From Dokdonella fugitiva (GTDB taxonomy: Bacteria; Pseudomonadota; Gammaproteobacteria; Xanthomonadales; Rhodanobacteraceae), in contig NZ_SLWQ01000002.1 in assembly GCF_004342425.1 (NCBI RefSeq), positions 310,001 through 374,000 on the forward strand: 64,000 nt of DNA, written 5' to 3'. Below are positions 1 through 64,000 of the stretch, in pieces. Each line of letters opens with the position of its first letter. Within the stretch, counting starts at the first letter, position 1. A model generated the notes under the pieces. It was not told the origin of the DNA. It worked only from the letters and a program-made list of their open reading frames with translations, and searched no databases. Made by a program: the position numbers and the translations under genes.

Positions 1-490
1 GCACCGGTTCGAGGTGGCGGGCGACCTGCTGCGGCAGGCGCGCGGCGAGCCATTGCGCGCCACGCTCGAAGCCGGGCAGCAATTGTGACTGATGCCACCA
101 CGGATCGCGCGTGAACGGCGTGAACCCGAGCAGCAACACGACCAGCACGACCAGGGCGAGCCCGCGCGCGAGCCCGAACACCATGCCGAGCATGCGGTCG
201 CTGCCGGACAGGCCACTGCCCTCGACGAGCTTGCGCATGAGGAACGTGACGATCGCACCGGCGATCAGCACGGCCATGAAACAGAGTGCGTAGGCGAGCA
301 CGACGCGCACCGACGGCGTGGATATGCTGGCGGAAAACCGTTCCGCAAGGGCCGGACCGAGCATCCAGGCGACCCAGAACGCACACACCCACACCGCGAG
401 CGCGAGCACTTCGCCGACGAAGCCGCGCCACAGCCCCATGAGCACCGAAAGGCCGAGCACCGCGATGATCGTGTAGTCGGCCCAGTTCAT
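1..490 (-). CDS. cvpA: CvpA family membrane protein (colicin V production protein), C-terminus cut by window edge
   Basis: Translating the minus strand from the ATG at 490 gives an open frame (MNWADYTIIAVLGLSVLMG...) that runs off the left edge after about 163 codons. It has four hydrophobic segments (about residues 5-22, 29-48, 64-88 and 105-123) and the CvpA hallmark WRGFVGEVLALAVW near residues 22-35. E. coli CvpA is 162 residues, so only a few residues are missing. The family is an inner-membrane protein needed for colicin V export and for envelope homeostasis; its exact activity is unknown. The order folC > dedD-like > cvpA on one strand matches the E. coli folC-dedD-cvpA-purF block, so purF probably follows outside the window. 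Confidence 0.9.
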   Translation of the reverse strand, partial: MNWADYTIIAVLGLSVLMGLWRGFVGEVLALAVWVCAFWVAWMLGPALAERFSASISTPSVRVVLAYALCFMAVLIAGAIVTFLMRKLVEGSGLSGSDRMLGMVFGLARGLALVVLVVLLLGFTPFTRDPWWHQSQLLPGFERGAQWLAARLPQQVARHLEPV

Positions 491-494
491 GCCG

Positions 495-587
495 CAACCG
501 GGAACCGGGAACCGGCGACCGACAACGGCGGCAAGCCGGATGCGGCCGACGTGGCCGCTTCGACGAGGCCGGGTTCCCGGTTCCCGA
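495..587. repeat. Inverted repeat built from tandem GGGAACC units
   Basis: The 109-bp gap between the SPOR gene and cvpA holds two copies of a GGGAACCGGGAACCGG-type array (495-514) and its reverse complement (568-587), giving arms of about 18 bp with one insertion around a 53-bp loop. It looks like a REP-type interspersed repeat rather than a terminator, since no T-run follows. Confidence 0.6.
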
Positions 588-599
588 TGCCCGCTTTCA

Positions 600-1529
600 T
601 CACTGCGTCACGACGATGCCGTCGAGCTTGAGCTTGTCCCTGATGCCGGCGCGCAGCTTCTCGGCCGCGGCGCGATCGACTTCGGGGCCGGCGCGCACGC
701 GCCACAGTGTCGTGCCGTTCGCGTCGACCTTGTCGACGAAGGCGGCGAAGCCGGCGTTCCTGACGCGGTCGCGCAGCTTGTTCGCATCGTCGGCGGTCTT
801 GAGTGCGCCCAGTTGCACGGCCCAACCACCCGCGCGGCCCGCGGGCACCGCGTTCGCCGGCGCGTCCTCGTTCGCGTCTTCGGCGGTCGCGACGACGCTC
901 CCCGGCACGGCCGGCTGCGCCTGCTTGATGCGCAGGCGCGCGGCTTCCGCCGCGGCGCGATCGGCGAACGGGCCGACGCGCACGCGCTCGGCCGGCTTGC
1001 CCTGGTACTCGCTCGCTTCGGTCGAGGCGGGGAAACCGCCCTTCTTGAGGCTGGCGACGAGATCGCGCGCATTCTTCGTGTTGGCGTAGGTGCCGAGCTG
1101 GACGTAGTAGCGCCCGTTGGCGGCCTGCCCCGGGGACGGTTTCGTCGTTTCCGGGGCCGGTTTGGCCGGTTCGGGCTTCGGCGACGCCGGCTTCGGCGGC
1201 GTTGCCGTGGCGAGCTGTGCCGGCGCTGCAGCGGGAGCCCCAGGCGGCGGCTCCGGCGCCGTCGCGGTCGCAATGGTCTCCGGCGCGGGCGTTGCTGCCG
1301 GCGGGGCGCTCGGCGCGGGCGGACTGGTCGGATTGGTTGCAGCGGGATCGACCGGCAGCACGCGCGTCTGGAACTCGCGATCGGGCTCGGGCGGGATCGC
1401 CAGGGTCGATGTTTCCATCTCAGCCGACTTCTGCGGCGCGGAACCGGAGATGAGCATCGGCACGAAGATCACGGCGAGCGCGATCAGCACCGCGGCGCCG
1501 AGCAGGCGCTGTTTCAACGACAGATCCAT
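600..1529 (-). CDS. DedD-like SPOR-domain cell-division protein with two SPOR repeats
   Basis: A 309-residue protein. The ATG at 1529 is chosen because it directly precedes a cytoplasmic basic stretch and one transmembrane helix (about residues 8-28), the N-terminal layout of DedD. A long Pro/Ala-rich linker (about 45-150) follows, and then two SPOR-type domains: the first starts near RYYVQLGTYANTKNA and the second near GWAVQLGALKTADDA. SPOR domains bind denuded septal peptidoglycan, so the protein should sit in the inner membrane with its repeats in the periplasm at the division site. E. coli DedD has a single SPOR domain, so the duplication is a difference. It lies between folC and cvpA as dedD does in E. 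coli. Confidence 0.85.
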   Translation of the reverse strand: MDLSLKQRLLGAAVLIALAVIFVPMLISGSAPQKSAEMETSTLAIPPEPDREFQTRVLPVDPAATNPTSPPAPSAPPAATPAPETIATATAPEPPPGAPAAAPAQLATATPPKPASPKPEPAKPAPETTKPSPGQAANGRYYVQLGTYANTKNARDLVASLKKGGFPASTEASEYQGKPAERVRVGPFADRAAAEAARLRIKQAQPAVPGSVVATAEDANEDAPANAVPAGRAGGWAVQLGALKTADDANKLRDRVRNAGFAAFVDKVDANGTTLWRVRAGPEVDRAAAEKLRAGIRDKLKLDGIVVTQ

Positions 1530-1556
1530 GATCGATCCGCTTCGGGCGACGGCGTG

Positions 1557-1562
1557 ATTATA
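1557..1562 (-). promoter_or_regulatory. Candidate -10 box upstream of the SPOR/dedD-like gene
   Basis: On the minus strand a perfect TATAAT lies 28 bp before the ATG at 1529. The expected -35 region is GC-rich and poor (GCGGGA), so this is only a candidate promoter, separate from folC transcription. Confidence 0.4.
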
Positions 1563-1603
1563 CCCGCCCCGCGCGCCGATCCCGCCGCGTGATGCACGCG
1601 CAT

Positions 1604-2905
1604 TCAGCGTCGCGTCGCGAACGGCAGCGCGGCCGCGGCGACGAAGAACGAACCGAAGGCGAGCACGCGGTCGCCCGGCCGCGCATCCGCGCAGGCGGCC
1701 GCGAGCGCGGCCGCCACGTCGTCGCAGGCCTCGGCGACGATCGCGTCGCCGAGGCCTGCGAGCAGCGCGGCGAGCGCATGCGCCTCCAGCCCGCGCGGCG
1801 AATCGCGGTCGAGCCCGGCCGGGTACCAGCGGTCGACGTGTGGCGCGAGCACCTCGACGATGCCGCGTACGTCCTTGTCGGCGAGCGCGCCGAACACCGC
1901 GAGCGTGCGACCGCGCGGAGGCTCGCGGCGCAGCCACTCGGCGAGCACGCGGGCCGCCTGCGGGTTGTGCGCGACGTCGATGACCAGCTCGGGATCACCG
2001 CCGGAACGCTGCAGGCGCGCGCCGACGCGCGCCTCGGCGACGCCGCGCGCGATCGCCGCGGGATTCCAGCCGAGTCGTCCACGCAATGCGTGCAACACTC
2101 CGATCGCGCCGGCCGCATTGGCATGCTGGCACGGTGCGGACAACCCGGGCGGTGGCAGTGAAAGGCGCGTTTCGCCGCCGTGCCAGGTCCAGTGGCCGTC
2201 GGCGGCGATCTCGAACGCGTAGTCGCGACCGGCGCGCCGCAGGTACGCGCCGACACGCCGCGCTTCGTCGAGCAGGGACGCCGGCGGCACGGATTCGGCG
2301 ACGATCGCGGGACGTCCGGCCCGGAAGATGCCGGCCTTCTCGCGACCGATGCTCTCGCGATCGTCGCCGAGCCAATCCTGGTGGTCGAGATCGACCGTGG
2401 TGACGATCGATGCGTCGGCATCGACGATGTTGACCGCATCGAGGCGCCCGCCGAGCCCGACCTCGAGCACGGCGACGTCGAGCGCCGCGTGGGCGAAGAT
2501 CCACAACGCGGCGAGCGTGCCGTACTCGAAATAGGTGAGTGCGATGTCTGCGCCGGTGCCGGCCGCCGCGACGCGCGCCGCCTCGATGCGCGCGAACGCG
2601 TCGGTCAACCGTTCATCATCGACCTCCACGCCGTCGATGCGCACGCGTTCGTTGTAACGCAACAGGTGCGGCGACGTGTACGCACCGACGCGCCGCCCGC
2701 CCGCGGCAAGCATGGCTTCGAGGAACGCGACCGTCGAGCCCTTGCCGTTGGTGCCGCCGACGGTGACGACGACCGGCGCGGGAACCGGCGCGCCGAGCCG
2801 TCGCCAGACCTCGCGCACGCGTTCGAGGCCGAGCTCGATCGCCTGCGGATGCACGCGCTGCTGGTAGTCGAGCCAGTCGGCCAGACGCTCCGGTCGGGTC
2901 GGCAT
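1604..2905 (-). CDS. folC: Bifunctional dihydrofolate synthase / folylpolyglutamate synthase
   Basis: A 433-residue Mur-ligase-type enzyme that joins L-glutamate to dihydropteroate and to tetrahydrofolates using ATP in the cytoplasm. The P-loop GGTNGKGS is at residues 50-57. Family motifs follow: TSPHLLRYNERVRIDG (about 76-91), the EVGLGGRLDAVN signature (about 148-159), DHQDWLGDDRESIGREKAGIF for Mg and ATP binding, and VIDVAHNPQA in the C-terminal domain. Length agrees with E. coli FolC (422). It starts 9 bp after the rhomboid stop codon, so the two are probably co-transcribed. Confidence 0.96.
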   Translation of the reverse strand: MPTRPERLADWLDYQQRVHPQAIELGLERVREVWRRLGAPVPAPVVVTVGGTNGKGSTVAFLEAMLAAGGRRVGAYTSPHLLRYNERVRIDGVEVDDERLTDAFARIEAARVAAAGTGADIALTYFEYGTLAALWIFAHAALDVAVLEVGLGGRLDAVNIVDADASIVTTVDLDHQDWLGDDRESIGREKAGIFRAGRPAIVAESVPPASLLDEARRVGAYLRRAGRDYAFEIAADGHWTWHGGETRLSLPPPGLSAPCQHANAAGAIGVLHALRGRLGWNPAAIARGVAEARVGARLQRSGGDPELVIDVAHNPQAARVLAEWLRREPPRGRTLAVFGALADKDVRGIVEVLAPHVDRWYPAGLDRDSPRGLEAHALAALLAGLGDAIVAEACDDVAAALAAACADARPGDRVLAFGSFFVAAAALPFATRR

Positions 2906-2914
2906 TGGGGTTCC

Positions 2915-3544
2915 TCAGCGGCGCAGGATGCGTCGCGGTTTCCACGGCAGGCGGCCGCGCCAGTACTGGATCAGCACGAACCCGAAGGCGAGGCCTCCGA
3001 GATGGGCGAAGTGGGCGACGCCGACCTGCGAGCCTGTCACGCCGAGGTAGAGCTCGAGCCCGCCGTACAGCGTGACGAACAGCCATGCGGGCATCGGGAT
3101 CGCGAAATAGACGAGGATGCGCGCATGGGGAAACATCATGCCGTAGGCGAGCAGCAGGCCGAACACGCCGCCGGACGCGCCGAGCGTGGGCTGGTAGCCG
3201 TCTCCGAAGAAGTGCAGCACGGCGAGCTGCGTCAGCGCGGCACCGACGACGCAGACGAAGTAGTAGAGCGCGAACGGCCGCGAGCCGAACAATTGCTCGA
3301 TCGGCCCGCCGAACATCCACAGCGCGAGCATGTTGAACGCCAGATGCGTGAAGCCGCCGTGCAGGAACGCATAACTGACGAGCTGCCACGGTTCGAAACC
3401 CGGAACGTCGCCGTACGGTGACGGGCCGAGCGGCCACAGCGCGAAATGGATCAGCAGCGTATCGCCGATCACATGTTGCAGCAGGTAGGCGGCAATGTTG
3501 GCGATCAGCAAGGCGCGGGTGATCGGAGGCGTATCGAGGGGCAT
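2915..3544 (-). CDS. Rhomboid-family intramembrane serine protease
   Basis: A 209-residue protein with about six hydrophobic helices. The catalytic Ser is Ser124 in GASGGVFG and the His is His181 in AHLGG. The HxxxN element (His67, Asn71 in HGGFTHLAFN) and a WR-like loop region are also present, so the protease should be active. It has the compact six-helix form without a cytoplasmic or zinc-finger domain, so it is not GlpG-like at the N terminus. Rhomboids cleave transmembrane substrates within the inner membrane; the substrate here cannot be predicted. It precedes folC by 9 bp. Confidence 0.92.
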   Translation of the reverse strand: MPLDTPPITRALLIANIAAYLLQHVIGDTLLIHFALWPLGPSPYGDVPGFEPWQLVSYAFLHGGFTHLAFNMLALWMFGGPIEQLFGSRPFALYYFVCVVGAALTQLAVLHFFGDGYQPTLGASGGVFGLLLAYGMMFPHARILVYFAIPMPAWLFVTLYGGLELYLGVTGSQVGVAHFAHLGGLAFGFVLIQYWRGRLPWKPRRILRR

Positions 3545-3626
3545 GCGCGGGGCGGCGGTGGCGACGACGCATTGTGACCGCTCACGCCGGGCAGCGCGAG
3601 TGCGGTCGGTCCGCCCGCCCGGGAAA

Positions 3627-3648
3627 GGGGGCCGCCGCGGCGGCCCCC
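3627..3648 (-). terminator. GC-rich perfect palindrome, likely terminator of the M35 peptidase gene
   Basis: A 22-nt perfect palindrome (GGGGGCCGCCGC and its complement) sits 7 bp past the peptidase stop codon. On the minus strand it is followed by CTTTCCC, a weak T-run, so it is a plausible but not canonical intrinsic terminator. Confidence 0.5.
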
Positions 3649-3655
3649 TCGGGCG

Positions 3656-4726
3656 TCAGTTGCGCGCCGGATTGTTCTCGGCGAAATACTCGTGGCTGTC
3701 CGCGTTGTCGATCGCGCGGCTCGGATTGCTGTTGGCGAGGTTGTGCGCGGCCGTCTGGCCGTAGGCCCAGTCGTCGGTGCCGGCGACCACGTTGAAATGG
3801 CTCGTCTCGTGCACGAGCGTGCCCGCGCGCGAATCGGTGCCGGTATTCGGTGCCGACCAGAACGCGCCGCACAGGTACACGCGATACGGCTGCGTCGGAT
3901 AGACGTACGCGTAGGTGTTGCGATCGGTGCAAGTGCAGTCGAACGTGTACGGCTGCGACGACAGCGCGCTCTTCAGGTTGGTGAAGTGCGTGCGCACGGT
4001 CGAGTAGCGGCTGCTCGTGTAGGTGCCGAACCACCAGGTGTAGCGACTGCCGTGCGTGCCCGCGTCGAGATAGCTCTTCGCATTGGTCGCATAGGTCACC
4101 GCGGAATTGCGCGCGGTGGCGAGCTGCGACTGGCGCGTGTTGCTGCAGCTGACGAAGCTGTTGGTCGCGGCGAGCACGCCGGGCACGCCCTGCGTCGACA
4201 TGTCGTCGTCGAACGCGCCCGGAGCGCCGTCGACCCAAAGCGTCACCGCTTCGCCATCGATCGCCACGGTCGCGGCGACGCCGGCCTTGGCGGCCTGTTG
4301 CGCCTCGAGCAGCACGCTCTGCGCATCGCGTGCGTAGCGGATCGCGTACTGGCCGCCCGCCTTCATGTCGTAGTACGCGCTGAGGTCGACCTCGACCGTG
4401 CGCGATTCGCCCGGGGCGAGTTCGACGTAGTCGGCCGCGCGCGGCGCCGCTCGCTTGTACATCGGGCCGACGTAGGCGACGGCGACGCCGTCGCGCTCGA
4501 CGCTGAACAGGTCCGACGTGACGCCGTCGAACGGTGTCTGCCAGCGCAGCACGTGCAGCGGCGCGCCGGCATCGTTCGACATCGTGAACACGAGCTTGCC
4601 GCTGCCGATGTCGGCCGCCTTGCCCGATGCGTCGAGATGCACGGAAATGCCGCCCGGTGCCGCAGCGGCGCTGCCTGCGAAGGCGCAGGCGAGCAACAAC
4701 GTTCCCAACATTGCCTTGCCCATCAT
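3656..4726 (-). CDS. Secreted M35 (deuterolysin / peptidyl-Lys type) zinc metalloendopeptidase
   Basis: A 356-residue protein. Residues 1-23 form a signal peptide (hydrophobic core LLLACAFAGSAAAA). An N-terminal beta-rich region (about 28-165) precedes the catalytic domain. The M35 (aspzincin) motif is complete: HETSH at 306-310 and GTDDWAYG at 316-323, which supply the two zinc His, the catalytic Glu and the third ligand Asp. Cys194, 264, 266 and 286 could form disulfides. The C-terminal SHEYFAEN is typical of bacterial peptidyl-Lys metalloendopeptidases. It should be exported and degrade proteins; Lys specificity is inferred from similarity. A GGGAGA ribosome site lies just before the first of two adjacent ATGs. 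It appears to be transcribed alone. Confidence 0.88.
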   Translation of the reverse strand: MMGKAMLGTLLLACAFAGSAAAAPGGISVHLDASGKAADIGSGKLVFTMSNDAGAPLHVLRWQTPFDGVTSDLFSVERDGVAVAYVGPMYKRAAPRAADYVELAPGESRTVEVDLSAYYDMKAGGQYAIRYARDAQSVLLEAQQAAKAGVAATVAIDGEAVTLWVDGAPGAFDDDMSTQGVPGVLAATNSFVSCSNTRQSQLATARNSAVTYATNAKSYLDAGTHGSRYTWWFGTYTSSRYSTVRTHFTNLKSALSSQPYTFDCTCTDRNTYAYVYPTQPYRVYLCGAFWSAPNTGTDSRAGTLVHETSHFNVVAGTDDWAYGQTAAHNLANSNPSRAIDNADSHEYFAENNPARN

Positions 4727-4843
4727 GGCTCTCCCTCATGTGGTCAGGAGCAGGCATCGTCCGATGCCCGCGCGGCCCCCAAAGCCGCGCGCGGAGCGTA
4801 TGGGCATGGCGCGGGCGCGTAACGCGGCGGCGCAGCAACGTAA

Positions 4844-4856
4844 TCCACAATGTGGA
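4844..4856. repeat. Short hairpin after the cupredoxin gene
   Basis: TCCACA-A-TGTGGA is a perfect 6-bp inverted repeat starting 6 bp past the cupredoxin stop codon (minus sense). The stem is too short and lacks a T-run, so its role is unclear. Confidence 0.3.
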
Positions 4857-4861
4857 CTGCG

Positions 4862-5245
4862 TCACCATTCCGCGGGCGCGGCGGCGTCGAATCCGTCGAC
4901 GAGGATGCGATCGACGACGACGACCACGCCGCGCATGCCGCTGGTCTGGTCACCGTGCTGTTCGCAGTAGTAGCCGATGCTGCCGACGCGGTTGAAGCGC
5001 ACCGACACCTGCCATGGCTGGCTGCTCGGCGCGTTGTGCAGGTTGCAGTCGAGCGCGCAGGTGAAGCTGCCGTCGTCGGCGCGCACGTTGTGCAGGCCGC
5101 CGGCGTTGACGAAGCGGACCGAATCACCCTGGTAGATCTCGAGCTGGGCGGGCGTGAACGTCATGTCCTCGTTCGCGGTCACGACGAACGAACGCGCGTG
5201 CGCGTGCGCCGCGCCGAACACGCAGGCGAATGCAAGCCATCGCAT
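4862..5245 (-). CDS. Small exported cupredoxin (plastocyanin-like copper protein)
   Basis: A 127-residue protein with a signal peptide (about 1-17, MRWLAFACVFGAAHAHA). The mature part has the blue-copper fold order: ANEDMTFTPAQLEIYQGDSVRFVN strands, His52, then a Cys94-x2-His97-x6-Met104 loop (YYCEQHGDQTSGM), which would be the copper ligands. An additional Cys63/Cys67 pair sits in a loop. The C-terminus ends with DRILVDGFD (112-120), a pattern shared with two other exported proteins here. The start at 5245 lies 4 bp after the DUF1501 stop codon, so translation is probably coupled. Likely role: periplasmic or extracellular electron transfer; the partner is unknown but may be the DUF1501/DUF1800 pair. 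Confidence 0.82.
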   Translation of the reverse strand: MRWLAFACVFGAAHAHARSFVVTANEDMTFTPAQLEIYQGDSVRFVNAGGLHNVRADDGSFTCALDCNLHNAPSSQPWQVSVRFNRVGSIGYYCEQHGDQTSGMRGVVVVVDRILVDGFDAAAPAEW

Positions 5246-5249
5246 CCGG

Positions 5250-6773
5250 TCAGGCCATGAAGCCGAGATCGCCGCCACCGGGGAAACGGCCGAGGTTCGG
5301 GAACAGGTCCGCGATGCCGCCGGCATCGACGCCGAACCAACGCGCGAGCGTGGCCGAATACTGGTCGACGGCGAGCGTCGGGATGATCTGGCCATAACCG
5401 GTGTCATCGGGATTGCCGTTGCCGGGATGGCCTTCATCGTACTGCGCCAGCGACGGCATGAGGCCGTAGAAGCGCTGGCCGCGAACGGCGCCGCCGACGA
5501 CGAAATGATGGCCACCCCAGCCGTGGTCGGTGCCGTCGCTGTTGACCGCGAGCGAACGGCCGAAGTCCGACGCGGTGAATGCGGTGACGCCTTCGGCGAC
5601 GTCCATTTCGACGGTCGCCGCGTGGAAGGCGGCAAGCGCCTGCGACAACTGCTCGAGGTTGCCGGCCTGGTCCGCGAGCTGCGAACCGTGCGTGTCGTAG
5701 TTGCCGACCGAAACGAAGAACACCTGGCGGCTCATGCCGAGCGCCGCGCGCACCTTGATCATGAGCGCGACGGCGGCGAGCTGGTTGCCGAGATCGGTGT
5801 CGGGGAACCGCGTCTGCAGGCGCGTGCCCGTCATCGCGGCATTGAGCAGCGCCGCATTGGCGATCGCGCGGTTGGCCGTGTCGGCGAACGCGCGTTCGAG
5901 CACGTGCGCCTGAGTGCCGCTCGCGCGCAGCGCGTCGTACGCGGCGCGACGCCCGGGATCATTGCCGACGACCCAGGATTCCGGGCCGTCGCCGCGGAAG
6001 CTCATGCCCTGTACCTGGAAGAAATCGACCGGGTCGCCGCCCTCGTCGACGCCGGCCGCGGCGAACGCCGCACCGTAGGAGTCGACCGCGAACTGGTTGA
6101 CGGTTGTCGCGCGCTGGAAGCGGTTCTCGCCCGACAGCGTGATGCTCATCGGCAGGTCGCCCAAGTTGGCGCTGTACAGCATGTCGGCGATGCGCCCGCC
6201 CCAGCCGTTCGCGTTCGCATCGTCGGGGCGCGAGGTCTGCCACTGATTGGTCTGGTCGTCATGCGAGTACAGCTGTGCCGGCGTCGGCACGCTGCCGCTC
6301 TGGTACTGCTGCTGCGTGATCGGGTACAGCAGCGAGCCGACGTTGGCGACGATCGCGGCCTTGCCGCTGTTGAACAGCCCGCGCAGGCCCGCATTGCCGT
6401 TCGTGAGCTGCCCCATCGACGGGTGCATGCCGTACGTCGCGCCGTCGCTCGGCGGGCCGCCGGGCAGGCCGCCCTGTGCCGGCAGCGGATTGAGCACGTT
6501 CTGCTGCAGGCCGGCCTGGGGTATCGCCAGGCCCTGGCGCGTGCCCTGGTAGATCCCGTAGTGCGTCGAATCGCAGGGGACGATCGTGTTGAAGCTGTCG
6601 TTGCCGCCGTACAGGTAGACGCAGACGAGCGCCTTGTAGTCGGTGAACGCATGGCGATGCGCCGCGGCCGCCGCGGAAATCAGGCGCAGGTTGCCGAGGG
6701 CGCCGTGCAGGCTGGCGCCGCCGAGCGCGGCGCAGATGCTCCGCCGCAGGAATTCACGTCGATTCACGTGCAT
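5250..6773 (-). CDS. DUF1501 family protein, Tat-exported
   Basis: A 507-residue protein. The ATG at 6773 is preceded by GAGAGGA and begins MHVNRREFLRRSICAALGGASL, a clear twin-arginine signal (RREFLRR). The DUF1501 core starts with VCVYLYGGNDSFNTIVP near residue 50 and ends with HGWGGHHFVVGG and a C-terminal YSATLARWFG. DUF1501 belongs to the alkaline-phosphatase/sulfatase-like superfamily, but its biochemical function is not established. Tat export implies folding, possibly with a metal, in the cytoplasm. It follows the DUF1800 gene by 46 bp, the usual pairing of these two families, and precedes the cupredoxin by 4 bp. Confidence 0.9.
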   Translation of the reverse strand: MHVNRREFLRRSICAALGGASLHGALGNLRLISAAAAAHRHAFTDYKALVCVYLYGGNDSFNTIVPCDSTHYGIYQGTRQGLAIPQAGLQQNVLNPLPAQGGLPGGPPSDGATYGMHPSMGQLTNGNAGLRGLFNSGKAAIVANVGSLLYPITQQQYQSGSVPTPAQLYSHDDQTNQWQTSRPDDANANGWGGRIADMLYSANLGDLPMSITLSGENRFQRATTVNQFAVDSYGAAFAAAGVDEGGDPVDFFQVQGMSFRGDGPESWVVGNDPGRRAAYDALRASGTQAHVLERAFADTANRAIANAALLNAAMTGTRLQTRFPDTDLGNQLAAVALMIKVRAALGMSRQVFFVSVGNYDTHGSQLADQAGNLEQLSQALAAFHAATVEMDVAEGVTAFTASDFGRSLAVNSDGTDHGWGGHHFVVGGAVRGQRFYGLMPSLAQYDEGHPGNGNPDDTGYGQIIPTLAVDQYSATLARWFGVDAGGIADLFPNLGRFPGGGDLGFMA

Positions 6774-6819
6774 GGGAGGATCCTCTCGGCCTAAGCGGTC
6801 GGGCCGCCGGCAGCGCGGC

Positions 6820-8709
6820 TCATTTCTGGATCGAGTATTCGGGCGAATTGAAGACGAGGTAGAGCGCTTCCTGCACGCGCGCACGGCCGATGTCGTCGTA
6901 GTCGTCCGCATCCATCGCAAGCAGCCGCGTGACGATCACGTTGCGCATGAACGGCGACATCTGCCCGCCCATCATGAGCACGTCGTAGCGATCGACGAGC
7001 GCGGCGGGATTGCTCGCCGCGAGGGGCGCGTCGCGCGCCTCGTTCACCTGCAGCGTCTGCGGATCGTCGGCGTCCCAGCAGGCGTCGCTCGCGGTGTAGT
7101 TGCAGAAGACCTGGTGGAACAGGTAGTTCGGCATCGCCGTCGACGTCGTGTCGCCGAGAATCTGGAACTCGGGACTGACCAGCCCGCGCGTGCGCACTTC
7201 GCCCGGTTGCGCGAAGTCGGGCTTGAAGAAGTTGAATACCGTCGGCGAATACAGCGGCGCCTCGCCGATCTGTTCGACGATCGGCGGCCAGGTGTCGAGG
7301 TTGGCCGGACGGCCGCTGTACACGGGGTTTCCGGTCGGCGTGCGCGAAGCCATCGCGCGCCAGAGCTGGGTGATCCTCAGCAGCGGTTCGCGCAGCTTGC
7401 CGAACGTGTCCGGCTTCTGCCATTGGCCGTAGCGCGCTTCGGGATCGAGCAGGATCGCCTTGACCACGGCCTTGAGGTTGCCGCGCACGTGCGCCGCGCT
7501 GCCGTCGTCGTTGAACACGCGCGCGACGCGCTGCACGTAGGCGGGCGTCGGGTTGCTGGTCACGAGGCGCTGGATCAGGCGGATCGCGATGAACGGGCCG
7601 ACGTTGGGATGGTTGAACACGTTGTCGAGCGCGGCGGTCAATTCCGCCTGTGCAGTGCCGCCGTGCAGGAGTACGCCACCCGGCAGCGCCACGCCCGGAT
7701 AGTCGAGCAACTGCTTGTCCGTCGTGTCGTCGTGCCAGTATTCGACCGGTTCCATCGGTCGCTGCCACGCCGGGTCGTCGGCGTTGGCGGGGCCGCAGTA
7801 GAAGTACTGCCACGGGTTGTCCGGATTGTCGCAACAGAGCGGCATTCCGTCCTGGTAGTCGATGCTGCAGCCGATGCTGTTGAAGTCCCAGCCGGTGAAC
7901 ACCGCGGCGAAACCCCTCACGGTCTCCTGGCCGTAGGTCGGCACCGGCTGGCCGCCGACGAGCTTGGGCGTGCCGTCGAGGTTGAGCTGCACGAGGCCGA
8001 TCGAGAACAGCTGGTTGATCTCGCGCGCGTAGTTCTCGTCCGGATGGATGTTCTCATCCGGGTCGGCCTTCTGGTTCTGGATCGAACTGAGGAACACCCC
8101 CATCGCGGGATGCTTGGTCACGTCCTCGAGCAGGGTACGGTAGTTGCCGAACGCGTCCGCCGCGAGCATGTCGTAGAAACTCGCGAGCGCCCACGGTTGC
8201 TGCGCGAGCGTGCCGTTGCTGTTGGAGACGACGAAGATTTCGCTCAGCGCGAACGCGACGCGCTGGCGCAACTGGTCGGTGGGCACCTGCTGCGAACGAC
8301 TCGGGTCGGGCGTGCCGACCGAATTGATCGTCCACGCCTGCAGGCGCGTGCCGCTCCACTCCGCGACCTCGTTGCAGTACTCGTCGTCGCCGGGGCAGGA
8401 CAAGCCCTGCACCCAGTCGAGGTAGGGCACCTGCTTCGACGGCGCCCTGGCGAACTGTTCGGCGAGCCACGCCTCGTAGCCGACCGCGCGCAGGTGCGCG
8501 ATCTCTTCGAGGGTGGCGCCGAACGTCGCCTGGGCGAGGAAGCGCGATGCATCGGCGTCGGTCGCCGGTCCCCCGCCGATGCCTTCGAAGCCGTCATGGA
8601 AGTTCTGGTCGGGCCAGTGGCTCTGCGCATGCGTGCGCACGACCGGCAACGCACACAGGCACGCCAGCGCGACGACCCGGAAGTCCTGCAGGGATCTTGC
8701 GAAGCGCAT
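6820..8709 (-). CDS. DUF1800 family exported protein
   Basis: A 629-residue protein. The start at 8709 follows GGGAGGGGAGA. Residues 1-29 are a Sec signal peptide (RVVALACLCALPVVRTHAQ). The mature N terminus carries DQNFHDGFE (34-42), the shared peptide pattern described under findings. The DUF1800 domain follows, beginning ASRFLAQATFGATLEEI, with PDENIHPDENYAREINQLFSIGL in the middle and a C-terminal EALYLVFNSPEYSIQK. The family is nearly always found beside DUF1501, and no enzymatic activity is known. Being first in the DUF1800-DUF1501-cupredoxin operon, it probably forms an extracytoplasmic complex or pathway with them (inference). Confidence 0.9.
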   Translation of the reverse strand: MRFARSLQDFRVVALACLCALPVVRTHAQSHWPDQNFHDGFEGIGGGPATDADASRFLAQATFGATLEEIAHLRAVGYEAWLAEQFARAPSKQVPYLDWVQGLSCPGDDEYCNEVAEWSGTRLQAWTINSVGTPDPSRSQQVPTDQLRQRVAFALSEIFVVSNSNGTLAQQPWALASFYDMLAADAFGNYRTLLEDVTKHPAMGVFLSSIQNQKADPDENIHPDENYAREINQLFSIGLVQLNLDGTPKLVGGQPVPTYGQETVRGFAAVFTGWDFNSIGCSIDYQDGMPLCCDNPDNPWQYFYCGPANADDPAWQRPMEPVEYWHDDTTDKQLLDYPGVALPGGVLLHGGTAQAELTAALDNVFNHPNVGPFIAIRLIQRLVTSNPTPAYVQRVARVFNDDGSAAHVRGNLKAVVKAILLDPEARYGQWQKPDTFGKLREPLLRITQLWRAMASRTPTGNPVYSGRPANLDTWPPIVEQIGEAPLYSPTVFNFFKPDFAQPGEVRTRGLVSPEFQILGDTTSTAMPNYLFHQVFCNYTASDACWDADDPQTLQVNEARDAPLAASNPAALVDRYDVLMMGGQMSPFMRNVIVTRLLAMDADDYDDIGRARVQEALYLVFNSPEYSIQK

Positions 8710-8804
8710 CACGGTCTCCCCTCCCGACGATCCGGAGTGCGCGGACTCTAAGCCGAGAGCGTGACGGCATTTCATGACGCGCGCCGCAATTGCGCGACGA
8801 CGGC

Positions 8805-9200
8805 TCAGGTTTTCGCGCGCTCGCGCCTGCGCCTCGCCGGAGGCGCGGGCGGCCCCCACAGCAGGTGGTCGACGTCGCGCTCCCAGCCATGCACGGCGAG
8901 ATCGACGCGACCACCACGAACGAGCACGCCTTCGCCGGCGAGGTGGCGCACCTGCTCGCGGAACGCCTTGCTGCCGGGCGGGAACGCGATGCGTCCGTCG
9001 GCGCGCAGCACGCGGAACCACGGCAGGCCGAGCGTGGCCGGTGCTTCACGCAGCACGGTGCCGACCAGGCGCGCGCGTCCTGGCAATCCGGCGCGGCGAG
9101 CGATCTCGCCGTAGTTGGCGACGCGACCCCGGGGGATCGCGGCGATCATGGCGCGGATCGCGCGATGGGCGGGAGGAAGGTCGGGTCGGACTGACTTCAT
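8805..9200 (-). CDS. Alkyltransferase-like protein (MGMT DNA-binding domain without acceptor cysteine)
   Basis: A 131-residue protein matching the C-terminal DNA-binding domain of O6-alkylguanine-DNA alkyltransferase: IPRGRVANYGEIARRAGLPGRARLVGTVL holds the helix-turn-helix, and a winged segment follows. The active-site motif PCHRV of true MGMT is replaced by PWFRV, so the alkyl-accepting Cys is missing. Such ATL proteins bind O6-alkylguanine and hand lesions to nucleotide excision repair. The basic tail RRRRERAKT is extra. It is monocistronic and lies back to back with the gene at 9248. Confidence 0.88.
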   Translation of the reverse strand: MKSVRPDLPPAHRAIRAMIAAIPRGRVANYGEIARRAGLPGRARLVGTVLREAPATLGLPWFRVLRADGRIAFPPGSKAFREQVRHLAGEGVLVRGGRVDLAVHGWERDVDHLLWGPPAPPARRRRERAKT

Positions 9201-9247
9201 GCCGCACGCACGCTAGCATAGGGGTCGCATCCGCCGGAGACTTCCTC

Positions 9248-9652
9248 GTGCAGAGTTTCGAACAGATCCGTTCCCATGTCGGCAGCCGCCACGCGCTGCG
9301 CACGAACGATCCGTACCTGATCAGCTTCGACCTGGCGCTCGCGGACGGCCGCCACCAGGGCGTCTATCTGACGGAACTGGAAGACGAGGAAGGCGCGAAG
9401 TACCTGCGCATCTCGACACCGATCGGCCCGTACGCCGGCATGGACGGCACGCGCTGCCTGCGCTTCAATTGGGAACAGCGCACCGGCTATCTCGCCCTCA
9501 GCGACCTCGAAGGCTCGCCCTACCTGCACCTGTGCGAGAACCGCCCGTACACCTTGCTCTCGCCGAGTGAGATCGACCGCGTGATCGCCGAGCTCGGCGC
9601 ACTCGGTGATCGCATGGAGCAGGCGATTTCCGAAGGTGGCGATACGTTTTGA
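9248..9652 (+). CDS. Hypothetical protein, small acidic alpha/beta protein
   Basis: A 134-residue protein starting at a GTG seven bases after a GGAGA ribosome site; the upstream frame is an antisense shadow. It has no signal peptide or membrane segment. The sequence reads as alternating strands and helices (LISFDLALADGRHQGVYLTEL, YLRISTPIGPYAG, TGYLALSDLEG) with a C-terminal helix (PSEIDRVIAELGALGDRMEQ). This resembles the shape of YbjN/type III chaperone-like folds, but I cannot assign a family. It is transcribed divergently from the ATL gene. Confidence 0.75.
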   Translation: MQSFEQIRSHVGSRHALRTNDPYLISFDLALADGRHQGVYLTELEDEEGAKYLRISTPIGPYAGMDGTRCLRFNWEQRTGYLALSDLEGSPYLHLCENRPYTLLSPSEIDRVIAELGALGDRMEQAISEGGDTF

Positions 9653-9688
9653 GGGCCTGGGGCTGAAGGCCGACGGCCGAGGGCTGGA

Positions 9689-9707
9689 GCATCGGGGCAA
9701 CCGATGC
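9689..9707. terminator. Hairpin between convergent genes
   Basis: GCATCGG-GGCAA-CCGATGC is a perfect 7-bp stem between the stop codons of the gene ending at 9652 and the Pit gene ending at 9715. It has no T-run, so it would be a weak bidirectional terminator or a Rho-type 3' end. Confidence 0.35.
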
Positions 9708-9714
9708 CCCGGCC

Positions 9715-10848
9715 TCAACCGACGAAGCCGAGTGCGCGCGCGGCGCGTACGAGCAGCCAGGCGATGCCGCCGGTCACGGGCAGGGTGAGGATCCAGGCCC
9801 AGACCATGCGCTCGACGATCGTCCAGCGGATCGCGTTGGCGCGCTTGGCCACGCCGACGCCGAGGATGGCCGCGGAGATGTTGTGCGTCGTCGATACCGG
9901 GATGCCGAAGTGCGATGCGGTGAGGATCACGCTCGCCGATGCGGTCTCGGCGGCGAAGCCGTTGATCGGATGCAGCTTCACCATCTTGTGGCCGAGCGTC
10001 TTGATGATGCGCCAGCCGCCGACCGCGGTGCCCGCCGCCATCACGAGCGCGCAGAGCACCTTGATCCACAACGCGATCTCGAACTGCTTGCCCGAGTCTT
10101 CCTCGATGCGCAGGAACCTGAGCCAATCGGGCAACCCGTCGAGCGTGCCCGACGCGGTCGCCGCGGCCAGCGCGAGCGCGATGATGCCCATCGTCTTCTG
10201 CGCGTCGTTCATGCCGTGCGAGAGCCCCATCGCGCTCGCCGAAACGAGCTGCGCCTTGCCGAAAAACGCATTGGCGAAGCGCGTGCGGCCGAGCCGCTGC
10301 AGTGGCCCCTTGAGCGAGCCGAGGTATTCGATCAGCGAAAACAGCAGGCCCATGAACAGCAGTCCGAGCACGAAGCCCGCGATCGGCGACGTCACCATCG
10401 GCATGACCACCTTCGGCAACACGCCCTTCTCGCCCCACCAGTGCGCGCCGCCCTGCGCCCAGATGATCGCGCCCCAGTCGTCGTGCGCGGCGGCGAGCGC
10501 GGCGCCGCAGAGCCCGCCGACGAGCGCATGCGACGAGCTCGACGGCAGTCCCCACCACCAGGTGATGAGGTTCCAGATCACCGCGCCGAGCAGCGCGCAG
10601 ATCAGCACCACCGGCGTGACCGCGACGAGGTTCGTGTCGATGAGTCCCGATGCGATCGTCTTCGCCACCGCGGTGCCGAGCAGCGCGCCGACGAGGTTGG
10701 TCGCCGCGGCGAGCAACACGGCCTGGCCGGGACTCAGCACCTTGGTCGCGACCACCGTGGCGATCGAATTGGCGGTGTCGTGGAAGCCGTTGATGTATTC
10801 GAAGGCCAGCGCGATCAGCACGACCAGCAGGACGAGGGTCAGTTCCAT
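9715..10848 (-). CDS. PiT-family inorganic phosphate transporter
   Basis: A 377-residue polytopic membrane protein with about ten hydrophobic segments. The duplicated PiT signatures are visible: GFHDTANSIATVVATK near residue 20, LPSSSSHALVGGL near 103 and the second copy FGIPVSTTHNISAAILGVG near 320. It is a low-affinity H+-coupled phosphate (metal-phosphate) symporter of the inner membrane. Its length is shorter than E. coli PitA (499), as in the compact PiT subgroup. It lies 31 bp after the DUF47 gene, which encodes the usual PhoU-like partner. Confidence 0.94.
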   Translation of the reverse strand: MELTLVLLVVLIALAFEYINGFHDTANSIATVVATKVLSPGQAVLLAAATNLVGALLGTAVAKTIASGLIDTNLVAVTPVVLICALLGAVIWNLITWWWGLPSSSSHALVGGLCGAALAAAHDDWGAIIWAQGGAHWWGEKGVLPKVVMPMVTSPIAGFVLGLLFMGLLFSLIEYLGSLKGPLQRLGRTRFANAFFGKAQLVSASAMGLSHGMNDAQKTMGIIALALAAATASGTLDGLPDWLRFLRIEEDSGKQFEIALWIKVLCALVMAAGTAVGGWRIIKTLGHKMVKLHPINGFAAETASASVILTASHFGIPVSTTHNISAAILGVGVAKRANAIRWTIVERMVWAWILTLPVTGGIAWLLVRAARALGFVG

Positions 10849-10879
10849 CGACGACGATCCTTGCTCGCCCGCGTTACGG

Positions 10880-11509
10880 TCAGGAGTTCTTGAGGACGAT
10901 CTGGTAGACGACGTTGCCGGCGTCGCGGCAGCGGTCGATCGCCTTCTCCAGCAATTCGAACAGGTCCTTCAGCAGCAGGATGCGGATCGGCTCGTGGCGG
11001 CCGCCGTAAAGGTCGCGGTACAGCTCCAGCAGCAGGCGGTCGGCCTCGTTCTCGATCGCCTGCAGGCGGTCGTTGAGCGCGCTCATCGCCTCGAGATTCA
11101 TGCCCTTGCGCAACTGCGCGACCATCTGGCGGATGACGTCGGCACCCTTCTCCAGCAGCGCGGCGCGCGTTCCGAAGTCGATGTCGCCGAGACGGTCGGC
11201 GGCGAGCGAATAGCGTTCGGCGAACTTGGAGATCGACTTGGTGATCTTGTTGAGCGCGGCCGACAGCGCCTCGATGTCTTCGCGGTCGAGCGCGGTCACG
11301 AAGGTGTTGACGAGTTCCCTGCTGATCTGCGCGGTGAGGTCCTTCTCGCGCTTGCGCGCGAGCGTGAACTCGTCGAGCGAGATCGCCGGCTGGCGCGTGG
11401 CGAGCATCTTGACGAGCGCGGCGGCGGAATCACGCGCCGCGTCCGCGCTGGCCTCGAGCAGGCCGTAGAACTTGTCGCCCTTGCCGAAAATCGTCTGCAG
11501 CGAAAACAT
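10880..11509 (-). CDS. DUF47 / PhoU-like phosphate transport regulator (Pit accessory protein)
   Basis: A 209-residue, largely helical protein. It begins MFSLQTIFGKGDKFYGLLEASADAARDSA and ends IDRCRDAGNVVYQIVLKNS, both typical of the DUF47 (YkaA/UPF0111) family. The PhoU-like four-helix repeats carry Asp/Glu-rich metal-binding stretches. DUF47 proteins are encoded next to pit and are thought to modulate or gate the transporter. Here it is the first gene of the pair, 31 bp before the transporter. Confidence 0.93.
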   Translation of the reverse strand: MFSLQTIFGKGDKFYGLLEASADAARDSAAALVKMLATRQPAISLDEFTLARKREKDLTAQISRELVNTFVTALDREDIEALSAALNKITKSISKFAERYSLAADRLGDIDFGTRAALLEKGADVIRQMVAQLRKGMNLEAMSALNDRLQAIENEADRLLLELYRDLYGGRHEPIRILLLKDLFELLEKAIDRCRDAGNVVYQIVLKNS

Positions 11510-11560
11510 GGGGGATGGTGGTCCTGTGGTCGTCGCGCGGGTGCCACGCGAGCGGCGCGT

Positions 11561-11591
11561 ATGTTACAGCACGGCTTCCGGATCGTGTCAG
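11561..11591 (-). promoter_or_regulatory. Candidate promoter of the DUF47-pit operon
   Basis: On the minus strand a CTGACA -35-like hexamer (11586-11591) is followed at 19 bp by TAACAT (11561-11566), or at 17 bp by TGTAAC. The distance to the DUF47 ATG at 11509 would be about 45 nt. Spacing is imperfect. Confidence 0.35.
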
Positions 11592-11742
11592 CGAGCCCAC
11601 GCGAGCGCCCGCCGGCGCGTCGTTGCTACACTCGGCGGGTGAGCATGCCGGCCGGCGCGGCCGGCGGCTCGCGGGGCGCCACGCGACGCCGTTCCGGGGC
11701 GTCGGCGACGACGCCCCGCCACCCTGGGGGCAACCGGCCCGG

Positions 11743-13056
11743 ATGCTGATCGAATTCCTGCTCGTCGTCGTGCTCGCGCTCTGCAACGGCTTCTTCGCGC
11801 TCAGCGAAATGGCCCTCATGACCGCGCGCCACAGCCGCCTCAAGCAGCTCGCGCGCGACAGCCGCCGCGCGCAGGCGGCGCTCGACCTCGTGCAGCAGCC
11901 GGAAGGCTTCCTGGCGACCGTGCAGGTGTTCATCACCCTGCTGCAGATCAGCGCCGGTGCCGCGCTCGGCGCCGACATCGGCGACCGCATCGGCCTCGCG
12001 CTGGACGCGTTCGACCTGCCGTTGCTCGATCCGTATGCGGTCGCGATCGGCGTGTCGCTGAGCGTCGCCGGCATCACGTTCCTCAACATGCTGCTCGGTG
12101 AACTCGCGCCCAAGCGCATCGCGCTCGTCGATCCCGAGAAGTTCGCGATCTCGGTCGCGCTGCCGATGCGCGCGATGGCCTGGCTCGCCGCGCCGTTCAC
12201 CTTCGTGCTGATCGGGCTGACGCGCTGGCTGCTGCGGCTGCTGCGCATGGACCGCGTCAACCGCGGCAACGTCAGCGAGGAAGAGATCCGCCTGCTCGTC
12301 GCCGAAGGCGCCGACCAGGGCGTGATCGACAGCGACGAGCGCAACATGGTCAACCGCGTGCTGCGCCTCGGCGATCGCAGCGCCGACAGCGTCATGACGC
12401 CGCGTACGCGCATCGCCTGGCTCGATGCCGACGCGCCGCTCGAGGAGAACCTCGCGACGATGCGCGAAACGCCCTATTCGCGCTATCCGGTCTGCCGCGG
12501 CGGCCTGCAGGACGTGCTCGGCGTCCTCGAAACCAAGCGCGTGATCGGCCGCCTCGCGAGCCCGCTTTCCGGCGAACTGTTCGCGGAGCTGCGCGAACCG
12601 CTGTACGTGCCGGCGACCGCGCGCGCGCTCGACCTGCTGGAGGAGTTCCGCGACGCGGAGTTGCCGATGGCGCTGGTCGTCGACGAGTACGGCGAGATCG
12701 ACGGCCTCGTCACCCTCAACGACGTGCTGTCGGCCGTGCTCGGCAGGACCGCGGCCGCACCGTCGACCGGCCCGGTCGAGCATCCGATCGTACGGCGCGA
12801 TGACGGCAGCTGGCTCGTCGATGGCAGCGTCGGCATCGACGACGTGCGCGAACTGCTCGGCCTGTCCGAACTGCCGGACGAGGAGGAGCACGAATACCGC
12901 ACCGCGGCCGGCATGGTCATGGCCCGTTTCGGCCGCATCCCGCAGGCGGGCGAGCACTTCAGCTGGAGCGGCTTCCGCTTCGAAGTCGTCGACCTCGACG
13001 GCGCGCGCATCGACAAGCTGCTCATCTCGCGCGTCGAGGAAGCGCCGCAACCGTAG
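11743..13056 (+). CDS. CNNM/CorC-type membrane protein (DUF21-CBS-CorC_HlyC; hemolysin-related family)
   Basis: A 437-residue protein. Residues 1-190 form a DUF21 membrane domain (VVLALCNGFFALSEMALMTARHSRL and GITFLNMLLGELAPKRIALVDPEK are signature segments). A CBS pair follows (about 205-330, starting RSADSVMTPRTRIAWLD), and then a CorC_HlyC domain (about 345-430). The family includes Mg2+ efflux and transport proteins and so-called hemolysin homologues, so a cation transport role is the better guess. The ATG at 11743 is chosen because the membrane domain starts directly after it. The gene diverges from DUF47-pit, and its leader contains two GC-rich hairpins. Confidence 0.92.
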   Translation: MLIEFLLVVVLALCNGFFALSEMALMTARHSRLKQLARDSRRAQAALDLVQQPEGFLATVQVFITLLQISAGAALGADIGDRIGLALDAFDLPLLDPYAVAIGVSLSVAGITFLNMLLGELAPKRIALVDPEKFAISVALPMRAMAWLAAPFTFVLIGLTRWLLRLLRMDRVNRGNVSEEEIRLLVAEGADQGVIDSDERNMVNRVLRLGDRSADSVMTPRTRIAWLDADAPLEENLATMRETPYSRYPVCRGGLQDVLGVLETKRVIGRLASPLSGELFAELREPLYVPATARALDLLEEFRDAELPMALVVDEYGEIDGLVTLNDVLSAVLGRTAAAPSTGPVEHPIVRRDDGSWLVDGSVGIDDVRELLGLSELPDEEEHEYRTAAGMVMARFGRIPQAGEHFSWSGFRFEVVDLDGARIDKLLISRVEEAPQP

Positions 13057-13172
13057 GGCCGTACGCGCGCTGCGCGAGCCGTCGGCGCGTGGGCGCGGCG
13101 GGCTCGCGCCACGCACCCGACCCGCCTACCGCTTCGCGCTCGCCCCGCACTGCCGACTACGCGGCCTGCCCG

Positions 13173-13940
13173 CTACGCGCCGGGCCCGCCGCCCTTCGCG
13201 CTTCGCGCGAGCCCGGCCATGCGCGTCGCGTCGGCGAGGACGCCGTGCAGCATGCGCAGCTCGCGCGCGTCCGGCGCCGCGCGCAGGAACACGCGGCGCA
13301 GGCGTTGCAGGATGCGTTCGGGCGAGCGGCCCTTGTGGAAATCGATCGCGTCGAGCGTGCGCGCGAGGTGGGCGAAGAACTGCTCCATCTCGGCCGCCGT
13401 CGCGCGCGCATCGCCGCGGGCGGGCGTCGCGTCCGCCTGCCGCTCGAGCCAGGCCATGCGCAGTTCCCACGCGACGACCTGCACGGCCTGCGCGAGGTTC
13501 AACGACGAATAGGTCGGATCGGCGGGGATCGTGATGCCCGCGTGGCAATGCTTGATTTCGTCGTTGTCGAGCCCGGAGCGCTCGTTGCCGAAGAGCAGTG
13601 CGACCCGGTGCCCGCCCAGCGCCGCATCCAGGACGCGCTGCGCCGCGGCGCGAGGATCGAGTTCTTCCAGCACGACGCCGCGTCGGCGCGCGGTCGCGCC
13701 GAGCACGAGGCGGCAATCGCCGATCGCCGCGGGCAACGCGGCATGTTGCGTGGCTGCTTCGATGACGTCCCCGGCGCCTGCCGCGAGCGCGGTCGCCTCC
13801 GCGTGCGGGAACGCTTCGGGCGCGACCAGTTCGAGCCGGTGCAGGCCCATCGTGCGGATCGCGCGTGCGGCGGAGCCGATGTTGCCCGGATGCGAGGTGC
13901 GCACGAGCACGAAACGGACGAGGTCGAGCGGTGATGTCAC
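13173..13940 (-). CDS. trmJ: tRNA (cytidine/uridine-2'-O-)-methyltransferase TrmJ
   Basis: A 255-residue SPOUT methyltransferase that 2'-O-methylates nucleotide 32 of several tRNAs with S-adenosylmethionine. Visible motifs are [22 protein letters not shown] at the N terminus, [15 protein letters not shown] in the middle and [20 protein letters not shown], which form the knotted SAM site. Length agrees with E. coli TrmJ (246). It is divergent from suhB, the same pairing as trmJ-suhB in E. coli. Confidence 0.95.
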
Positions 13941-14085
13941 GAGGTCCTCGGAGTGCAGCCGGAAGGCCGCTTCCGCCCTGGCGGACCGCGGACGATCGCA
14001 TAAGTGGCACCCGATCTGCTACCCTCGCGCGCCTGCGCGGCCCGACCGCGTCCGTTCTTTCCAACGCCGCACAGCGGAACCACCC

Positions 14086-14886
14086 ATGCCCAGACCCGCC
14101 GTCAACGTGGCGGTGCGCGCCGCGCGCGCCGCCGGCCAGATCATCCTGCGCTACATGAACCGCCTGGACAGTCTCGAAGTGATCGAGAAGCAGCGGCATG
14201 ACTACGTGTCGGAGGTCGACAGGCTCGCCGAAGCGGAGATCATCCGCGAACTGCGCCGCGCCTATCCGCGCGACGCGATCCTCGGCGAGGAGTCGGGACA
14301 GATCGGCAACTCGCGCAATGTGTGGGCCATCGATCCACTCGACGGCACGCACAACTACCTGCGTGGTTTTCCGCACTTCTGCGTGTCCATCGCGCTGCTC
14401 GAAGGCGGCGAACCCGTCGTCGGCGTCGTCTACGATCCGCTGCGCGACGAGTTGTTCACCGCGAGCAAGGGCGACGGCGCCTACCTCAATGACCGCCGCA
14501 TCCGCGTCGGCAAGCGCGACGGCCTCGCCGGCGCCCTGCTCGTGACCGGTTTCCCTTATCGCCAGCGCCGCCATCTCGATGCGCAACTGGGCATGACGCG
14601 CGTGCTGCTCGCCGAGGCCGAAGACATCCGCCGCACCGGCTCGGCCGCGCTCGATCTCGCCTACGTCGCCGCCGGGCGCATGGACGGCTATTTCGAGATC
14701 GGCCTCTACACCTGGGACATGGCCGCGGGCTGCCTGCTCGTGCGCGAGGCCGGCGGCCGCTACTGCGACTTCACCGGTCGCGACGGCATCCCGGAGACCG
14801 GCAACCTCGTCGCCGGCAACGTCCACGTCGCGAACGCGATGGTCAAGGCGATCGCCCCCGAAGTCACGCCCGTGCTCGCCCGCTGA
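14086..14886 (+). CDS. suhB: Inositol-1-monophosphatase SuhB
   Basis: A 266-residue member of the Mg2+-dependent, Li+-sensitive phosphatase family. Metal-binding motifs are GEESG (about 65), [17 protein letters not shown] (about 83-99) and [17 protein letters not shown] near residue 208. SuhB hydrolyses inositol 1-phosphate in vitro and in E. coli also joins the rRNA antitermination complex. The start ATG follows a short leader after the divergent trmJ gene. A clear hairpin terminator follows the stop codon. Confidence 0.95.
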
Positions 14887-14894
14887 AACCGCAC

Positions 14895-14927
14895 AAGAAA
14901 AAGCCCGGCTCGCGCCGGGCTTCTTCT
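14895..14927 (+). terminator. Intrinsic terminator between suhB and the ompA-like gene
   Basis: AAGCCCGGC-TCGC-GCCGGGCTT is a perfect 9-bp stem followed by CTTCTTG on the plus strand and preceded by GAAAA, so it can serve both convergent genes. Confidence 0.85.
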
Positions 14928-14950
14928 TGTTGCGTGTGGCAGAACCGATC

Positions 14951-16105
14951 TTACGGGTTCTCGACCTTCAGCTCGGTGCGGCGGTTGCGCGCACGGCCTT
15001 CCTTCGTCGAGTTGGTGTCGATCGGCTGGCTCTCGCCGAAGCCCTTGACCGCAGTGATGCGGCTGGCATCGATGCCATGCGAAGTCAGGTAGTCCGCGAC
15101 GATCTGCGCGCGGCGCTCCGACAGGCCCTGGTTGTACTCGTCGGTACCGATCGAGTCGGTGTGGCCGTCGAGTTCGACCTTGATCTCCGGATAGCGGTTC
15201 AGCGCGTCGATCGCCTGGTCGAGGATCGCGATGGAATCGGCCGTCGGGACCGCGAGGGTCGGCTCGATGTTGTGCTCACCCTTCTTCGGACGGTCGAACT
15301 TGAAGTTCACGCCGCGCAGGTCGATGACGACCTTCTGCGGGCAGCCGTCCGGACCGACGATCGTGCCGGCCGGCGTGTCCGCGCAACGGTCGTCACAATT
15401 GTTGACGCCGTCATGGTCATCGTCGAGCGAATGGCAGTCCGGCGGCGGCGGGGTCGTGACCGCCGGCTCGGCGGCCGGCGGAGCGGCGTGGCCGAAGCTG
15501 TAGACGAGGCCGACGCTGGCGATGCCGTCGACGTAGCCGGTCTTGTGCGAGATGTTGTAGCCGAGCGAGTCGGACAGGTTGCCGCGCGTGTTGTTGTCGC
15601 GGTCCCAACGCGCCGCGAGTTCGCCGCGGATCGCGACGTTCTCCGACAGGTTGTACTGGATGCCGCCGCCGACCGTGGCCATCGGATCCCAGCCGTGCGC
15701 GTCATAGCCCTTGCCCTCGAGCAGGTAGCCCGAGTACGCAGCGTGGCGCAGCGCGCCGATGCCGGCCATCACGTACGGACGCCACTGCGCGCCCTCGTCA
15801 CCGAAGAACCAGCGGCCGCTGACGCCGAGGCCCACGCTTTCCCACTCGTGGTGGGCGCGCCAGGCGTCGTTCTCGAATTCGGCGTTGTTCATCGTGTATT
15901 CGAAGTCGAGCGCGAAGTGCGGGTTGACCCACACGCCGACGCCGATGCCGCCCCACACGGAAGTGTCGGTCATGCGATCGCTGTCGGAGAAGTTCGCGCC
16001 GATGCGCGGGGCGATGTACCAGTTGCCGAAATCCTGCGCGTGCACGGCAGCACTGCCGCCGACGAGCGCCAGGGCGATGAGCGCACTAAGGGCATTACGT
16101 TTCAT
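14951..16105 (-). CDS. OmpA-family outer-membrane protein with beta-barrel, calcium-binding repeat and peptidoglycan-binding domain
   Basis: A 384-residue protein with a signal peptide (1-23, ending AVHAQ). An eight-stranded barrel follows (about 24-205, e.g. WYIAPRIGANFSDSDR and SVGLVYSFG), then a Pro-rich hinge and a thrombospondin-type-3 repeat (DDDHDGVNNCDDRCADTPAG). The C-terminal OmpA domain (about 265-384) holds ELDGHTDSIGTDEYNQGLSERRAQIVADYL, with the Asp and Arg that bind diaminopimelate. It should anchor the outer membrane to peptidoglycan. The architecture is like Pseudomonas OprF. It is monocistronic with a long leader. Confidence 0.94.
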   Translation of the reverse strand: MKRNALSALIALALVGGSAAVHAQDFGNWYIAPRIGANFSDSDRMTDTSVWGGIGVGVWVNPHFALDFEYTMNNAEFENDAWRAHHEWESVGLGVSGRWFFGDEGAQWRPYVMAGIGALRHAAYSGYLLEGKGYDAHGWDPMATVGGGIQYNLSENVAIRGELAARWDRDNNTRGNLSDSLGYNISHKTGYVDGIASVGLVYSFGHAAPPAAEPAVTTPPPPDCHSLDDDHDGVNNCDDRCADTPAGTIVGPDGCPQKVVIDLRGVNFKFDRPKKGEHNIEPTLAVPTADSIAILDQAIDALNRYPEIKVELDGHTDSIGTDEYNQGLSERRAQIVADYLTSHGIDASRITAVKGFGESQPIDTNSTKEGRARNRRTELKVENP

Positions 16106-16252
16106 TCTGGAGGACTCCTCTCTCGTTTTGGTATCAACGCGTGCCCGCCCAATGTCCGCAGGACGCTCACACTCCTTCCCCTAGTCTACGCCAAATCCAT
16201 GACGGGGAAACGAGCGCTTAACACTTTAGCATGGGCGCCGGGCTGCGGCCGC

Positions 16253-16281
16253 AGTGTAGCCACATCATTGGATGGCGCCAA
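16253..16281 (-). promoter_or_regulatory. Candidate sigma70-type promoter of the ompA-like gene
   Basis: On the minus strand TTGGCG (16276-16281), a 17-bp spacer and TACACT (16253-16258) form a good promoter match. It lies about 148 bp before the ATG, giving a long untranslated leader as known for E. coli ompA. Confidence 0.5.
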
Positions 16282-16361
16282 CGCTATTGTGAAGATGCCG
16301 TTAAGGCTTCGCTCAGTTGACGCAAAATGCACTGCGTACGGGAGCTTCCGCGCACGCGCAT

Positions 16362-17579
16362 TCAGGAATCCCGCAGGCCCGCTGCGGCGATCATGAATGG
16401 CTCGGCGGGGACGCGCACGGCACCTTCCATGAGCACGCGCGCACTGCGGCTCATGATGGCCCTCGTCACCGTCCACTTGCCCTCGACCTCGCGCGCCTGC
16501 GCTCCGACGCGCAGCGTGCCGGAGGGGTGGCCGAAGCGCACCGCCTCGCGCTCGCCGCCCCCCGCGGCGCGGTTGACGAGCGTACCGCGCACCGCCGCCG
16601 CGGTGGCGAGCGCGACCGCCGCCGTGCCCATCATCGCGTGATGCAGCTTGCCCATCGAGATCGCCCGCGCGAGCAGGTCGATGTCGGCCGCGCGCACGGG
16701 CTTGCCGCTCGAGGCGACGTAGTCGGCCGGAGGAGCGACGAAGGCGACCTTGGGCGTGAGCGGCCGGCCCGCGGCCTTGACCACGTCGTCGATCAGGCCC
16801 ATGCGCACGGCGCCGGCCGCCCGGATCGCCTCGAGCCTGGCGAGCAGCGCGGGGTTCTCGTTGATCGCCGGCTGCAGCTCCGTCCCGTCGCAGCCGAGCG
16901 CGGCCGCCTCGACGAACACCATCGGCACGCCTGCGTTGATGAGGGTCGCCTCGACCGTGCCGAAGCCGGGCACTTCGAGCGTTTCGGCGACGTGGCCGGT
17001 CGGGAACATCGCGCCGCCGTCCTCGCCCTCGTCGGCCGGATCGAGGAACTCCAGCTGGATCTCGGCGGCGGGGAACGCGACGCCGTCGAGCTCGAAGTCG
17101 CCGGTTTCCTGCACCTGCCCGTCGCGCATCGGCACGTGGGCGATGATGGTCTTGCCGATGTTCGCCTGCCAGATGCGCACCGTGCAGGTGCCCTCGCGCG
17201 GCACGCGCGACGGGTCGACGAGGCCGTTGGCGATCGCGAACGGCCCTACCGCCGAGGACAGGTTGCCGCAGTTGCCGCTCCAGTCGATGAAGTCGCCCTC
17301 GATCGGCACCTGTCCGTAGAGGTAGTCGACGTCGTGGTCCGGCACGGATGCCTTGGAGATGATGACGACCTTGCTCGTGCTCGAGGTCGCGCCGCCCATG
17401 CCGTCGGTGTGCTTGCCGTAGGGATCGGGCGAGCCGATCACGCGCACCAGCAGCGCGTCGCGCGCCGGCCCGCGCGCCTGCGCGAAGTCGGGAAGGTCCT
17501 GCAGGCGGAAGAACACGCCCTTGGACGTGCCACCGCGCATGTAGGTCGCGGGGATGCGGAGTTGCGGAAGGCTGGACAT
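16362..17579 (-). CDS. prpF: 2-methylaconitate cis-trans isomerase PrpF
   Basis: A 405-residue protein of the diaminopimelate-epimerase fold. It starts MSSLPQLRIPATYMRGGTSKGVFF, the diagnostic N terminus of PrpF, and has DWSGNCGNLSSAVGPFAIANG, with the Cys region seen in the fold, near residue 93. It isomerises the 2-methylaconitate made by AcnD so that AcnB can finish methylcitrate conversion. It is the downstream partner of acnD, 61 bp away on the same strand, the normal AcnD-PrpF arrangement. Confidence 0.96.
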   Translation of the reverse strand: MSSLPQLRIPATYMRGGTSKGVFFRLQDLPDFAQARGPARDALLVRVIGSPDPYGKHTDGMGGATSSTSKVVIISKASVPDHDVDYLYGQVPIEGDFIDWSGNCGNLSSAVGPFAIANGLVDPSRVPREGTCTVRIWQANIGKTIIAHVPMRDGQVQETGDFELDGVAFPAAEIQLEFLDPADEGEDGGAMFPTGHVAETLEVPGFGTVEATLINAGVPMVFVEAAALGCDGTELQPAINENPALLARLEAIRAAGAVRMGLIDDVVKAAGRPLTPKVAFVAPPADYVASSGKPVRAADIDLLARAISMGKLHHAMMGTAAVALATAAAVRGTLVNRAAGGGEREAVRFGHPSGTLRVGAQAREVEGKWTVTRAIMSRSARVLMEGAVRVPAEPFMIAAAGLRDS

Positions 17580-17640
17580 CGATCGGGGATCCCGTGTCGC
17601 TGGCCGGCGCGAGGCGCCGGCATGGATGGCAGGCGCCGGC

Positions 17641-20250
17641 TCAGGCGGCGCGTGTCGATTCGAGGAAATCCTGCGCGAAGCGCTGCAGTACGCCGCCCGC
17701 TTCGTAGATCGCGACCTCTTCGCCCGTGTCGAGGCGACAGGTCACCGGCACCTCGACGCGCTCGCCGTTGCGGCGATGGACCACCAGCGTCATCGTCGCG
17801 CGCGGCGTGCGCGCGCCGACGACGTCGTAGGTCTCGGTGCCGTCGAGGGCGAGCGTCTTGCGGTTGGTGCCGGGCTCGAACTCGAGCGGCAGCACGCCCA
17901 TGCCGATCAGGTTGGTGCGGTGGATGCGCTCGAAGCCCTCGGCGACGATCGCCTCGACACCGGCGAGGCGCACGCCCTTGGCGGCCCAGTCGCGCGAGCT
18001 GCCCTGGCCGTAGTCGGCGCCAGCGATGATGATGAGCGGCTGGCCGCGGTCCATGTAGGTCTCGATCGCTTCCCACATGCGCATGACCTTGCCATCCGGT
18101 TCGACGCGCGCAAGCGAACCCTGCTTCACCTGGCCGTCGACGACCGCCATTTCGTTGACGAGCTTGGGATTGGCGAACGTCGCGCGCTGCGCGGTCAGGT
18201 GGTCGCCGCGGTGGGTCGCGTAGGAATTGAAGTCCTCCTCCGGCAAGCCCATCCTCGCGAGGTATTCACCCGCCGCGCTGTCGGGAAGGATCGCGTTGGA
18301 CGGCGACAGGTGGTCGGTCGTGATGTTGTCGCCGAGCAGCGCGAGCGGGCGCAGGCCGCGCAGCGTGCGCTCGCCGGCGAGCGCGCCTTCCCAGTACGGC
18401 GGACGGCGGATGTAGGTGCTCTGCGGGCGCCAGTCGTACAGCGGGCTCACCGCGCCGCCGTGTTCGACCGCGATCCTGAACATCGGCTCGTAGACGCGGC
18501 GGAACTGCTCCGGTTTCACATGCTCGCGAACGATCGCGTCGATCTCGGCGTCGTCGGGCCAGATGTCGGCGAGGCGCACGGGCTTGCCGTCCGCGTCGTG
18601 GCCGAGCACGTCCTTCTCGATGTCGAAGCGGATCGTGCCGGCGATCGCATACGCGATCACCAGCGGCGGCGAGGCGAGGAACGCCTGCTTCGCGTAGGGA
18701 TGGATGCGGCCGTCGAAGTTGCGGTTGCCCGACAGCACCGCGGTCGCGTAGAGGTCGCGCTCGACGATCTCCTGCTGTATCTTCGGGTCGAGCGCGCCGC
18801 TCATGCCGTTGCAGGTCGTGCAGGCGAACGCGACGATGCCGAAGCCGAGTTTCTCGAGCTCGGGCAGCAGCCCCGCTTCCTCGAGGTACGACTGCACCGC
18901 CTTCGAGCCCGGCGCGAGCGAGGTCTTCACCCACGGCTTGCGCACCAGGCCCTTCGCGTTCGCATTGCGCGCGAGCAGCGCCGCTGCGATCACGTTGCGC
19001 GGATTGGACGTGTTCGTGCAGCTCGTGATCGCGGCGATGATGACCGCGCCGTCCGGCAGCAGTCCTTGCGCCTCCTGCGCGCGCGCGCCCTCGAGCCCGG
19101 CGGCGATGCCGCGCTCGGCCAGCGCCGACGTCGGCAGGCGCCGGTGCGGGTTGGATGGGCCGGCCATGTTGCGCACGACGCCGGAGAGATCGAAGTGGAG
19201 CGTGCGCTCGTAGCGCGCGGTCGCGAGCGCATCGGCCCACAGGCCCGCGGTCTTCGCATAGGTTTCGACGAGGCGCACCTGCTCGTCGCTGCGACCGGTC
19301 AGGCGCAGGTAATCGAGCGTCTGTTCGTCGATGAAGAACATCGCCGCCGTCGCGCCGTATTCGGGCGCCATGTTGGAGATCGTCGCGCGATCGCCGACGG
19401 TGAGCGCCGCGGCGCCTTCGCCACGGAATTCGAGGTAGGCGCCGACGACCTTTTCCTTGCGCAGGAATTCGGTCAGCGCGAGCACGACGTCGGTCGCGGT
19501 GATGCCTGGCTGCGGTTTCCCGGCCAGCTCGACGCCGACGATGTCGGGCAGGCGCATCCACGAGGCGCGACCGAGCATGACGTTTTCGGCCTCGAGCCCG
19601 CCGACGCCGACCGCGATCACGCCGAGCGCGTCCACGTGCGGCGTGTGGCTGTCGGTGCCGACGCAGGTGTCGGGATAGGCGACGCCGTCCTCGACGCCGA
19701 TCACCGGCGACATCTTCTCCAGGTTGATCTGGTGCATGATGCCGTTGCCGGGCGGGATCACGTCGACGTTGCGGAACGCCTTCTTCGTCCAGTCGATGAA
19801 GTGGAAGCGGTCCTCGTTGCGACGATCCTCTATCGCACGGTTCTTGGCGAACGCGCCGGGGTCGTAGCCGCCGCATTCGACGGCGAGCGAGTGGTCGACG
19901 ATGAGTTGCACCGGCACGACCGGATTCACCTTGGCCGGGTCGCCACCCTGCCCGGCGATCGCGTCGCGCAGGCCGGCGAGGTCGACGAGCGCGGTCTGGC
20001 CAAGGATGTCGTGGCAGACGACGCGCGCGGGGAACCACGGGAAATCGAGGTCGCGGCGGCGGCCGATGAGCTGGCCGAGGTAAGCGTCGAGCTTGTCCGG
20101 CTCGGCGCGGCGGACGAGGTTCTCGGCGTGCACGCGTGAGGTGTACGGCAAGGTGGCCCAGGCGCCGGGTTCGATCGCGTCGACGGCGGCGCGCGCATCG
20201 AAGTAGTCGAGCGAAGTGCCCGGCAGCGGCTTGCGGAATCGGCTGTTCAT
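17641..20250 (-). CDS. acnD: Fe/S-dependent 2-methylcitrate dehydratase AcnD
   Basis: An 869-residue aconitase-superfamily enzyme of the 2-methylcitrate cycle. The ATG at 20250 gives MNSRFRKPLPGTSLDYFD, the typical AcnD start; the longer frame upstream is not conserved. Motifs include DTCVGTDSHTPHVDALGV, the first cluster ligand in SCTNTSNP, two further Cys in ACTTCNGMSG, and GADYGQGSSRDWAAKG in the swivel domain. Aconitase A is similar, but the LPGT start and the neighbouring prpF make AcnD the better call. The rest of the pathway (prpC, prpB) is about 14 kb away, not adjacent as in many genomes. Confidence 0.95.
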   Translation of the reverse strand: MNSRFRKPLPGTSLDYFDARAAVDAIEPGAWATLPYTSRVHAENLVRRAEPDKLDAYLGQLIGRRRDLDFPWFPARVVCHDILGQTALVDLAGLRDAIAGQGGDPAKVNPVVPVQLIVDHSLAVECGGYDPGAFAKNRAIEDRRNEDRFHFIDWTKKAFRNVDVIPPGNGIMHQINLEKMSPVIGVEDGVAYPDTCVGTDSHTPHVDALGVIAVGVGGLEAENVMLGRASWMRLPDIVGVELAGKPQPGITATDVVLALTEFLRKEKVVGAYLEFRGEGAAALTVGDRATISNMAPEYGATAAMFFIDEQTLDYLRLTGRSDEQVRLVETYAKTAGLWADALATARYERTLHFDLSGVVRNMAGPSNPHRRLPTSALAERGIAAGLEGARAQEAQGLLPDGAVIIAAITSCTNTSNPRNVIAAALLARNANAKGLVRKPWVKTSLAPGSKAVQSYLEEAGLLPELEKLGFGIVAFACTTCNGMSGALDPKIQQEIVERDLYATAVLSGNRNFDGRIHPYAKQAFLASPPLVIAYAIAGTIRFDIEKDVLGHDADGKPVRLADIWPDDAEIDAIVREHVKPEQFRRVYEPMFRIAVEHGGAVSPLYDWRPQSTYIRRPPYWEGALAGERTLRGLRPLALLGDNITTDHLSPSNAILPDSAAGEYLARMGLPEEDFNSYATHRGDHLTAQRATFANPKLVNEMAVVDGQVKQGSLARVEPDGKVMRMWEAIETYMDRGQPLIIIAGADYGQGSSRDWAAKGVRLAGVEAIVAEGFERIHRTNLIGMGVLPLEFEPGTNRKTLALDGTETYDVVGARTPRATMTLVVHRRNGERVEVPVTCRLDTGEEVAIYEAGGVLQRFAQDFLESTRAA

Positions 20251-20441
20251 GGCGACGGATCTGCAGGTGACGGTCGGCGGGAAGCACGGGGCGGACATGG
20301 ATGGTCGCGGCGGGCCGGTGAGCGACGACGACGCGATCCGGCGATGCGATCCACGAGCGTTCCGAGCCCGCTATTGTGCCAGATGGCCGCGCGGAACCGC
20401 TGCGCCCCGCGATGCATACATGCGGGCGGCGTAGCGACGCA

Positions 20442-21980
20442 TCAACGCTCGTGGGCACCGATGTCGATTGCGTTGCCGGCGACGCGCGGACCGCCCGCGT
20501 AGTCGAGCAGGCCGGCCAGACCATCACCCGGATCGATGCCGGCGTCGATTGCAGGCGACCCCGCGTCGACGCGCAGGTCCGGCGCGAGGAGGTCGAGGAA
20601 CAACGGATCGGCGAACGGCGAATGCGCATCCTGCGACGAACCGGTGCGCCACGCCGCGAGGCTGTCGTAGTCGGTGCCGCGCCAGGTCCAGCTCGCACCC
20701 GCCGCGCCCGCATCGGACCAGTAGAGGTTGTGGTCGAACACGGCGGGCAAGGCGGTGTCGCCGGTGTAGGCGTAGACGAGCACGCCGGCAGGCCCCGCGT
20801 ACAACACGTTGTCGACGACGAGGTTGTCGCTAGCGTGGTACTGGATCTGCAGCTCGCCCGAGCCCGTGCCCCGCACGTCGTTGCGCACCAGGGTATTGCC
20901 GATCACCGAGCAGTGTTCGGTACCGCCGACCCCGGCGGCGTAGCCGCCGAGCGAGATGCCGCTCGAGTTGCCCGAATGGATGATGTTCGACCGCGCCACG
21001 ACATGGCTCGTCGTGCGCCCGGCGTGCTCGCTCGCGAGCTCGATGCCGAGGTCGACGCGGTATACGAGGTTGCGCTCGATCGTGACGCGCGTGCCGCCGT
21101 CGACGTAGATGCCGTCGGCGGCGTACTCGTTGCCGTAGGCCGGGTTGCCGTACGAGCTGATGTCGTGGACGACGTTGCCGGCGATCGTGCCGTCGCGCGC
21201 CTGGTCGAAGGCGGGATCCGGCGCGACGCCCTCGAAGCCGATCGCGCCGATGCCGATGTTGTTGGCGTGGTGCACGTGGTTGCCGCTGATCGTCCATTGC
21301 TCGACGTTGCCGTCGAGCGAGAACGATTCGCTGCAGCCGAGCACGAGATGGTCGATCTCGTTGCCGGCGATCACGAGATGGTTGATCGACGCGGGCGCGC
21401 GCGTGCCGTCGACCTTCAGGCCGAACGCATTCGCTGCGCAACCGCTCGCCGTCGTACGGATGTCGTGGATGTGGTTGCCGAGCACGCGGATGTCGCTGCC
21501 CGCGCCGGTCACGTACAGGCCGATCGGCACCTTCGAGGACGACGCGGTCGCATAGTTGCGCAGCTCGAGGCCGGCCACGACGACATGGCTCGCGTCGACG
21601 AGCGTGACGAGGCCGTACTGGCCGCCGGGGATCGGCAATCCCGCGCCGTCGACGACCGCGGCCTCGCCGGGCACCGCCTGCAGCACGATCGGCCCGGCCA
21701 CTTCCGAACCCGAACGCGCGATCGTCACGAGCTCGTTGTAGATGCCTGCATGCACGCATATCGCGTCGCCCGCCGCGACCATGTCCACGGCGTGCTGGAT
21801 CGTCGCCCATGGCGACGAGGCGCTGCCGTCGGCGCCGTCATCGCCCACTGGTGCGACGTGGTAGGCGTGCAACGGCGGGCGCTCGAAACCGGAGCCGAAC
21901 ACGGTGTCGCCCGTGCGCGGGCACTGTGCGGATACGAGCGATGCCACGCAGTACAGCGCGAGCCCGGGGATCATGCGCAT
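20442..21980 (-). CDS. Secreted right-handed parallel beta-helix protein
   Basis: A 512-residue protein. A signal peptide covers 1-18 (MIPGLALYCVASLVSA); mature residues 25-33 are DTVFGSGFE, the pattern shared with two other exported proteins here. A DUF1565-like start follows (YHVAPVGDDGADGSASSPWATIQHAV), and then repeated N-x-[IV] rungs (NHIHDI, NEIDHL, NHVHHA, NVVHDI, NLVYRV, NIIHSG), typical of pectate-lyase-like beta-helices. The C-terminus has AGSPAIDAGIDPG and AIDIGAHE, a common end of such surface proteins. It may bind or cleave polysaccharide; no catalytic residues can be assigned. The ATG at 21980 is chosen because GAGGCAG precedes it. Confidence 0.82.
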   Translation of the reverse strand: MRMIPGLALYCVASLVSAQCPRTGDTVFGSGFERPPLHAYHVAPVGDDGADGSASSPWATIQHAVDMVAAGDAICVHAGIYNELVTIARSGSEVAGPIVLQAVPGEAAVVDGAGLPIPGGQYGLVTLVDASHVVVAGLELRNYATASSSKVPIGLYVTGAGSDIRVLGNHIHDIRTTASGCAANAFGLKVDGTRAPASINHLVIAGNEIDHLVLGCSESFSLDGNVEQWTISGNHVHHANNIGIGAIGFEGVAPDPAFDQARDGTIAGNVVHDISSYGNPAYGNEYAADGIYVDGGTRVTIERNLVYRVDLGIELASEHAGRTTSHVVARSNIIHSGNSSGISLGGYAAGVGGTEHCSVIGNTLVRNDVRGTGSGELQIQYHASDNLVVDNVLYAGPAGVLVYAYTGDTALPAVFDHNLYWSDAGAAGASWTWRGTDYDSLAAWRTGSSQDAHSPFADPLFLDLLAPDLRVDAGSPAIDAGIDPGDGLAGLLDYAGGPRVAGNAIDIGAHER

Positions 21981-22085
21981 CGCGCACTGCCTCGATCGGA
22001 AAACCCCGCGCACTATGCCAGCGCATCGCGGCCGCAGGCGCGCGCTCGATCACATCGCGCGCGAGCCGGCTGGCAGCACGCCTCG

Positions 22086-23027
22086 TCAGTCGCGCCGCCG
22101 CGGCGATCGCGGCGGCGCGACGCCTCGTTCCCACGGTGGCTCGGCCAATTGCTCGCAGAGGAAATCGATGAACGCGCGCACGCGCAGGGGCACGAGCCGA
22201 CGTTGCGGCATCACGGCATGGATGCCCGATTCGGCGAGCGTGCAGGCCGGCAACACCTGGCGCAGGCGACCGCTGCGCAGGTCCTCGCAAACGTGCCAGG
22301 TCGAATGCAGGGCGATGCCGAGGCCGCCGACCGCGGCGTCGCGCAGCGCCTCGCCGAAATTGCATTCGAAGCGCCCGCCGACGCGCACCGCGACGTCGCG
22401 ACCGTCCGGATCGCGCATGCGCCATACGTCCTGGCGGCCCTGGCTGCCGACGAGCACGAGGCATTCGTGCCGTTCGAGGTCCTCGGGCACCTGCGGCGCC
22501 CCATGCCTGTCCAGGTAGGCGGGCGAGGCGCACAGCACGCGGCGGTTCGTCGCGATCCTGCGCGCGACGAGGTTGGAATCCTCGAGTGCACCGATGCGCA
22601 CGGCGAGATCGTAGCCCGAGCTCACGAGGTCCTTCATGAGGTCGCTGAGGTCGAGGTTGATGCGCACGTTCGGATAGCGCGCGAGGAACGTGGGCAGCAG
22701 CGGCGACAGGTACTGGCGGCCGAACGAGGCCGACGCGGTCAGGCGCAGCGTGCCGGAAGCCTCGCCGCCGCCGCGACGCAGTTCGCCGGTGAGCGCCTCG
22801 AGGTCGTCGACGAGCGCACGCCCACGCTCGGCGAGCGCGGTGCCTTCGGCGGTCGGATGCAGGCGCCGCGTGGTCCGGTGCAGCAGGCGCACGCCCAATT
22901 GCTGTTCGAGCCGCTTGAGGCGCTGGCTTGCCAGCGCGACCGACAGGTCCAGGCTGCGCGCGGCCGCGCTGATCGAGCCGAGGTCGAGCACGCGCAGGAA
23001 CAGGGCGATGTCGTCGAGGCGATCCAT
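22086..23027 (-). CDS. LysR-family transcriptional regulator (divergent to MFS/aldo-keto reductase genes)
   Basis: A 313-residue protein with an N-terminal winged helix-turn-helix (MDRLDDIALFLRVLDLGSISAAARSLDLSVALASQRLKRLEQQLG) and a LysR substrate domain (about 90-295, starting SGTLRLTASASFGRQYLSPLLP). This sequence type is common in regulators that control a neighbouring efflux or oxidoreductase gene. It is divergent from the MFS gene with a 98-bp shared promoter region, so it probably regulates that operon and itself. The C-terminal RSPRRRD tail is basic. Confidence 0.93.
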   Translation of the reverse strand: MDRLDDIALFLRVLDLGSISAAARSLDLSVALASQRLKRLEQQLGVRLLHRTTRRLHPTAEGTALAERGRALVDDLEALTGELRRGGGEASGTLRLTASASFGRQYLSPLLPTFLARYPNVRINLDLSDLMKDLVSSGYDLAVRIGALEDSNLVARRIATNRRVLCASPAYLDRHGAPQVPEDLERHECLVLVGSQGRQDVWRMRDPDGRDVAVRVGGRFECNFGEALRDAAVGGLGIALHSTWHVCEDLRSGRLRQVLPACTLAESGIHAVMPQRRLVPLRVRAFIDFLCEQLAEPPWERGVAPPRSPRRRD

Positions 23028-23034
23028 TCTCAAT

Positions 23035-23048
23035 ACTTTGGAGAAAGT
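23035..23048. promoter_or_regulatory. Short palindrome in the LysR/MFS divergent region
   Basis: ACTTT-GGAG-AAAGT is a perfect 5-bp inverted repeat 8 bp upstream of the lysR start codon. It is a possible LysR operator, or just the ribosome site of lysR; support is weak. Confidence 0.25.
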
Positions 23049-23125
23049 CCTTGTCCATATCAAAGGTTTTTCACCGGCCTGCGTGGACCTAAGCTGCCGG
23101 CCTCCGCATTCCAACGAGCCAGCCG

Positions 23126-24355
23126 ATGTCCCTGCCTGCACCATCCCCTGCCCGCCCACGCCTGCCGCTCGCGCTGTATGCGCTCGCCGCGGGCGCATTC
23201 GGCATCGGCACGACCGAGTTCGTGATCATGGGCCTGCTGCAGCAGGTCGCGGCCGACCTGCGCGTGACGATCGCGAGCGCCGGCCTGCTCATCTCCGGCT
23301 ACGCGCTCGGCGTGTTCCTCGGTGCGCCGCTGCTCACCGTCGCGACCGCGCGCATGCCGCGCAAGCAGGTCCTGCTCGCGCTCATGCTCGTGTTCACGCT
23401 CGGCAACCTCGCCTGCGCGCTCGCGCCGAATTACGCGTTGTTGATGGCCGCGCGCATCCTCACCTCGCTCGCCCATGGCACGTTCTTCGGCGTCGGCGCG
23501 GTCGTCGCGACCGGCCTCGTCGCCGCGGAGCGCCGTGCTTCGGCGATCTCGGTGATGTTCACGGGGCTCACCGTCGCGACCCTGCTCGGCGTGCCCGCGG
23601 GTGCGTGGCTCGGCGTGCAATTCGGCTGGCGTGCGACGTTCTGGGCGGTGACCGCGATCGGCGTCGCCGCGACTGCGATCGTGTTCGCGCTGGTGCCGCG
23701 CGAGCCGTCGGCGCAGGCGCTCGACGTGCGGCGCGAATTCGCTGCCGTGCGCAGTGCGCCGGTGCTGCTCGCGCTGCTCACGACCACGCTCGGTTTCGCC
23801 GGCGTGTTCACCGTCTACACCTACGTGCAGCCGGCGCTGATCGATGTCGCGGGTTTTTCCGCAGCCGCCGTCTCGCCGATCCTGCTGCTGTTCGGCGTCG
23901 GCATGATCGCCGGCAACATGCTCGGCGGGCGTTTCGCCGACCGCTCGTTGCGCGGCGCGCTCATCGGCACGCTCGGCGTGCTCGCCCTGGTCGAGCTCGG
24001 CTTCGGCCTGGCGATCCACTCGCCGGCCTCCGCGGCGTTCGGCGTCGGCCTGCTCGGCGTCGCCGCGTTCGCGATCGTCGCGCCGCTGCAGGCGTCGGTG
24101 CTGCATGCCGCGCGCGGCGGCGAATCGCTCGCCTCGAGCCTCAACATCGGCGCATTCAACCTCGGCAACGCGTTCGGCGCCTGGCTCGGCGGCGTCGTCA
24201 TCGACCAGGGTGCGGGCTTCGCGGCGCTCGGCCCGAGCGCCGCGCTCGTCACGCTCGCCGGCCTCGGCGTCGCTGCGCTCGCCGTTGCGCGCGGACGGCG
24301 CGCGACCCTGGCCACGCCGCCGCACGCACACGCGGCGCCGTGCAGCGCACACTGA
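23126..24355 (+). CDS. MFS transporter, DHA1 drug-efflux type
   Basis: A 409-residue protein with twelve hydrophobic segments. It opens LPLALYALAAGAFGIGTTEFVIMGLLQQVAADL, a signature of the AraJ/CmlR/YdhP-like DHA1 branch, and has the motif-A-like loop ATARMPRKQVLLALMLVFTLGN between helices 2 and 3. It probably exports a drug or metabolite by proton antiport. It is divergent from a LysR regulator and followed after 26 bp by the aldo/keto reductase, so these two are likely one LysR-controlled operon. Confidence 0.92.
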   Translation: MSLPAPSPARPRLPLALYALAAGAFGIGTTEFVIMGLLQQVAADLRVTIASAGLLISGYALGVFLGAPLLTVATARMPRKQVLLALMLVFTLGNLACALAPNYALLMAARILTSLAHGTFFGVGAVVATGLVAAERRASAISVMFTGLTVATLLGVPAGAWLGVQFGWRATFWAVTAIGVAATAIVFALVPREPSAQALDVRREFAAVRSAPVLLALLTTTLGFAGVFTVYTYVQPALIDVAGFSAAAVSPILLLFGVGMIAGNMLGGRFADRSLRGALIGTLGVLALVELGFGLAIHSPASAAFGVGLLGVAAFAIVAPLQASVLHAARGGESLASSLNIGAFNLGNAFGAWLGGVVIDQGAGFAALGPSAALVTLAGLGVAALAVARGRRATLATPPHAHAAPCSAH

Positions 24356-24381
24356 TTCCGCACCCCTTTCGGAGATTCGCA

Positions 24382-25416
<1,035 letters not shown>

Positions 25417-25422
25417 GCTGCC

Positions 25423-26364
25423 TCAGCGCGCGCGCCGCGCGCCGCGCACCCTCGGCGCCGGCTTGCCTGCGGTGACGATCGCGTGAGCGCGCAGGCGCGG
25501 ATCCTCGCGCAGGCGCTCGTGGAGGAAATCGGCGAGCGCCTTGATGCGCGCGACGTGGCGCAGGTCCGGATGGGTCAGCAGCCACAGCGGTGACGCGAAC
25601 GGCGGCTCGACCGCGAACAGCTGCACGAGCGACGCGTCGGCCTGATCGGCGGGTAGCAAGGCGATGCCGAGGCCGGCGCCGGCGAGTGCAGCCATCGTGT
25701 TGAGGTCGCCCGCGCGCGTGACGAAGCGTTCGTACGGATGCCGCGCATGCAGCCACGCGAACACCGGCAGGCGCGCGAAGCGCGCATCGGCGCCGATCAG
25801 CGCATGCGCGGCGAGCTCATCGGTCGTGCGTGGGCGCCCGTGTCTGGCGAGGTAGTCGCGGCTGGCGCAGGCCAGCCACGGCAGGTCGACCACCTTGCGC
25901 CCGACGAGATAGTCGGGCGGCTGCGTCGTCGCGCGCAGCGCGAGGTCGGCCTCGCGGCGCGCGAGATCGAAGTCGCTGTCGGCCGCGGCGATCTCGACGC
26001 GGATGTCCGGATGCAGCGCGCGGAACGCAGGCAGGTAGCGCGCGATGTAGTTGCTCGCGAGATTGGGCGCGGTCGTGATGCGCACGTCGCCGGACAGGCG
26101 GAAGTCGCTGCCGGCGACTGCGCGCTCGAGCGCGTGGATCGACCGCTCGACCGCTTCCGCATGCGCGCGGATCGTCTCGCCTTCGGCGGTGAGCACGTAA
26201 CCCTCGGGCAGGCGCTCGAACAGGCGCACGCCGAGCGCGTCCTCGAACGCAGCGAGGCGACGGAACACCGTCGAGTGGTTCACCGACAGGCTGCGCGCGG
26301 CCGCGGCGAGGTTGCCGCCGCGCGCGATCGCGAGCAGGTGGCGCAGATCATTCCAGTCGAACAT
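25423..26364 (-). CDS. LysR-family transcriptional regulator (divergent to doxX-gst)
   Basis: A 313-residue protein. The wHTH is MFDWNDLRHLLAIARGGNLAAAARSLSVNHSTVFRRLAAFEDALGVRLFERL, and the effector domain starts LSGDVRITTAPNLASNYIARYLPAF. The NHSTVFRRL recognition helix is typical of a LysR branch that controls neighbouring GST/oxidoreductase genes. It ends 7 bp from the convergent aldo/keto reductase gene and diverges from doxX. A palindrome with a T-N11-A core lies about 40 bp upstream of its ATG. Confidence 0.93.
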   Translation of the reverse strand: MFDWNDLRHLLAIARGGNLAAAARSLSVNHSTVFRRLAAFEDALGVRLFERLPEGYVLTAEGETIRAHAEAVERSIHALERAVAGSDFRLSGDVRITTAPNLASNYIARYLPAFRALHPDIRVEIAAADSDFDLARREADLALRATTQPPDYLVGRKVVDLPWLACASRDYLARHGRPRTTDELAAHALIGADARFARLPVFAWLHARHPYERFVTRAGDLNTMAALAGAGLGIALLPADQADASLVQLFAVEPPFASPLWLLTHPDLRHVARIKALADFLHERLREDPRLRAHAIVTAGKPAPRVRGARRAR

Positions 26365-26403
26365 GGCAGCGTGATCCCGGCTACCCGGAGCATCGCATCA
26401 ATG

Positions 26404-26419
26404 TTTGCATGATTGCAAA
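26404..26419. promoter_or_regulatory. Candidate LysR operator (TTTGCA-N4-TGCAAA)
   Basis: A perfect 6-bp inverted repeat with a 4-bp centre; it contains the LysR-type T-N11-A core (TTGCATGATTGCA). It lies between the divergent lysR and doxX genes, 40 bp from the lysR start and upstream of the doxX promoter candidate. Confidence 0.6.
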
Positions 26420-26441
26420 TCAGGATTGCCTTATTCACTGA

Positions 26442-26470
26442 TTTACGTGCAACACGGCAATCACTAGCTT
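26442..26470 (+). promoter_or_regulatory. Candidate promoter of the doxX-gst operon
   Basis: TTTACG, a 17-bp spacer and TAGCTT, ending 43 bp before the doxX ATG. It is overlapped by a second inverted repeat (GATTGCC at 26424-26430 and GGCAATC at 26456-26462), a possible additional regulator site. Confidence 0.45.
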
Positions 26471-26513
26471 GTGCGCACCGCCGGCAGCGCCGGCATTCAC
26501 AGGAAGCTTCACG

Positions 26514-26915
26514 ATGCATTCCCCCGCTCTCGGCGCCGCCCTGCTGCGCCTCGCCCTCGGCGTGCTGTTCCTGGCCCACGCCCTGCTCAAGCTCGCCGTG
26601 TTCACGCTGCCCGGCACCGTCATCTGGTTCGAGCAGCACGGCCTGCCCGGCCCGCTCGTCTACCCGGTCTTCGCAGCCGAACTGCTCGGCGGCCTCGCGC
26701 TGCTGGCCGGCACATGCGTGCGGCCGGTCGCCGTCGTGCTCGGCCTCATCGCGCTCGGCGCGATCCTGCCTCACGCGGCCAATGGCTGGGAGTTCGCCAA
26801 CGAAGGCGGCGGCTGGGAATACCCGCTGTTCATCGCGATCGTCTCGTTCGCGCAGGCGCTGCTCGGCCCGGGCGCGTTCGCCGCGTCGCGCCGCCCCGCA
26901 ATGGCCGCGACCTGA
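26514..26915 (+). CDS. DoxX family membrane protein
   Basis: A 133-residue protein with four hydrophobic helices. It begins MHSPALGAALLRLALGVLFLAHALLKLAVF and contains FAAELLGGLALLAGTCVRPVAVVLGLIALGAI, both DoxX hallmarks. DoxX-like proteins are small inner-membrane proteins often linked to quinone or thiol redox stress, but their precise activity is unsettled. AGGAAG precedes the ATG. It leads a plus-strand run doxX-gst-dehydrogenase, divergent from lysR. Confidence 0.88.
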   Translation: MHSPALGAALLRLALGVLFLAHALLKLAVFTLPGTVIWFEQHGLPGPLVYPVFAAELLGGLALLAGTCVRPVAVVLGLIALGAILPHAANGWEFANEGGGWEYPLFIAIVSFAQALLGPGAFAASRRPAMAAT

Positions 26916-26956
26916 TCCGCAGCCGCCTTCATTCCACGTCCAACGAGGAGTCATCC

Positions 26957-27565
26957 ATGCGTCTCTACTACGGTCCCGGCCTGTGCTCGCAGGCCCCGCA
27001 CATCGCGCTGCGCGAAGCCGGACTCGCGTTCGAGCTCGTGAAGGTCGATCTCGCAGCCCAGCGCACCGAGGACGATCGCGACTTCCACGCGATCAGCCCG
27101 GCCGGCTACGTGCCTGCGCTCGAGATCGAACCCGGCGTCGTTCTCACCGAAGGGCCGGCGATCCTGCAGTACATCGCCGACCATGCGCCCGCGAGCGGCC
27201 TCGCGCCCGCGCACGGCAGCTTCGAACGCTACCGGCTGCAGTCGTGGCTCAACTTCGTCACGAGCGAGCTGCACAAGGGCTATTCGCCGCTGTTCAAGCC
27301 GGACACGCCGGCCGAGTACAAGCAGCAGGCGCTCGCCCTGCTCGCGCAACGCCTCGCGATCGTCGAGCGGGCACTCGCCGCGACGCCGTTCCTCACCGGC
27401 AAGGAGTTCACGATCGCCGACGCGTACCTGTTCGTCGTGAGCGGCTGGTCGGGTTTCGTCGGCCTCGACCTCGCGCCGTTCCCCAACCTCGTCGCATTCC
27501 GCGCGCGCGTCGCGGCGCGGCCGATGGTCAAGGCCGCGCTCGCCGCGGAGGGCCTCGCGCGCTGA
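26957..27565 (+). CDS. Glutathione S-transferase
   Basis: A 202-residue beta-class-like GST. The N-terminal thioredoxin fold starts MRLYYGPGLCSQAPHIALREAGL, with Cys10 in the position used by beta-class enzymes, and ISPAGYVPALEIEPG carries the cis-proline. The helical domain follows, ending ADAYLFVVSGW. It conjugates glutathione to electrophiles in the cytoplasm. The gene is 41 bp downstream of doxX and is followed by a strong hairpin. Confidence 0.93.
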   Translation: MRLYYGPGLCSQAPHIALREAGLAFELVKVDLAAQRTEDDRDFHAISPAGYVPALEIEPGVVLTEGPAILQYIADHAPASGLAPAHGSFERYRLQSWLNFVTSELHKGYSPLFKPDTPAEYKQQALALLAQRLAIVERALAATPFLTGKEFTIADAYLFVVSGWSGFVGLDLAPFPNLVAFRARVAARPMVKAALAAEGLAR

Positions 27566-27573
27566 CGTCCCCG

Positions 27574-27599
27574 GCGCGCCGCAACCTCCTGCGGCGCGC
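27574..27599 (+). terminator. Terminator-like hairpin after the first GST gene
   Basis: GCGCGCCGCA-ACCTCC-TGCGGCGCGC is a perfect 10-bp stem 9 bp past the stop codon, followed by ATTCTTC. It suggests that the dehydrogenase gene downstream has its own promoter. Confidence 0.55.
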
Positions 27600-27700
27600 A
27601 TTCTTCACGAATCCTTGAGAATGATTCGGCGCGTGCCGCCTTTTTCACGGCGGCGCGCGCGCCTATCGTGGGTTCACCTCGAAGCCCTGGAGACACGCGC

Positions 27701-28717
27701 ATGAAAGCCGTTGCCCTCACCCGCTACCTGCCGATCGACGACCCCCAGTCACTCGTCGATGTCGAGCTGCCACGCCCCGAGCCGCATGGACGCGACATCC
27801 TCGTGCGCGTCGAAGCGGTATCGGTCAACCCGGTCGACACCAAGCTGCGCGCGCCCAGGCCACAGGTCGAAGCGGAGCCGAAGGTGCTCGGCTACGACGC
27901 CGCGGGCGTGGTCGAAGCGATCGGCGATGCGGTGACGCAGGTGCGCGTCGGCGATGCGGTGTACTACGCGGGCGACGTCACGCGCGCGGGCAGCAATGCA
28001 CAGTTCCAGCTCGTCGACGAGCGCATCGTCGCGCGCAAGCCGGCGACGCTCGACTTCGCCGCGGCCGCGGCCCTGCCGCTCACCGCGATCACCGCATGGG
28101 AACTGCTGTTCCAGCGCATGCCGTTCGATGCCGACGACGGCGGTGCCGGCAAGTCGCTGCTCGTCATCGGTGGCGCGGGTGGCGTCGGTTCGATCGCGAT
28201 CCAGCTCGCGCGGCGCGCGGGTTTCATCGTCATCGCGACCGCATCGCGACCGGAAACGATCGCCTGGTGCCAGCGCCTTGGCGCGCACCATGTCATCGAC
28301 CACCGCCAGCCGCTCACGCCGCAGCTCGCCGCGCTCGGCTTCGAAGCGATCGACGCCGCGGTCAACCTCGCCGACACCGACCGCTATTGGGACGAACTCG
28401 GCGCGCTGCTCGCGCCGCAAGGCCACGTCGGCCTCATCGTCGAACCCCGCGGCGCACTGAAGATCGGCGATCCCTACAAGGCCAAGTGCATCGGCATCCA
28501 CTGGGAAATGATGTTCGCGAGGCCACGCTTCCATACCGCCGACATGGCCGAGCAGGGACGCATCCTGGAACGCGTCGCCGCGCTCGTCGACGCGGGTGAA
28601 CTGGTCGGCACGCTCGGCGACACGCTCTCGCCGATCAATGCAGCGAACCTGCGCGAAGCGCACCGCCGCCTCGAATCCGGCACGACGATCGGCAAGCTGG
28701 TCCTTTCCGGCTGGTGA
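27701..28717 (+). CDS. Zinc-binding-type alcohol dehydrogenase / quinone oxidoreductase (MDR superfamily)
   Basis: A 338-residue medium-chain dehydrogenase. The GroES-like half starts MKAVALTRYLPIDDPQSLVDVELPRPEPHGRDILV and contains GYDAAGVVEAIG; the Rossmann half has the NADPH loop VIGGAGGVGSIAIQLAR. It matches the ZADH1/YogA-like quinone oxidoreductase branch, which lacks catalytic zinc ligands. It probably reduces quinones or enones. GGAG lies about 10 bases before the ATG. Confidence 0.9.
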   Translation: MKAVALTRYLPIDDPQSLVDVELPRPEPHGRDILVRVEAVSVNPVDTKLRAPRPQVEAEPKVLGYDAAGVVEAIGDAVTQVRVGDAVYYAGDVTRAGSNAQFQLVDERIVARKPATLDFAAAAALPLTAITAWELLFQRMPFDADDGGAGKSLLVIGGAGGVGSIAIQLARRAGFIVIATASRPETIAWCQRLGAHHVIDHRQPLTPQLAALGFEAIDAAVNLADTDRYWDELGALLAPQGHVGLIVEPRGALKIGDPYKAKCIGIHWEMMFARPRFHTADMAEQGRILERVAALVDAGELVGTLGDTLSPINAANLREAHRRLESGTTIGKLVLSGW

Positions 28718-28763
28718 CGCGATGCGGCTCGCGCGCGGGCGTGTCGTCGCCGACAATCGAGCG

Positions 28764-32155
<3,392 letters not shown>

Positions 32156-32244
32156 GCGCGGCCGCTCGCCGGCGATCGGTGCAGGCGCGAATCCAGCGCG
32201 CGCGCGTATGGCAGAATGATGCAGGCACACCGTCGAGGACGACC

Positions 32245-33000
32245 GTGCACGCACGCCCCCTGCCGATCCGCATCCTTGCGCTCGCCCTGTGCGCTGGCGC
32301 CACCGCGTTCGCCCACGCGCGCGAGCCTGCCGCGCCGGCAGCGTATTTCCACATCGAACCGGTGCGACCGGTCGCCGAGCTGTTGCCGATCGCGCTTGCG
32401 GCGAAGCCACCGGTCGAGCGTGGCGAATTCCGCGCCCCCGACCTCGTCGAGCTGGCCGGGCTCGACCCGCGCATCCATCTCGACATCCGCTACGCGAGCT
32501 CGCGCAACTTCCTCGGCACGCCGCTGTACAGCGAGGCGCGGGCGTTCCTGCAACGCCCCGCGGCCGAGGCGCTCGTGCGCGTGGGCGATGCGCTCGCGCG
32601 CGACGGCTACGGCCTGCTCGTGCACGACGCGTACCGGCCGTGGTACGTGACGCGCCTGTTCTGGGACGCGACGCCGGCCGACAAGCACGACTTCGTCGCC
32701 GATCCGGACAAGGGCTCGCGCCACAATCGCGGCTGCGCGGTCGACCTCACCCTGTACGACCTGGCGAGCGGCGAAGCGGTCGAAATGCCGAGCCTCTACG
32801 ACGAGATGACCGAGCGCGCCTACCCGGGCTACGCCGGCGGAACCGCCACGCAACGCGCACGCCGCGACCTGCTGCGCCGGCGCATGGAAGCGGAAGGGTT
32901 CAGCGTGTATGCAACCGAATGGTGGCATTTCGACTATCGCGGCTGGCGCGCCTACGCGATCCAGAACGTCCGTTTCGAGGACATCACGCCCAGGCCCTGA
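32245..33000 (+). CDS. Exported VanX-like D-alanyl-D-alanine dipeptidase
   Basis: A 251-residue protein (GTG start after GAGG). A signal peptide covers about 1-24 (LALALCAGATAFAHA). The M15D zinc site is intact: His160 and Asp167 in SRHNRGCAVDLTL, and catalytic Glu225 with His228 in EWWHFDY; Arg131 in AYRPW binds the substrate. Chromosomal VanX homologues (DdpX type) release D-Ala from D-Ala-D-Ala for nutrition or wall recycling. Without vanHA nearby, a resistance role is unlikely. The signal peptide places it in the periplasm, unlike cytoplasmic VanX. Confidence 0.9.
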   Translation: MHARPLPIRILALALCAGATAFAHAREPAAPAAYFHIEPVRPVAELLPIALAAKPPVERGEFRAPDLVELAGLDPRIHLDIRYASSRNFLGTPLYSEARAFLQRPAAEALVRVGDALARDGYGLLVHDAYRPWYVTRLFWDATPADKHDFVADPDKGSRHNRGCAVDLTLYDLASGEAVEMPSLYDEMTERAYPGYAGGTATQRARRDLLRRRMEAEGFSVYATEWWHFDYRGWRAYAIQNVRFEDITPRP

Positions 33001-33078
33001 CCACGCCGGCAAGCGCCGGTTCGCTGCCCGTCGGCAGCGGGCGGCGGCACGCACCGTTTTTCACCCATGGAGACCCGC

Positions 33079-33690
33079 ATGAAACTCTACTACTCGCCCG
33101 GCGCGTGCTCGCTCGCCGACCACATCGTGCTGGAATGGATCGGCAAGCCGTACGAGACGCAGCGCGTGAGCCGCGAGGAGCGCGCGAGTGCCGACTACAA
33201 GCAGCGCATCAACCCGGCCGGCGCCGTGCCCGTACTCGAAGAGGACGGCTGGTTGCTGACGCAGAACGCGGCGATCCTCAACTACCTGGCCGACCGCTTC
33301 CCGGAAGCGAATCTCGGCGGCGACGGCACGCCGAAGGGCCGCGCCGAGGTGAACCGCTGGCTCGCATTCGTCAATTCCGACGTGCATCCGGCATTCAAGC
33401 CGCTGTTCGGCGCGACCGCGTATCTCGAAGATCCGGCGACGATCGAGAGGACCAAGGACGCGGCGCGCAAGAGCCTGCGCGTGTTGTTCGAACGCGCAGA
33501 CGCGCAGCTCGCCGGGCGCGAATGGATCGCCGGCGAACGCTCGATCGCCGATCCGTACCTGTTCGTGACCCTGCGCTGGGCGAAGGGCCAGGACATCGAC
33601 CTCGGCGGGCTCGACAACCTCGCGAAGTTCGTCGCGCGCATGGAGGCGGACGCGGCGGTGCGGAAGGTGCTGGCGGAAGAAGCCGCCTGA
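33079..33690 (+). CDS. Glutathione S-transferase (second copy)
   Basis: A 203-residue beta-class-like GST. MKLYYSPGACSLADHIVLEWIGKPYE forms the N-terminal thioredoxin fold with Cys10; INPAGAVPVLEEDGWLLTQNAAIL has the cis-proline and glutathione contacts. The start at 33079 is chosen over the ATG at 33067 because GGAGA lies between them and the conserved strand starts at MKLYY. It is similar in plan to the GST at 26957 but clearly diverged, so this is not a recent duplication. It seems to stand alone. Confidence 0.92.
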   Translation: MKLYYSPGACSLADHIVLEWIGKPYETQRVSREERASADYKQRINPAGAVPVLEEDGWLLTQNAAILNYLADRFPEANLGGDGTPKGRAEVNRWLAFVNSDVHPAFKPLFGATAYLEDPATIERTKDAARKSLRVLFERADAQLAGREWIAGERSIADPYLFVTLRWAKGQDIDLGGLDNLAKFVARMEADAAVRKVLAEEAA

Positions 33691-33819
33691 TGGTTCGTGG
33701 CCGTGCCGGCGCTCCTGCCTTGCGGGCGGGCATTTTTCGAGCGCCCGGCGGGACCCGGGTGGATGCGCTCGCATCGATGGGCAGAGGCGTGCTCGCTGCG
33801 TCCAGCCCTACGACGCCCC

Positions 33820-34296
33820 CTACGCGATGGCGGAGCGGACGATGCGTTCCCATTCCTGCGCGAATTCGGCGCTGCGCGCCTTCGCGATCGCGGCGGTGAC
33901 GTCAGGCAGCAGGGCGAGCAATTCGTCCGCGCTGCCGCAGCGCTCGATGCGCAGCTGGGTCATGAAGCCGCGCAGGCCGAGGTGCTCCCTCACCGCCTCC
34001 GACATCAGGCCGCTCAGCGTGATGTAGCGCTGTGCGGCCGGCGAAGGCACCGTCGACGCCGGCTCGGGAGCCGCGGCGGCCGAACCGAGCGGCGCGATCA
34101 GGCCGAGCGTCGCGAGCTGGTCGATCGCGTCGGCGGGCGCGCGCAGGGTTTCGCCGATGCGCCGCAGCTGCACGATGTCGCGCTGACCGTCGACGAGCAG
34201 CAACAACGAGCGCACGGGTGATGCGAGCTTGTGCTGGCGCGTGCCGATTTCGGCACGGCCGGCTTCGGTCTTGGCGTAGACGATGGCTGCCTGCAT
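33820..34296 (-). CDS. Hypothetical protein
   Basis: A 158-residue soluble protein. Its N-terminal half (TEAGRAEIGTRQHKLASPVRSLLLLVDGQRDIVQLRRI) looks like a short winged-helix-type module seen at the start of various proteobacterial regulators; an Ala/Pro linker and a helical C-terminal half (RYITLSGLMSEAVREHLGLRGFMTQLRIERC) follow. No enzyme motif or signal peptide is seen. It lies 54 bp downstream of prpC on the same strand and may be read from the prp operon, but no role in propionate use can be claimed. Confidence 0.7.
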   Translation of the reverse strand: MQAAIVYAKTEAGRAEIGTRQHKLASPVRSLLLLVDGQRDIVQLRRIGETLRAPADAIDQLATLGLIAPLGSAAAAPEPASTVPSPAAQRYITLSGLMSEAVREHLGLRGFMTQLRIERCGSADELLALLPDVTAAIAKARSAEFAQEWERIVRSAIA

Positions 34297-34350
34297 GCGC
34301 CCCCCGGCGCGGCTGCTCTCGATTCCAGTATCGCCGCGCGCAGCGATCCG

Positions 34351-35502
34351 TCAAGGGCGTTTTTCGATCGGCACGAAGGCCAGGTCCTCGGGCCCGGTGT
34401 AGTTTGCGCTCGGGCGGATGATCTTGCCGTCGATGCGCTGCTCCACCACGTGCGCGCTCCAGCCGGAGGTGCGCGCGATGACGAACAGCGGCGTGAACAT
34501 CGCGGTCGGCACGCCCATCATGTGGTAGCTGACCGCGCTGAACCAGTCGAGGTTAGGGAACATCTTCTTGATGTCCCACATGGTCGCTTCGAGCCGCTCG
34601 GCGATGTCGAACATCTTCATGTTCTGCTGCGCCGCCGAAAGCTCGCGCGCGACCTCCTTGATCACCTTGTTGCGCGGGTCGCTCATCGTGTAGACGGGAT
34701 GGCCGAAGCCGATCACGACCTCCTTGCGCTCGACGCGCGCGCGGATGTCCGCCTCGGCTTCGTCAGGCGCGTCGTAGCGCTTCTGGATCTCGAACGCGAC
34801 CTCGTTGGCGCCGCCGTGCTTGGGGCCGCGCAGCGCGCCGATCGCGCCGGCGATCGCCGAGTACATGTCGCTGCCGGTACCGGCGATCACGCGCGCGGTG
34901 AACGTCGACGCGTTGAACTCGTGCTCGGCGTAGAGGATCAGCGAGGTGTGCATCGCGCGCACCCACAGCGCGCTCGGCTTCTCGCCGTGCAGCAGGTGCA
35001 GGAAGTGGCCGCCGATCGAGTCGTCGTCGGTCTCGACCTCGATGCGCTTGCCGTTCACGGCGAAGTGGTACCAGTAGAGCAGGATCGAGCCGAGCGAGGC
35101 CATCAGGCGATCGGCGATGTCGCGCGCCCCCGGATGGTTGTGGTCGTCCTTCTCCGGCAGCGCGCAACCGAGCGCGGAAACGCCCGTGCGCATCACGTCC
35201 ATCGGATGCGCCGAGGCCGGCAACTGCTCCAGCACGGCCTTCACCGAGGCAGGGATGCCGCGCAGCGCCTTCAGCTTCGCCTTGTAGCCGGCGAGTTCCG
35301 CGCGGTTGGGCAGCTTGCCGTGCACGAGCAGGTGCGCGATCTCCTCGAACTCGCAGGTGGTCGCGACGTCGAGGATGTCGTAGCCGCGGTAGTGCAGGTC
35401 GTTGCCGCTGCGACCGACCGTGCACAGCGCCGTGTTGCCGGCGGCGACGCCGGACAGGGCGACGGACTTCTTGGGTTTGAACGGCGTGGCGGTGTCGGTC
35501 AT
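34351..35502 (-). CDS. prpC: 2-methylcitrate synthase
   Basis: A 383-residue citrate-synthase-fold enzyme that condenses propionyl-CoA with oxaloacetate. The N-terminal [33 protein letters not shown] is characteristic of PrpC rather than GltA, and the protein lacks the longer GltA N-terminal domain. Active-site segments are [11 protein letters not shown] (His), [19 protein letters not shown] (His) and an Asp in [17 protein letters not shown]. It is in one minus-strand run with a membrane-anchored unknown and prpB. Confidence 0.96.
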
Positions 35503-35542
35503 GGTGTTCTCTCGTGATGGCTCTTTCGCATGCACATTTGCG

Positions 35543-36106
35543 TCAATCCCCGAAGGCTTCCGCAGCGGGAAGTGCCGGGCAGGAATCGACGGGTTTCTGG
35601 ATCGCCTGGGCGGTCGGGTCGTCGGCCGCATACGCCCAGCATTCGTCGAGGGTCGAGCAGTAGCAGATGTCGACGGCGGTGTGGCCGCGGCTGGCGGCGC
35701 GGAACCGGTGATAGGTGTCGGCGTCGCCGAGCACGAGCATCGGCACCACCTCGCCGCCGCTGATCACGTTGCCGCCGATCGTCGAGGTGCGCAGCGGGAC
35801 ATGGCCGAGGCCGAGCGCGTCGGTCACCTCGCGCCAGGTCCGCATCGGCTTGCCGTCGACGCGTACGCGCACGCTCCTGACGATCGCGGGCCCCACGCCC
35901 TTGTTGAGCAGCTTGACCGAATTCTCCGTGTCGTAGCTCGCGAGCATGAGATAGGGCCACACCTGCGCGCGCACCTGGCTGCGCTGCAGGTAGGCCGTGT
36001 AGCCGGACACGAGCAGCGCGAGCGCGCCGACCAGCGACGCGATCACGGCAGCGAGCGCGTCCCAGTTGCGCGCACGGGCCTGCCCGGGGGACGGCGAACC
36101 GCTCAT
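35543..36106 (-). CDS. Hypothetical single-pass membrane protein between prpB and prpC
   Basis: A 187-residue protein. A transmembrane helix covers about 18-38 ([21 protein letters not shown]). A beta-rich extracytoplasmic or cytoplasmic part follows, with [29 protein letters not shown], a pattern seen in other unassigned membrane-anchored bacterial proteins. Two Cys lie in [13 protein letters not shown]. It is separated by 17 bp from prpB and 40 bp from prpC, so it is probably in their operon. It is not a known prp gene. Confidence 0.75.
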
Positions 36107-36123
36107 CGATCGTCGCCCGCCGG

Positions 36124-37014
36124 TCAGCCGTCCGAACGCCCGCCGGCGAACAGCGCGTCGAGCTTCTGCTCGTAGGCGTGGTAGCCGAGGAAATCGTACA
36201 GCTCCGCGCGCGTCTGCATGCTCGGTACCACGGCCTTCTGCGTGCCGTCGCGGCGCACGGCCTCGTAGAAGTTCAGGGCCGCCTTGTTCATCGCGCGATA
36301 CGCGCCGCAGCAGTACAGCGCGATGTCGACCTCGGCGCCACGCAACTCGCCGGTGGTGAAGAACGGCGTCGAACCGAACTCGGTGAGATTGGCGAGGATC
36401 GGCACCTTCACCGCGCGGCGGAAGCGGCGGTAGTCCTCGAGCGTCTGCATCGCTTCCGGGAAGATCATGTCGGCGCCCGCCTCGACGTAGGCGACCGCGC
36501 GCTCGATCGCCGCGTCGATGCCCTCGACCGCGGCCGCATCGGTGCGCGCCATGATCACGAACGTCGGGTCGGTACGCGCGTCGACCGCCGCCTTCACGCG
36601 GTCGACCATCTCGTCCTTCGACACGACTTCCTTGCCCGGCCGATGACCGCAGCGCTTCTGCCCGACCTGGTCCTCCATGTGCACGGCGGCGACGCCGGCG
36701 TTGACGAACGAGCGGATCGTGCGCGCGATGTTGAAGGCGCCGCCCCAGCCCGTGTCGATGTCGACGAGCAGGGGCATCTGCGTCGCGTCGACGATGCGGC
36801 GCGCGTCGGTGAGCACGTCTTCCATCGTGCTGATGCCGAGGTCCGGCATGCCGAGCGAATTCGCCGCCACGCCACCGCCGGACAGGTACAGCGCCTTGTA
36901 ACCCACGCGCTTGGCCATGAGGCCGGCGTAGGCGGTGATCGCGCCGACGACCTGCAGTGGCCGCTCTTCGGCGACGGCTGCGCGGAACTTCGCGCCGGCG
37001 GAAAGGCTGGTCAT
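36124..37014 (-). CDS. prpB: 2-methylisocitrate lyase
   Basis: A 296-residue isocitrate-lyase/PEP-mutase-fold enzyme that splits 2-methylisocitrate into pyruvate and succinate. Signature parts are [21 protein letters not shown] near residue 43, [37 protein letters not shown] (catalytic Cys in KRCGH) and [11 protein letters not shown]. Length equals E. coli PrpB (296). It leads the prpB-unknown-prpC run; the dehydration and isomerisation steps are supplied by acnD and prpF about 14 kb away. Confidence 0.97.
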
Positions 37015-37051
37015 GAGGGTGCTCCGGATGCTGACGATGCGCCAGCCCGGC

Positions 37052-37057
37052 ATTTTA
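37052..37057 (-). promoter_or_regulatory. Candidate -10 box of the prpB operon
   Basis: TAAAAT on the minus strand, 37 bp before the prpB ATG. The -35 region (GTTGCG/GGTTGC) is only partly matched. The overlapping GGGACCCGGGTGGG could be an operator. Confidence 0.4.
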
Positions 37058-37093
37058 ACCCACCCGGGTCCCGCGCAACCCGAACGTCGTGCC

Positions 37094-40039
37094 TCAGCCG
37101 GCGCCGGCCACCGCCGCGGGCACCGCGTCGGCCCAGCGCTCGATCGGCGCCGGGCGGCCGAGCAGGAAGCCCTGGCCGAACTCGCAGCCCATGCGCAGCA
37201 ACGCATTGCGCTGCGCCGGCGTCTCGATGCCCTCGGCGATGACCTGGATGCCGAGCGCGCGCGCGAGCGCGAGGATCGCCGCGACGACGGTGGTCGTCGC
37301 CGGCGTGCCTTCGTCGAGCGCGTGCACGAACGAGCGGTCGATCTTCAGCATGCGCAGCGGCAGCGAGTGCAGGTAGCTCAGCGACGAATAGCCGGTGCCG
37401 AAATCGTCGAGCGCCGCGCCCACGGCGAGCCCGCGCAGCCGCTCCAGCGTGCCGCGCACGCGCTCCGGGTCGTCGAGCAGCGAGCCCTCGGTGACCTCGA
37501 TGATGAGGCGTGCGGGATCGAGGCCGGTGCGCTCGAGCAGGCGCACGAGGCGGCGATCGAAGTCGGCGTGCTGCAGGTGCAGGGCCGAGACGTTGATGGT
37601 GAGGAACGGCCGGGTCCCGTGCAGTTGCTGGATTGCGCTGCAGGCGGCCTCGAACACGCGCCAGTCGATCGCCTCGATGTGGCCGCCGTCCTGCGCGACG
37701 CGCAGGAACGTGGCCGGGCCGAGCACGCCGTCGCGCGGATGGTTCCAGCGCATGAGCGCCTCGTAGCCGACCACCTCGCCGTCGGCGAGGCGGCAGAACG
37801 GCTGGAAATACGGCTGGAATTCGCCGCGACGCAGCGCCTGGCGCAGTTCGCCCTCCATCGCGAGCACGTCGATCGCGGATTTCGCAAGCGTGTCGTCGAA
37901 CAGCATGTAGCGCTTGCGGCCGAGCTCCTTGGCGCGGTACAGCGCGATGTCGGCGTCGCGCAACAGTTCGTCGGCGACGATGTAGTTGCCGTCGCCGATC
38001 GCGATGCCGATGCTCACTGACGGGTCCAGTTCGCGCCCGGCGAGCTGCAGCGGCACCCCGAGCGTGTCGAGCACGCGCCGCGCGACGTCTTCGGCCGCGG
38101 CGCGGTCGCCGACGTCCTCGATGAGCACCGCGAACTCGTCGCCGGACAGGCGCGCGACCATGTCCGGCGCACGCACGCACTTGAGCAACCGGCCTGCGAC
38201 GGCCTTCAGCATCTCGTCGCCGGCCAGGTGGCCGAGGCTGTCGTTGACGACCTTGAATCGGTCGACGTCGAGGTACAGCAACGCACAGCGCCGGCCCGGC
38301 TCCTCGCGCAGGCGACCGAGGATGTGGTCGAGCCGCTCGCGCAGGAAGCCCCGGTTGGGCAGGCCGGTCAAGGCATCGTGCATGACCTGGTGCTTGAGCT
38401 GGTCCTGCGCGCGCTCGCGCTGCAGGATCTGTTCGCTCAGCTCGCGCGTACGCTCGGCGACGCGTTGCTCGAGCTCCGCGTTCGCGCGCTGCAGGGTCGC
38501 GGCCGAACGGCGGCGGTGGATGCTGTTGGCGATCTGCAGCGCGGCGAAGCTGAGCAGTTCCTGGTCGGCCGCGCCGTAGGACACCGACTCGGTGTAGCTC
38601 TGCACGACGACGACGCCGATCGGCTGGTCGTCGACGCGCAGCGGCACGCCGAGCCAGCAGAACGCGGGGCGGCCGATGCGCGCCGGGTCGACCTCGCCCC
38701 GGCGGCCGAGCTCGGCGATGCGCTCACTGTCGCCGAGCAGCGCCACGCCCGTGCGCAGCACGTATTCGGTGAGGCCACGGCCGACCTCGCGCGACGCGGT
38801 GCGGCGCGCACCCGCATCGACGTAGTACGGGAACGACAGGATGCGGCGGTCGTCCGAGAGCAGCGCGATGAAGAAGTTCTCGGCATTGAGCAGCTCGCCG
38901 ACCACTGCATGCAGGCGTTCGTAGAACTCGTTCTCGTCGATGTCCGCGGTGGCAAGCTGCGCAATGTGGAACAGTGCCGCCTGCAGGCGCTCCGCGCGCT
39001 GTCGTTCGAGTACTTCGAGCTGCAGGCCGCGGTTCGCCTCGGCCAGCTCGAGCGTGCGCAGGCGCACCTCCTGCTCGAGGTCCTCCTGGTTGCGCTTGCG
39101 TTCGAGCGCGGTGAGGATGTGGCTGCCGACGAACTCGAGCAGGGCGCGATCCTCGGGCGTGAAGCGCAGGCCCTCCCGGTAACTCTGCACGACGAGCGCG
39201 CCACGCGCCTTGCCGTTGCGCAGCATCGGCACGCCGAGCCAGTCGTGGCTGTCGGGGCCGACCGGCTTCAGCGGCGCGGCGACCTGCTTGCGCAGCTCGT
39301 CCATCGTGCCCATCAGCGCCCTGCCCTCGATGATGAGGTGCCAGGTCAGCGTGCCGCGCAGGCTTTCCATCGGGATGTCGCGCGAGGTGTCGGGCACTTC
39401 CTTGTCCTCGACGTCGGCGAAGTAGAGGAAGCGCAAGCTGTCGCTCTCCGCGTCGTAGCGGACGATGAAGAAGTTCTCCGCGTACATCAGCGTGCTGACG
39501 ATGCGATGGATGCCGCGCAGCAGGTCCGGCATGTCGCGGTCGGAACCGGCGAGGTCGGAGATCGCGAACAGCGCGCGCTGCAGTGCCTCGGAGTGCTCGA
39601 GCTGCTTGTGTGATTCGTGCAGGTCCTGCAGCTGCAGGGCCCGGCGCAGGTGGATGCCGGCGAGGCGCATGCACGGCGCGAGTGCGTCGAGCACGGGCGC
39701 CGACACCTCGTTGGGGAACAGCAGCAACAGGGCGGCGCGATCGTCGTCGAGGCGCACGTCGACGCGGCGGCCATCGACGCGCAGCGGCTCCTCGCCGGCC
39801 ATCAGCGCGGCGACGCGCTGCATGTCGGCCCGGTCCGGGCGCCCGCCCCCCTCGATGCCGATCGCCTCCGCGACGTCCTCGAGCCACATGACGACGCGCG
39901 CGCTGCAGCCGAAGTGGCGCTGCACCATGTCCACGATCGCCCGCGCGGTTTCGCGCGGCGCGGTCAGCTCGACCAGTCGCAGTAGGCACTCCAGCTGCAC
40001 CGCGTCGCCCGACGGCAGGTTTGTGGAACAGTGGACCAT
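37094..40039 (-). CDS. GAF-GAF-GGDEF-EAL cyclic-di-GMP turnover protein
   Basis: A 981-residue cytoplasmic protein from the ATG at 40039; longer upstream frames are low-complexity shadow. An N-terminal ~140 residues is followed by two GAF-type sensor domains (about 165-310 and 365-510), each closed by a coiled coil. The GGDEF domain (about 552-715) has LSGDEF at 631-636 and the I-site RAPD at 623-626, so product-inhibited diguanylate cyclase activity is likely. The EAL domain (about 735-975) keeps [17 protein letters not shown] and VIAEGIET, so phosphodiesterase activity is likely too. The ligand for the GAFs is unknown. Confidence 0.93.
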
Positions 40040-40199
40040 GGGACTCCGCCCGTGCATGGCAGGCTGCGGCCGCGGCACCCCTTCGCCGCAGGACGCCACC
40101 AGTGCAGCGCGCGGCGCTGCAGGTGTCAATAGTGGACGCGCCGGGACGACCGCGATCACGGCCCGGCACCCGGTCGACCCCGGCCGGCTGCCCGGCGGA

Positions 40200-42269
40200 T
40201 CAGTACCGAGCGGACTCGAGTTCGCGCACGAGGCGCTCCGCGCCGTAGACCTTGCCGAGCGCTTCGAGGATCGCGCTGCTGTGCACGGACACGGTGCGGT
40301 TGAGCCGCTCGTCGTACCAGTAGTTGCCGCCGAGGGAATGGATGTTGCCGTCGAACACGAGGCCGACGATCTCGCCGCGGGCATTGACGAGCGGGCTGCC
40401 CGAGTTGCCGCCGATGATGTCGTTGGTCGTCACGAGGTTCATGCGCTTGCGCAGGTCGAGGCGGTCCTTCGCGGCGAGCCACGATGCCGGCAGCGCGAAC
40501 GGATAGGAACCGGTCGCATGGGCGAACGTGCCGGCGATGTCGGTGAACGGCGGCACCGCCGTGCCGTTCTCGTCCCAGCCGCGCACCTCACCGAACGAGA
40601 AGCGCTGGGTGAAGGTCGCGTCGGGATAAACGCTCGCGCCGTATTTCTCGAAACGCGCGCCGGCAATGAGTTCCGAATTCTTGTCGACGACCGCCTCGAC
40701 GTCGTTCTCGTAGCGCGCGCGGATCGCGCGCGCCTCGGGGTCGACGGTGCGCGCGAGCACGATGAACGGATCGTCCGACTTCGCCACGGCTTCGGCGCCG
40801 CCGTCCCAGAGCGCCTTGCGGACGGCCGGGTCGCCGAGCCGCGTGCCGGCGACGAGGCGACGGGCGACCGCGTCGGGCGCCTCGTTGCCGAGGATCTTGC
40901 GCACGAGGGCATCGTCCGTGCCGAGCGCCTCGCGCAGCTTGGCGAGCGACCAGCCGAGCGTCACCTGCTCGTAGTCAGGGTAGACCGGCGCACTCGACAG
41001 CAGGTGCTGCGTCACGCTGGGCAGCTTCGAGTCGGTGTACTCGCGCAGGCGCTCCGCGTTAGGCTTGCCGCGCTCGAGCGTGCCACGCACCAGCGTACGC
41101 GCGTGCGCGTAGTATTCGGAGAAGAAGCCGCGGCGCGCTTCGAGGTACTTGTAGCGCGTTGCGATCGAGCGATACGCATCCATCGCCCCGGCGATCGCCT
41201 CCCACGCGCCGCCGTACTTCGCCTTCCGCGCGGGGTCGGCGTCGACGAACGCGCGCAGCTCGGCTTCCTGCTTGCGCTTGAGCGCGAAGACGGCCGGATC
41301 CTGCAGCGCGAGCAGGCGCCCGCGCAGTGCCTTGAACGCGTTCTCCACGCTGAACAGGTCGTGCTGGCCGATACGCCAGTGTTCGGGCGATTCGCTGCGG
41401 AACTGCGTGATCAGGCCGCGTTGCTCGGCGAGCAGGAACAGGCGCGGCACGAGGTCGAGGTCGCGCGCCGATTCGAGCTCGGCGATCGTGAGCTGGCGAT
41501 CGGTGCCGCCGGGATTGCCGATCGTGACGACCATCTCGCCTTCGGCGGCGCCGTCCTTCGAGAACGGGAAATAGTCGGCGACCACGGCCGGCTTGTCGTT
41601 TTCCCACGCGCGCAGCATGCCCACGTCGAGGTCGTAACGCGGGAAGTTGAAGTTGTCCGGATCACCGCCGAAGAACGCCATCTCGAACTCGGGCGCGAAC
41701 ACGAGGCGCACGTCCTGGTAGCGGTGGTACTTGTAGAGGGCGTAGACGCCGCCGTGGTAGAGGTCGACCACGTCGCAGCGCGTGCCGGCGCTGTCCTGGG
41801 CGACGCATTCCTTCTCGATCTCGGACTTGATCGCCTTGTCGGCCTTGCTGAACGCCTGTCCGCTCCTGCCGGCGGTCGCCTTCTTCACGCGCGCGGTCAC
41901 GTCGGTGATCGTGTCGAGTCGGTTGAGCTCGATCTCGGGGCACTTGATCTCGTCCTTTTCCTCCCTGGCGAGGAAGCCGGACTTGATGAAGTCCCGGTCG
42001 GCGGTCGACAACTGCTGCACGCACGAATTGACGCAGTGGTGGTTGGTCAGCACGAGGCCTTTGGGCGAGACGAACGAGCCCGAACAGCCGCCGGCGAGGC
42101 GCAGCGCCGCGTGCTGCGCATGCGCGGTCCATTCGGCGGTCGGCGTGAAGCCGTACTTCGCCTGCAGTTGCGCCGTCGGCAGGTTGTCCGGCGTCCACAT
42201 GCCTTCGCCGGCGAGCGCGGCCGAACCGGTCGCGAACGCGAGGAAGATGCCGACTGCGAGCTTGTACAT
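40200..42269 (-). CDS. S46 family dipeptidyl-peptidase (DPP7/DPP11 type), exported
   Basis: A 689-residue protein with a signal peptide (about 1-20, LAVGIFLAFATGSAALA). The chymotrypsin-like triad is present: NHHCV (76-80) for His, the FNFPRYDLDVG segment for Asp and Ser623 in GGNSGSP. FDGN follows the Ser by about 17 residues; a Gly at this place is the DPP7-like choice (hydrophobic P1), whereas DPP11 has Arg for acidic P1. The ATG at 42269 follows AAGGAG by seven bases. The enzyme removes N-terminal dipeptides in the periplasm, suiting a peptide-feeding bacterium. It appears monocistronic. Confidence 0.93.
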   Translation of the reverse strand: MYKLAVGIFLAFATGSAALAGEGMWTPDNLPTAQLQAKYGFTPTAEWTAHAQHAALRLAGGCSGSFVSPKGLVLTNHHCVNSCVQQLSTADRDFIKSGFLAREEKDEIKCPEIELNRLDTITDVTARVKKATAGRSGQAFSKADKAIKSEIEKECVAQDSAGTRCDVVDLYHGGVYALYKYHRYQDVRLVFAPEFEMAFFGGDPDNFNFPRYDLDVGMLRAWENDKPAVVADYFPFSKDGAAEGEMVVTIGNPGGTDRQLTIAELESARDLDLVPRLFLLAEQRGLITQFRSESPEHWRIGQHDLFSVENAFKALRGRLLALQDPAVFALKRKQEAELRAFVDADPARKAKYGGAWEAIAGAMDAYRSIATRYKYLEARRGFFSEYYAHARTLVRGTLERGKPNAERLREYTDSKLPSVTQHLLSSAPVYPDYEQVTLGWSLAKLREALGTDDALVRKILGNEAPDAVARRLVAGTRLGDPAVRKALWDGGAEAVAKSDDPFIVLARTVDPEARAIRARYENDVEAVVDKNSELIAGARFEKYGASVYPDATFTQRFSFGEVRGWDENGTAVPPFTDIAGTFAHATGSYPFALPASWLAAKDRLDLRKRMNLVTTNDIIGGNSGSPLVNARGEIVGLVFDGNIHSLGGNYWYDERLNRTVSVHSSAILEALGKVYGAERLVRELESARY

Positions 42270-42427
42270 GACCACTCCTTCGGTTCGAGCCCGCGCCGGA
42301 AGGCGCGCGCTGAGGGCACGTCACGGTCGCTTCGTGGGGCAACCGGCCGTCGAAACGAACCGCCGGGCCGCGCCGCGACACGGCAGGAAAACACGGGCGC
42401 TGCCCGAGCGGGCGGCGCCCTCGTGGA

Positions 42428-43414
42428 TCAGCGCTGGGCGAACAGATGCTCGACGCCGGCGCGCTCCTCGCGCAGTTCCTTGTCGGTCGCGTCCATGCGC
42501 TCGCGCGAGAACGTGCCGATCTCGAGGCCCTGCACGATCGTGAACCTGCCGTCCTTGATCGTGACCGGGTAACCGTAGATCACGCCGGGCCGGATGCCGT
42601 AGGAACCGTCGGACGGGATGCCCATCGAGACCCAGTCGCCGTCCGCCGTGCCACGCGCCCAGTCGCGCATGTGGTCGATCGCCGCCGATGCGGCCGACGC
42701 CGCCGACGATGCGCCGCGCGCCTTGATGATCGCCGCGCCACGCTGCTGCACGGTCGGGATGAACGTGTCCTTGTACCAGGCGCCGTCGACCGCATCGATC
42801 GCCGGCCTGCCCTTGATCGTCGCGTGATGGATGTCCGGGTACTGCGTCGAGCTGTGGTTGCCCCAGATCGTCATGCGCTTGATGTCGGTCGTGTGCGCAC
42901 CGGTCTTCTCGGCGAGCTGCGACAGCGCACGGTTGTGGTCAAGGCGCACCATGGCGGTGAAGCAGTTCGGGTCGAGGTCCGGCGCGTTCTGCTGTGCGAT
43001 CAGCGCATTCGTGTTGGCCGGATTGCCGACCACCAGCACCTTGACGTCGCGCTTGGCGTGGTCGTTGAGCGCCTTGCCCTGCGGCGCGAAGATCGCACCG
43101 TTCGCCTCGAGCAGGTCCTTGCGCTCCATGCCCGGGCCGCGCGGGCGCGCGCCGACGAGCAGCGCGTAGTCGACGTCCTTGAACGCGACGTTGACGTCAT
43201 CGGTGGCGACCACGCCGGCGAGCGTCGGGAACGCGCAGTCGTTCAGTTCCATCACCACGCCCTGCAGCGCGGGCAGCGCCGGCGTGATCTCGAGCAGGTG
43301 CAGGATCACCGGCTGGTCAGGGCCGAGCATGTCGCCGGCGGCGATGCGGAACAGCAGGGCGTAGCCGATCTGGCCGGCGGCGCCGGTGACGGCAACACGG
43401 ACGGGGGTCTTCAT
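42428..43414 (-). CDS. mdh: Malate dehydrogenase
   Basis: A 328-residue NAD-dependent enzyme of the TCA cycle. The Rossmann loop [21 protein letters not shown] is at 6-26; [19 protein letters not shown] holds the substrate Arg residues; [15 protein letters not shown] and the catalytic His in [12 protein letters not shown] follow. It matches the bacterial cytosolic-type MDH group (328 residues, e.g. Xanthomonas) rather than E. coli Mdh. The gene is 60 bp downstream of the aminotransferase on the same strand, and both act on oxaloacetate/malate chemistry. Confidence 0.96.
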
Positions 43415-43474
43415 GGGGTGCTCCAGTGAACGTTGAACGGGATCGGCGCGCGGCGCTCGCGGCGCCGCGTGCAC

Positions 43475-44671
43475 TCACTTCAGTTCGGCGAAGAACTCGC
43501 GGAACCGCTTCAGCCCTTCCGGCAGCTGCGCCGTCGGGCAGGTGTAGGAGATGCGCAGCGCGTTCGGCTCGCCGAACGCGGAGCCCGGTACGCAGGCGAC
43601 GCCCTTGACCTCGAGCAGCGCGTCGCAGAGGTCCACGTCGTTGGCGATCGTGCGCTCGCCGTGGCGCTTGCCGAACGCGCAGGAGATGTCGGGGAACACG
43701 TAGAACGCGCCCTGCGGACGCGGGCAGACCACGCCCGGGATCGCGTTCATGGCCGCGAGCACCTGGTCGCGCTTGGCCTGGAACTCGGCGCACTTCTGCG
43801 TCGGCACGTCCTGCGGACCGGCGAGCGCGGCGACCGCGGCCGCGGTGACGATCTCGGGCACGTTGGTGATGTGGTTGGAATTGAGCGTGACGAACGCCTG
43901 CGCGACCTTTTCCGGGGCGGCGATGAAGCCGACGCGCCAGCCCGGCATGCCGTACGTCTTGGAGATCGAGTCGACGTGGATCGTGCGCTCGCGCAGTTCC
44001 GGCCGCGCATTGACGAAGTTGTGGTAGCCGATGCCGTCGAACACCATGCGGTTGTAGATGTCGTCGCAGACGATCCACACGTCCGGATGCTTCACCAGCA
44101 CGTCGGCGAGCGCGGCGATCTCGTCCTTGGTGTAGACCATGCCGGTCGGGTTGTTCGGGTTGTTGAACAGGAACACCTTCACGCCCGGCAACGCGGCATC
44201 GAGCTGGGCCGGCGTCAGCTTGTAGTTCTGGCTGGCCGGGCACGGCATCAGGCGCATCTTCGCGTCGACGATCTCGGCGATGTCGACGTAGGTGGTCCAG
44301 TACGGCACCGCGAACGCGATCGTGTCGCCCGGATCGAGCAGGGCCTCGGCGAGGTTGTAGAGCACGTGCTTGGCCCCGATGCCGGCGGCGACGTTCTTGC
44401 GCGTGTAACCGCCGAGGCCGGTGCCCTCGAGGTGGTGCAGGAAGGCATCCAGCAGCGCATCGGCACCGCGGTTGGAACCGTACTGGCCGCTGTCCTTGGC
44501 GAGCGCGTCGCGGACCGCGGCATACACGTGCTCACCGGGCAGGAAGTTCGGCACGCCGATCGAGAAACTGACGATGTCGCGACCTTCGGCCTTGAGTTGC
44601 TTGGCCTTTTCGGCGACCGCCATGATGGCACTGGGCTTGGCGCGGCTCATGCGCGCAGCGAGAGTCGGCAT
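43475..44671 (-). CDS. Class I pyridoxal-phosphate aminotransferase (aspartate aminotransferase-like)
   Basis: A 398-residue fold-type I enzyme. It starts MPTLAARMSRAKPSAIMAVAEKAKQLKAEGRDIVSFSIGVPNF, as aspartate/prephenate aminotransferases of subgroup I-beta do. FNNPNNPTGMVYTKDE, CDDIYNRMVFDG and the cofactor lysine in DSISKTYGMPGWRVGF are intact, and RISYTCP holds the alpha-carboxylate Arg. The likely reaction is aspartate + 2-oxoglutarate to oxaloacetate + glutamate. It precedes mdh by 60 bp. Confidence 0.93.
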   Translation of the reverse strand: MPTLAARMSRAKPSAIMAVAEKAKQLKAEGRDIVSFSIGVPNFLPGEHVYAAVRDALAKDSGQYGSNRGADALLDAFLHHLEGTGLGGYTRKNVAAGIGAKHVLYNLAEALLDPGDTIAFAVPYWTTYVDIAEIVDAKMRLMPCPASQNYKLTPAQLDAALPGVKVFLFNNPNNPTGMVYTKDEIAALADVLVKHPDVWIVCDDIYNRMVFDGIGYHNFVNARPELRERTIHVDSISKTYGMPGWRVGFIAAPEKVAQAFVTLNSNHITNVPEIVTAAAVAALAGPQDVPTQKCAEFQAKRDQVLAAMNAIPGVVCPRPQGAFYVFPDISCAFGKRHGERTIANDVDLCDALLEVKGVACVPGSAFGEPNALRISYTCPTAQLPEGLKRFREFFAELK

Positions 44672-44721
44672 GCGATTCCTCGGCAGGAGACGGGGCTCGA
44701 AATGGAGCCGGACAGCCCAAA

Positions 44722-44727
44722 ATTCTA
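44722..44727 (-). promoter_or_regulatory. Extended -10 promoter candidate of the aminotransferase-mdh operon
   Basis: TGCTAGAAT on the minus strand is an extended -10 element 50 bp before the ATG. No good -35 is seen, as allowed for extended -10 promoters. Confidence 0.45.
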
Positions 44728-44851
44728 GCACAGCGTCGCGTCCGGCCCGGCCGGCGTGGCGATGCCCGTGCGGGCGACGCGTCGCAACAAGCCATGCCTC
44801 GGGCGCATGCGCTAGAGTGCCAGCGGCCTTTCGCCGCCAGGAGGAGTTGCC

Positions 44852-45118
44852 ATGCACTACCTGTGGATGTTCATCGTCGGCCTGCTCGTCGGCATCGTCG
44901 CGAAGTTCCTCATGCCCGGGAAGGATCCGGGCGGCTTCTTCGTCACCGGCCTGCTCGGCGTCGCCGGCATGTTCGTCGGCGGCTTCCTCGCCCAGACGCT
45001 CGGCTTCAAATCCGCGGTCAGCGGCACGATCGAACCGTCCGGCTTCATCGGCGGCGTGATCGGCGCGATCATCCTGTTGATCATCTACCGCCTGTTCCGT
45101 CGCAACCGCCCTGCCTGA
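44852..45118 (+). CDS. GlsB/YeaQ/YmgE family membrane protein
   Basis: An 88-residue protein with three hydrophobic helices: LWMFIVGLLVGIVAKFLMPG, GFFVTGLLGVAGMFVGGFLAQTLGF and GFIGGVIGAIILLIIYRLFRR. These are the Transgly_assoc (PF04226-type) repeats; members are small stress-induced inner-membrane proteins of unknown activity. GGAGG precedes the ATG. It is a single-gene transcript with a strong terminator downstream. Confidence 0.9.
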   Translation: MHYLWMFIVGLLVGIVAKFLMPGKDPGGFFVTGLLGVAGMFVGGFLAQTLGFKSAVSGTIEPSGFIGGVIGAIILLIIYRLFRRNRPA

Positions 45119-45175
45119 CGAACAGGGCAGGCAACGAGAGGGCCGCGCGAGGCCCTTCCAGCGAAGTGTCGAATC

Positions 45176-45205
45176 GCCATCAGCCTCCGCTGGTGGCATT
45201 TTTTT
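45176..45205 (+). terminator. Strong intrinsic terminator of the GlsB-like gene
   Basis: GCCATCAGC-CTCC-GCTGGTGGC forms a 9-bp stem (one wobble pair) followed by ATTTTTTT, starting 58 bp after the stop codon. An additional short hairpin (AGGGCC-GCGCGA-GGCCCT) precedes it. Confidence 0.88.
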
Positions 45206-45217
45206 CGTCGCGGAGCC

Positions 45218-45250
45218 CAAGCCGGCGTCACCGACGTGACGCGGGGCTTG
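45218..45250. repeat. REP-like inverted repeat
   Basis: CAAGCC-g-GCGTCAC / GTGACGC-gg-GGCTTG, a 13-bp interrupted stem, lies between the terminator above and the YjbR-like gene. It has no T-run, so it is more likely an interspersed palindrome or 3' stabiliser. Confidence 0.45.
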
Positions 45251-45285
45251 GCCGCCGGGCGTCCGGACCGAGACTTCGTCGGGCG

Positions 45286-45714
45286 CTAGCAGGCCATCGC
45301 GGCCAGTTTGCGCGGCGCAAGATGCAGGTAGCTCCGGCGCACGAGCTCGCTCACGTCTGCCCAGTCGATCGGATCATCGAGCTCCAGCCCCATGATGTCG
45401 GGAAACCACTTCGGCCGGAAGAACGGCGGCGCGTTGAAGCGTTCCGGCTGGAACGCCTTCTCCACCGTCCGGAACGTGATGAGGCAGGCCGGCCCCTGCA
45501 GACCGGAGGCTTCGGCGTAAGCGGGCGGCCATCCTTCATCCAGCATCAGGACATGCGCGAAGGTTTTCTGGCGCACGCGCCAGCGAACGCCGACCCACGC
45601 GTTCTCCTCGCAGCTTTCCGGAAGGCCAGCGCAGATCTTCCGGAGATTTGCCAGCACCGGCTGCGGCGGAAGGGCCGCTTGCCTGCCACCGTGGAATCGC
45701 TTCATGGCGCCCAT
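45286..45714 (-). CDS. MmcQ/YjbR-like protein
   Basis: A 142-residue protein (start at 45714; 45705 is an alternative). LANLRKICAGLPESCEENAWVGVRWRVRQKTFAHVL matches the start of the MmcQ/YjbR double-wing DNA-binding-like fold, and WADVSELVRRSYLHLAPRKLAA matches its C terminus. The family has a CyaY/YjbR-like shape, and its function is unknown. It is 7 bp from the upstream GNAT gene on the same strand, so the two are co-transcribed. Confidence 0.8.
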   Translation of the reverse strand: MGAMKRFHGGRQAALPPQPVLANLRKICAGLPESCEENAWVGVRWRVRQKTFAHVLMLDEGWPPAYAEASGLQGPACLITFRTVEKAFQPERFNAPPFFRPKWFPDIMGLELDDPIDWADVSELVRRSYLHLAPRKLAAMAC

Positions 45715-45721
45715 GCCCGTT

Positions 45722-46198
45722 TCACGTGGGCGGCTCGAGCGCACGACGCAGGATGACGACCGGAATCGCGCGGGCGTCGACCTCGAAGCCGACGATCTGG
45801 AAGCCGCTGCGCAGGTTGAGCACGATCATCGGATTGTTGGCGGCACGCGCACGGGTCTCGATGAACGGATAGCCGAGTTTCGCAACACGCTCGTGCTGCA
45901 GGCGCATCAACGCGGCGGCCACGCCCGTCCGGCGCGCTACCGGGCGTACGCCACCCAGCCAACTGTAGAAGAGATGGGCACCGCGGCGGTAGCCGAGCTT
46001 GAACCCGATCACCTCGTCCCGATGCGAGGCGAACAGCAATAGCGGGTCGGCCACGTTTTTCAGCCGGTCGAGGTAGGTCGGGTCGAACCCGGGAAAGATC
46101 TCGCTGCAAACGGGCAGCAACAACGCAGCGACTTCGCTCGGTTCAATATCGGGAAAACGATATTCCACGTCTTCGGGACGGATGGCGGGAGCATTCAT
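45722..46198 (-). CDS. GNAT family N-acetyltransferase
   Basis: A 158-residue protein from the ATG at 46198. The acetyl-CoA loop is VRPVARRTGVAAALMRLQHERV (R-x-x-G-x-A); GYPFIETRARAANNPMIVLNLRSGFQIVGFEV is the following core with the conserved Asn-containing helix. The substrate is unknown. It precedes the YjbR-like gene by 7 bp. Confidence 0.85.
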   Translation of the reverse strand: MNAPAIRPEDVEYRFPDIEPSEVAALLLPVCSEIFPGFDPTYLDRLKNVADPLLLFASHRDEVIGFKLGYRRGAHLFYSWLGGVRPVARRTGVAAALMRLQHERVAKLGYPFIETRARAANNPMIVLNLRSGFQIVGFEVDARAIPVVILRRALEPPT

Positions 46199-46274
46199 CG
46201 GATATCGACTGGTCCGTGGCGGTTCGAGCCTGCGCATCCAATCCGGAACACGGGGACATCGAAGGGGCCGGTGA

Positions 46275-46790
46275 TCAAGCCGGTGACATTCCGCGCGCCC
46301 CGCCCGAGGCGGTATCGACGCCGAGCGCGCGCTCGAACCGCCAGACGTCGAGCGGGAAAGGACCTTCGGCCGTGTCGGCAGGCACGCACTCCACGCCGGT
46401 CATCGTCCAACCGGCCTTGCGATAGAAGCGGGCCGCACGCTCGTTGCCGATCGCGCAGGCAAGCCAGGGCCGGGCGATTCCCCTGGCGAGGAAGCGTGCC
46501 TCGGCATCGGCCATCAAGGCCTGCGCCACGCCTTGGCCACGAGCCTCGGCGGCAACGTAGATCTGGTAAAGCTCGTCACCCTTGATCCAGTGGAAGCCGA
46601 GCGGCGCGCCGGGTTCGCCGACGGTCCTCACCGACTCCATCGCGGGGCGCAGGCGTTCCACGAAGCTCTCCGCGGTCCTGAGCCGTGCCAGTGCCACGGG
46701 CAGGATGTCCGCATGCGCATCGGTCCACCCGTGGTGCCACAGGCGAGCGAGCGGGAGCAGGTCCTCACCCAGCGCGTCACGTACTTCCAT
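46275..46790 (-). CDS. GNAT family N-acetyltransferase
   Basis: A 171-residue protein from the ATG at 46790, in a frame whose upstream extension crosses repeats and is not coding. The cofactor loop is YVAAEARGQGVAQALMADAEARF (RGQGVA), and IGNERAARFYRKAGWTMTGV is the typical Asn-x-x-Ala-x-x-Phe-Tyr end of motif B. The substrate is unknown. It ends 76 bp before the other GNAT gene, and both lie downstream of a repeat-rich gap. Confidence 0.86.
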   Translation of the reverse strand: MEVRDALGEDLLPLARLWHHGWTDAHADILPVALARLRTAESFVERLRPAMESVRTVGEPGAPLGFHWIKGDELYQIYVAAEARGQGVAQALMADAEARFLARGIARPWLACAIGNERAARFYRKAGWTMTGVECVPADTAEGPFPLDVWRFERALGVDTASGGARGMSPA

Positions 46791-47109
46791 CCGCACCTCG
46801 CGACCAGATGATCGAAGCCGGCGTTCGCCGATTTGAACACGGAGCACACGAGGCACACAGGACGAAAATTTGCCCGATTTGCTTTCTTCGTGTGCCGGGC
46901 GTGCTTCGTGTTCCGAGCCTTGTTTGCGCGCCGGCAGCCGGCTGCGGTTCGGCTGCCGCACGGGTTCCGCAATGCGCATGCGGCGAAGGCGACGGCTGCG
47001 AGCGATCGCGCGGATCGGTGATGCCGTCGTGCCACCCAGGCGGCGTTCGGCCGATCCGGCGCATGCGCCGGATCGGCAGGCCGGGACTTGCTCCTGCCGG
47101 CGCGGAGCC
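46791..47109. repeat. 319-bp non-coding gap with three nested inverted repeats
   Basis: No gene was found here. It holds (a) 24-bp imperfect arms at 46835-46858 and 46890-46913 (20 of 24 match; GAACACGGAGCACACGAGG-type) around a 31-nt AT-richer loop, (b) CGGCAGCCG/CGGCTGCCG at 46932-46958, (c) a perfect 28-nt palindrome at 47050-47077 and (d) CGGCAGG/CCTGCCG at 47074-47099. The last two follow the cyclophilin stop codon and may act as a 3' structure, but lack a T-run. The first resembles interspersed REP elements of gammaproteobacteria. Confidence 0.7.
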
Positions 47110-47637
<528 letters not shown>

Positions 47638-47725
47638 CGGGGTGCTCCGGGTTCGTGGGACGCGCAGCCTAACCGATCCGCGCGCGGGATTCCCGGCCGG
47701 CCCGGCAGCGCCCGCGAATTCCCGC

Positions 47726-47731
47726 TATACT
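47726..47731 (+). promoter_or_regulatory. Candidate -10 box of typA
   Basis: TATACT, 75 bp before the typA ATG. The -35 position is GC-rich and unmatched. A small hairpin (GCGGC-TTC-GCCGC) lies in the leader. Confidence 0.4.
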
Positions 47732-47806
47732 ATCCGGCTGACTTTGCGGCTTCGCCGCCCTCCCACCCCAGACCGGCCGCACCGACGGCCGCAGGCCCCC
47801 GCCCCG

Positions 47807-49639
<1,833 letters not shown>

Positions 49640-49723
49640 CGGTCCGCACGGGTGCCGCACCGCGCGCCTCGCACGAGGCGCGCCGGCAAATGCGGCGGCG
49701 GCGATTCGATCGCCGCGCGAGGA

Positions 49724-51112
49724 TCAGCGACTCGCCTGCAACGCGCCGCGCTTGCGCACGATCAGCATCGCCAGCTCGAGCGATTGTTCGTAGTTGAGGC
49801 GCGGGTCGACCTGCGACTTGTACGCGCGCGCGAGATCGGTCTCGGTGAGGTCGCGCGCGCCTCCCATGCATTCGGTGACATTCTCGCCGGTGAGCTCGAG
49901 GTGCACGCCGCCCAGGCGCGTACCCGCCGCGGCATGCACGTCGAAGGCGCTGTCGAGCTCGCCGCGGATGTTCTCGAAGCGGCGCGTCTTGACGCCATTG
50001 CCGACCGTCTCGGTATTGCCGTGCATCGGATCGCACACCCACAGCGGCGTGCGCCCGCTCGCCTTCATCGCGGCCAGCAGCGGTGGCAATGCGTCGCCGA
50101 TCCTGGTCGCCCCCATGCGGTGGATCAGCGTGAGGCGCCCGGGCTCGCGCTCGGGGTCGAGCACGTCGGCGAGTCGGCGCAGCTGGTCCGGCGTCACCGA
50201 CGGGCCGATCTTGACCGCGATCGGGTTGCGGATGCCGCGGAAGTACTCGACGTGCGCGCCGTCGATCGCCGCGGTGCGCATGCCGATCCACGGGAAGTGC
50301 GTCGACAGGTTGAACCAGCCCGCCTGGCGCGGCACCTGGCGCGTGAGCGCCTGCTCGTAGTGCAGCACCAGCGCTTCATGCGACGTGTAGAAGTCCACGC
50401 GCTGGAAACTGCCGAGCGGCTCGCCGGCGAGCGTTTCCATGAAGCGCAGCGAATTGCCGATCGACTCGACCATCGCGCGGTATTCGTCCTGCAACGGCGA
50501 GTGCTTGACCCAGCCGAGGTCCCAGTACTCGGGGTGGTGCAGGTCGGCGAAACCGCCGTCGACGAGCGCGCGCACGAAATTCATCGTCATCGCCGAACGC
50601 GCATGGCCACGGATGAGGCGCTGCGGGTCCGCGCGTCGCGCCTCCGCGGTGAAGGCGGCCGCGTTGACGAGGTCGCCGCGGTAGCTCGGCAGCGTGACGC
50701 CGTCGCGCGTCTCGCTGTCCGCCGAGCGCGGCTTGGCGTACTGGCCGGCGAAGCGGCCGACGCGCACGACCGGCAGCTTGAGACCGTGCACGAGCACGAG
50801 GCTCATCTGCAACATGACCTTGAGCCGGTTGGAGATCAGCGGCGAACTGCAGTCGTCGAAGCTCTCCGCGCAATCACCGCCCTGCAGCAGGAAGCGCTCG
50901 CCGGCCGCCGCTTCGGCGAGCAGCCGCTTGAGCGAGAGGATTTCCCACGACGTGACCAGCGGCGGCAGCTGCGACAGCTGGGCGAGCGCGCGCTCGAGTT
51001 CGGTCGCGTCCGCGTACGCGGGCTGCTGCGCCTGCGGGCAGGCCTGCCACGACGACGGCGACCATTCGGCGGGAGCGGTGCTGAGCGATGCAATGCGTTC
51101 CGGAGCGGCCAT
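49724..51112 (-). CDS. Class II 3-deoxy-7-phosphoheptulonate synthase (plant-type DAHP synthase)
   Basis: A 462-residue enzyme that condenses phosphoenolpyruvate with erythrose 4-phosphate, the first step of aromatic amino-acid synthesis. LLQGGDCAESFDD, VVRVGRFAGQYAKPRS, the segment around SHEALVLHYEQALTR, and CDPMHGNTE (metal His) show the class II family; metal ligands Cys, His, Glu and Asp are present. It is unlike the E. coli AroF/G/H type I fold family, but class II enzymes are common in Xanthomonadales. ATG 51112 is preferred over TTG 51133. Confidence 0.95.
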   Translation of the reverse strand: MAAPERIASLSTAPAEWSPSSWQACPQAQQPAYADATELERALAQLSQLPPLVTSWEILSLKRLLAEAAAGERFLLQGGDCAESFDDCSSPLISNRLKVMLQMSLVLVHGLKLPVVRVGRFAGQYAKPRSADSETRDGVTLPSYRGDLVNAAAFTAEARRADPQRLIRGHARSAMTMNFVRALVDGGFADLHHPEYWDLGWVKHSPLQDEYRAMVESIGNSLRFMETLAGEPLGSFQRVDFYTSHEALVLHYEQALTRQVPRQAGWFNLSTHFPWIGMRTAAIDGAHVEYFRGIRNPIAVKIGPSVTPDQLRRLADVLDPEREPGRLTLIHRMGATRIGDALPPLLAAMKASGRTPLWVCDPMHGNTETVGNGVKTRRFENIRGELDSAFDVHAAAGTRLGGVHLELTGENVTECMGGARDLTETDLARAYKSQVDPRLNYEQSLELAMLIVRKRGALQASR

Positions 51113-51194
51113 GGCGATCGTCGTTTGCTGCAATGCGGAAAACGATCATGCCACAGCCTTCGGCGCCGTCATACAGACGGCGGCGTATCGGCGG

Positions 51195-51713
51195 CTAGGC
51201 GATCCGCCGGCGGAATCCGGCCCAGAGTGCGCCCGTGCCGAGCAGCACGTAGCTGATCAGGGTCCAGCCGGGCATCGTGATGCCGAGCAGGCGCCAGCTG
51301 CTTTCGCTGCAGTCGCCGCTCGCCATGAAGGCCTTGCGGATCGCCTGGGAAAGCGGGAAGCGGTTGTCGAACAGCGTGTAGAAGTCCATGCCGCAGCCGC
51401 CCATGAGCGGGTCGGGCGGGTTGAGCTGCATCCACAGGTGTTGCACCGCGATCACGCCGCCGACGAGCGCGAACAGCGCGACGAGCGCGGCGTACACGCG
51501 CCGCCCCAGCGCGCCCGGATCGTGCAGCGCGCCGGCGAGGAAGAACACGCCCATGCCGACGAAGGCGCCACGCTGGAACATGCATTTCGGGCACGGCACG
51601 ATGCCCTGCTGGCGTTCGAGGATGAAGTACGCGTAGGCGACCAGGCCGAAGCAGATCAACGCACCGAGCGCGAACTGCGAACGGAAGGACCAGGCGAACG
51701 GATTGGGGTTCAT
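51195..51713 (-). CDS. dsbB: Disulfide bond formation protein DsbB
   Basis: A 172-residue four-helix inner-membrane protein that reoxidises DsbA and passes electrons to quinone. The two redox pairs are Cys41/Cys44 (VPCPKCMFQR) and Cys107/Cys135 (GGCGMDF, SGDCSES), in the order of E. coli DsbB. The FAWSFRSQFALGALICFGL first helix and GWTLISYVLLG last helix are typical. dsbA is not in the window. Confidence 0.93.
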   Translation of the reverse strand: MNPNPFAWSFRSQFALGALICFGLVAYAYFILERQQGIVPCPKCMFQRGAFVGMGVFFLAGALHDPGALGRRVYAALVALFALVGGVIAVQHLWMQLNPPDPLMGGCGMDFYTLFDNRFPLSQAIRKAFMASGDCSESSWRLLGITMPGWTLISYVLLGTGALWAGFRRRIA

Positions 51714-51738
51714 GCGTGCTCCGGGGTCGAGGCGGAAA

Positions 51739-51767
51739 ATTCTAGCGTCACGGCCGCGCTACAGGAA
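51739..51767 (-). promoter_or_regulatory. Candidate promoter of dsbB
   Basis: TAGAAT (51739-51744) with TTCCTG (51762-51767) at a 17-bp spacing on the minus strand, 26 bp before the dsbB ATG and overlapping the end of the upstream membrane-protein gene. Confidence 0.4.
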
Positions 51768-53045
51768 AAGCCGTAGCGTCAGCGTGCCGAGGTACATGCA
51801 GACCGCAAGCGCGAGCCAAAGTGCCCAGGTCGCATACTCGACCGCGCGCGAGCGGTGTTCGCGGAACGCGAGCCAGAACACGAGCGGCACCAGCGCATAG
51901 CGCAATTCCACCAGCCACGAGGCGGCGAGGAACAGCAGCCCGACCGGGAACAGCCCGTACGCCCCGGCCGGCCGCAGGCGGAACGTCGCGAGCGCACAGG
52001 CCGCCGCGGCGGCCACGAGTGCCGCGAGCGCGCGTGCGAGTTGCCGTTGTTCGATGAGCAACGGCAGGTGGTTGTGCACGTAGTACGACGGGTAGGCGCT
52101 GTTGTACGGATGATCGGCGTGGAAGCCGAACCAGAACCCGCACGCGACGAACACGGGGACCGCCGCGAGCAGCCAGTTGCGACGTCGCCGGCGCAAGGCC
52201 GCAATGCACGCCACGAGCCCCTGCAGCACCTGCAGCGGCAGCACCAGCCCCGCGACGAGCAACGCGAACAGCGGATTGCCCGCGTGCAGCGTCGCGTCGG
52301 GATGCAACGCGGCCTGCGTGCGCGACAGCGAGATCGATCCGTTCCAGGCCCAGAACGCGACGAATACGGCAACCGGCACCGCATACGGCCAGAGCGAGGC
52401 GAGCAAGCGGCGCGGCTCGCTGCGCAGGCGACCCGCGTCATCGCCGAGAGCGAGCAGCACCAGCAGCCCGGTCCAGACGACTTCGTGCTGGCGCACGCCG
52501 ACGAGCGCGGTCGCGAACAGTGCCGCGAGCACGTGCCTGCGCGACACGCTCGCCCATGCCGCCCACAACAGCAGCGCCAGCGCGAGCACGTCGGTATAGA
52601 CGAGGAACAGCAACGGCACGAGGATCGGCAGCACGAGCACTTGCGCGGTCGCGAGCGTCTCGGTGCCCGGCCACGCACGCCGGCGCAGCGCATGGAAGCC
52701 CGCGACGGCGAACAGGCCGAAGCCGGCATTGGCGAGGCGCGCGGCATCGAGCGAATCCGCGCCGCACGCGCGCATGATCGCCGCCACCAGCGCGTGGTAA
52801 CCCGGAATCGTCGTGAGTTCCGTCAGGATTCGATTCGTGCCACGCAGGAACTGCGTGATCTGGGTGAAGTGGTCGATCTCGTCGGTGAACGGCGCGCGCA
52901 GGCGCAGCGCGACGATCCCGGCGACGTAGAGGGCGCCGAGCAGCAGCCCGAACGCCCACGCGCCCGGCGGCGAAGATGCGCGTTCCAGAAACGAAAAACC
53001 CCGGACAGGCCGGGGCTTTTCGCTGGTTGGCGACTGCGGCGTCAA
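51759..53045 (-). CDS. DIE2/ALG10-like polytopic membrane protein (possible GT-C glycosyltransferase)
   Basis: A protein of about 410-428 residues with ten or so hydrophobic segments. [16 protein letters not shown]...[14 protein letters not shown] near the start resembles the ALG10 N-terminal signature (D-E-x-x-H-x-x-Q, then T-x-P-G), and [18 protein letters not shown] recalls its C-terminal D-N-R-H-Y region. It would transfer a sugar from a lipid-linked donor at the membrane; substrates are unknown. The start is uncertain: no ATG or GTG precedes the first helix, leaving TTG at 53045 (overlapping the rplQ stop) or a rare CTG at 52988. The rplQ terminator lies between these. Confidence 0.68.
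52993..53020 (-). terminator. Intrinsic terminator of rplQ / alpha operon
   Basis: CCCCGG-CCTGT-CCGGGG followed by TTTTTC on the minus strand, about 22 bp after the rplQ stop codon; a canonical GC stem and T-run that should end the long ribosomal transcript. Confidence 0.9.
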
Positions 53046-53431
53046 TCCGCCGACTCGTTGCCCGCGTCGGAACGCGGACGATCGACCAGTTCGACGTACG
53101 CCATCGGCGCGTTGTCGCCGGCGCGGAAGCCGCACTTCAGCAGGCGAAGGTAGCCGCCCTTGCGCTCGCGGTAACGCGGGCCGAGTTCGACGAACAGCTT
53201 GCCGACCGCTTCCTTGTCGCGCAGGCGCGCGAACGCGAGGCGGCGGTTGGCCACGCCGTCGGTCTTTGCGAGCGTGATGAGCGGCTCGGCGACGCGGCGC
53301 AGCTCCTTCGCCTTCGGCAGGGTGGTGCGGATGAGCTCGTGCTTGAACAGCGACGCAGCCATGTTCTTGAACATCGCTTCGCGATGGCTGCTCGTGCGGT
53401 TGAACTTGCGACCGGCCTTCTGGTGGCGCAT
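53042..53431 (-). CDS. rplQ: 50S ribosomal protein L17
   Basis: A 129-residue protein with [29 protein letters not shown] at the N terminus and [27 protein letters not shown], both diagnostic of L17. It binds 23S rRNA near the tunnel exit. It is the last gene of the alpha operon after rpoA, as in E. coli, but the intergenic spacer is 260 bp, far longer than usual. A standard terminator follows. Confidence 0.97.
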
Positions 53432-53691
53432 GGAAGAATCCTCTCGTTTCGATTGTTATGGGACGCCGGGGAGCATGTCCCGGACACCCGCGGTTACCCG
53501 CTGATGATCGGCCCTTTCAGTACGGGCCGTACTCTGGCGATGCGGCCCACGATGGCCGCTCCTGGACTTCGACGGGAATGCCGGGGCATCCCCTCGCGGC
53601 CAAACCGGCCGCCATGGCGATCAAGGGCGATCGCACCGAATGAACAGCGGCCATGGGCGACGAACGTCACTCATGGCCGCGGAGAAACGAA
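53432..53691. repeat. Structured 260-bp spacer between rpoA and rplQ
   Basis: No gene is seen. It contains AGTACGG-g-CCGTACT (53519-53533), an imperfect GGGAATGCC/GGGGCATCCCC palindrome near 53575, and a perfect hairpin GCGGCCATG-N16-CATGGCCGC (53647-53680). Such GGCCATG-type palindromes look like REP elements inserted in the operon; an internal promoter or processing site cannot be excluded. Confidence 0.6.
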
Positions 53692-54690
53692 TCAACCGAG
53701 CTGCATGCCGTGGACGAGCCCCGGCGGCGGCCAGCTGTCGAGCTTCATGCCGAGCTGCAGGCCGCGCTGGTACAGCACGTCCTTGATCTCGGTCAGCGAC
53801 TTCTTGCCGAGGTTCGGCGTCTTCAGCAGCTCGACCTCGGTCTTCTGCACGAGGTCGCCGATGTAGTAGATGCTCTCGGCCTTGAGGCAGTTGGCCGAAC
53901 GCACGGTCAGTTCGAGGTCGTCGATCGGGCGCAGCAGCACCGGGTCGACGCCGCTCTTGTCGGTCTTCGCGTCGGTGCTTTCGCGACGCGCGAAGTCGCC
54001 GAACACGCTGATCTGGTCCTGCAGGATCTCGGCGGCCTTGCGCACCGCTTCCTCGGCGTCGATCGCACCGTTCGTCTCGACGTCGAGCACGAGCTTGTCG
54101 AGGTCGGTGCGCTGCTCGAGGCGGGCGCTGTCGACGTTATAGGCAACGCGACGGACCGGGCAGAACGAGGCGTCGAGTTGCAGGCGACCGATCGGACGCG
54201 CTTCCTCGTCCGGCAGGCGGCGCGCCGTCGCCGGCTGGTAGCCGACGCCGCGCACGACCTTGAGGCGCATGTTGAGCGCGATATCCTTGGTCAGGTGGCA
54301 GATCACGTGGTCGGGATTGACGATCTCGACCGAGTGATCGACCTTGATGTCGCCCGCGACGACGACGCCCTTGCCCTTCTTGCTGAGCGTGAGCGTGGTT
54401 TCGTCCTGGCCGTGCATGCGGATGGCGACGTCCTTGAGGTTGAGCAGCACCTCGATGACGTCTTCCTGCAGGCCCTCGAGCGTGGTGTACTCGTGGAGCA
54501 CGCCGTCGATTTCGACTTCGATGATCGCGCTACCGGGGATGGACGACAGCAGCACGCGACGCAGCGCATTGCCGAGGGTGTGGCCGAAACCGCGCTCCAG
54601 CGGCTCGACCACGACCTTGGCGCGGTCGGTACCGAGGCGTTCGACTTGGATGCCGCGCGGACGCAGCACGTTGGTGGACGATCCCGCCAT
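53692..54690 (-). CDS. rpoA: RNA polymerase alpha subunit
   Basis: A 332-residue protein. The N-terminal assembly domain ([25 protein letters not shown]) and the C-terminal DNA/activator-binding domain ([44 protein letters not shown]) are intact. It nucleates core polymerase assembly and contacts UP elements and activators. It follows rpsD with a 77-bp gap in the usual rpsM-rpsK-rpsD-rpoA-rplQ order. Confidence 0.98.
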
Positions 54691-54767
54691 ATGCAGTTGA
54701 CTCCAAGAATCCTCGCGGATTCCTCAGTGATGTGTTCCTGCGAAGGTCCGGGCGAAGCCCGGCCTTC

Positions 54768-55400
54768 TTACTTCGAGTAAAGCTCGATGATCAGGCTTTC
54801 GTTGATGTCCGACGGCAGGTCGGAACGCTCCGGCAGCGCCTTGAACAGGCCGCTCGCCTTCTTCGCGTCGACCTCGACCCACGACGGAACGAGATCCATT
54901 TCCTGCGACACGGTCAGCGATTCCTGCACGCGCAGCTGGCTCTTGGCGCGCTCGCTCAGGGCGATCTCGTCGCCCGGGCGCACCTGGTACGACGGCAGGT
55001 TGACCTTCTTGCCATTCACGCGGACGGCGGCATGCGACACCAGCTGGCGCGCGGCCGCGCGCGTCACGGCGAAGCCCATGCGGAACACGACGTTGTCGAG
55101 GCGCGACTCGAGCATGCGCAGCAGGTTCTCGCCCGTGTTGCCCTTCTGGCCCGAGGCCTTCTGGTAGTACGAACGGAACTGGCGCTCGAGCAGGCCGTAG
55201 ATGCGCTTGACCTTCTGCTTCTCGCGCAGCTGCACGCCGTAGTCCGACAGGCGGCCGCGCTTGGCGCCGGCGGCGCCGTGCTGGCCGGGCTTCTGCTCCA
55301 GCTTGCACTTCGAATCGAGCGCGCGCGCGGGGCTCTTGAGGCTGAGGTCGGCGCCTTCGCGGCGCGCGAGCTTGCAGGTGGGTCCGAGATAACGAGCCAT
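54768..55400 (-). CDS. rpsD: 30S ribosomal protein S4
   Basis: A 210-residue primary 16S-binding protein, starting [21 protein letters not shown] with the S4 RNA-binding domain ([26 protein letters not shown]). In E. coli S4 is the translational repressor of the alpha operon. It lacks the four-Cys zinc form. It lies 15 bp after rpsK. Confidence 0.98.
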
Positions 55401-55415
55401 GGTTCCTGATTCCCC

Positions 55416-55808
55416 TTACACGCGACGCTTCTTCGGCGGACGGCAACCGTTGTGCGGGATCGGCGTCACGTCGATGATGTTGGTGACCTTGAAGCCCGCA
55501 TTGTTGAGCGAGCGCACGGCCGATTCACGACCCGGACCCGGGCCCTTGATGCGGACTTCGACCGTCTTCACGCCGTAGTCGGCGGCGACGCGCGCGGCCT
55601 TGTCCGCAGCGACCTGCGCGGCGAACGGCGTCGACTTGCGCGAGCCACGGAAACCGGCGCCGCCGGCGGTCGCCCACGAGAGCGCATTGCCCTGGCGGTC
55701 GGTGATCGTGACGATCGTGTTGTTGAACGAAGCCTGCACGTGGGCGACGGCGTCCGTCACCACACGCTTGGTCTTCTTCTTCGGCTTGGCTGCAGCGGGT
55801 TTGTTCAT
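55416..55808 (-). CDS. rpsK: 30S ribosomal protein S11
   Basis: A 130-residue protein with [29 protein letters not shown] and the C-terminal [18 protein letters not shown] typical of S11. It forms part of the platform of the small subunit at the E site. The N-terminal Lys-rich stretch ([13 protein letters not shown]) is longer than in E. coli. It is in the alpha operon, 18 bp after rpsM. Confidence 0.98.
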
Positions 55809-55826
55809 TTGCCCGGATATCCTGGA

Positions 55827-56183
55827 TTACTTCTTGATGGCGCGGCGCGGGCCCTTGCGGGTGCGCGCGTTGGTACGGGTGCGCTGGCCACGCAGCGGCA
55901 GGCCGCGGCGATGGCGCAGGCCACGGTAGGTACCGAGGTCGATCAGGCGCTTGATCGACATGCCCACTTCGCGGCGCAGGTCGCCCTCGACCGTGAACTT
56001 GCCGACCTCATGGCGCAGCTTGTCGACCTCGGCCTCGGTCAAGTCCTTGATCTTGGCCGCAGGATTGACGCCCGCGTCGGCGCAGACCTTCTTCGCGCGC
56101 GAACGGCCGACGCCGAAAATGCTCTGCAGGCCGATCACGACATGCTTCTGAACCGGCAGATTGACACCCGCAATGCGTGCCAT
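55827..56183 (-). CDS. rpsM: 30S ribosomal protein S13
   Basis: A 118-residue protein: [34 protein letters not shown] and the basic tail [21 protein letters not shown]. It sits in the 30S head and contacts L5 and the P-site tRNA. It is the first gene of the alpha operon here; rpmJ, which often sits between secY and rpsM, is absent. Confidence 0.98.
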
Positions 56184-56230
56184 GCTTGTTGATCTCCAGA
56201 AAAACTACTTAAGTGCGCAGAGAACTTGAC

Positions 56231-56236
56231 ATTATA
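56231..56236 (-). promoter_or_regulatory. Candidate alpha-operon promoter (-10 TATAAT) upstream of rpsM
   Basis: A perfect TATAAT on the minus strand, 47 bp before the rpsM ATG, with TTCCCC at the -35 position and 17-bp spacing. A CCCCGGCCGGGG palindrome overlaps the spacer and could modulate it. This would let rpsM-rplQ be expressed apart from the spc operon. Confidence 0.6.
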
Positions 56237-56297
56237 TCCGGTTTGCCCCGGCCGGGGAACCCCCAGCCGGACGGCCCCGAATCTGGACCTTTGCCGC

Positions 56298-57611
56298 TCA
56301 ACGGCCGCGCAAATTCGCCTTCTTGAGCAGACTTTCGTACTGGTGCGAGACCAGGTGCGCCTGGATCTGCGCCGTGAAATCCATGACCACGACCACGACG
56401 ATCAGCAGGGACGTGCCACCGAAGTAGAACGGCACGTGCCAGGCGTTGCGCAGGATGTCCGGCACCAGGCACACCGCCACCAGGTACAGCGCCCCGGCGC
56501 CGGTCAGGCGGGTCAGCACGCCATCGATGTAGTCGGCCGTCGCCTTGCCCGGGCGCAGTCCCGGGATCAGCGCGCCCGAGCGCTTGAGGTTGTCCGCGGT
56601 TTCCTGCGAATTGAACGTAAGCGCCGTGTAGAAGTACGCGAACACGATGATGAGCAGCGCGTACAGCAGCATGTGCAGCGGCTCGCCCGGCCCGAGGGAC
56701 GCGGTCAGCACCTGCAGCCAATGGATCTCGTTCGAGTTGTTGAACCAGGTCGCGGCCGTCGCCGGGAACATCAGCAGCGACGAGGCGAAGATCGGCGGGA
56801 TCACGCCCGACATGTTGATCTTCAGCGGCAGGTGCGAACTCTGGTTCATGTACGCCTTGCCCGCCCCGCCCTGGCGACGCGCATAGTTCACGGTGATGCG
56901 GCGCTGGCCGCGCTCCATGAACACCACGAACGCGGTCACCGCGAGCACGATCACGAACACGATCAGCACGCGCAGGATCGGCAGCTCGCCGGTCTGCGCC
57001 ATGCCCAGCGTGTGCACCACCGCGGCCGGCAGGCCGGCGACGATGCCGGCGAAGATCAGCAGCGAGATGCCGTTGCCGATGCCGCGCTCGGTGATCTGCT
57101 CGCCGAGCCACATCAGGAACATCGTGCCGGCGGTGAGGCCGACGACGGTCGTGAAGATGAAGCTCGGCCCCGGAGCGTAGACGATGCCCGTCTGCGCCTG
57201 CAGCATCGAGGCCACGCCGAAGGACTGGAACAACGCCAGCGCGACGGTGCCGAAACGCGTGTAGGTGGTCAGCTTGCGCCGCCCCGCCTCGCCTTCCTTG
57301 CGCAACTGCTGCCAGCTCGGGATCACCGACGCGAACATCTGCACGATGATCGACGCCGAGATGTAGGGGATCACGCCGAGGGCGAAGATCGACAGTCGGC
57401 TCAGCGCGCCGCCCGAGAACATGTTGAACATGTCGAGCAGGCCGCCGCCCTGCTGGATGCGGCGCGCCATCTCTTCCGGGTCGACGCCCGGGACCGGGAT
57501 GAACGAGCCGAGCCGGTACACGACCAGCGCGCCGATCACGAACAGCAGGCGCTGCTTCAGTTCCGTCAGCTTGCCGAGCGAAGCGAGCGGATTGGACTGC
57601 GAAGACGCCAC
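56298..57611 (-). CDS. secY: Preprotein translocase subunit SecY
   Basis: A 437-residue protein with ten membrane helices. The N-terminal [28 protein letters not shown], the plug-region segment [33 protein letters not shown], and the cytoplasmic loops used by SecA and the ribosome ([12 protein letters not shown]) are conserved. It forms the channel of the Sec translocon. It follows rplO by 4 bp at the end of the spc operon. Confidence 0.98.
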
Positions 57612-57615
57612 GCGC

Positions 57616-58050
57616 TTACTCCACGCTGCCGCCGGCAGCCTCGATCGCGGCCTTGGCGCCGGCGGTGATCGCCACGCCCTTGAGCTTCACCGCACGCTTG
57701 ATCTCGCCCTTCTTCACGATCTTCGCGCGCGCGGCGCGGGTTTCGATCAGGCCGGCGGCCTTGAGCACGTCGAAATCGACCACGTCGGCCTTGAGCGAAT
57801 CGAGCTTGTACAGCAGCACTTCGCTGACCTCGTGTGCCTTCTTCGAACGGAAACCAACCTTCGGCAGGCGGCGCTGCAGCGGCATCTGGCCGCCTTCGAA
57901 ACCGGCCTTGACCTTGCCCTTGCCGGCGCGCGCGTACTGGCCCTTGTGGCCACGGCCGGCCGTCTTGCCAAGGCCGGAACCGATGCCGCGACCGACGCGG
58001 ACGCGATCCTTGCGGGCACCTGCAGCGGGCTTGAGTGTATTGAGACGCAT
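57616..58050 (-). CDS. rplO: 50S ribosomal protein L15
   Basis: A 144-residue protein with the Gly/Arg-rich N terminus [44 protein letters not shown](L) pattern (short signature: [11 protein letters not shown]) and C-terminal [19 protein letters not shown]. It joins the 50S core late in assembly. It is 65 bp after rpmD. Confidence 0.98.
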
Positions 58051-58115
58051 GTCGATCGACTCCAGAGAAATTGCTAGGTCGAGGCACCGAACGCGAGTTC
58101 AATGCCCCGGGCGCC

Positions 58116-58322
58116 TCAGGCGCTTTCCTCGATGCGCACCAGATAGCTGACCTGGTTCACCAGGCCGCGCACCGACGGCGAATCCACCAGCTCACGCACG
58201 TCGTTGAGCTTGCGCAGGCCGAGCGCGCGCACGCTGACGCGATGGCGCTCCTGGCAGCCGTTGATGCTCTTGAACAGGCGGACGCGGATCGTCTTGGCCG
58301 CCGTAGCCTTCGTCTTAGCCAT
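58116..58322 (-). CDS. rpmD: 50S ribosomal protein L30
   Basis: A 68-residue protein; [30 protein letters not shown] and the [12 protein letters not shown] end are L30 signatures. Its ATG at 58322 lies inside the last codons of rpsE, giving an 8-nt overlap that suggests translational coupling. Confidence 0.96.
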
Positions 58323-58827
58323 TGCCCATCACCTCGTCGACCGACTTGCCGCGCTTGGACGCGATGCGCGCCGGCGACACCATTGCCTGCAGGCCGTTGA
58401 TCGTCGCGCGCACCAGATTGATCGGGTTGCGCGAACCAACCGCCTTGGCCAGGACGTTCTTCACGCCGACCACTTCGAGCACGGCGCGCATCGCGCCGCC
58501 GGCGATCACGCCGGTACCTTCCGACGCGGGCTGCATGAACACCTTGGCGGCGCCATGGTTCGCCTTCACCGCATGGAACAGCGTGCCGTTGTTGAGTTCG
58601 ACCTTGACCATGCCCTTGCGCGCGCGCTCCATCGCCTTCGAGATCGCGACCGGCACTTCGCGCGCCTTGCCGTAGCCGAAGCCGACGCGGCCATCGCCGT
58701 CGCCGACGACGGTCAGGGCCGTGAAGCTCATCTGGCGGCCACCCTTGACGGTCTTCGCCACGCGGTTCACCGCGATCAGCTTCTCGAGGAAGCCGTCGCT
58801 GTTCTCACGTTCGTTCGTATTCGCCAT
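58315..58827 (-). CDS. rpsE: 30S ribosomal protein S5
   Basis: A 170-residue protein. [48 protein letters not shown] is the double-stranded-RNA-like S5 domain; the C-terminal domain contains GIMRAVLEV-like [23 protein letters not shown]. It affects decoding fidelity. The 176-bp spacer between rplR and rpsE is unusually long for this operon. Confidence 0.98.
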
Positions 58828-59003
58828 GTTTCACCTGTCATGCCGCCCGCCGGAGCGGTTGCGGACTTCTGCTTGCGGCATCGCCGCTTGGAGTTGTGAT
58901 GGAACGGTTCCGGAACGGCTCAATCCGGTTGTCGCTGCGCCTGCCCTGGCGCCCGGCACGAGGCCGGATTCGTCGCGTCACGCGGCCGCGGGGCCGCGCG
59001 CGA

Positions 59004-59357
59004 TCAGAACTTCAGGCCCGCCTCGCGCGCCGCTTCCGCGAGCGCCTGGATGCGGCCGTGATAGCGGAAACCCGAGCGGTCGAACGCGACCTTCTCGACG
59101 CCCGCCTTCAGGGCAGCTTCGGCGACGGCCTTGCCCACGGCAGCGGCGGCGGCCTTGTTCTTCGTGCCCTTGAGGCCTTCGGCGATCGCCTTCTGCGTGG
59201 TCGACGCGGCCGCGATGACCTTGTCGCCCTCTGCAGTCTGCACCTGCGCGTAGATGTGCTGCGCGCTGCGATGCACGCTCAGGCGCGGCACGCCCAGCGT
59301 ACGGATGTGCGCGCGGGTCGACTTGGCGCGGCGGAGTCTTGCGATGTTCTTTTCCAT
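59004..59357 (-). CDS. rplR: 50S ribosomal protein L18
   Basis: A 117-residue protein starting [39 protein letters not shown] and ending [25 protein letters not shown]. It binds 5S rRNA. It is 80 bp downstream of rplF. Confidence 0.97.
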
Positions 59358-59437
59358 GGTCTTGATTCCAGAAGCGGATCGGCTGCTCTAGTGAGAAGTC
59401 CGGCCAGGGATGGCCGGGCCCTTGCGGGGGAACCGCA

Positions 59438-59965
59438 CTATGCCTTCTTGGCCTCTTTGAGGGTGATCTTTTCGCCCGAGTAACGCACGCCCTTGCCCTT
59501 GTAGGGTTCCGGCGGACGGAATGCGCGGATCTTCGCGGCGACTTCGCCGACGCGCTGCTTGTCCGCACCGGCGATCAGGATTTCGGTCTGTGCCGGAACC
59601 GTGATCGTGATGCCCTCCGGCGCCTGGAAGACGACCGGATGCGAGAAGCCGAGCGTGAGGCTGAGGTCCTTGCCCTGCAGCGCCGCGCGGTAGCCGACGC
59701 CGACCAGCTCCAGCTTGCGCTGGTAGCCTTCACTCACGCCGGTGACCATGTTGTTGATCAGCGCACGGGCGGTGCCCGCCATTTTCATGTCGCTCGCGTT
59801 CTTCACGCTGAGCTGGATCGTGCCGCCGTCGACGGCGACGTCGACACCGGCCGGGGCGGGCAGCGCGAGCGTGCCCTTCGGGCCCTTCACGGTGATCGCA
59901 TCGGCCTTGACCTGGCACTCGACGCCCTTGGGCAGGTTGATGGGTTTCTTGGCAACGCGGGACAT
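59438..59965 (-). CDS. rplF: 50S ribosomal protein L6
   Basis: A 175-residue protein with [16 protein letters not shown] at the start and the L6 signature [33 protein letters not shown] near the end. It lies near the sarcin-ricin loop and factor-binding site. It is 20 bp after rpsH. Confidence 0.98.
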
Positions 59966-59985
59966 GTCTTATTTCTCCAAGAAAC

Positions 59986-60381
59986 TTAGGCGACCAGGCC
60001 GATGACTTCGCCGCCGAGGCCCTTCTTGCGGGCCTGCGCGTCGGTCATGATGCCGGACGACGTGGAAACGATCGAAATGCCGAGGCCGTTGAGCACCTTC
60101 GGCAGCTCGTCCTTGCCGCGGTACACGCGCAGGCCCGAACGGCTGATGCGCTCGATGCGCTCGATGACCGGCTTGCCTTCGTAATACTTGAGGGCGATCT
60201 CGAGCTTCGCCTTGCCTTCGACCGTGCTCGTCTGCACGTCGGCGACGTAGCCCTCGTCCTTCAGCAGGTTGGCGATCGCGTGCTTGACGCGTGAGGCCGG
60301 CATCGCCACGGAACGCTTGCCCGTGGCCTGCGCATTGCGAATGCGCGTGAACATGTCGGCGATGGGATCAGTCATGCTCAT
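59986..60381 (-). CDS. rpsH: 30S ribosomal protein S8
   Basis: A 131-residue protein: [43 protein letters not shown], and the C-terminal [33 protein letters not shown]8 binds the central domain of 16S rRNA and in E. coli represses the spc operon by binding near rplE. It starts MSMTD; the second Met is an alternative start. Confidence 0.98.
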
Positions 60382-60483
60382 GAAAAACTACCTCTGAGTG
60401 CACCGATATCCGCGGAATGCGAATGATCTGATTTTTTGGAAGCCCGGCCACGCGTGCCCGGGCTCGTGCGGAGATTCCGCGTG

Positions 60484-60789
60484 TTACCAGCTCGCCTTGC
60501 GCAGGCCCGGGACGTCGCCACGCATGGTCGCTTCACGCAGCTTGTGGCGCGCGAGGCCGAACTTGCTGTAGACGCCACGCGAGCGGCCGGTCAGTTCGCA
60601 ACGGTTGCGCTGGCGGGACGGACTCGAGTCGCGCGGCAGCTTCTGCAGCTTCACCGCCGCGGCGATCTTCTCGTCGTACGACGCCGTCGTGCTGGAAACG
60701 ATCTTCTTGAGCTCCTCGCGCTTGGCGGCATGCCGCTTCACGAGCTTGGCGCGCTTGAGATCGCGGTTGATCATCGAGGTCTTGGCCAT
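60484..60789 (-). CDS. rpsN: 30S ribosomal protein S14 (zinc-independent long form)
   Basis: A 101-residue protein with [31 protein letters not shown] and [39 protein letters not shown]. It lacks the C-x-x-C zinc pairs of the 61-residue form, so it is the C-minus type of E. coli. It is 102 bp upstream of rpsH, another rather long spacer. Confidence 0.97.
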
Positions 60790-60811
60790 AATCCTGGATC
60801 CTGCTGCGCTG

Positions 60812-61351
60812 TCAGTTGCGGAACGGGAAGCTGAACGCTTCGAGCAGCGCCTTCGCTTCTTCGTCGGTACGGGCGGTCGTCGTGATCGCGATGTCCATGC
60901 CGCGCAGCGCGTCGATCTGGTCGAAATCGATCTCGGGGAAGATGATCTGTTCCTTCAGGCCCATGTTGAAGTTGCCGCGGCCGTCGAACGAACGCCCCGA
61001 GATGCCGCGGAAGTCACGCACGCGCGGCAGCGAGATGTTGATCAGGCGGTCGAAGAACTCGTACATGCGATGGCGGCGCAGGGTCACCTTGCAGCCGATC
61101 GGCCAGTTCTCGCGGATCTTGAACGTCGCATGCGCCTTGCGCGACAGCGTCACGATCGGCTTCTGGCCTGCGATCTTCGCCATGTCGGCCACGGCGTTCT
61201 CGAGGATCTTCTTGTTGCCGACCGCCTCGCCCACGCCCATGTTGAGCGTGATCTTGGTCAGGCGCGGCACCTGCATCGGGTTGGTGTAGCCGAAACGCTG
61301 GGTCAGCTTCGGCACGACCTGTTCTTTGTAGATCTTTTCAAGGCGGGTCAT
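60812..61351 (-). CDS. rplE: 50S ribosomal protein L5
   Basis: A 179-residue protein: [37 protein letters not shown] is the L5 signature, and [37 protein letters not shown] its C-terminal half. It anchors 5S rRNA and contacts S13. It is in the spc operon, 11 bp after rplX. Confidence 0.98.
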
Positions 61352-61362
61352 GTCGGCAGGCC

Positions 61363-61677
61363 TCAGGCGTCGACCACTTCGCCGGACGAGCGATACACGC
61401 GGACCTTGCGCCCGTTCTCGAGCGTCTTGAAGCCCACGCGCTCACCCTTGCCGGTGGCGGTGTTGAACAGCATTACGTTGGAAATATGGATCGGCGCCTC
61501 GCGCTCGACGATGCCGCCCGGCTGGTTCGCCTGCGGATTCGGCTTGGTGTGGCGCTTGACCAGGTTGACGTTCTGCACGAACACGGATTCACCCGCGACG
61601 CGCGTCACCTCGCCCTTCTGGCCCTTGTTCTTGCCGGCGATCACCAGGACCTGGTCGCCCTTGCGGATACGGTTCAT
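61363..61677 (-). CDS. rplX: 50S ribosomal protein L24
   Basis: A 104-residue protein with the KOW motif [25 protein letters not shown] at its start and [14 protein letters not shown] at its end. It is an assembly initiator of the 50S subunit. It is 13 bp after rplN. Confidence 0.98.
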
Positions 61678-61690
61678 GGCATCAACCTCG

Positions 61691-62059
<369 letters not shown>

Positions 62060-62087
62060 GTCGCCTTCTCCTCCAGTCCCGCCACGC

Positions 62088-62351
62088 TCAGGCTTCAGCG
62101 CGCGTGACGACTTTCACGACGCGCCAGTTCTTGGTCTTCGACAGCGGACGGCATTCCGCGATGCGGACGACGTCGCCTTCCTTGCACTCGCTCGCCTCGT
62201 CGTGCGCATGCACCTTGGTGGAGCGGCGCACGATCTTGCCGTACAGCGGGTGCTGCACCTGGCGCTCGAGCAGGACGGTCACGGTCTTGGCCATCTTGTT
62301 GCTGACCACGCGCCCCTCGAGGGTGCGCTGCTTCTTCTCATTCTCGCTCAT
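62088..62351 (-). CDS. rpsQ: 30S ribosomal protein S17
   Basis: An 87-residue protein from the ATG at 62351. [44 protein letters not shown] and [15 protein letters not shown] are S17 signatures. It starts one base after the rpmC stop codon, so the two are probably translationally coupled. Confidence 0.97.
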
Positions 62352-62352
62352 G

Positions 62353-62547
62353 TCACTGCCCCTGCTTCTTCGCGCCGAGCAGGTGCTTGACCTGCGCGAT
62401 CTCGCGACGGACGCGGCCGAACTGGTGGGTCTGCGTGAGCTGGCCGGAGCCCTTCTGCATGCGCAGGTTGAATTGTTCGCGGCGCAGTTCGCCGAGGTGC
62501 TCGGCAAGCTGTTCTGCGTTCTTCTGGCGGAGTTCTTTCAGTTCCAT
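62353..62547 (-). CDS. rpmC: 50S ribosomal protein L29
   Basis: A 64-residue helical protein: [57 protein letters not shown]. It lies at the tunnel exit and contacts SRP and trigger factor. The ATG at 62547 overlaps the rplP stop codon by one base. Confidence 0.96.
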
Positions 62548-62960
62548 CACAGCACCGTCCGGGCCACGAATTGGGTCTGCACCGAAAGCTTGGCGGCGGC
62601 GAGACGGAACGCCTCGCGAGCCTCGACTTCGGCGATGCCCTCGATTTCATACAACATGCGGCCCGGCTGAACCGGCGCCACCCAATACTCGACGTTGCCC
62701 TTGCCGTTGCCCATTCGGACTTCGATCGGCTTCTTCGAGATCGGCTTGTCGGGGAACACGCGGATCCACAGCTTGCCGCCGCGCTTGACGTAGCGCGTGA
62801 TGCAGCGGCGGGCCGCTTCGATCTGGCGCGCGGTCAGGTGGCCGTGCGTGGTCGCCTTCAGGCCGAATTCGCCGAAGCTGACCTTGTTGGAGACATAGGA
62901 CAGGCCACGGTTACGGGCCTTCTGGACCTTGCGGTACTTGGTGCGCTTGGGTTGCAGCAT
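62547..62960 (-). CDS. rplP: 50S ribosomal protein L16
   Basis: A 137-residue protein; [36 protein letters not shown] and [27 protein letters not shown] are diagnostic. It places the A-site tRNA at the peptidyl-transferase centre. It is 3 bp after rpsC. Confidence 0.98.
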
Positions 62961-62963
62961 GAC

Positions 62964-63671
62964 TTACGCTCCCGCCTTCGGCGCGCGACGCTGCGGACGC
63001 TCTTCAGCGGCCTCGGCCTTGGCTTCCTGCTGAGATGCATGGAGGTCGAAGATCTCGCCCTTGAAGACCCACACCTTCACGCCGATGATTCCGTACGTGG
63101 TCTTCGCCTCGGCGAAGCCGTAATCGATGTCCGCGCGCAGCGTATGCAGCGGCACGCGACCTTCGCGGTACCACTCCGAACGCGCGATCTCGGCGCCGTT
63201 GAGGCGGCCGGCGACGTTGACCTTGATGCCGAGCGCGCCGAGGCGCATCGCGTTCTGCACCGAGCGCTTCATCGCGCGACGGAACATGATGCGGCGCTCG
63301 AGCTGCTGCGCGATCGATTCCGCGACCAGCTGCGCATCGAGCTCGGGCTTGCGCACTTCCGTCACGTTGATGTGCGCCGGGACGCCCATCACGTTCGAGA
63401 CTTCCTTGCGCAGCTTCTCGATGTCCTCGCCCTTCTTGCCGATGACGACGCCCGGACGAGCCGTGTGGATCGTCACGCGGGCGGTCTTGGCCGGACGCTC
63501 GATCTGGATCCGGGAGATGCCGGCCTGGGCGAGCTTCTTCTTCAGCAACTCGCGGACCTTGAGGTCCGCGCCGAGGTATTCGGCGTATTCGCGCTTGTTC
63601 GCGAACCACTTCGAATTCCAGTCCTTGGCGATGCCGAGGCGGATGCCGATCGGATTGACTTTGTGACCCAT
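62964..63671 (-). CDS. rpsC: 30S ribosomal protein S3
   Basis: A 235-residue protein: [40 protein letters not shown], the KH domain [20 protein letters not shown], and the C-terminal [38 protein letters not shown]. It lines the mRNA entry channel. It is 17 bp after rplV. Confidence 0.98.
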
Positions 63672-63688
63672 CGTAGTCGTCCTGTGCC

Positions 63689-64000
63689 TTATTCGCCGAC
63701 AACCACGGTGATGTGGCTGGTACGCTTGGAGATGCGCGAGCCGCGGCCCTTCGCGCGTGCATGCATGCGCTTGAGGATCGCGCCTTCGTCGACGAAGATC
63801 TTCGCGACCTTCAGCTCGTCGACGTCCGCACCGAGGTTGTTTTCGGCATTCGCGACGGCCGACAGCAGCACCTTCTTGATCAGGTGCGCCGCCTTCTTGT
63901 CGCTGAACTGCAGCAGGTTGGTCGCACGACCGACCGGCATGCCACGCACCTGGTCGGCGACCAGGCGGGCCTTCTGCGGGGAAATGCGCGCGCTGCGCAG
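63689..64000 (-). CDS. rplV: 50S ribosomal protein L22, N-terminus cut by window edge
   Basis: The frame enters from the right edge ([18 protein letters not shown]) and reads ...[51 protein letters not shown], ending [15 protein letters not shown]: 103 residues of L22, missing about seven at the N terminus. An internal GTG at 63949 is not the start. The long beta-hairpin that lines the exit tunnel is present. In the S10 operon, rpsS should precede it outside the window. Confidence 0.97.

Follow-up and report, generated by a model that had tools for sequence, protein, structure and literature searches.

The window, by which the whole stretch of 64,000 nucleotides analysed is meant, encodes three predicted exported proteins that each carry one copy of a nine-residue peptide, here called the tag. 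The initial annotation had reported these three peptides, and all of them were recovered, on the minus strand. The features concerned are the following:

4862..5245, minus strand: exported cupredoxin (plastocyanin/azurin family), 127 aa (Pfam PF00127, 39.5 bits)
4886..4912, minus strand: tag DRILVDGFD at the C terminus of the cupredoxin, with the stop 7 residues beyond the end of the tag
5250..6773, minus strand: untagged protein, presumably DUF1501-like, with a Tat-type N terminus (from reading of the translation), between the cupredoxin and DUF1800 genes
6820..8709, minus strand: exported DUF1800 protein, 629 aa (Pfam PF08811, 269.6 bits)
8584..8610, minus strand: tag DQNFHDGFE at the N terminus of the DUF1800 protein, directly after the signal peptide (pattern scan)
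20442..21980, minus strand: exported right-handed beta-helix protein, 512 aa (Pfam PF13229, 40 bits)
21882..21908, minus strand: tag DTVFGSGFE at the N terminus of the beta-helix protein, directly after the signal peptide (pattern scan)

Scanning all six frames of the window with the looser pattern D..[FLIVMY]..GF[EDQN] gave these three matches and no others, and found no tag in the neighbour at 5250..6773. The distance of seven residues between the cupredoxin tag and the stop had been described correctly. Residues 34-42 of the DUF1800 protein had been called mature; this is in fact precursor numbering. With signal peptides judged by eye, the tag begins about 5 residues into the mature chain of the DUF1800 protein and about 7 residues into that of the beta-helix protein. 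At residues 469-511 the latter also matches the choice-of-anchor Q domain of NCBIfam (28.7 bits, cut-off 25). Structures were predicted for two proteins, one of the models being of modest quality. In the cupredoxin the tag lies beyond the last strand (residues 105-111) with a pLDDT of about 66-67, and in the DUF1800 protein it lies in a stretch with a pLDDT below 50, ahead of a helix at residues 51-61. Both models place the tag outside the fold, which disfavours a role as part of the fold in these two proteins.

The initial annotation had expected the motif to be enriched over background, and with the test adapted to a reversed-pattern control this expectation held. Over the whole genome a loose form of the motif was found at 129 places, compared to 4 for the reversed pattern, while the strict form D-x-[ILVMF]-F-x-[DN]-G-F-[DE] has 99 copies and its reverse none. 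Among the 100 matches listed out of the 129 places, 97 copies were read in frame (C8:229310, C8:232985 and C9:12181 were left out). At most 8 residues separate the tag from the stop in 67 of these copies, in agreement with the claim that it sits at protein edges, and 5 copies are located at 9-30 residues from the stop. A further 8 lie no more than 60 residues from the start chosen and 17 elsewhere, and two S8 proteases hold the tag internally. For the core copies, 62 of 81 are within 8 residues of the stop. By a crude rule, signal peptides were recognized in 43 of the 79 core-tagged proteins compared to 1.8 after shuffling, a figure that is inflated, since a laxer version of this rule had already guided the choice of starts. 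The nine-residue sequence D-x-[ILV]-F-x-[DN]-[GS]-F-[DE] is a conserved tag found at about 100 places in the genome, in most cases at a terminus of a protein predicted to be exported. Proteins of many families carry it, most often at the extreme C-terminal end; the remaining copies follow a signal peptide or are internal.

The tag is retained at the same place in homologues of the window proteins, as had been anticipated. It was present in 118 of the 120 cupredoxins listed, several of which carry the name Dokdonella, and in 95 of the 120 DUF1800 proteins listed, the latter being counted as the homologues that meet the scan expression. AT-rich relatives encode the same peptide with different codons, and a repeat acting at the DNA level is therefore rejected. 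The suggestion that the tag is specific to a lineage was also borne out: among the sampled genomes it occurs almost exclusively in one bacterial order, where its distribution is patchy. Two or more tags were found in 79 of 200 genomes of the order, while 14 of 229 genomes of the same class outside the order had 1-2 matches, nearly all judged to be background. The tag counts per genome are lower bounds, since the S/R pattern used covers AGN and CGN codons and misses the TCN codons of serine.

None of the NCBIfam or Pfam models seen covers the tag, consistent with the earlier remark that it belongs to no named family. For ten proteins NCBIfam matches at E 5 were located by their coordinates, and none extended across the tag. 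A scan of 70 tagged proteins, out of 76 having both a start and a stop, gave no curated CTERM match at the tag (E 0.001, best 25 of 49 NCBIfam families, with coordinates for one member only). A choice-of-anchor Q domain is present in twelve of these 70 proteins. A few of the proteins match families whose names refer to anchoring, i.e. GlyGly-CTERM, which is rhombosortase-dependent (2), MYXO-CTERM (1) and LPXTG (3). CTERM tags consist of a C-terminal motif, a transmembrane helix and a basic tail, and GlyGly-CTERM is distributed sporadically over genomes together with its cognate machine, as described in the portion of the paper available (PMC3237569). The present tag resembles the PEP-, GlyGly-, IPTL- and MYXO-CTERM types in being a short shared end of otherwise unrelated exported proteins, in its sporadic occurrence with a candidate cognate machine, and in sharing some families of carrier proteins. 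It differs from them in that its C-terminal class lacks the helix and basic tail and in that copies also occur near the N terminus and internally. The likeness to CTERM tags drawn in the initial annotation thus stands for the C-terminal position on many unrelated proteins and fails for the architecture, since the 0-8 residues following the tag leave no room for a helix and basic tail. For this reason, and for want of a model match, a known CTERM type was rejected.

A candidate machine was found among type II secretion systems (T2SS). The tree of the secretin GspD splits into clade A, with sequences from tagged as well as untagged genomes, and clade B. In the first version of this tree the rows L246, L249 and L305 were misframed and L289 was very long; the three misframed rows were corrected in a later tree. 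The components searched for the clade-B system (T2SS-B) were GspC, GspD, GspE, GspF and GspG. In its own genome the scores against the curated cut-offs were 564.5/351 for GspD, 677/630 for GspE, 479/424 for GspF and 195/88.9 for GspG. GspC-B scored 97.1 against a cut-off of 101.6 in the same genome and 115.7 in genome G434; it also matches Pfam T2SSC (83.8, cut-off 27), and its PDZ match is borderline (27.2, cut-off 27). By these family matches T2SS-B is a second T2SS with its own GspC (bearing a PDZ domain), GspD, GspE, GspF and GspG. A second, distinct GspG (170-195 bits) was found in 13 of 13 genomes with T2SS-B and in 0 of 12 without it, whose best scores were 93-129 bits.

Tag and clade-B secretin were found to occur together. 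In a panel of 44 genomes, 24 of the 25 tagged genomes have two GspD proteins over the cut-off. Clade-B GspD was present in 24 of these 25 genomes and in 3 of the 19 untagged ones. Over the 200 genomes of the order the tag likewise goes with clade-B GspD, found in 75 of the 79 genomes that have two tags or more and in 4 of the 121 with fewer; the GspD-B profile was built from 20 of 24 clade-B loci, whose genomes match by construction. Exceptions exist in both directions. Tags without T2SS-B were found in G295 (19 tags), G306 (8, also lacking the second GspG), G336 (3) and G361 (51), and T2SS-B with one tag or none in G307, G321, G328 and G391. Genome G001, 80% complete, has T2SS-B and zero tags, and a looser search of G001, G321, G328 and G391 gave no copy judged to be a tag. 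Seventeen more genomes have related secretins (437-635 bits) and are tagless; the 11 placed in the tree all fall outside clade B. A signal common to T2SS in general is rejected, because clade-A GspD occurs in tagged and untagged genomes alike and because the class outside the order is all but tagless.

The link between tag and T2SS-B is a correlation, much of which is shared ancestry. In the GspD-A tree (counted with L289 and two of the three G314 copies, L284 and L290, left out) six independent pairs differ in the tag. T2SS-B shifts in the same direction in 3 of them, in the opposite direction in none and is unchanged in 3 (sign test, p 0.25). Individual families were also compared. Of nine choice-of-anchor Q loci read from genomes with T2SS-B, eight end in the tag (5) or in a version of it whose first D is missing (3), while 0 of 21 from genomes without T2SS-B end in the tag and at least 4 of these have IPTL-CTERM-like tails. 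The frames were picked by script, and some of the 21 are uncertain, L362 running off its locus. The single DUF1800 homologue read from a genome without T2SS-B has no tag; in this reading 6 of 21 loci had no readable N terminus and were excluded.

The tag probably serves as a linear secretion signal read by T2SS-B; the tag itself is established, and its tie to this system is one of co-occurrence. Sec (or Tat) would carry a tagged protein across the inner membrane, after which it would fold and expose the tag on a tail or loop that is flexible. GspC-B, with its PDZ domain, and GspD-B, with its periplasmic domains, may then bind the tag and deliver the folded protein to the pseudopilus for expulsion. 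A T2SS of clade A, being present in tagged and untagged genomes, would need no tag. The free position of the tag (C-terminal, N-terminal or internal) suits a system exporting folded proteins. The balance tips slightly towards the broader proposal of a proteome-wide, position-independent linear T2SS signal, which would direct about 100 folded, mutually unrelated proteins to a second, dedicated T2SS and would be ancestral in the order and repeatedly lost together with the machine. In the initial annotation a sorting, anchoring or processing tag had been proposed. A tag is indeed supported, but secretion by T2SS-B is the likelier function, ahead of processing or covalent anchoring: a helix and basic tail would not fit, copies also occur near the N terminus and internally, and the tag co-occurs with T2SS-B.

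The strongest competitor, an unlikely one, is a label for retention or anchoring at the cell surface, CTERM-like without a membrane helix, which would bind a surface receptor after any secretion route, its link to T2SS-B being indirect. The tag does occupy the place of known anchors, both in the choice-of-anchor Q carriers and in the few members of anchoring families mentioned above, and the IPTL-CTERM-like tails of the untagged choice-of-anchor Q proteins fit this reading. However, copies directly after signal peptides and inside the two S8 proteases are ill-suited to a cleaved C-terminal anchor. Less probable still is that the tag serves another machine of the lineage, such as a chaperone, protease or receptor, while T2SS-B would simply be a further ancient trait that these groups have also lost. 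This would be compatible with the countable independent co-changes being just three, with the exceptions in both directions and with T2SS being the sole system profiled over the 200 genomes. On the other hand, the fit is repeated in several groups separately, namely in the minority of positive genomes of families f1 and f2 and, with exceptions, f8, and the B set of GspC, GspD, GspE, GspF and GspG belongs to an exporter of folded periplasmic proteins, the very class of the tag carriers.

A mobile or vestigial coding repeat without function is very improbable, whether as an insertion resembling the Rickettsia palindromic elements or as a remnant of the opening strand of a jelly-roll domain. The tag copies inside the two S8 proteases, and the tag standing beside a longer IFADGFETGDTSAW form in one relative (L055), could be taken in its favour. 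However, the peptide is kept although AT-rich relatives change the codons, a synonymous conservation that makes this reading unlikely, and the tag has fixed places in homologues and is mostly missing where T2SS-B is missing. Chance matches in a GC-rich genome are rejected with near certainty by the reversed-pattern control, although they may explain a handful of copies read in unrelated-looking frames or proteins (e.g. DRHFGVGFD in a protein read as DapF-like), which fit the 4 matches of that control.

Secretion by T2SS-B through the tag would have partial precedents. In the type IX secretion system (T9SS) of Bacteroidota a common C-terminal region likewise directs many proteins to one secretion machine; in contrast to the tag, these regions fold into domains some 70-80 residues long, and they belong to another phylum. 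Within T2SS, loop 3 of the pectate lyase PelI is an exposed region that is nine residues long like the tag and acts as a secretion signal contacting GspC and GspD. According to the available text, determinants of the PelI type are protein-specific and composite without an apparent common linear sequence, (PMC7949064), whereas here one linear sequence recurs about 100 times in a genome. A portable Ig-fold of VesB of Vibrio cholerae takes a periplasmic protein out via the T2SS in a manner dependent on the PDZ domain of GspC (EpsC), and GspC-B also has a PDZ domain. In contrast to the tag, VesB uses a whole Ig-like domain for one substrate, and in the part of the paper available a linear universal signal is said to be lacking (PMC12369372). 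Both sources, in the portions available, describe common linear sequences as apparently absent from T2SS substrates and recognition as thought to be structural (PMC7949064; PMC12369372). No report of the motif or of a linear T2SS signal was found in the literature, as judged mostly from titles and the openings of abstracts.

How a T2SS chooses its cargo is a long-standing open question. If the proposed role is correct, the view that no linear signal is shared by T2SS substrates would be overturned in this lineage. With about 100 copies in a genome, natural C-terminal, N-terminal and internal versions and natural losses, T2SS recognition would become directly testable. The tag would furthermore give a simple rule for listing candidate secretomes across the order, and may be of use as a short export label for harmless environmental bacteria.

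The three nonapeptides reported by the initial annotation were recovered at their positions in the window. Each is on the minus strand, and scanning the window in six frames gave no fourth copy:

4862-8709, minus strand: cupredoxin, DUF1501-like and DUF1800 genes head to tail; a tag is present in both outer genes but not in the middle one, which encodes the Tat-type DUF1501-like protein
4886-4912, minus strand: DRILVDGFD, cupredoxin
8584-8610, minus strand: DQNFHDGFE, DUF1800 protein
21882-21908, minus strand: DTVFGSGFE, beta-helix protein

The tag recurs throughout the genome of D. fugitiva (4.28 Mb in 35 contigs searched). A loose pattern (D-x-x-[F/L plus some rarer codons]-x-x-G-F-[DE]) was found at 129 places, against 4 for the same pattern written backwards, and a strict pattern (D-x-[FLIMV]-F-x-[DN]-G-F-[DE]) at 99 places against 0. 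Among 100 places listed, 97 copies were read in open frames. The tag lies at most 8 residues from the stop in 67 of these and 9-30 residues from it in 5; 8 copies are within 60 residues of a start picked with a crude signal-peptide rule, and the remaining 17 are elsewhere in the protein. C-terminal tags make up 62 of 81 core copies, and 20 of the 62 directly precede the stop with nothing after. Of these 62, 47 have I at position 3; position 6 holds D 39 times and N 19 times, and position 9 holds D 48 times and E 14 times. D1, F4, G7, F8, D/N/S at position 6 and D/E at position 9 were fixed by the search patterns. The first D is absent in some copies. By reading, apparent signal peptides precede the N-terminal tags of DUF1800 proteins, of a GH18 protein (assigned by Pfam) and of others, and one copy (locus L235) follows a Tat-like signal, a type that would be acceptable to a type II secretion system (T2SS). 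Internal copies interrupt two S8 proteases, the subtilases L061 (C1:232386) and L157 (C6:24480); both insertions lie within apparent loops, one of them an apparent PA-domain loop (by reading). Relatives also show tandem tags about 30 bases apart, e.g. G337:C33:167657 and 167687. In locus L055 of genome G028 the tag stands right after the signal peptide and is followed by a longer form, IFADGFETGDTSAWT; a jelly-roll domain may have supplied the tag through its first strand.

The crude signal-peptide rule was satisfied by 43 of 79 core-tagged proteins compared to 1.8 expected after shuffling, a figure that is inflated because start codons had been chosen by a looser form of the rule. A family scan covered 70 of 76 own-genome tagged proteins with start and stop. 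These match 71 Pfam families, the 25 listed being mostly of beta-helix, beta-propeller, peptidase and Fn3 types. None of the first 25 families listed by either Pfam or NCBIfam for the 70 proteins is named for the tag, and in the 10 proteins scanned with coordinates no family of either database covers it. A choice-of-anchor Q domain is present in 12 of the 70, and matches to families whose names refer to GlyGly-CTERM, MYXO-CTERM or LPXTG anchoring occur in a few. The same tag may have a role in surface retention, since some carriers resemble proteins that elsewhere are anchored.

Within the genus, 15 of 16 genomes hold 25-167 strict copies each, and G001, which is 80% complete, lacks them. The form with G at position 7 occurs in 79 of 200 genomes of the order. 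S or R at this position gives at least one match in 74 of 200 and is the main form in most genomes of g13, a genus of family f10. In families f1, f2 and f8, most genera have no copy of the G form or one. Among 229 genomes from other orders of the class, 14 have 1-2 matches (15 loci), of which only L109 looks like a real C-terminal tag. Of 152 cupredoxin homologues, 120 were listed, the window's own protein among them, and 118 of these have the expression D..[FLIM]..[GSR]F[DEQN] in their last 45 residues. It is likewise present in the first 80 residues of 95 of 120 listed DUF1800 homologues (7,999 scored), the other 25 being mostly one position off by reading. Most named homologues are from Dokdonella.

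The presence of the tag largely coincides with that of a second T2SS, here B. In a GspD search of 44 genomes, 24 of the 25 tagged ones had two secretins that passed the cut-off, and GspD trees separated a clade A, with members from tagged and untagged genomes, from a clade B. Clade A is presumably Xps-type, judging from gene order in locus L262. The clade-B locus reads rhlB-gspC-gspD-gspE, in some genomes directly followed by gspF-ftsE-ftsX (rhlB, ftsE and ftsX are the names we take these genes to have). GspD, GspE and GspF of system B exceed curated cut-offs; the PDZ domain of GspC-B is borderline in Pfam and can be aligned to GspC PDZ chains of solved structure, OutC among them. A second GspG is present in 13 of 13 B genomes versus 0 of 12 without B. 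Twenty clade-B GspD sequences were combined into a profile, which gave full matches (at least 772 bits) in 73 of the 200 genomes; six partial matches were counted as B. Another 17 genomes, without tags, scored 437-635 bits, and the 11 of them put in a tree fell outside clade B. These secretins, mostly of family f2 (e.g. G438, G270, G440) plus G427, possibly represent other T2SS classes of the order.

B is present in 75 of 79 genomes with at least two tags and in 4 of 121 with fewer (Fisher p about 1e-44, ancestry left uncorrected). With shared ancestry taken into account, six independent pairs in the GspD-A tree (33 rows) gave three changes in the same direction, none opposite and three unchanged (p 0.25). 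The link between tag and B is correlational, with few independent events. Tags without detected B occur in G295, G306, G336 and G361, and G306 lacks a second GspG; B with one tag or none occurs in G307, G321, G328, G391 and G001. Genome G266 of family f9 has neither a GspD match nor tags, and nearly all other sampled f9 genomes have tags and B. Across 24 B loci (323,518 bases) there are three tags, against none across 36 A loci (534,735 bases). In G000 and G007, both from the genus, a tagged gene stands divergently beside gspC-B.

Related proteins were also compared between genomes with and without B. Choice-of-anchor Q matches number 14-43 per genome in the 4 B genomes searched and 1-4 in 14 of 63 non-B genomes. 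In B genomes the tag stands at the end of 8 of the 9 such loci read, in 3 of them without its first D; the ninth has an apparent IPTL-type tail. None of 21 loci read from non-B genomes, some of uncertain frame, carries the tag. The stop comes directly after the domain in at least 3, and at least 4 have tails resembling IPTL-CTERM. Such tails are found in the own genome (L385, region of G000:C1:496277) and in relatives without the tag (L365, L376, L379, L380). Fifteen DUF1800 N termini were read, 14 from tagged genomes, in all of which except G002 B was shown. Four of the 14 fit the full expression and the others retain it in degenerate form, weakly in some cases. In G299, the only non-B genome among the 15, a proline-rich linker takes the place of the tag.

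T2SSs export proteins once folded, and therefore any flexible stretch that is exposed could carry a working signal. The placement of the tag seems to fit such a stretch. In the predicted cupredoxin model the tag (residues 112-120, pLDDT about 66-67) follows the last strand (105-111), and in the DUF1800 model, of modest quality (mean pLDDT 62), it lies in a stretch with pLDDT below 50 before helix 51-61. A 9-residue loop of PelI contacts GspC and GspD (PMC7949064). By analogy with PelI and with VesB (PMC12369372), the tag would be bound by the GspC-B PDZ and GspD-B N domains. The finding of such a tag matters because, in the discussion of the VesB study, a linear universal T2SS signal is held to be lacking (PMC12369372).
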